Shown piece after piece: positions 1 through 20,600 of a stretch of DNA of 20,600 nucleotides. The notes beneath the pieces were generated by a model. It worked only from the letters and a program-made list of their open reading frames with translations, searched no databases and was not told where the DNA came from. Numbering within the stretch: position 1 is the first letter of the stretch; the number at the start of each line of letters is the position of its first letter. The stretch is from a virus, in IMG/VR virus record IMGVR_UViG_3300032323_001528, positions 1-20,600 of that record; one strand, given 5' to 3'. Made by a program: the position numbers and the translations under genes.

Positions 1-225
1 ACCCGTGCGAAAAACACCTTCCAGGCTGGCGACTACGCTACCAAGCCGGGCGAGTCCTTCAACGACTTCACGCAGCGCGTCGTGCAAGACGTCAGCAAGC
101 GTTACAACCCAGCCACCCAAAGCACTCTGGTCGAGCAGATCCCCACAGATCGCACTCCACGCCCAGCAGCTCCAGCGGCAAACATCCGATCACAAGCTGA
201 CGCAATCCTTGCAGGGGGCCGCTAA
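1..225 (+). CDS. C-terminal end of a virion or hypothetical phage protein (5' truncated)
   Basis: The frame is open from base 1 to a TAA at 223-225, giving the last 74 residues of a larger protein whose start lies outside the window. The visible part is polar, with a Pro/Ala-rich linker and a C-terminus reading QADAILAGGR. The stop overlaps the next start (TAATG), so the two genes are translationally coupled. Position just before the large Ala-rich protein suggests an ejection, internal virion or other tail-end structural protein. I recognise no domain. It could equally be a scaffold-like or adaptor protein. Confidence 0.7.
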   Translation, partial: TRAKNTFQAGDYATKPGESFNDFTQRVVQDVSKRYNPATQSTLVEQIPTDRTPRPAAPAANIRSQADAILAGGR

Positions 226-2159
226 TGGCAACAGCCGACGAATACGCAGCCTGGATCGTCAAGAATTCCGCCAAGCGCGGAACGCCTGAGTTCGACACCG
301 TGGCGCAGGCCTACCAACTCGCCAAGGCAGAGGAGAACCAGGCCACCTTCCAGCAGCAGAACGCACCACTGCCACGGCAGCCAGGCATTGGCCAGCAAAT
401 TGTTGGTGCTGGCGAAACAGCTTTGGCCCTTGGTACAGCAGCCACAGGTGGCACACTCGGCACTTTGGCCGGAACTCTCCAAGGTTTGTCCCAGCAGATC
501 CTCTCCGGTCAGTTCGGCACGCCAGAAGCCATGCGTGCAGTCGAGCAAGCCGCAGCAAAGGGCGCACAGGCGCTCACCTACCAGCCACGCACCCAAGCTG
601 GACAAGAGCAGGTGCAAGCCGTGGGCCAAGTCTTGGCCAACGTCCTGCCACCAGTCCTGCCTGCAATCGCAGCCCCAGGCGCTGTTTTGCAAGCCACACG
701 CACCGCAGCCCCAACCGTAGGCGCGGCAGGTCAGATCACAAAAGCAGCAGGCCAGCGTGCAGCCACAGCAACAGGCCAAGCCATCGCAAAGCCAGTGCAA
801 GCGGCCACCACAGCCGTGCGCGAGACCTTGGGCATGGAGACCCCAGCCGTGGCCACCACAGCCCCAGCAGCAGCCGGTGCGCGTGTTTCAGGCGGTGCAG
901 CAGCCACCCCAGAGGCCATTCGACGCACTACAACGGCAGAAGGCCTGCCCGTGCCAGTCACTCTCACCAAAGGCGCAGCCACTAGAGACGCCCAGCAGCT
1001 GGCCTTCGAAAAGGAACAGATCAAGAGCGATCTGGGCGGCCCACTGCGCCAGCGTGCCGAGGAAAACAACCTGCAAGCCTTGCAGAACTTTGACGCTCTT
1101 GTCGATATGACAGACGCCCAGCTTATGGACTTGTCGTCCACGGGTGGCGCTGTCGTCAAGTCTTTGACCGAAGGCCTCACAGCAGCCAAGAACAGGACTC
1201 GCGCAGCCTACAAAGCAGCCGAGAAAGCTGGCGAACTGGAGAACAACGTCACCCTCAACTCGGTGGTGGACTATATCAACGAGAACATCCCAGAGGGCGA
1301 TCTCGCTCCTGTCCTCAAGGCAGCCCAACAGAAGGCCATCGCAATCGGTGCAGCAGTCCCAGACGCAGACGGCAGACTGGTGGCCCAGCCCATCACATTG
1401 CGCCAGGCTGAAAGCCTGCGCCAGACCTTCCAGCGTGCTGGCTTTGAAGGTGCAGACCAATTCCATGGCGGCAGCCTGCGCCGGGTCTTTGACGTTGAGA
1501 CAGAAGGCATGGGCGGCGACCTCTACAAAAAGGCTCGTCAGACTCGCATCGACCAGGCACGCAAGTTCGAGAATCGCGCCATCGTTGCCCGTCTCATCAA
1601 GAACCGCAAAGGCATGGAAGATCCCCAGGTCGCAGCCGACCAGGTTTTCCGCAAATCCATCTTGAACTCGTCGCCAGAGGAAATCACGTTCTTGAAGCGC
1701 GTCTTGGTCACCAGTGGCAAAGATGGCCAGCAGGCTTGGAAAGAGCTGCAAGGGGCCACCGTGCGCCACCTCAGAGACGAGGCCACCAAGGGCATGGGCA
1801 TGGACTCGCAAGACCGCCCATTGATCTCCCCGGCTAAGCTGCACCAGTCGGTGCAGGCTCTTGATGCCAATGGCCGTTTGGATGTGCTGCTCGGCAAGAA
1901 AAACGCACAGACCGTGCGCGATCTTGACGACGTGGTGCGCTACGTCACCACAGTGCCACCAGGCACACTGGTCAACAGCTCAGGCACAGCAGGCACGCTC
2001 ATGGCAGCCATCGCAGAAGCCGGTGCTACAGGTGCACTGACAGGCCTGCCACTGCCAGTGGCATCTGGCCTGCGCCAGATCATCAAGATGCGCCAGGAAG
2101 GTCGCACCAAGGCCAGAATCAATGAAGCCCTCAACGCATTGCCACCCGTGCAGCCTTGA
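225..2159 (+). CDS. Putative internal virion / DNA-ejection protein, Ala-rich (644 aa)
   Basis: I do not recognise a catalytic domain. Residues 1-35 form a short charged module containing WIVKN and GTPEF; from memory, similar modules start other phage virion proteins. Residues about 55-210 are an Ala/Gly/Gln/Thr-rich, weakly amphipathic stretch (ALALGTAATGGTLGTLAG type) like membrane-interacting parts of ejection proteins. Residues about 245-560 are charged and probably helical. Another small-residue hydrophobic stretch lies near 585-620, before a basic C-terminus. The gene sits between a virion gene fragment and the tailspike, where P22-like phages carry ejection and tail proteins. Coding-strand Ala and Gln codon bias leaves long false ORFs on the other strand. 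The ejection role is inferred from composition and position. Confidence 0.6.
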   Translation: MATADEYAAWIVKNSAKRGTPEFDTVAQAYQLAKAEENQATFQQQNAPLPRQPGIGQQIVGAGETALALGTAATGGTLGTLAGTLQGLSQQILSGQFGTPEAMRAVEQAAAKGAQALTYQPRTQAGQEQVQAVGQVLANVLPPVLPAIAAPGAVLQATRTAAPTVGAAGQITKAAGQRAATATGQAIAKPVQAATTAVRETLGMETPAVATTAPAAAGARVSGGAAATPEAIRRTTTAEGLPVPVTLTKGAATRDAQQLAFEKEQIKSDLGGPLRQRAEENNLQALQNFDALVDMTDAQLMDLSSTGGAVVKSLTEGLTAAKNRTRAAYKAAEKAGELENNVTLNSVVDYINENIPEGDLAPVLKAAQQKAIAIGAAVPDADGRLVAQPITLRQAESLRQTFQRAGFEGADQFHGGSLRRVFDVETEGMGGDLYKKARQTRIDQARKFENRAIVARLIKNRKGMEDPQVAADQVFRKSILNSSPEEITFLKRVLVTSGKDGQQAWKELQGATVRHLRDEATKGMGMDSQDRPLISPAKLHQSVQALDANGRLDVLLGKKNAQTVRDLDDVVRYVTTVPPGTLVNSSGTAGTLMAAIAEAGATGALTGLPLPVASGLRQIIKMRQEGRTKARINEALNALPPVQP

Positions 2160-2190
2160 GCGACAATCCACCATCCAGGAGAACCAGTAA

Positions 2191-4023
2191 ATGTCCGCAC
2201 TCAGCATCCAGCCAACCTTCCCGATCTTCACCGAGACGGATGGCTTGCCATTGGAGAACGGTTACATCTGGATTGGCGCAGCCAACCTCGACCCCCAAGG
2301 CAACCCCATCAACGTCTATTGGGACGCAGCGCTCACCATCGCAGCACCTCAGCCAGTCCGCACCCTCAACGGCTACCCATCACGCAATGGAACCCCTGGT
2401 CGCTTGTATGTGAACAGCGACTACAGCATCAGAGTGCAAAACAGCAAAGGCAGCTTGGTCTACAGCGCACCAGCCGCCACAGAACGCTACAGCGATGCGG
2501 TCATCAGCTCATTGAACGCTGGCCAGGTCGCCTATGACGAGAGCGTCGCCTATCCAGTGGCCACCGTTGGCCACAGCCTGAACAAGCGCGAGGTCGTCAT
2601 CACTGACGCACCATACAACGCCAGCACCTCAGCTCTGCCAGACTTCAACCGTGCCGCGATCCAAGCAGCCATCGACGCCTGCCCCCAGGGTGGCACAGTG
2701 CTAATTCCGAATGGAACGTTCCAGATTGATGATGCCCTCATCATTGACAAAGCCATCACGATTCGTGGCCTCGGTCCCGGTAAGTGGTACGACAGCCTTG
2801 GCGGGTCTATCATTCAGCAGACAAACAACGCAAAGAACGTGTTTACACTTCGTGCGAGTGTTGCTCAATACGCATTCGGCCAGTACGGTCTGAACAATGT
2901 CAACTTCCAAGATTTATCCATCATCGGAAACTCAGTCGGCAGCAAATGCGCCAGAGGCATTGGCTGCGACACAACTGTTAATGGTGGTGACTACCACATC
3001 AGAGAATGCACGTTCACCAACATTGAGGTTCGCTTCTGTCAAACAGGTATTGAACTTGTTGGTATCTGCTACTTGAACGATTTTTACGGTGGCGTGATCT
3101 CGCAGTGCGACACAGGTTTTTCGTTGCTGAAAGGCGCTGCCTCTGATCGTGGTGGTCAAACCCGTTTCTTCGGAACCACAATTGACATCATCACAGACGC
3201 TTGCCTGCGCTGGAACACAGATACCGACTCTGGTGATCTGTCACTTTTTGGATGTACGTTGGCAGATGCTCAGTATGGTCTGATTGCAAACGAAGACTCC
3301 ACTTTGATGATTACCGGATGCTCCTTTGAGAATCTGAGAAAAACCGGCAACCTTGGCGCTGGTATCTACATTGAGATCAAAGGCGTAAACCCAGCCAGCG
3401 ATTCCGCAAAGACCATTGTCGGCAACAAGATGATCTTGAGCGATGTTGACATTTGGCTTGATTGCACCAACGCATCTACATCTGGCGGGAACTTCAACTG
3501 GCCGATGCTGATTGACGGAAACACGTTGCTGTCCACAGAAGCACTGCGCATCACTATGCCAGTTGGTGCATTGCCAATGACCAGCAGCCAGTTTGTACTT
3601 GGCGCATCTAACTCTGGATCTTCCAACGGCTTGTTGAATCCCACTCAAATCAGCAGCAACTTTGCCGCCAATTTTGACTACAACCGAGTCATCCGTCGTA
3701 GGTTTGCTGTCGGCGTTGGCTCTCCTGTTGCTATCGGTTTTCTGCCGCCAAACACAGTAATCACCAAGGCCAGAATCTATCTGACTGCCAATGCGACCTC
3801 GTTTACACAGCTGTTCTTTGGAGACAGCGTAAGCAACAGTCGATACGCATCATTCAACGCTCAGACCCAGCCTCTCAATACTTGGGTTGATTACACGCCA
3901 ACAGTTCCAGAGTTCATTGCATCCAGTGCTCTTGAGTGCTCACTCTTGTGTGGTGGAACTGCTGGCTTCCAAGGCTTCGTCGGTTTGGCCGAAATCGAAG
4001 GCTACATTGACTACAAAATTTGA
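2191..4023 (+). CDS. Tailspike, P22-like head-binding domain plus pectate-lyase-type beta-helix (610 aa)
   Basis: Probable receptor-binding tailspike that binds and perhaps degrades host surface polysaccharide. Residues 1 to about 105 match the P22 tailspike head-binding domain style: PIFTETDGLPLENGYIWIG, then a PVRTLNGYPSRNGTPGRLYV segment. Residues about 147-195 have the Pectate_lyase_3 entry pattern (FNRAAIQAAIDACPQGGTV, then IPNGTFQI and ITIRGLG). A long repetitive beta-rich region with many Asn, Gly and Cys residues follows, typical of a right-handed beta-helix. The last about 110 residues look like a separate C-terminal trimerisation or binding domain. A GGAG site precedes the ATG. Base composition falls sharply inside the gene: hand-counted 60-base lines at 3001, 3361 and 3421 give 42, 48 and 45% GC, against 55% at 2221. 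Enzymatic residues cannot be assigned. Confidence 0.88.
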   Translation: MSALSIQPTFPIFTETDGLPLENGYIWIGAANLDPQGNPINVYWDAALTIAAPQPVRTLNGYPSRNGTPGRLYVNSDYSIRVQNSKGSLVYSAPAATERYSDAVISSLNAGQVAYDESVAYPVATVGHSLNKREVVITDAPYNASTSALPDFNRAAIQAAIDACPQGGTVLIPNGTFQIDDALIIDKAITIRGLGPGKWYDSLGGSIIQQTNNAKNVFTLRASVAQYAFGQYGLNNVNFQDLSIIGNSVGSKCARGIGCDTTVNGGDYHIRECTFTNIEVRFCQTGIELVGICYLNDFYGGVISQCDTGFSLLKGAASDRGGQTRFFGTTIDIITDACLRWNTDTDSGDLSLFGCTLADAQYGLIANEDSTLMITGCSFENLRKTGNLGAGIYIEIKGVNPASDSAKTIVGNKMILSDVDIWLDCTNASTSGGNFNWPMLIDGNTLLSTEALRITMPVGALPMTSSQFVLGASNSGSSNGLLNPTQISSNFAANFDYNRVIRRRFAVGVGSPVAIGFLPPNTVITKARIYLTANATSFTQLFFGDSVSNSRYASFNAQTQPLNTWVDYTPTVPEFIASSALECSLLCGGTAGFQGFVGLAEIEGYIDYKI

Positions 4024-4039
4024 CCAAAGGAGAAATTGA

Positions 4040-4300
4040 ATGGCTCTGAAAAAAACTTACACCATCGGTGTCCACGGCCAGCAGATTGTTGTGCCTGACG
4101 CCTACATCAAGGTCGCAACACTGACCGGCTCAAAAGACAGCATACGTGCTGTCGTTGAGGTGCGCGTCAGCAAAGATGGAGAATTCATCTCCAAACACGA
4201 TTTCGTTTTTGCCCCAGACCTCAATGGCAGCAACTTCATTGCTCAAGCATACGAGCAAGCAAAGAAGCAGCCCCAGTTTGAAAATTCACAGGACTGCTGA
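4040..4300 (+). CDS. Small conserved-looking phage protein between tailspike and fibre (86 aa)
   Basis: Function not recognised. The protein is soluble, beta-rich in its first 55 residues (VHGQQIVVPDAYIKV, AVVEVRVSKDG) and ends in a short helical charged tail with a terminal Cys. It begins 16 bases after the tailspike stop with a good AAAGGAGAA ribosome site, and the fibre gene starts three bases after its stop. Being embedded between two receptor-binding genes, it may be a fibre adaptor, chaperone or minor tail protein; that is inference from position only. Confidence 0.7.
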   Translation: MALKKTYTIGVHGQQIVVPDAYIKVATLTGSKDSIRAVVEVRVSKDGEFISKHDFVFAPDLNGSNFIAQAYEQAKKQPQFENSQDC

Positions 4301-4302
4301 TC

Positions 4303-5532
4303 ATGTTAAAAACCGTTTCTTCAATCACCAATGCCATCGGCGCTTTGAACTACAAGGGCACATGGAATGCCAGCACCAACACCCCAACCTTGACATCAAG
4401 CAGTGGCACCAAGGGTGACTACTACCAGGTCAGCGTCGCTGGCTCTACATCTTTGGATGGCATCTCAAATTGGGGCGTTGGAGATGTTGCGGCCTTCAAC
4501 GGCACGACCTGGCAGCGCATCGAAGGTGGTGCAGATCTGAACGGCGTCAACCTGTCGGTGTCTGGCACCAGCACACTGTCTGCACTCACAGCCTCCACAG
4601 CCTTGGCCTTAAACGCCAGCAAGCAAATCGTCAGCGTCACCAACACCGGAACTGGCAACAACGTGCTGGCCACTAGCCCAACAGTGGTGACGCCAACAGT
4701 CGGCCCGTCTTCTAACTTTGCCGATGCGTATCAAATAATCACACAAAGTGGATTTGCTACTGGTGGTCAGTCTTTCCAACAGTTCAAAGACGCCAACGGC
4801 GTTACCGGAGCTATCAATAGCTGGGGCAGTGGTTACGGCGGTGTTTACAGCTTGGCGATGGGCATCAGCAGCAACGTGCTGAACGACTCGTCGCTTGGTG
4901 GCACGTTGAAATACGGGCAAAACGGCTTTGCCAATATGTACCGCCAATATGCCGGTGAGCACATTTTCTGGTCTGCTGTTTCTGGAACTGGTGGCAATAA
5001 CATCAGCTTTGCAACACCATTGATCTTGGACACCAATCAGAACACGAAGCCAGGTGTTGACAATGCCTACAGTCTCGGAACTGCGGCCAATCGCTGGTCG
5101 GTGGTTTACTCTGCCACGGCACTCATCAACACCTCGGACGCACGTACCAAGCAACAAGTGCGTGATCTCGATGAGGCAGAGCGCCGTGTGGCTCAAAAAG
5201 TCAAAGGCCTGCTCAAGGCATTCAAGTTCAACGATGCAGTCGCAGCCAAAGGCGATGGCGCACGGATTCACTTCGGCGTCATGGCCCAAGACGTGGCCGC
5301 AGCCTTTGCATCTGAAGGCCTGGACGCTTCACGCTATGCCATGTTCTGTCACGACACTTGGGAAGATAAGTACCAGGACGAGATCAAGGCAGAGCAGACT
5401 GGCACTGATGAAGAAACCGGCGAGCCCATCTACACAAATCGAGTCGTGGGTCAAAAACTTGTCCAGGCAGCTGGAGACCGTTACGGCATTCGGTATGAGC
5501 AGCTCTTTGCTTTTGTAATCGCAGCACTTTAA
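4303..5532 (+). CDS. Tail fibre protein with C-terminal S74 intramolecular chaperone (409 aa)
   Basis: Receptor-binding fibre assembled with a self-cleaving C-terminal chaperone. Residues about 18-75 form the module YKGTWNASTNTPTL ... GDYYQVSVAG ... DGISNWGVGDVAAFNG seen at the head of many phage fibres. A Ser/Thr/Asn-rich linker and beta-rich shaft follow to about residue 270. The segment NTSDARTKQ begins the Peptidase_S74 domain, with Ser278-Asp279 at the expected cleavage point and Lys283 nearby. The rest (FKFND, HFGVMAQDV, YGIRYEQL) matches the family. Cleavage would release about 131 C-terminal residues. It lies directly downstream of a separate tailspike, so the phage encodes two receptor-binding candidates. 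No strong ribosome site precedes the ATG; coupling to the upstream gene is likely. Confidence 0.9.
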   Translation: MLKTVSSITNAIGALNYKGTWNASTNTPTLTSSSGTKGDYYQVSVAGSTSLDGISNWGVGDVAAFNGTTWQRIEGGADLNGVNLSVSGTSTLSALTASTALALNASKQIVSVTNTGTGNNVLATSPTVVTPTVGPSSNFADAYQIITQSGFATGGQSFQQFKDANGVTGAINSWGSGYGGVYSLAMGISSNVLNDSSLGGTLKYGQNGFANMYRQYAGEHIFWSAVSGTGGNNISFATPLILDTNQNTKPGVDNAYSLGTAANRWSVVYSATALINTSDARTKQQVRDLDEAERRVAQKVKGLLKAFKFNDAVAAKGDGARIHFGVMAQDVAAAFASEGLDASRYAMFCHDTWEDKYQDEIKAEQTGTDEETGEPIYTNRVVGQKLVQAAGDRYGIRYEQLFAFVIAAL

Positions 5533-5543
5533 GGAAAACAGAC

Positions 5544-5897
5544 ATGTCCACCAATTCGCAAATTGCATTCACCCCCCTTGGCAAGACCATCGTTGTGGCT
5601 GCCGCAGGCACAGCCCCCACGGGCGTGCAAGCTCCAGTCGCAGAGAAGTTCAACCCTCAGAACGCAGGCCAGTACCGCTTCGTCAACGCAGGCACGAACA
5701 TCGTGTTCTTGGGCACTGGCCCAACAGCTGCTCTGGCACAAGCCGCTTCCGTGGCTCCTACAGCCGGATCACCAACGGACGCCATCGCCTTGTTGCCTGG
5801 CGCTGTTGAAGTCCTGCGTTTCAACAAGGACACCTTTTTCAGCGGCCTCGCTTCCGGCGCGACCACCATCTACGTCACGCCCGGCCAGGGCATCTAA
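5544..5897 (+). CDS. Small Ala/Thr-rich phage protein, possibly structural (117 aa)
   Basis: Not assigned to a family. It is rich in Ala, Thr, Gly and Pro with alternating hydrophobic residues (KTIVVAAAGTAP, YRFVNAGTNIVFLGTG, ATTIYVTPGQGI), consistent with a compact beta-sandwich. A clear AAGGAAA site lies just before the ATG, 11 bases after the fibre stop. Proteins of this composition near fibre genes are often virion decoration or minor tail proteins. The gene ends immediately before the lysis cassette, so it may be the last structural gene of the late operon. Function is inference. Confidence 0.7.
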   Translation: MSTNSQIAFTPLGKTIVVAAAGTAPTGVQAPVAEKFNPQNAGQYRFVNAGTNIVFLGTGPTAALAQAASVAPTAGSPTDAIALLPGAVEVLRFNKDTFFSGLASGATTIYVTPGQGI

Positions 5898-5915
5898 ATG
5901 CTGGAGGCCGATGTC

Positions 5916-6128
5916 ATGGCGGATGGAGAGATCGACCTTGTCAAGTACGGCGTGCTTTGGCAAAAAGTCCAGGACATGGACAAGAAGGTGGACAAGATGG
6001 AACGTAACGTCGAGGAGCTGCTTGCGCTGGCCAACAAAGGGCGCGGCGGCTTTTGGATGGGCATGACCATTGCCTCATCGGTCGGCGCTGCCGTGGCTTG
6101 GGTTGCCAGCCACGTGAAGGGCGGATGA
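5916..6128 (+). CDS. Small coiled-coil plus single-TM protein of the lysis cassette (70 aa)
   Basis: Probable inner-membrane protein. A charged heptad-like stretch (LWQKVQDMDKKVDKMERNVEELL) is followed by one hydrophobic segment (MGMTIASSVGAAVAWVASHV) near the C-terminus, an architecture resembling XhlA-type hemolysin or holin accessory proteins. I chose the ATG at 5916 because a strong GGAGG lies eight bases upstream. An alternative ATG at 5898, directly after the preceding stop, has a weaker AGGG and would add six residues. Two more membrane proteins and an endolysin follow, so a role in lysis timing or membrane anchoring is plausible. Confidence 0.72.
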   Translation: MADGEIDLVKYGVLWQKVQDMDKKVDKMERNVEELLALANKGRGGFWMGMTIASSVGAAVAWVASHVKGG

Positions 6129-6129
6129 G

Positions 6130-6549
6130 ATGAACGAGCAACTGCACCAGATCGAATTGATCAAGGCGCAAGCCAAAGTCGAACTGAACAAGCTGGAGGC
6201 AAACTCTCCAGCCAAGGACGTTGCAGGCCGCGCAATCGGCAAGCACGGCTTGTTCTACATCACCCTGATCGTCACCATCGGCGTGGCCTCCAGCCTGGTG
6301 CTGGACAAGGACAAGATCGCGGCTGTGATGGGTTTGCTCGGCGCATCGCTCACGGCTTTGATCTCCATGCTGAACGGCATCGCTGGTGCAAACGCCAAGC
6401 AAGAGAAGCCCGAGTTTGAGGTCATGAAGCAGTTGATCGACAAACTGGACAAGCTCGACCGCAAAGAGCAACCCATGCGGGTCACGGTCGAAGGCGAGAA
6501 GGTCACCGTCAGCAAGGGCGACGACCAGATCACCACATCGAAAGGCTGA
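6130..6549 (+). CDS. Two-TM membrane protein, putative holin or holin partner (139 aa)
   Basis: The N-terminal 35 residues are helical and charged. Two hydrophobic segments follow at roughly residues 42-58 (FYITLIVTIGVASSLVL) and 64-88 (AAVMGLLGASLTALISMLNG), separated by a short charged turn (DKDKI). The C-terminal half is soluble, highly charged and ends in a small beta-like region. The layout is typical of phage holin-like proteins but matches no class I can name with certainty. The start lies one base after the upstream stop and the next gene begins three bases after its own stop. It could be the holin, an antiholin, or a membrane accessory protein. Confidence 0.72.
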   Translation: MNEQLHQIELIKAQAKVELNKLEANSPAKDVAGRAIGKHGLFYITLIVTIGVASSLVLDKDKIAAVMGLLGASLTALISMLNGIAGANAKQEKPEFEVMKQLIDKLDKLDRKEQPMRVTVEGEKVTVSKGDDQITTSKG

Positions 6550-6552
6550 GCC

Positions 6553-6963
6553 ATGTTTCCACTGACTGCCCTGCTTGAGGTCGGCGGCAAGCTGATCGAC
6601 AAGCTGATTCCAGACCCCGAGGCCAAGGCCAAGGCTCAGCTCGACCTGGCCAAGATGGCCCAGGACGGCGAACTGGCCAAGATGGCAAACGAGACCGACC
6701 TGTACAAGTCCGAGCAGGCTGGCGTCTCTGACCGCTGGAAGGCCGACATGGCGTCGGACTCCTGGCTGTCTAAAAACATCCGGCCCATGACATTGGCCTA
6801 CATCCTGAGCGCTTATCTGGCGCTGGCTGTGCTCGATGGCTTTGGGTTTCGTGTGGCCGAGGCCTATGTCACCCTGCTTGGCCAATGGGGCATGCTGGTG
6901 ATGTCCGCATACTTTGGTGGCCGCACGCTTGAGAAGATCATGGATTCACGAGGTAAAAAATGA
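6553..6963 (+). CDS. Holin of the 3TM / gene-transfer-agent type (136 aa)
   Basis: Resembles the GTA_holin_3TM family. The N-terminus LLEVGGKLIDKLIPDPEAKAKAQ is the family signature, followed by an amphipathic charged helix, then SWLSKNIRPMTLAYIL leading into hydrophobic segments at about residues 76-98 and 106-124, and a basic end (MDSRGKK). The role would be inner-membrane permeabilisation allowing the downstream endolysin to reach peptidoglycan. Its stop overlaps the endolysin start by ATGA, supporting one lysis unit. Known members come from phages and gene transfer agents of proteobacteria. Confidence 0.85.
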   Translation: MFPLTALLEVGGKLIDKLIPDPEAKAKAQLDLAKMAQDGELAKMANETDLYKSEQAGVSDRWKADMASDSWLSKNIRPMTLAYILSAYLALAVLDGFGFRVAEAYVTLLGQWGMLVMSAYFGGRTLEKIMDSRGKK

Positions 6964-7397
6964 ACCTGACACCGCATTTCACCTTGGAAGAACTGACGGC
7001 CAGCGAGACCGCAGAGCGCAATGGATGGGACAACAGCCCCAACGATCAGGAGCTGGCCAACCTCACGCGCCTGGCCGACTTTCTGGAGCAGGTCAAGGTC
7101 GTGCTGAACGGCAAGCCTATCATCATCAGCTCAGGCCTGCGCACCAAGAAGGTCAACGACGCAGTGGGCAGCAGGGACACCAGCCAGCACCGACTTGGCT
7201 GCGCTGCCGACTTTCGTGTGCCAGGTATGACGCCCGACCAAGTGGTGAAAGCCATCGTCGCCAGCGGCATTGGCTACGACCAGGTCATCCGTGAGTTTGA
7301 CCGCTGGACGCACATCAGCGTGCCCAACAGCGAGGACACCAGCCCACGCAAGCAGGCTCTGATCATCGACAAGGCTGGAACCAGGCCTTACGCCTGA
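6960..7397 (+). CDS. Endolysin, peptidase M15-type (zinc D-Ala carboxy- or endopeptidase, 145 aa)
   Basis: Peptidoglycan peptidase of the M15_3 family. The zinc site is visible: SQHRLGCAADF supplies His77 and Asp84, and WTHISV supplies His118. REFDRW just before it carries Glu112 as a likely catalytic acid/base. SGLRTKKVNDAVG is the usual substrate-side loop. There is no signal peptide, so export depends on the holin encoded directly upstream (ATGA overlap). It is the last gene of the plus-strand late block, followed within 6 bases by a hairpin terminator. Length is normal for a single-domain M15 endolysin. Confidence 0.92.
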   Translation: MNLTPHFTLEELTASETAERNGWDNSPNDQELANLTRLADFLEQVKVVLNGKPIIISSGLRTKKVNDAVGSRDTSQHRLGCAADFRVPGMTPDQVVKAIVASGIGYDQVIREFDRWTHISVPNSEDTSPRKQALIIDKAGTRPYA

Positions 7398-7402
7398 CAA
7401 AA

Positions 7403-7428
7403 AAAAAGCCCGGTGATTCGGGCTTTTT
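7403..7428. terminator. Bidirectional intrinsic terminator
   Basis: AAAAAGCCCG, loop GTGATT, CGGGCTTTTT form a perfect hairpin with an A-run on one side and a T-run on the other. It therefore has the form of a rho-independent terminator on both strands. It lies 5 bases past the endolysin stop and 2 bases past the stop of the minus-strand 39-residue gene, so it ends two convergent operons. Confidence 0.9.
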
Positions 7429-7430
7429 GT

Positions 7431-7550
7431 TTACCTGCTGCGCCTTTGCAAGATAAGCGTCCAGCACCTTGCGCACACCCACCTGGTCGGCGTCAGCCTA
7501 ATGCCACCGTCTGGTAGCCTGTCGCGCTTGCAATCGTCGCAGTGGGTCAT
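7431..7550 (-). CDS. 39-residue zinc-ribbon-like micro-protein
   Basis: The start is an ATG at 7550-7548 that overlaps the upstream stop as ATGA, giving 39 residues. Two CxxC pairs (Cys4-Cys7 and Cys26-Cys29) are 18 residues apart, a classic small zinc-ribbon spacing, with a Trp next to the second pair and a basic tail. A longer in-frame reading up to 7703 exists but overlaps the neighbouring gene throughout and lacks the Cys pattern. It is the last gene of the small minus-strand operon. It may bind nucleic acid or a host protein; function unknown. Confidence 0.65.
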   Translation of the reverse strand: MTHCDDCKRDRLPDGGIRLTPTRWVCARCWTLILQRRSR

Positions 7551-7771
7551 TGCATTCCTGCCTTGATCTCGTCGGCATCCACCTTCATCATCTGCTGAAA
7601 GTAAATGGCAAAGCTGGCCTTGGTGTCGTTGCCAAATGGCATGGCCTGCACACGCTTCATGGCCTCTTGCATGGCGCTGTTCCAGCCGGAGATAAACACC
7701 CACTTGGCGGCGTCGTTTGGCGACAGACCCAGGTCACCATAAAGCTGATTGTAATGTTCGAGCGCATCCAT
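7547..7771 (-). CDS. Hypothetical small phage protein (74 aa)
   Basis: No family recognised. It is acidic and mainly helical, with a central aromatic segment (AAKWVFISGWNSAMQEAMK) and no membrane segment. It overlaps the upstream gene by TGATG at 7771 and the downstream gene by ATGA, so it is firmly held in a coupled operon. As part of an early-looking block under a putative operator, it may act on the host, but nothing in the sequence shows this directly. Confidence 0.75.
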   Translation of the reverse strand: MDALEHYNQLYGDLGLSPNDAAKWVFISGWNSAMQEAMKRVQAMPFGNDTKASFAIYFQQMMKVDADEIKAGMQ

Positions 7772-8031
7772 CAGTACGAATCCTCGGTCATAGCTTCCTC
7801 GATCTCGCGCTCGATGCGGCAGCGGTCGGCTCCCGTCAGTTTGCGATCAAGCCAGGCGGCTGGTCTTCCACGTCGGTCGAGCACCTCCCAGCAGCTCTCG
7901 GTGTACCCGTAATAATCCATGTCGCTGGGCGCGTTGTAGCTGTACGAGCCACTCACGCTGCTGAACTCCGTCACGCCAATCAGGCAAGGGATGCCTGCGA
8001 CGGTGCTTTCGATCTCGGCCAGGTATGTCAT
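7771..8031 (-). CDS. Hypothetical phage protein (86 aa)
   Basis: Unrecognised. The first half is beta-like and rich in Ser and Tyr (GSYSYNAPSDMDYYGYTE) and the second half is helical and charged (WLDRKLTGADRCRIEREIEEAM). Proteins of this general look, pairing a compact beta part with a 'WEVLDRRGRPAAWL' segment, occur in proteobacterial phages as conserved hypotheticals. Both ends overlap neighbours (ATGA at 8031-8028, TGATG at 7771), so start and reading frame are well supported. Confidence 0.75.
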   Translation of the reverse strand: MTYLAEIESTVAGIPCLIGVTEFSSVSGSYSYNAPSDMDYYGYTESCWEVLDRRGRPAAWLDRKLTGADRCRIEREIEEAMTEDSY

Positions 8032-8216
8032 GAGGTCACCTTCAATGCTGTGTCTTCGTCTTCGCTGTGGCTGTAAAGCTCCAGCGTGTGGCTGTGGCCA
8101 TCTTCGTCGGTCACTGTGATGCTACGGCACCAGAATGGGCTTGTCGAGCTGGCGTGAAACCGGCGCTCGCCAATCTCGATCTTGGCCACCCGGTGGATGC
8201 TGGTCTCGGTTCTCAT
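8028..8216 (-). CDS. Hypothetical phage protein (62 aa)
   Basis: Small, probably beta-rich protein (HRVAKIEIGERRFHASST, CRSITVTDEDGHSHTLELYSH). I chose the ATG at 8216 because it overlaps the upstream stop as ATGA. A GTG two codons earlier would also be in frame. The Asp/His/Glu-rich second half could bind metal, which is speculative. It is the fourth of six genes in this minus-strand operon. Confidence 0.72.
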   Translation of the reverse strand: MRTETSIHRVAKIEIGERRFHASSTSPFWCRSITVTDEDGHSHTLELYSHSEDEDTALKVTS

Positions 8217-8401
8217 TTGCACACCCCTTCACCGTTGTACGCTGGCCAACCGGCCTGGCCCTTGGTCTGCTTCCAGAGTTTGACCATCTCGCAGTATTGC
8301 TCTGCCTGGGCCTGCTCGTCCTCAAAGTCGCTCTGGCCAACCAGGCCAAGGGCTGCGATCATGGCGATGATGGCCAAAATTACGTGGTAGCGTTTGATCA
8401 T
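8213..8401 (-). CDS. Small membrane-anchored or secreted protein (62 aa)
   Basis: The start at 8401 is set by GGAGACC upstream. It gives a basic N-terminus, MIKRYH, then a hydrophobic stretch (VILAIIAMIAALGLVG) of about 16 residues, followed by an acidic soluble part containing two Cys residues. This is a signal-peptide or single-pass anchor topology, with the tail in the periplasm if exported. Phage genes of this type can act in superinfection exclusion or simply be membrane accessory proteins. No direct evidence separates these possibilities. Confidence 0.72.
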   Translation of the reverse strand: MIKRYHVILAIIAMIAALGLVGQSDFEDEQAQAEQYCEMVKLWKQTKGQAGWPAYNGEGVCK

Positions 8402-8411
8402 GATGGTCTCC

Positions 8412-8561
8412 TTAAATCTTGAACTCGTTGGCCTTGAGGAAGGCGACTTCTTCCGGTGTTGCAAGGCACAAGGCCATCATGTGCTTTTTCAGGTAAGTCT
8501 GCAGCTTGGCCCGGTTTGAAGGTGTTGGGCACTTGCGGTATGTTTCGATCAGCTTGTTCAT
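8412..8561 (-). CDS. 49-residue first gene of the small minus-strand operon
   Basis: ATG at 8561-8559 with an AAGGAG site starting 12 bases upstream, stop TAA at 8414-8412. The protein is basic and helical (MNKLIETYRKCPTPSNRAKL ... EEVAFLKANEFKI), with two Cys. It is too short for routine ORF callers. It lies about 20 bases downstream of the predicted transcription start and 10 bases before the next gene. A longer overlapping frame (8398-8619) has no such ribosome site. Function unknown. Confidence 0.65.
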   Translation of the reverse strand: MNKLIETYRKCPTPSNRAKLQTYLKKHMMALCLATPEEVAFLKANEFKI

Positions 8562-8587
8562 GGTGGCTCCTTGGTTGCGATGCCTTG

Positions 8588-8598
8588 ATCATAGCACA
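8588..8598 (-). promoter_or_regulatory. Extended -10 promoter for the 8561-7431 operon
   Basis: On the minus strand TGTGCTATGAT gives an extended -10 (TGC before TATGAT). Transcription would start near 8580, about 20 bases before the first ATG. No good -35 is visible at 17 bases. The same 11-mer occurs at 13025-13015 on the same strand. Confidence 0.6.
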
Positions 8599-8623
8599 AA
8601 CACCCACAAACGCACACAAGGAA

Positions 8624-8640
8624 TAAAAGATTATTTTATA
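8624..8640 (-). repeat. Putative operator copy A
   Basis: Minus-strand TATAAA-ATA-ATCTTTTA, about 30 bases upstream of the extended -10. It matches copy B (13027-13043) at 14 fixed positions and copy C (13051-13066) with one base less in the middle. It is partly palindromic (AATAAAA and TTTTATA arms). It also follows the end of the upstream operon, where a weak TAGGG-AAATC-CCCTA hairpin overlaps the stop codon. A repressor or activator site is inferred. Confidence 0.5.
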
Positions 8641-8650
8641 GGGGATTTCC

Positions 8651-9133
8651 CTAATCCATCAACTCAATGTCGTGCGGCCCACGCTTGCCATCCAGGATTT
8701 CATGAAGGCGCTTTTCGGTCAGCCGGTGGCAGCGCACCATCACCCTGGCTGGCAGTACATCGATCAGCTCGGCATAGTCGCTTAGGATGGAGCGCACGGC
8801 CACAATGCCCTCACCGTCAAGGCGCAGGCTTTGCCCTGCCTTGCTGCGTTTGCCTGCTTTGGCCATGGCTGTGATGGCGTCCATGAGCAGGCCGCTGCCG
8901 TCCTCGCAGACCTTCATCTCCTGCACCAGCGTTTCCACCAGGTTGATGGCGTCCGACACCAGCCGCCAGTCGTTTGGCTGCGGGTTTTCGCCTTGCTCAA
9001 GCTGGTGCAGGCCTTGGTACATCTTGGTGAGCTGGTGCGTCCGCCAAGCCTGTGGCAAAGGCTCGGTCGGGCTTGCGGTCATCTCGTCGAGCAAGGTGTA
9101 CCGCTTCGGGCGTAGCTGGCGCTTTTTTTTCAC
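8651..9133 (-). CDS. Conserved-looking hypothetical phage protein, last gene of the recombination operon (160 aa)
   Basis: Starts at a GTG that overlaps the upstream stop (GTGA) and is followed at once by a run of eight A. The N-terminus is strongly basic (KKKRQLRPKRY). The rest is helical with a small Gly-Lys-Arg-Ser loop near residue 94 and a C-terminal helix. The protein resembles, in size and in the pattern of a basic start plus long helices, a family of hypothetical proteins from beta-proteobacterial phages; I cannot assign a role. It lies furthest from the operon promoter, directly after the MazG-like gene. Confidence 0.7.
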   Translation of the reverse strand: MKKKRQLRPKRYTLLDEMTASPTEPLPQAWRTHQLTKMYQGLHQLEQGENPQPNDWRLVSDAINLVETLVQEMKVCEDGSGLLMDAITAMAKAGKRSKAGQSLRLDGEGIVAVRSILSDYAELIDVLPARVMVRCHRLTEKRLHEILDGKRGPHDIELMD

Positions 9134-9687
9134 ACGAACCCCGACAGGTCTGGAGCCTTCCAGCCCTCTGGCTTGCCGATCTTGCCGCCTGGCAGGATCA
9201 CCGGCTTGCCGTCCACCAGCTTGGCGTCGTTGCTGGCCAGCACAGCCTGGTCGGCTCCACCCTTGTCAAAGCCTGCCAGGTACGCCACACCGTTTCCGGT
9301 CACTTCGCTGTCGCAGATGGCATCAAGCGCCTCTGCCCGTCGGCCCTTTGGAATGCTTGCTTTGATCAATCCCTTTTTCAGCAAGTGGCCAAGAGAGTTC
9401 AGTTCGTGCACGATGTTGCGCAGGCGCTCTTGAATGGAACGGTCATGACCATCGTCCAGTTCGATGCACGAAAAGAACTCGGCCTTCTCTTCAAAGTCGC
9501 ATCCAATCTGCACCGCCATTGCAGAAGCCCCAGGAACCTTGCCGCAGGCCTTCAGCCAGGCCGCTGTGCGCTCAAAGTTGCTGGCTTGGGCCTCTGCCAT
9601 CAGGCGCTCGTTTCTGGCCCTCAAAAGCCTGTTTTCCTGCTCCAGCTCTGCAACGAGCATGTCCAGGTTGATTTCGTCTTCGCTCAT
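9130..9687 (-). CDS. MazG-like / PRA-PH-type nucleotide pyrophosphohydrolase (185 aa)
   Basis: Likely all-alpha NTP pyrophosphohydrolase. Residues 1-35 form a coiled coil. DFEEKAEFF (Glu66, Glu67, Glu70) matches the metal-binding EExxE of the superfamily, and LDAICDSEVTGNGVAYLAGFD supplies the second acidic helix (Asp122, Asp126). The C-terminus (LVDGKPV, then PGGKIGKPEGWKAPDL) matches the tail of phage and bacterial phosphoribosyl-ATP pyrophosphohydrolase-like proteins (DGKV.KP.GW.PPDL). In phages such enzymes are thought to hydrolyse damaged, non-canonical or alarmone nucleotides. It overlaps both neighbours by 4 bases. The substrate cannot be deduced. Confidence 0.72.
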   Translation of the reverse strand: MSEDEINLDMLVAELEQENRLLRARNERLMAEAQASNFERTAAWLKACGKVPGASAMAVQIGCDFEEKAEFFSCIELDDGHDRSIQERLRNIVHELNSLGHLLKKGLIKASIPKGRRAEALDAICDSEVTGNGVAYLAGFDKGGADQAVLASNDAKLVDGKPVILPGGKIGKPEGWKAPDLSGFV

Positions 9688-9836
9688 GGCTTGAACTCCA
9701 AAATACTGAAGGTCTTGTCGACCCGGTCAAAGAAAACCGACAGGCCTGGCCGCGACCCGCATCGCAGGGCACGGCAGGCAGCCAGGTGGATGGTGGATGG
9801 CCGAAGCATGGCCATCAGGATGTAACGCTTGTCCAT
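9684..9836 (-). CDS. 50-residue micro-protein before the MazG-like gene
   Basis: ATG at 9836-9834 overlaps the upstream stop (TGATG), and the TGA at 9686-9684 overlaps the MazG-like start (ATGA). The frame thus fills the gap exactly with coupled junctions at both ends. The protein is basic with two Cys (AACRALRCGSRPG) and a hydrophobic/aromatic C-terminal half (LSVFFDRVDKTFSILEF). No family recognised. The double junction is the main evidence that it is real. Confidence 0.6.
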   Translation of the reverse strand: MDKRYILMAMLRPSTIHLAACRALRCGSRPGLSVFFDRVDKTFSILEFKP

Positions 9837-9967
9837 CAGTAACCTCGCCAGACTCGCAGGTCAACGATCCACAAAGACAGGAAGAACTCGCCATGGGCAA
9901 AACCAACAGCGAACACCGGCCACTTGTGCATCCACAGCTCAATGCTGACCTTGGTCTCCTTCTTCAT
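9836..9967 (-). CDS. 43-residue Trp-rich micro-protein
   Basis: ATG at 9967-9965 overlaps the stop of the upstream ribbon-helix-helix gene (ATGA), and its stop overlaps the next start (TGATG). The N-terminus is charged (MKKETKVSIELWMHKW) and the middle hydrophobic (PVFAVGFAHGEFFLSLWIV), compatible with one membrane-associated helix and a basic, Trp-containing end. Function unknown; a membrane-active peptide is possible. Confidence 0.6.
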   Translation of the reverse strand: MKKETKVSIELWMHKWPVFAVGFAHGEFFLSLWIVDLRVWRGY

Positions 9968-10116
9968 GCTTTGACCTTGTCCAGCTCCAGCCGGATGTAG
10001 TGCAGCACCTGGGCGCTCAGGCTTCGGGTGTTGCGCTCGGCCTCAGCCTTGAGCTTGGCCATGATCTCGTCAGACAGGCGGACGGTCACATATTGGGTCT
10101 TGTTCTTGGTGGTCAT
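9964..10116 (-). CDS. Arc-like ribbon-helix-helix DNA-binding protein (50 aa)
   Basis: ATG at 10116-10114 overlaps the upstream stop (ATGA). The sequence has the ribbon-helix-helix pattern: a beta strand TQYVTVRLSD at residues 7-16 that would dock in the major groove, helix A (EIMAKLKAEAERN) at about 17-29, a short turn with Ser, and helix B (SLSAQVLHYIRLELDK) at about 32-47. This matches Arc and Mnt-like phage repressors, which work as dimers. It is encoded inside the operon rather than at a divergent promoter, so it may feed back on early transcription. The target is not visible. Confidence 0.75.
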   Translation of the reverse strand: MTTKNKTQYVTVRLSDEIMAKLKAEAERNTRSLSAQVLHYIRLELDKVKA

Positions 10117-10520
10117 AGGTCAATGCTCGCAATAAGTGCGTCGATGCGACCACATAAGAAGTCGGCGCGCACGGTCTGGTGGTACAGGCGCTCGGACAGT
10201 GCAGACTGTGGCGCAGATGTCTTGTTGTTCTCCTCGCGCATTTGCTTGGGGTAAGGCCGGATAAATGGCGTGAGCTTTTGCTCAAGCGCTGTCACCAGCT
10301 CCTCCTGATGCGAAAGTATTTTGTCCATTCTTTCGATGTTGACGCTGATGTTGGTCTCCTTCATGACCTCTTGCCCCAAGGCCCTGTTTGCGCCAGCGAT
10401 GGCCCCATGCCCAAGCATGCTCCGCTGCTTCATGGCCATCTGCTCAAGGTGCATATCTGGATCAAACTGGGCGTTCTGTTGTGCATAGTTGTAGTCGTAG
10501 TTAACTGGTCTTTCGATCAT
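10113..10520 (-). CDS. Hypothetical phage protein, mostly helical (135 aa)
   Basis: No recognised domain. The N-terminus is Asn/Tyr-rich (MIERPVNYDYNYAQQNAQFD). A Gly/Ala/Met segment follows, then a charged helical part (NIERMDKILSHQEELVTALEQKL) likely to form a coiled coil, and a C-terminal helix (FLCGRIDALIASIDL). It overlaps the next gene by ATGA and the previous one by ATGA. It might act as an oligomeric accessory factor in the recombination operon, but that is only positional. Confidence 0.72.
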   Translation of the reverse strand: MIERPVNYDYNYAQQNAQFDPDMHLEQMAMKQRSMLGHGAIAGANRALGQEVMKETNISVNIERMDKILSHQEELVTALEQKLTPFIRPYPKQMREENNKTSAPQSALSERLYHQTVRADFLCGRIDALIASIDL

Positions 10521-10744
10521 GCTGTCTCCTTTGCTTCTTCAAACATATCTGCAGTCGCAGGCCCACCGGCCAGCTCGATGGGAATGCCACCAGTCAGCAG
10601 GCTGACCAGATCGTCCTGGCCTGCCACCTCAATGTCGAAGCGCGTCTGCGCTGCGTGCCGGATGGCCTGGGCCTGGTTGCCTGCGCGAATCAGGCGGTGC
10701 TTGTTGGTCTCCACGTCGGTGACCAGGTAAATGCGTGTGCTCAT
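10517..10744 (-). CDS. Small phage protein of the 'RAGNQAQAIRHAA' type (75 aa)
   Basis: The start at 10744 is supported by GGAGAAACT directly before the ATG; a TTG six codons earlier is in frame but weaker. The first 40 residues (YLVTDVETNKHRLIRAGNQ, then AQAIRHAAQ) form a beta strand pair followed by a helix, a pattern I recall in many small phage hypotheticals near SSB and recombination genes. The rest is acidic. It follows SSB by 14 bases and overlaps the next gene by ATGA. It may bind DNA or a recombination protein; no proof in sequence. Confidence 0.75.
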   Translation of the reverse strand: MSTRIYLVTDVETNKHRLIRAGNQAQAIRHAAQTRFDIEVAGQDDLVSLLTGGIPIELAGGPATADMFEEAKETA

Positions 10745-10758
10745 AGTTTCTCCAGTTT

Positions 10759-11175
10759 TCAAAAGGGGATATCGTCGTCCATGTCGTCAAAGCCTGAGCC
10801 TTGCGACTGTGGTGCTGCCTGTGGTCTTGGCTGAGGTTTTGGCTGGCTGCTTGCCTGCTCGCCACCGGACACAAACTCAAGATCAACCAGGCGTGCCACC
10901 ATCTTGGTGGCCTGCGTGCCGTCGCCTTTGGTGAAGGTCTGGATGCTCACATCCTCAAGGTATGCCACGATCTGGCCACCCTTCTTGATGTATGGCGCCA
11001 GCGACTCTGCGCGTTGGCCCCACAGCGAGGCGTCAACCCACTGCGTCGGGCGCTTTCCGTCGTCGCCTTTCTTGCCGTATGTGAACGCCAGCGAGACGTT
11101 GGCCACCGCTGCCCCGCCTGGTGTGTATCGCACCTCGGCGTCTTTGCCGATGCGTGCCAGTCCGTTTGCTTTCAT
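10759..11175 (-). CDS. ssb: Single-stranded DNA-binding protein (138 aa)
   Basis: OB-fold SSB. The start MKANGLARIGKDAEVRYTPG, the VANVSLAF strand, WVDASLWGQRAESLAPYIKKG and the VSIQTF...DGTQATKMVARLVDLEF segment match the family in order. A Gln/Pro/Ser-rich linker follows from about residue 105. The acidic tail DDMDDDIPF at the C-terminus is the conserved partner-docking peptide. It would coat ssDNA during recombination and replication alongside the Erf and YqaJ products of the same operon. The ATG overlaps the upstream stop (ATGA). Confidence 0.96.
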   Translation of the reverse strand: MKANGLARIGKDAEVRYTPGGAAVANVSLAFTYGKKGDDGKRPTQWVDASLWGQRAESLAPYIKKGGQIVAYLEDVSIQTFTKGDGTQATKMVARLVDLEFVSGGEQASSQPKPQPRPQAAPQSQGSGFDDMDDDIPF

Positions 11176-11459
11176 GCTTGCTCCTTCAGTTTGTAAACCC
11201 GAACAACCCGAGCGTGGGCTGATGGGTGGGTTGCTTGACAGTATCCAATCGGCTCAAAGGCATCACCCTTAAAAACCGCGCCCCATGTGTTGGGGTGGTA
11301 GTCGGCAGGCAGCTCCACACGCTCCCTGACCTCGTTGATGGTGACTTGGCCAGTGGCCTCGGCCACCTCGATGGCCGCGGACCTGGCATAAGCCAGCCAG
11401 TCCTCGCGGCCTTTGGCAACCAACGCCAGCCCGGCGTCGCGAAGGTCGCGCCCGTTCAT
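11172..11459 (-). CDS. Hypothetical phage protein, possible winged-helix fold (95 aa)
   Basis: The start at 11459 overlaps the upstream stop (ATGA), which rejects a longer version beginning at 11534. The order is helix, helix (SAAIEVAEATGQVTINEVRERV), then PADYHPNTWGAVFKGDAFEPIGYCQATHP and a basic VVRVYKLKE end. The pattern 'GQVTINEVRERVELPADYHPNTWGAVFKG..F' resembles small phage proteins with a winged-helix-like layout linked to recombination or replication genes. DNA binding is plausible but not shown. Confidence 0.75.
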   Translation of the reverse strand: MNGRDLRDAGLALVAKGREDWLAYARSAAIEVAEATGQVTINEVRERVELPADYHPNTWGAVFKGDAFEPIGYCQATHPSAHARVVRVYKLKEQA

Positions 11460-11770
11460 GTCTGTTCTCCTATGGCTTTGAAGATTGCGGCGCTGGCGAC
11501 TTCGCAGGCTGTGTGTGCACCGAAATCTGCGCACATCGCTCTGAGCTTTTTAAGTGTCTCCAACATATCAGGCGCAGCGACAATCAGTCGAACATCGGCT
11601 TCACTGTTGAAGATCATGTATTCGTCGCATCCAGCAACTTCGCTGCCATCAGATCCAAAAATTGCTGGATTGTCGTAAAAGCCAGGCCCACAATAATCAA
11701 ACGGCTTTTCGATTGGCTTTTCATCTCCGCGAATGCCAAACATCCATGGTCCTGGTGTGTGCTTGCTCAT
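11456..11770 (-). CDS. 'TPGPW' family phage hypothetical protein (104 aa)
   Basis: Begins MSKHTPGPW and contains EADVRLIVAAPDMLETLKKLRA. This pairing (TPGPW at the start, 'RLIAAAPDLLEAL' near the end) is a widespread phage and prophage protein of unknown function. The middle is a beta-like region with Gly, Asp and Cys. It lies between the YqaJ exonuclease and a small helical gene with ATGA overlaps at both ends. Its usual location near recombination and early genes agrees with this context. Confidence 0.85.
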   Translation of the reverse strand: MSKHTPGPWMFGIRGDEKPIEKPFDYCGPGFYDNPAIFGSDGSEVAGCDEYMIFNSEADVRLIVAAPDMLETLKKLRAMCADFGAHTACEVASAAIFKAIGEQT

Positions 11771-12393
11771 GCTGCATCCTTGTAAGACTGGATGAACTCG
11801 ACCTCGCGCTCGATATCTGCTAGGAACTTGATCACCTCGATCTCCAGCTCGTTGATGGCTTTCTCATCGCGCATCACTCGGCGAATGATGAGCTGGGCAT
11901 TTTCTGGAAAATCTGGGTTGTAGGACACAAAGTCACACCACTCGCGCTCTGCCACCCAGAGCTGGCCCTGCACCTGCCAGCGGTAAGCCGATGGGCACTT
12001 TCCTGGCTCAAGGCGCAAATATTCCAGGTGCGTCTTTGGCATCGGGCACTTGTATTCGGTCATGCCGACATCGCCAACCAGACCGTCAGGACTGACCCCG
12101 ACCTGCAGCGTATCGTGCATGCAAAACCCGATCTCGGTAACCAGATGGCCGGTGTTGGCCTCGTAAGCCAGTCTGGCAAATGGCTCTCGCTCAGTTCCCT
12201 GATCCATGGCAAATGTTGTCTTGAACTCTTCGCGCACCCCGGTGATGCGCTCCAAAGCCAAGGCCGTCAGGTAAGTGGCTCGGGTTGCCCCACCACCCTT
12301 GGCCATGATGTCACTGAACTTGGAGCCGGATGGCACGCCAACACGCGCCTGCTTCCACTCGTCGGTGCCTTGGTCTGCTGTGATGACTCTCAT
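11767..12393 (-). CDS. YqaJ / lambda-Exo-type recombination exonuclease (208 aa)
   Basis: 5'-3' exonuclease of the YqaJ viral recombinase family, PD-(D/E)XK fold. The order is QGTDEWKQARVGVPSGSKFSDIM near the start, GTEREPFAR with Glu70, GVSPDGLVG with Asp103, TEYKCP with Glu113 and Lys115, and WQVQGQLWV with Gln140. These are the expected catalytic positions. It would degrade one strand of a dsDNA end to make a substrate for the Erf annealing protein encoded just upstream (ATGA overlap). Length is typical. It forms a two-component recombinase with Erf, with SSB three genes on. Confidence 0.95.
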   Translation of the reverse strand: MRVITADQGTDEWKQARVGVPSGSKFSDIMAKGGGATRATYLTALALERITGVREEFKTTFAMDQGTEREPFARLAYEANTGHLVTEIGFCMHDTLQVGVSPDGLVGDVGMTEYKCPMPKTHLEYLRLEPGKCPSAYRWQVQGQLWVAEREWCDFVSYNPDFPENAQLIIRRVMRDEKAINELEIEVIKFLADIEREVEFIQSYKDAA

Positions 12394-12977
12394 GCTGCTT
12401 CCCCTTGTGTGTCTGCTGTCTTGGCTGCCTTCTTGAGAGCTGGGCCTTGGGCTTGCCAGAAGGCTGCCTTATGGGCTGACTTGGGCAGCGCCATGAACGC
12501 ATCGGACAAAGCCTTCTCGCCTTGCATGGCAGCCTCGCGCATGGCTGGCAGGGTGGCCTTCTCAAACTCGGCGTAACCGTCCAGCACCGCAGGCGTGCGC
12601 TTGCTGGCTGCATTGCCGTCGTCGTCTTCTGGCGCAATGCCGCAGGCTGCCATCAGGCTGTAGCGGCGTGCATAGGTCAGGGCGCTGCCGTACCCCTGGG
12701 CGTCGTGCTTGACTGCTGGCACGTGCAGCTTGCCTGCGCTGTAGGTCTCACCGGACTCATGCACAAAGACCGTTTCAACAATCACCCCGGCCTCGCACTC
12801 GTGGGTTTGTTGCACCAGGGCAATGCCGTTGTTGTTGAGGCCGTCCATCACTGCCTCGACGCAGGCCGCGAGGTCTGCATACCGGCTTTTGAAGTGGGGG
12901 TTGCTGCTGGACTTCAGTGCTGGCCCGAACTCGCGCTGGGCTTTCACCAGGGCTGCTGCTATCTGCTTGATTTCCAT
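12390..12977 (-). CDS. erf: Erf-family single-strand annealing protein (195 aa)
   Basis: ssDNA annealing recombinase. The start at 12977 (MEIKQIAAALVKAQREFGPA) has an AAAGG site and lies downstream of the predicted promoter; a longer reading to 13052 would run through the promoter. SSSNPHFKSRYADLAACVEAV is the hallmark Erf motif, and GYGSALTYARRYSLMAACGI is the second conserved block. The C-terminal third is a helical low-complexity tail. It is the first gene of the minus-strand operon, about 30 bases from the predicted transcription start. It probably works with YqaJ and SSB in recombination-dependent replication or genome circularisation. Confidence 0.94.
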   Translation of the reverse strand: MEIKQIAAALVKAQREFGPALKSSSNPHFKSRYADLAACVEAVMDGLNNNGIALVQQTHECEAGVIVETVFVHESGETYSAGKLHVPAVKHDAQGYGSALTYARRYSLMAACGIAPEDDDGNAASKRTPAVLDGYAEFEKATLPAMREAAMQGEKALSDAFMALPKSAHKAAFWQAQGPALKKAAKTADTQGEAA

Positions 12978-13014
12978 CGTGTTTACCTTTCGTGGGTGGT
13001 TGTTGGTGAAACGA

Positions 13015-13025
13015 ATCATAGCACA
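13015..13025 (-). promoter_or_regulatory. Extended -10 promoter for the erf-8651 recombination operon
   Basis: Minus-strand TGTGCTATGAT, with TGC before TATGAT. At 17 bases upstream the -35 position reads TATAAA, part of operator copy B. Transcription should start near 13008, about 30 bases before the erf ATG. The 11-mer is identical to the one before the small-gene operon at 8598. Confidence 0.65.
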
Positions 13026-13026
13026 G

Positions 13027-13043
13027 TAAAAGATAAATTTATA
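13027..13043 (-). repeat. Putative operator copy B
   Basis: Minus-strand TATAAA-TTT-ATCTTTTA. It ends two bases before the TGTGCTATGAT element, so a bound protein would cover the -35 region and spacer and should repress the erf promoter. It is copy B of three similar elements. Confidence 0.55.
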
Positions 13044-13050
13044 CAGCCAC

Positions 13051-13066
13051 AATAAAAAATCTTTTA
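13051..13066 (+). repeat. Putative operator copy C
   Basis: Plus-strand AATAAA-AA-ATCTTTTA, extended to the perfect palindrome AATAAAA-AATC-TTTTATT at 13051-13068. It is in the opposite orientation to copy B and 20 bases upstream of the plus-strand -10, so it covers the -35 region of the regulator promoter. About 24 bases separate the centres of B and C. Confidence 0.55.
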
Positions 13067-13081
13067 TTTTTTTGTTGGATG

Positions 13082-13092
13082 TGTGCTACAGT
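13082..13092 (+). promoter_or_regulatory. Extended -10 promoter for the Cro-like gene and replication operon
   Basis: TGTGCTACAGT shares TGTGCTA with the two minus-strand promoters. The -10 hexamer ends at 13092 and the ATG of the next gene is at 13100, so transcription likely begins at or 1-2 bases before the start codon. A poor -35 (TTTATT) at 18 bases lies in operator copy C. Confidence 0.55.
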
Positions 13093-13099
13093 CACGGAC

Positions 13100-13312
13100 A
13101 TGAACAAAGACGACCAATACTATGCACAGGTCTTGGCCTTTGCCCGAAAGAGCCTCGGCTCCTACAAGGCAGTGGCCAAGGCCATCGGTGCCCCAAGTGG
13201 CCCGGCTGTCCAAGCCTGGCTGATCAATGGCGTGGCCTTCCGGTGGCGTCCAGCCCTTGATAAAAGGTTTGGTGCCATGTACCGCAAGAGCTTGAATGAG
13301 CCTGCGGTCTAA
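13100..13312 (+). CDS. Cro/CI-like helix-turn-helix transcriptional regulator (70 aa)
   Basis: Small DNA-binding protein. Residues 21-47 read SYKAVAKAIG...PAVQAWLING, the Cro/YdaS-type helix-turn-helix with Ala in the turn-side helix and a Gln-Ala-Trp recognition helix. VAFRWRPALDKRFGAMYR resembles the following helix of YdaS-type proteins. It is divergently placed from erf, with two operator-like repeats between, the usual arrangement for an autoregulated phage repressor. I chose the ATG at 13100; an upstream ATG at 13079 would lie before the -10 and is unlikely to be transcribed. No Shine-Dalgarno is visible, which fits a leaderless message. Confidence 0.8.
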   Translation: MNKDDQYYAQVLAFARKSLGSYKAVAKAIGAPSGPAVQAWLINGVAFRWRPALDKRFGAMYRKSLNEPAV

Positions 13313-13322
13313 GGTAAAGTGA

Positions 13323-13415
13323 ATGTTGAACACGGCTAGGGTAGCTCCTGAAAAGACGATTCTTCACCGTCCTGCCGCTGTTTCTTTTGTGAAGCGAACC
13401 GACGAAGTAAGGTAA
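13323..13415 (+). CDS. 30-residue micro-ORF between regulator and replication gene
   Basis: ATG at 13323 with TAAGG eight bases upstream and TAA at 13413-13415. The encoded peptide (MLNTARVAPEKTILHRPAAV and ten more residues) is basic, with no recognised domain. The next gene's ribosome site, TAAGGTAAA, lies on its last codons, so its translation would feed directly into the DUF1376 gene. It occupies nearly all of the 106-base gap. It could be a real peptide, or a leader ORF that tunes replication-protein synthesis. Confidence 0.45.
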   Translation: MLNTARVAPEKTILHRPAAVSFVKRTDEVR

Positions 13416-13418
13416 AAA

Positions 13419-14111
13419 ATGCACTATTACCAGTTCAATATTGGCGACTACAAAAGCCACACCGAACACCTCTCAGACCTTGAAGACCTGGCCTACCGGC
13501 GAATGTTGGATTGGTACTACCTTCACGAAACCCCTTTGCCTTTGGAAACCAGCGAGATCGCACGCCTGATCAGGATGCGAACGCATACCGACTGCATTGC
13601 GGTCGTTTTGCAGGAGTTCTTCATTCGCAATGAAAACGGATGGACAAGCCACCGAGCAGATCTGGAAATTGCCAGGGCTGGCGAGAAGTCGACCAAGGCC
13701 AGCGAGAGTGCCAAGGCCAGGTGGAGCAAGCACAAAGATGCGGACGCAATGCGAACGCATAGCGAAAGCAATGCTACACAAGACACAATACACATAACAC
13801 AAGACCCAGAACACAAGAAAACAAAGACGCAGCGCGGCACGCGCCTGCCAACAGGTTTTGAGTTGCCAGACGAGTGGATTGGGTTTTGCAGACAAGAACG
13901 CGCAGACCTTGACCCGCAGACGGTGTTTGCTGAATTCCTGGACTACTGGATTGCACAGCCTGGCCAGAAGGGCGTCAAAACTGACTGGCCAGCCACCTGG
14001 AGAAACTGGGTGCGCAGGCAGACCGCCACACGCAGCGCACAAGGTCGGAACGAGCACAAACACGCTGCAGCCTCCCGAGCCATTTTTGATGGGGTGTTCG
14101 ACAATGAATAA
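13419..14111 (+). CDS. YdaU / DUF1376 replication-initiation-type protein (230 aa)
   Basis: The N-terminus MHYYQFNIGDYKSHTEHLSD, LAYRRMLDWYYLHETPLP and the following 'IARLIRM' helix match DUF1376 (YdaU), a winged-helix family in phage replication modules. A basic linker (SAKARWSKHK) and a Thr/His-rich disordered part lie at about residues 95-140. The C-terminal part (ELPDEWIGFCRQERADLDPQ, FAEFLDYWIA, KTDWPATWRNWVRRQ) is the accessory helical domain found in these proteins and in DnaT-like proteins. It probably acts like lambda O in origin binding, with the next gene as helicase loader. Whether an origin lies inside the linker region was not resolved. Confidence 0.85.
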   Translation: MHYYQFNIGDYKSHTEHLSDLEDLAYRRMLDWYYLHETPLPLETSEIARLIRMRTHTDCIAVVLQEFFIRNENGWTSHRADLEIARAGEKSTKASESAKARWSKHKDADAMRTHSESNATQDTIHITQDPEHKKTKTQRGTRLPTGFELPDEWIGFCRQERADLDPQTVFAEFLDYWIAQPGQKGVKTDWPATWRNWVRRQTATRSAQGRNEHKHAAASRAIFDGVFDNE

Positions 14112-14634
14112 CCTCGCTGAAATGGCAAGCCAAGCCATCCAGAACGCTGGCCAACAACCCGCACCCCGTGGCGACAACCCAACGATCCGCAAGCTGTTCA
14201 TCGTCTTGCACGGGTCTTACGGCAGCCTGTTCACCACCAAGTTTTCCACCGGCGAGCGTGACGCCAACGGCAAGGACAAGGGCATCCGTGCCGCCATGCT
14301 GGTCTGGGAGGCAGGCTTGGCCAAGTATTCACCGGACACCATCGAGACGGCAGCCAAGCGCCTGGCCGACGAGTGCCCTGCCTTCCCGCCAAACCTTCCG
14401 CAGTTCGAGGCGATCTGCAGGGCTGTGATGCCGCGCAAGACTTTCAGCGACGACCAACCGCGCAGACTACCGCCACCAGAATCCAAGCCGATCAGCCCGA
14501 TAGAGTTCCAGGCCATGAACGACGGCAAAGACTGGGCACGTAAGCTGCTGGCCAGGCAGGCCGCTGGCGACCGAGTGAACATCGGCAGCCTTGAGTGCGC
14601 AAAGAAGGCGCTCAGAATCCAGGAGGGTGAATGA
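14104..14634 (+). CDS. Putative P-like helicase-loader / replication protein (176 aa)
   Basis: The start MNNLAEMASQAIQNAG overlaps the upstream gene by 8 bases; a longer frame back to 13858 overlaps the whole second half of the DUF1376 gene and is rejected. Residues about 30-100 contain IRKLFIVLHGSYGSLFTTKF, an AAMLVWEAGL helix and ECPAFPPNLPQFEAICRAV. That last block has the 'W..aL...FPPs.g.F...C' look of lambda P-family replication proteins. A Pro-rich linker and a short helical C-terminus follow. Position after a DUF1376 gene matches an O/P-like pair. The assignment is by pattern and context and should be treated as probable, not certain. Confidence 0.6.
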   Translation: MNNLAEMASQAIQNAGQQPAPRGDNPTIRKLFIVLHGSYGSLFTTKFSTGERDANGKDKGIRAAMLVWEAGLAKYSPDTIETAAKRLADECPAFPPNLPQFEAICRAVMPRKTFSDDQPRRLPPPESKPISPIEFQAMNDGKDWARKLLARQAAGDRVNIGSLECAKKALRIQEGE

Positions 14635-14885
14635 CATGCACAGCCTGCCAAGCCCACGCCACCAACTCGCTGTCCGGCCAGTATCACTTTGGGTGCCTGT
14701 CGTGCTGCACCCGTCTAGTGATCAGCACCAGGCCGAACAAACAAGCAGCAGCAGGGATGCTGGCAGCGATTGCCAGATACCCACAGAACCCTGGCCGGGA
14801 GCGCATCTTGGCATCCGTCGCCCAGGCATTGACGAAACCCCCCTCAGCCTCGACGAGTGCTGGATCGCAGTCCGGGAGTGCCTGA
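14631..14885 (+). CDS. Small zinc-ribbon protein (84 aa)
   Basis: The start at 14631 overlaps the upstream stop (ATGA) and has AGGAGGG before it. Cys3, Cys6, Cys22, Cys25 and Cys26 form two CxxC pairs separated by about 16 residues, a zinc-ribbon pattern. A helical segment (NKQAAAGMLAAIARYPQNPG) follows, then a Ser/Ala-rich tail. It sits just before ninB, where phage nin regions commonly carry small zinc proteins. The molecular role is unknown. Confidence 0.7.
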   Translation: MTCTACQAHATNSLSGQYHFGCLSCCTRLVISTRPNKQAAAGMLAAIARYPQNPGRERILASVAQALTKPPSASTSAGSQSGSA

Positions 14886-14886
14886 C

Positions 14887-15324
14887 ATGACCGAACGCCA
14901 ACGATTCACGCTGTGGGAGCCGGTGCAGGCCCACAAAATCATCACCCTCCAGCTCTGGCCTCTGCTCAAGTCCATGCTTATGGCTGGCCAGCGGGTGGTG
15001 GTCGAGATCAAACCCGAAACCCGCACACTGGCACAAAATGCGCGTTTGTGGGCGATGTTGACCGATGTGGCCAAGCAGGTGAACTGGTATGGCCGCAAGC
15101 TGTCGGAAGAGGAATGGAAGCACGTGTTTACCGCCAGCCTGGCCAAGCAGGACGTCGTGCCTGGCATCGATGGCGGCTTTGTGGTGCTCGGCAAGTCCAC
15201 CAGCAAAATGACCAAGCCCGAGATGAGCGAGCTGCAGGACTTGATCGAGGCATTCGGTGCGCAGCAGGGTGTGCGCTTCACCGCGCCAGAGTACGTTGAC
15301 CCTGAGACTGGAGAGATCACATGA
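14887..15324 (+). CDS. ninB: NinB recombination protein (145 aa)
   Basis: NinB family (lambda Orf), a recombination mediator that binds ssDNA and can substitute for RecFOR functions. The order VVVEIKPETRTLAQNARLWAML, NWYGRKLSEEEWKHVFTASL, VVPGIDGGFVVLGKSTSKMTK, EMSELQDLIEAFGAQQGVRF is characteristic. GGGAG eight bases upstream supports the ATG at 14887 rather than an in-frame GTG-type start at 14857. It follows the replication genes as in lambdoid nin regions, and its stop overlaps a 41-residue membrane peptide gene. Confidence 0.95.
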   Translation: MTERQRFTLWEPVQAHKIITLQLWPLLKSMLMAGQRVVVEIKPETRTLAQNARLWAMLTDVAKQVNWYGRKLSEEEWKHVFTASLAKQDVVPGIDGGFVVLGKSTSKMTKPEMSELQDLIEAFGAQQGVRFTAPEYVDPETGEIT

Positions 15325-15446
15325 AACTTACAGAGGCAGACAAGGCAGGCATTTTGGCTTTGGTTTGGCTTGGGATTGCAGGCGTCGGCGCATGGTTCAC
15401 GATTGCTGCGATTGTCTTGGTGCACATCAAAAGGTGGTTTTTATGA
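15321..15446 (+). CDS. 41-residue single-TM micro-protein
   Basis: ATG at 15321 overlaps the ninB stop (ATGA) and has GGAG seven bases upstream. Its TGA at 15444-15446 overlaps the next start (ATGA). The peptide is nearly all hydrophobic after a charged start (MKLTEADKAG): ILALVWLGIAGVGAWFTIAA then IVLVHIK, ending RWFL. This predicts one long membrane helix. No family is recognised. It may be a phage membrane peptide with a role in superinfection exclusion or membrane association. Confidence 0.65.
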   Translation: MKLTEADKAGILALVWLGIAGVGAWFTIAAIVLVHIKRWFL

Positions 15447-15688
15447 CTCTTGAAGAACTCGCAGCCATCCCGCTGCAATACACCTTCGGGTACAGCGCAG
15501 AAGATCATGGCCTGCGCCAGTACCAAAGCGAGGACGGTCTGATCGCCAAGCAGGTCTACACGCCACGCAAGATCAGCACTGGCGAGTGGGGAAAAGGCAA
15601 AGCCACGTTCATGCTGACCGACACAAGGGAAGAGTTCGACACTGTGCAGGAGCTGCTGGACGCCATCAACGCAAGGAGCAACGCATGA
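15443..15688 (+). CDS. Hypothetical phage protein (81 aa)
   Basis: The start is the ATG at 15443, with AAGG nearby and an ATGA overlap; a longer frame from 15257 is a shadow over ninB. The protein is soluble, with beta strands and aromatic residues (LQYTFGYSAEDHGLRQYQ, YTPRKISTGEWGKGKATFML) and a C-terminal helix (FDTVQELLDAINARSNA). It is not assigned to a family. It lies in the coupled nin-like region between a membrane peptide and another unknown. Confidence 0.72.
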   Translation: MTLEELAAIPLQYTFGYSAEDHGLRQYQSEDGLIAKQVYTPRKISTGEWGKGKATFMLTDTREEFDTVQELLDAINARSNA

Positions 15689-15939
15689 GCAACATCACGC
15701 CATTGCGCGGCGCGTCCGTGCCAACCAATGAGCCGAACGCTGCACTGGTGGCTGCGCTCAAAGACATCTTGGCCGATGCTGAATCTGGCCGTCTGCAGTC
15801 ATTCTTTGCCGCAGGCTTCCTGGCCGATGGCCTGCGAATGTCCTGCGTGCTTGGTGACCATTCCAACGTCTACGAGGTGATCGGCTCGATTGAGATGCTG
15901 AAGCACCACTACATCACCAACCACACGGAGAGACTATGA
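15685..15939 (+). CDS. Hypothetical phage protein, helical (84 aa)
   Basis: The ATG at 15685 has AAGGAG six bases upstream and overlaps the preceding stop (ATGA). The protein has an Ala-rich helix (ALVAALKDILADAESGR) followed by a Phe/Ala/Gly segment and an amphipathic C-terminal helix (VYEVIGSIEMLKHHYITNH). No membrane segment and no catalytic motif are visible. It could be a small regulatory or partner-binding protein of the nin-like operon. Confidence 0.7.
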   Translation: MSNITPLRGASVPTNEPNAALVAALKDILADAESGRLQSFFAAGFLADGLRMSCVLGDHSNVYEVIGSIEMLKHHYITNHTERL

Positions 15940-16193
15940 GCATGCGACCGACTGAATTTGAGATTCGCGATCATCGAACAGACATCATCCCGCTGGATGT
16001 TTGCTTTGATCCAGAAACACAGATCGGACAGATCAATGGGTACAACGTGAGCCAAGACGGCGAAACGATCACATTGACGCACGAGATGGCGAAGTACTTG
16101 CTGCTGGCCATTGAGAAGATAGAGCAGTCGCGGCCAGAGCGTGTCGAAAAGCAATGGCCAGAAAACTGGGTGGAGTCTGGTGATGACATTTGA
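15936..16193 (+). CDS. Hypothetical phage protein (85 aa)
   Basis: The start at 15936 overlaps the upstream stop (ATGA) with GGAG before it; a second ATG two codons in is possible. It is acidic, with a beta-rich first half (EFEIRDHRTDIIPLDVCFD) and a helix (THEMAKYLLLAIEKIEQS) in the second half. Its end overlaps the next gene by 11 bases. Family not recognised. The overlap chain and ribosome site argue it is real. Confidence 0.72.
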   Translation: MSMRPTEFEIRDHRTDIIPLDVCFDPETQIGQINGYNVSQDGETITLTHEMAKYLLLAIEKIEQSRPERVEKQWPENWVESGDDI

Positions 16194-16374
16194 CGAGTGG
16201 TTTCGAACCTACCCACTTCCTGCTGAGATCGACAGCATGGACGAGACCGACCGCCAGCAGTGGACGTGGGCCTTGCGCTCTGCTTACAAGACAGGCATGG
16301 AGGCTGGCAAGAAAACCTGTCCGCCTTGCAACAACGAATGCAACCAGGGCAGAGACTGCCCCGCACGCAAATGA
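16183..16374 (+). CDS. Small Cys-containing phage protein (63 aa)
   Basis: I prefer the ATG at 16183 (MTFDEWFRTYPLPAEIDSMD), with GGAG seven bases upstream, over a GTG at 16141 inside the upstream gene. The first 40 residues are acidic and helical with several Trp. The last 20 contain four Cys (CPPCNNECNQGRDC) in a dense cluster compatible with one zinc site. It overlaps the Ref-like nuclease gene by ATGA, so the two may be co-regulated. Function unknown. Confidence 0.65.
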   Translation: MTFDEWFRTYPLPAEIDSMDETDRQQWTWALRSAYKTGMEAGKKTCPPCNNECNQGRDCPARK

Positions 16375-16658
16375 CCACAAACGCTGAACGCAAGCACATG
16401 AACAGGGTGGCCGAGCTTGGCTGCGCTGTATGCTGGCGCGTGCACGGCCCACATGATCCCGGCCCGGTGGAGCTGCACCACCCTCGGCACGGCACCGGCA
16501 TGGGCCAGCGTGCCAAGCACATGGACGTCATCCCGCTGTGCCCGGAACACCACCGTGGAAACACTGGCTTGCACGGCCTGGGCACGAAGGGCTTTGCCAA
16601 GCACTACGGATTCAACGAGGCCGATCTTCTGGCCGATACACTGGAGCGACTGAAATGA
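16371..16658 (+). CDS. Ref-like RecA-dependent HNH-type nuclease (95 aa)
   Basis: Resembles the C-terminal nuclease domain of the P1 Ref (recombination enhancement) family. VAELGCAVCWRV supplies Cys18 and Cys21. GPVELHHPRHGTGMGQRAKH carries His36-His37 and GMGQRAKH, and MDVIPLCPEHHRGNTGLHGLG carries Cys57 and His60-His61. These match the zinc and HNH positions of the family in order. P1 Ref cuts DNA at RecA-formed displacement loops. Here it lies in a RecA-relevant setting with NinB and RusA. The start overlaps the upstream stop (ATGA). Length is shorter than P1 Ref and similar to other phage members. Confidence 0.85.
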   Translation: MTTNAERKHMNRVAELGCAVCWRVHGPHDPGPVELHHPRHGTGMGQRAKHMDVIPLCPEHHRGNTGLHGLGTKGFAKHYGFNEADLLADTLERLK

Positions 16659-16936
16659 CTAACGTCAACGAAATGCTGGAAGGACGCCAGGCCAGATATG
16701 GCAGCTTCCAAGGACATGCCGAGATCAGCCAGGTTCTCAAGCAGGTTATTCACTCAGCGGCCAAAGCACGCAACAAAGAGCTGGAGCATGACCAACTGGA
16801 GGCGCTGGACATGATCGCGCACAAGATCGCACGGGTCATCAACGGCGACCCAAACTATGCCGACAACTGGATCGACATCGCAGGCTACGCCACTCTGGTG
16901 GCCGACCGGCTGGAAGGCGACAATGGAGCAGCTTGA
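16655..16936 (+). CDS. DUF6378 family protein (93 aa)
   Basis: The sequence LEGRQARYGSFQGHAEISQ, then EHDQLEALDMIAHKIARVINGD and NYADNWIDIAGYATLVADRL, matches the DUF6378 pattern I know from many proteobacterial phages. It is a compact all-alpha protein, probably binding DNA or a nucleotide, of unknown activity. The acidic and His residues (H in GHAE, E and D in EALDMIAHK, D in NWIDIAGY) recall MazG-like helices, but this is not established. ATGA joins it to the Ref-like gene and a 14-base overlap joins it to the next. Confidence 0.85.
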   Translation: MTNVNEMLEGRQARYGSFQGHAEISQVLKQVIHSAAKARNKELEHDQLEALDMIAHKIARVINGDPNYADNWIDIAGYATLVADRLEGDNGAA

Positions 16937-17039
16937 AACCCTGTGGCCCGTCCTGCTGACCATTGCACTTGTTGCACTTGGCCAGTGGTGGGGTGTCGTG
17001 GCGCTGTGGATCTGGCTAATCTGGACGAGGTGGAAATGA
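16923..17039 (+). CDS. 38-residue Trp-rich membrane micro-protein
   Basis: ATG at 16923 has GGAAGG upstream and overlaps the DUF6378 gene by 14 bases; the TGA at 17037-17039 overlaps rusA (ATGA). The sequence MEQLETLWPVLLTIALVALG continues QWWGVVALWIWLIWTRWK, a membrane helix with seven Trp and a basic end. Tiny hydrophobic phage proteins of this type can sit in the inner membrane and modulate it. Role unknown. Confidence 0.65.
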   Translation: MEQLETLWPVLLTIALVALGQWWGVVALWIWLIWTRWK

Positions 17040-17374
17040 TCATCAAGCTGCCATGGCCACCAACCGGCCTGTCCCCGAACGCCAGAAACCACTGGGCCAA
17101 GACCGCCAAGCTAAAAAAGCAGTACCGCGAGGCCTGTTTCTGGCAGTCCATGGAACAAGGCGCACGGCCTATCCAGTCCGCCAGCCTGCACCTGACCTTG
17201 ACGTTCTACCCGCCAACCCGCAGGCAGTACGACCTGGACAACGCCCTGGCACGCATGAAAGCCGGTCTGGATGGCCTGTCCGACGTGCTCAAGGTAGACG
17301 ACAAATACTGGACGCTGACCATCCGTAAGGGCGAGACGGTCGGCGGATTCGTAGAAGTTGAAATAACCCATTGA
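17036..17374 (+). CDS. rusA: RusA-type Holliday junction resolvase (112 aa)
   Basis: Resolves four-way junctions during phage recombination. The N-terminus LPWPPTGLSPNARNHWAKTA is the family start (pPs.N..w). YDLDNALARMKAGLDGL supplies Asp66 and Asp68 and KVDDKYW supplies Asp88 and Asp89, matching the three acidic metal ligands of E. coli RusA (Asp70, Asp72, Asp91). Length is typical. It ends the ATGA-coupled nin-like operon; the promoter of the following HNH gene overlaps its stop codon. Confidence 0.95.
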   Translation: MIIKLPWPPTGLSPNARNHWAKTAKLKKQYREACFWQSMEQGARPIQSASLHLTLTFYPPTRRQYDLDNALARMKAGLDGLSDVLKVDDKYWTLTIRKGETVGGFVEVEITH

Positions 17375-17400
17375 AAATAGTTGCAGCTATGCTTTATAAT
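17371..17400 (+). promoter_or_regulatory. Strong sigma70-like promoter before the HNH gene
   Basis: TTGAAA at 17371-17376, an 18-base spacer and TATAAT at 17395-17400. It is the closest match to the sigma70 consensus in the window. The predicted transcription start is at or just before the ATG at 17407. The -35 overlaps the rusA stop codon. Confidence 0.75.
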
Positions 17401-17406
17401 GGTTGC

Positions 17407-17913
17407 ATGGATGCAGAAAACTGGAAGCAACTACCCGGATTCGAGGCCTATGAGGTTTCAGACCATGGGAACGTGCGGCGCATCAGCCCCGGCAAAGGCA
17501 CGCGGCCAATGCGCCAGCTCAGGCCGTGCCTGGATCACGTTGGCCGCATGGTGTTCAATGCACGCAAGGACGGCAAGGTCAAGCAATGGAAAGTCCACCG
17601 CGCAGTAATGCAGGCCTTCTGTGGCGACTGCCCAGAAGGAATGGAAGTGGCTCACCTGGACGGAGACCAGACCAACAACCGGCTGACAAATTTGGCCTAT
17701 GCCACCCCAGTTGAGAACAATTCCCACAAAGTCGGCCATGGCACGCAGCCAAAAGGCGTGCAGATTTGGTGCGCAAAGCTGACAGAAGATCAAGTGCTGG
17801 AAATCCGCGCAAGATCGCCTCAGATCAGCTATGCCAAGCTGGCGACAGAGTACGGCGTAAGCCTGATGACCATCGCGCAAGTAATCACGCGCAAGACTTG
17901 GAAGCACGTTTGA
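17407..17913 (+). CDS. NUMOD4-HNH homing-type endonuclease (168 aa)
   Basis: Free-standing homing-type nuclease. Residues 5-25 (NWKQLPGFEAYEVSDHGNVR) are a NUMOD4 DNA-recognition module. VHRAVMQAFCGD and GMEVAHLDGDQTNNRLTNL form the HNH_3 core with His83 and Asn91. A C-terminal helix-turn-helix (KLTEDQVLEIRARS, then SYAKLATEYGVSLMTIAQVI) at about 124-160 adds DNA specificity. It has its own sigma70 promoter and possibly a leaderless start at 17407; a frame beginning at 17371 lies upstream of the -10. It sits just before the terminase genes, a common site for HNH genes in phages, where some assist packaging rather than home. Confidence 0.88.
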   Translation: MDAENWKQLPGFEAYEVSDHGNVRRISPGKGTRPMRQLRPCLDHVGRMVFNARKDGKVKQWKVHRAVMQAFCGDCPEGMEVAHLDGDQTNNRLTNLAYATPVENNSHKVGHGTQPKGVQIWCAKLTEDQVLEIRARSPQISYAKLATEYGVSLMTIAQVITRKTWKHV

Positions 17914-17915
17914 CC

Positions 17916-18401
17916 ATGGGCCTTTTCACTGACATTCAGCACCGAACCCGTGATGACGCAGGCTGCGCAGTCTGGAGATTCTCATGCTGCAATGGCCACC
18001 CAGCCATGCGCAAGGATGGCAAGACCGTTCTTGTGCGCCGAGCCATCTGGACTGACGCGAATGGGGAAATCCCTGATGGCAAGATCATCCGCATGACCTG
18101 CGAGACACCGAAGTGCATCCACCCTGAGCACATGGAGCTGACGACATACAAGCGACTCGGCAAACAACTTGGAGCACTTGGCATGATGTCCGGCCCAGTC
18201 CGAAGCGCCAAGATCGCAGAGACAAAGCGCAAAAAATACGCGAAACTTACAGCTGAAGCCGTGGACGAAATCAGGACAAGCAACGAGACAGGCCGCGCCA
18301 TGGCCGCAAAGTTTCAGGTGGACGAAAAGCACATCAGCCGAATCCGACTGAACAAATGCTGGAAACAGTTTTCAAGCCCGTTTGCAGGATTGGCGAGGTA
18401 A
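17916..18401 (+). CDS. Degenerate HNH-like protein with C-terminal HTH (161 aa)
   Basis: Residues 38-75 (VLVRRAIWTDANGEIPDGKI, then TCETPKCIHPEHMEL) follow the HNH pattern 'hR..y....G.ip.g..v.H.CdnpxCvNPeHl'. The first His is Met60 and the Asn is His69, while Cys62, Cys67 and His72 remain. It may bind zinc and DNA without normal cleavage. Residues 109-150 (KLTAEAVDEIRTSN, AMAAKFQVDEKHISRI, CWKQF) resemble the C-terminal module of the HNH gene two bases upstream. A weak ribosome site suggests coupling to that gene. It may be an inactive partner, a DNA-binding regulator, or a packaging factor. Confidence 0.75.
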   Translation: MGLFTDIQHRTRDDAGCAVWRFSCCNGHPAMRKDGKTVLVRRAIWTDANGEIPDGKIIRMTCETPKCIHPEHMELTTYKRLGKQLGALGMMSGPVRSAKIAETKRKKYAKLTAEAVDEIRTSNETGRAMAAKFQVDEKHISRIRLNKCWKQFSSPFAGLAR

Positions 18402-18404
18402 GTC

Positions 18405-18902
18405 ATGGCCACGAAAAAACTAAAACAAGCACCCAAAACAGAGAGCAAGCCAACAAAGGACGAGATCATCCAGAACGTGCTGGATGGCATGGCCATTGGT
18501 GGCCTGAGCTGCTTCAAAGCCTGCCAGGCAGCTGGAGTGCCGAACAGCACTTTCATGCGATGGGTGGATGCTGACGCGAAACTTGCGGAGAGGTACGCGC
18601 ACGCGAGGGAAGACCTGATCGAGCGCATGGCAAATGAGGTGCTGGAGCTGGCCGACAGCGAAGTTCCCGAGACTGGAGACGGAAAGCGCGACTGGCAGGC
18701 CATCCAGCAGCGCAAACTGCAAGTGGACAGCCGCAAATGGCTGCTTTCCAAGCTGGCCCCGAAAAAGTATGGCGACCGGCTGGAGTTGGCAGGCGACAAG
18801 GAAAACCCGCTGCAAGTGCAGACCATCGATGCCTCAAAGTTATCCACAGAAGTGCTGGCGCAGATCATCGCGGCCAAAGACGATGTTACTGACCGAAGCT
18901 GA
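18405..18902 (+). CDS. Terminase small subunit, Sf6/P22-like (165 aa)
   Basis: DNA-recognition subunit of the packaging motor. After a basic start (MATKKLKQAPKTESKPTKDE), residues about 25-60 form an HTH (GLSCFKACQAAGVPNSTFMRWVD), then a helical core (YAHAREDLIERMANEVLELA) and an oligomerisation segment with QQRKLQVDSRKWLLSKLAPKKYGDR, the Sf6-like terminase small subunit signature. The C-terminal tail would bind the large subunit. It overlaps the large subunit gene by 20 bases. Together with the P22-type portal this points to headful packaging. Confidence 0.92.
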   Translation: MATKKLKQAPKTESKPTKDEIIQNVLDGMAIGGLSCFKACQAAGVPNSTFMRWVDADAKLAERYAHAREDLIERMANEVLELADSEVPETGDGKRDWQAIQQRKLQVDSRKWLLSKLAPKKYGDRLELAGDKENPLQVQTIDASKLSTEVLAQIIAAKDDVTDRS

Positions 18903-20349
18903 CCTGCTGGCCGTCGAGCGCGAGCTGTGCAGGCGCAGCCTTGCCGAGTTTGCCAAGCGTGCCTGGCGCGTGCTTGAACCGGCTGCCGAGCTGAAGTGGG
19001 GTTGGGCGCTCGATGCCATCTGCCTGCACCTGGAGGCCGTGACTAAGGGCGACATAAACCGCCTGCTGATGAACGTGCCACCCGGCTCCATGAAGTCCCT
19101 GCTGACCGGCGTGATCTGGCCAGCCTGGGAATGGGGGCCAAGAAACCTGCCCGAGATGCGCTTTGTTGGAACGGCCCACGAAGAGCAGCTGGCCATCCGA
19201 GACAGCCGACGCTGCCGAGACCTGATCAAGTCCGAGTGGTATCAGCAGCTCTGGCCCATTGAGCTGCTGGCCGATCTGGACGGCAAGCGCGAGTTTGGCA
19301 ACACAAAAAAGGGCATCCGGCAGGCCCGCGCCTTCACCAGCATGACAGGCGTGCGCGGCGACAGGGTTATCCTGGACGACCCGATCAGCGCCGACAATGC
19401 CAACAGCCAGGCCAAGCTGGAGGCGGCCAAGATCGCCTTCACCGAGACCCTTCCGACCCGTGTCAACTCCGAAAAGTCGGCCATTGTGGTGATCATGCAG
19501 CGCCTGAACGAGAAAGACATCTCCGGCGTCATCAAGGAGATGGGCCTGCCGTATGTGCACCTGAACATCCCGATGCGCTTTGAGGCGGCTTTCCGCTGCA
19601 CCACCAGCATAGGCTGGACAGATCCGCGCACCCACGATGGGGAGCTGATGTTTCCAGAGCGATTTGGTGAAGCCCAGGTGGCCGAGCTGGAGAAAACCCT
19701 GGGAACCTACGGCACAGCCGGACAGCTGCAACAGAGGCCAGCACCCCGAGGTGGCGGCATCATCAACACCGAATGGTTCAAGTTCTGGTCGAGTACCCCG
19801 CAGCTCGAGTTCCGCTTCCTGACCGTGGACACGGCCCAAAAGACTGCCGACCACAACGACTGGACGGTGCTGCAGTGCTGGGCACGCTCGACTGTTGGCC
19901 AAGCAGTGAAGCTCGACCAGATTCGAGGCAAGTGGGAAGCACCAGAGCTGCTGGTGCAGGCCAGGGCTTTCTGGCTCAAGCACCTGAACGACCAGCGGCC
20001 CGTGGCCCTAGGCTCTGCCATGCGTGGCATGTATGTGGAAGACAAGGTGTCTGGCACAGGCCTGATCCAGACCTTCCGGCGCGAAGGCATCCCGGTGGTG
20101 GCCGTGCAGCGCAACAAAGACAAGATCAGCCGAGGCTACGATGCAGCACCGTTCATCGAATCTGGCAACGTCCTACTGCCACACGATGCGCCCTGGCTGT
20201 CCGATTTCCTTGCTGAGGTGGCCGCTTTCCCGTCTGGTGCACACGACGATCAGCTCGACCCAATGTTCGACGCCATCAATCTGGTGCAGCGTCTACCGGC
20301 AAACAAGCAGCAATCATTCGTCCCTTTGCCAAATTTGAAGAAGTGGTGA
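18883..20349 (+). CDS. Terminase large subunit, ATPase and nuclease (488 aa)
   Basis: DNA packaging motor. The ATPase domain carries a variant Walker A, VPPGSMKS (residues 65-72), Walker B VILDD (162-166) and the coupling motif VVIMQR (about 202-207). The RNase H-like nuclease domain has FLTVDTAQK with Asp316, VEDKVSGTG with Glu386 and Asp387, and HDDQLD with Asp455, Asp456 and Asp459. All are in the expected order. I chose the ATG at 18883, which overlaps the small subunit gene by 20 bases; a longer frame to 18634 is overlap only. Length matches headful terminases. The portal gene follows after a short gap. Confidence 0.95.
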   Translation: MLLTEADLLAVERELCRRSLAEFAKRAWRVLEPAAELKWGWALDAICLHLEAVTKGDINRLLMNVPPGSMKSLLTGVIWPAWEWGPRNLPEMRFVGTAHEEQLAIRDSRRCRDLIKSEWYQQLWPIELLADLDGKREFGNTKKGIRQARAFTSMTGVRGDRVILDDPISADNANSQAKLEAAKIAFTETLPTRVNSEKSAIVVIMQRLNEKDISGVIKEMGLPYVHLNIPMRFEAAFRCTTSIGWTDPRTHDGELMFPERFGEAQVAELEKTLGTYGTAGQLQQRPAPRGGGIINTEWFKFWSSTPQLEFRFLTVDTAQKTADHNDWTVLQCWARSTVGQAVKLDQIRGKWEAPELLVQARAFWLKHLNDQRPVALGSAMRGMYVEDKVSGTGLIQTFRREGIPVVAVQRNKDKISRGYDAAPFIESGNVLLPHDAPWLSDFLAEVAAFPSGAHDDQLDPMFDAINLVQRLPANKQQSFVPLPNLKKW

Positions 20350-20363
20350 TTTTTTAAGCTCGG

Positions 20364-20372
20364 TGAGATAAT
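20364..20372 (+). promoter_or_regulatory. Possible extended -10 promoter before the portal gene
   Basis: TGAGATAAT gives TG one base before GATAAT, with no convincing -35. A start near 20379 would leave a 16-base leader containing the GAGGA ribosome site. It may be a late promoter for portal and structural genes, or chance. Confidence 0.3.
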
Positions 20373-20394
20373 CCGCACAAATTGAGGAACCAAT

Positions 20395-20600
20395 ATGGCC
20401 CGAATCAGCAACGACCAACGTCTCGCCAATCTTCACTCAGAAGCCCTGGCGCAGTTTGATGACGTACAGACAGCCCTCCGAGACGAGCGCTTGCAATGTC
20501 TCCAAGACCGGCGCTTCTACTCTCTGGCAGGCAGCCAGTGGGAAGGCCCACTCTGGGACTTGTACGAGAACAAGCCCAAGTTTGAGGTCAACAAGATCAT
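20395..20600 (+). CDS. P22-type portal protein (N-terminal 68 residues, 3' truncated)
   Basis: Portal vertex subunit through which DNA is packaged and ejected. The reading frame from ATG at 20395 (GAGGA seven bases upstream) is open to the window end. ALRDERLQCLQDRRFYSLAG, SQWEGPLWDLYENKPKFEVN is the N-terminal portal pattern of P22-like phages ('RfY..aG.QW......r..P.l..N'). The rest of the gene lies outside the window. It follows the large terminase, the normal gene order. Confidence 0.85.
   Translation, partial: MARISNDQRLANLHSEALAQFDDVQTALRDERLQCLQDRRFYSLAGSQWEGPLWDLYENKPKFEVNKI

Follow-up and report, generated by a model that had tools for sequence, protein, structure and literature searches.

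A phage protein family with a predicted zinc-held nuclease fold and predicted loss of catalysis, and its member P0002, encoded beside an intact I-HmuI-like HNH protein

Gene order and the intact HNH protein P0001

The window, meaning the whole stretch of DNA analyzed here, is a 20.6 kb virus record (20,600 nt; IMG/VR IMGVR_UViG_3300032323_001528, positions 1 to 20,600). At the locus of interest, a gene for a RusA-like resolvase is followed by two genes encoding the HNH-like proteins P0001 and P0002, and then by the genes for the small and large terminase subunits (Table 1). P0001 and P0002 are real open frames with a spacing of 2 nt, and 3 nt lie between the end of P0002 and the terminase small subunit gene (terS). 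The RusA-like neighbor stays under the Pfam RusA cut-off (19.0 vs 22.8; frame scanned 16943-17371). A first-pass annotation had drawn attention to the interval from 17773 to 18370, and its coordinates are correct: 17773 falls on A123 of P0001, at the start of AKLT, and 18370 lies within F152 of P0002.

Table 1. Features of the locus, with positions in the window, strand and basis of assignment
Feature	Position	Strand	Basis
RusA-like Holliday junction resolvase	17036..17374	+	phrog_34, E 2.9e-24; start codon picked by eye
Candidate sigma-70-like promoter, TTGAAA-N18-TATAAT	17371..17400	+	11/12 consensus matches
Direct repeat GTTGC-N17-GTTGC flanking the -10 box, possible operator (speculative)	17380..17406	+	sequence reading
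P0001, NUMOD4 + HNH_3 + HTH, 168 aa, intact I-HmuI-like	17407..17913	+	
P0001 C-terminal HTH module (aa 123-168)	17773..17910	+	three helices in model
P0002, predicted catalytically dead zinc His-Me finger + HTH, 161 aa	17916..18401	+	
Putative zinc ligand Cys17	17964..17966	+	C in 55/55 dead and 14/14 active-type rows; ligand role predicted
Lost His, R41 (by spacing I-HmuI H56)	18036..18038	+	dead rows R 54, S 1; His in 14/14 active-type rows
Lost general base, M60 (I-HmuI H75)	18093..18095	+	never His in 55; His in 14/14
Zinc loop C62-x4-C67-x4-H72, variable at 69	18099..18131	+	C62 and C67 in 55/55; position 72 His 52, Cys 3
Lost metal ligand, L81 (I-HmuI N96)	18156..18158	+	never Asn in 55; Asn in 14/14
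Linker motif GALGxMSGPVRSxxIAxxKR (aa 86-105), mark of the P0002 subclade	18171..18230	+	mostly invariant in alignment A2 (14 rows)
P0002 C-terminal HTH module (aa 109-152)	18240..18371	+	three helices, pLDDT 81-87
P0002 C-terminal tail S(S/N)P(F/W)xGL (aa 153-159)	18372..18392	+	pattern in 51/58 family rows
Terminase small subunit (terS)	18405..18902	+	Sf6_terminase, 90.8 bits
Terminase large subunit, Terminase_6C type	18883..20349	+	PF17289, 43.7 bits; phrog_38

P0001 scores above the Pfam cut-offs for both HNH_3 (51.0 bits) and NUMOD4 (30.2 bits), the domain combination of the I-HmuI type, and carries the His and Asn that go with it. It matches I-HmuI (1u3e) by phmmer (E 4.1e-11), and its model can be aligned with that structure over 104 residues at 2.4 A (VIA-align, Z 12.8). 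All 10 rows of an alignment of P0001 relatives (A4) have H64, R65, H83 and N104, which upholds the intact HNH core proposed for this gene.

The candidate promoter lies directly ahead of P0001, and transcription from it would begin at or near the P0001 ATG. Its -10 box ends 6 nt ahead of that codon, and the transcript may be leaderless. An alternative start, TTG at 17371, also precedes the ATG. By consensus alone the promoter carries no weight, since a scan of 12800-20600 gave one sigma-70-like match vs 2.3 expected by shuffling. The 36-nt block before P0001 (17371-17406) is kept at 27-36/36 in 8/8 loci compared, while the 36 nt upstream of it fall to 6-25/36 in 5/8 loci. The first copy of the GTTGC repeat reads GTTGT in locus L025. 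Homology of the window with L041 sets in at 17371, where the block starts, that with L023 and L024 stops at 17913, the end of P0001, and that with L044 starts at 17915; exchange boundaries coincide with gene edges. Because the block is conserved and homology edges fall at 17371 and 17913, P0001 behaves as a cassette carrying its own promoter, and these two edges are at most an indirect sign of homing by P0001.

Lost catalytic residues and retained zinc residues in the P0002 family

P0002 barely passes the Pfam HNH_3 cut-off (25.1 vs 24.8 bits), and its PHROG matches are to families that bear the name HNH endonuclease. Relatives were gathered from IMG/VR scans and from a phage collection, the latter taken among the matches listed (60 of 668 matched records), and make up 58 rows, 55 of them distinct (three identical proteins); many rows from L086-L108 are near one another within the set of 55. 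Left out were L017 (a 41-residue remnant), L109 (25% identity, partial, with N at 41, M at 60 and nothing at 81) and duplicate contig copies, such as L006, L012, L016, L018-L022, L039-L051, L068, L082, L083 and L085. These rows, called dead here for their predicted loss of catalysis, were compared with a hand-picked, non-random set of 14 active-type relatives from the match lists, namely 13 named phages and L057. An HNH_3 match at E <= 1 was obtained for 15/19 rows of alignment A3, a count that may include the outgroup row L057.

His at position 41, His at position 60 and Asn at position 81 are each found in 0/55 dead rows, and all three are found in 14/14 active-type rows. Position 60 varies widely in the dead rows (A 22, M 15, V 6, C 4, Y 3, T 2, P 2, N 1). 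In P0002 itself, Met60 replaces the general-base His of an HNH endonuclease, as the first-pass annotation had said, and Leu81 takes the place of the metal-binding Asn. The profile search that had been proposed as a check on the Met/His change indicates that loss of His60 is conserved, with 0/55 distinct homologues carrying it, and a one-off mutation of P0002 is thereby ruled out. The second substitution named at the outset, Asn to His69, does not hold as a catalytic loss. Asn69 is kept in 37/55 dead rows, and position 69 is Asn in 13/14 active-type relatives and Glu in the remaining one, so that His69 had to be discarded as the lost metal ligand. The spacings from 41 to 60 (19) and from 60 to 81 (21), counted by hand on the alignment, are the same as those of H56/H75/N96 in I-HmuI and of H64/H83/N104 in P0001, which places the metal-binding Asn at position 81, not 69. 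Homologues that keep Asn69 therefore do not speak for an intact site, and none with His60 was found among the 55.

The predicted zinc ligands are retained, as had been claimed, at the counts given in Table 1, and C17, R42, C62 and C67 are present in 69/69 rows (55 dead and 14 active-type). From these losses we strongly infer that P0002 is non-catalytic. In I-PpoI, His98 is described as the main base and His78 as a reserve, with activity lower still when both are lost (PMC11325842). His78 would correspond to position 41 of P0002, by a spacing of 20 vs 19. Since I-PpoI H98A retains some activity, P0002 as a weak nuclease stays conceivable. Profile labels such as Pfam HNH_3 and PHROG 'HNH endonuclease' name predicted-dead proteins of this kind as nucleases, which calls for caution in their use.

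Purifying selection is evident in ten near pairs of P0002 relatives (omega 0.050-0.119), and in most of them constraint is as strong on the HNH part as on the remainder of the protein. In more distant pairs omega is higher (0.17-0.31 for L052/L053, L054/L055 and L056/L058), with none computable for two. In a tree of 32 rows, active-type rows fall on one side of a single branch, with support of 100/99 when all columns are used and 98/95 when trait columns and linker are removed. A tree of 48 rows (34 of the 55), also built after removal of trait columns and linker, has one change of state (100/99); its midpoint root lies inside the dead group, and the direction of the change, a loss, is taken from the wider superfamily. 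On these alignments, the change of state in the P0002 family is old and maintained. It is highly improbable that P0002 is a functionless, decaying homing endonuclease kept by hitch-hiking. The mobile-looking exchange at gene edges and the one truncated copy in L017 would fit such decay, but an omega of 0.05-0.12 in near pairs, zinc residues in 55/55 rows and one old loss common to the clade do not, and the selection test already disfavors it.

Beyond phages, 25 plasmid records match P0002 at E <= 1e-3. A scan of bacterial genome contigs with narrow patterns returned pattern candidates and no P0002 relative, a weak negative, and NCBIfam gave no match close to its cut-off. A search of the PDB by sequence gave no useful match for P0002 or alignment A3, and a literature search restricted to open-access sources found no account of the family. 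IcmJ/DotN was considered as a second dead-HNH precedent and set aside, having given weak matches to P0001 alone and none in the literature search.

Domain layout, structural models and origin of the gene pair

The AlphaFold2 model of P0002 has a mean pLDDT of 81, with about 88-93 in the nuclease-like part, the HTH values listed in Table 1, and poor values in linker and tail. In VIA-align, I-PpoI and I-HmuI head the list at Z 7.2 each, below the tool's safe level. Residues ~1-80 next match Smad MH1 (best Z 5.0, 73 residues, 3.4 A) and also the DNA-binding domains of NFI (best Z 4.4), and a Z of 4 to 7 may reflect common arrangement alone, according to the tool's own warning. The HTH region matches sigma region 4 and the DNA-binding domains of Tc3 transposase. 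Foldseek with the same model gave no match at E <= 0.001 against the PDB (best 0.14) and 125 matches at that threshold against viral models, of which the top ones are named HNH endonucleases. The 8 family proteins checked are basic (pI 9.5-10.1, net charge +10 to +15).

Besides the losses, the marks common to the whole P0002 family are a VRR step and the C-terminal tail, whose pattern is missing in 7/58 rows, 4 of which run off the contig. The linker motif is more restricted: active-type rows lack it, and the branches of L059 and L033 show it only weakly. In L074 (3001-3801), the dead HNH part continues in frame into an unrelated C-terminal half in place of the HTH; this half looks RuvC-like by eye, and in Pfam it gives DUF460 only, below cut-off (E 0.0038). 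A truncated relative lies between terS and the large subunit gene in L017 (2213-2425), where the first 41 residues are followed by unrelated sequence.

Both proteins had been credited with one C-terminal pattern. The pattern as quoted, drawn by eye, is approximate: P0001 has I..V for I..I, P0002 has EIR.S for EIR..S, and A..A..F.V is inexact in P0002. The likeness itself stands, since local alignment of the two modules (BLOSUM62) scores 46 vs 19.3 +/- 3.8 for shuffles, a value reached by 2/2000. Structure prediction by AlphaFold2, the check suggested for this point, gives a three-helix C-terminus in both proteins, with helices at 127-136/142-149/153-160 in P0001 (pLDDT 52-70, and 38 at the very end) and at 113-121/126-133/137-144 in P0002. 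Judged by alignment score, the two HTH modules are homologous, and the description of the second protein as a degenerate HNH protein that keeps its zinc ligands and has an HTH of the same type as its neighbor is borne out.

Local duplication of P0001 to give P0002, one of the origins first suggested, is not upheld, because each HTH has closer relatives elsewhere. Aligned with the HTHs of HNH proteins from T7-like phages, that of P0002 scores 107 (23/42 identical to L034 and L035), vs 46 with the HTH of P0001; the HTH of P0001 in turn reaches 109 with L026, 105 with L031 and 103 with L067, all of them other HNH proteins. The HNH halves barely match (score 29, reached by 50/2000 shuffles). By the same comparisons, the HTH module is a common phage HNH appendage, and local duplication is thus unnecessary. 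An obligate P0001-P0002 pair is likewise rejected. P0001 is found in 5/23 records that hold P0002 relatives (a weak match in G008, E 9.4e-4, is uncounted; one of the 23 has a truncated P0002 alone and one begins inside P0002), and 4/4 P0001 records without P0002, which may be fragments, match alignment A3 at P0001 only. P0001 would be a separate, catalytically intact, homing-endonuclease-like HNH protein that mosaic exchange may have placed beside P0002.

Genomic place, possible roles and known systems

P0002 adjoins terS in the window and in close relatives, and it lies just after terS in L009-L014 and L017. A role in packaging, in which P0002 would bind at or near pac or cos and help terminase start like HK97 gp74 but without cutting, draws on this contact and on HK97, where the HNH nuclease upstream of terminase is reported to act together with it (PMC10448857). 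We regard this role as improbable, because HK97-type action requires a nuclease and P0002 lacks those residues. Moreover, P0002 proteins that are 96% identical stand ahead of Terminase_6C in the window but of Terminase_3 in L005, and distant members, among the matches listed, are placed elsewhere than beside terminase, in early recombination regions or by capsid genes. Comparison of L005:4490-6144 with window positions 18405-20349 places near-identical P0001-P0002 ahead of different large-terminase families, and the likeness of the terS products (78%) is confined to residues 1-142, suggesting exchange within terS. Members of the P0002 subclade have terminase as a neighbor, those in MW202462 and L089 do not; adjacency of this kind marks the subclade, not the family as a whole.

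Recombination genes are also found nearby. A short distance upstream there is a RusA, NinB, Ref-like or YbcO gene in the window, L053, L055, L013, L059 and L071, Erf and SSB genes are upstream in L089, and Erf and SSB are annotated near the MW202462 member. HTH modules usually recognize sequence, not structure, which counts against a P0002 that would bind branched or junction DNA as a recombination accessory aiding these neighbors. Such a role remains unlikely, although the recombination genes and the in-frame fusion of an HNH-like part to RuvC-like sequence in L074 argue for it, since the neighborhood is not universal (the relative in L051 precedes a ClpP-capsid gene, and those in L009 and L014 follow terS) and was annotated for chosen loci only. 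In L055, a Q-like gene lies by the P0002 relative. What these placements have in common is a position between the early and the late genes, not terminase.

Between P0001 and terS, close relatives of the window carry P0002. In L020 (4511-5269) a C5 methyltransferase takes this slot, and so it does, judged by sequence only, in L023 (1833-2591) and L024 (4511-5233). These replacements mark P0002 as dispensable. An N6/N4 methyltransferase follows P0001 in L025 (4492-5748), and an N6 methyltransferase lies beside P0002 in L013 (4468-5241). The swaps and neighbors are what would be expected if P0002 were a decoy or immunity factor, masking a homing-nuclease site (e.g. that of P0001) or shielding phage DNA from restriction, but the chance of this seems slim. 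Just 5/23 records that have P0002 relatives also have P0001, phages often carry methyltransferases as cargo, and common DNA targets are supposition. In L017 (53-1027), a DNA methyltransferase also adjoins the variable slots around P0001, P0002 and terS. Two small genes accompany P0002 relatives elsewhere. One of ~111 aa lies directly 5' of them in two differing contexts (L009:3669-4004 and L051:5666-6004), and its product in L009 has no PHROG match. Another, of 58-59 aa, overlaps the end of the relative in L089 (3489-3668), with similar genes in the L033 branch and no Pfam match for its product.

The reuse first proposed for the second protein, as a repressor, decoy or packaging factor, survives in part: reuse as a DNA-binding protein is likeliest, and packaging is weakened by the two large-terminase families beside near-identical P0002. 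A dead zinc-held fold, an HTH, a charge of +10 to +15 and lasting selection are most simply explained by DNA binding, and P0002 probably binds DNA rather than cuts it. The N-terminal 80 residues would still fold as the zinc-held His-Me finger known from nucleases of the I-HmuI/I-PpoI type, the changes H60 to M, H41 to R and N81 to L would leave the protein able to bind and not cut, and the HTH would supply a second DNA contact. In phage-related systems, homing-endonuclease parts have been turned into transcriptional repressors, as in the PLE CapR repressor and the I-TevI autorepressor (PMC10448857). The DNA-binding make-up together with these precedents favors a regulator, and the view that P0002 is a sequence-specific, two-domain DNA-binding regulator of phage transcription, built from a dead nuclease and comparable to Smad MH1, is given about an even chance. 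Regulation of transcription, and its target, are guessed from anatomy, place and precedent; P0002 might act near the early/late boundary, as repressor or activator. Counting against a regulator, the 2-4 nt between P0001, P0002 and terS leave no room for an operator beside P0002, the genome place differs among branches, and the gene is dispensable. More tentative, and on balance doubtful, is the fuller proposal of a phage counterpart of Smad MH1/NFI: a sizeable family of phage transcription regulators, derived in a single event from a nuclease of the zinc His-Me finger type, with two DNA-binding domains, a conserved SNPFAGL-like tail as partner-binding peptide and action at the early/late boundary, to which the family libraries scanned here give the name 'HNH endonuclease'.

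The family offers a clear phage case in which a homing-type nuclease fold appears to have lost catalysis once and then persisted under purifying selection. Relatives with all residues intact are available for comparison, and the path from nuclease to regulator is testable in small phage proteins.

Among known systems, I-HmuI (1u3e) and I-PpoI (1a74, 2o6m) have a His-Me finger fold like that modeled for P0002, at the Z of 7.2 given above (12.8 for P0001 and I-HmuI), but in P0002 their catalytic residues are gone and the C-terminal HTH is of a different type. Smad MH1 and NFI rank after these homing endonucleases against the P0002 model (Z 5.0 and, at best, 4.4), and sequence searches with P0002 and A3 gave no match to either. 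Both are eukaryotic transcription factors, and their likeness to P0002 may be convergent or a matter of common fold only; Smad MH1 has reportedly been called a degraded homing endonuclease, by Grishin in 2001 (as cited in PMC4256011). CapR and I-TevI belong to other nuclease families than P0002 (T5orf172 and GIY-YIG), and CapR retains a DNA-binding domain only, whereas P0002 retains a dead nuclease fold. Packaging HNH proteins of the HK97 gp74 type, like the P0002 subclade, place an HNH fold beside terminase, but they need an active nuclease, the residues of which P0002 lacks. Closest in layout are the HNH + HTH proteins of T7-like phages (the 'HNH endonuclease' of Klebsiella and Kayfunavirus phages, and 7.7 of Citrobacter phage CR44b), which have the same domain order, the same C17/C62/C67/H72 zinc pattern and, in L034 and L035, the closest HTH modules. 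They keep the H41, H60 and N81 that P0002 lacks, and neither the S(S/N)P(F/W)xGL tail nor the linker motif of P0002 is present in them.
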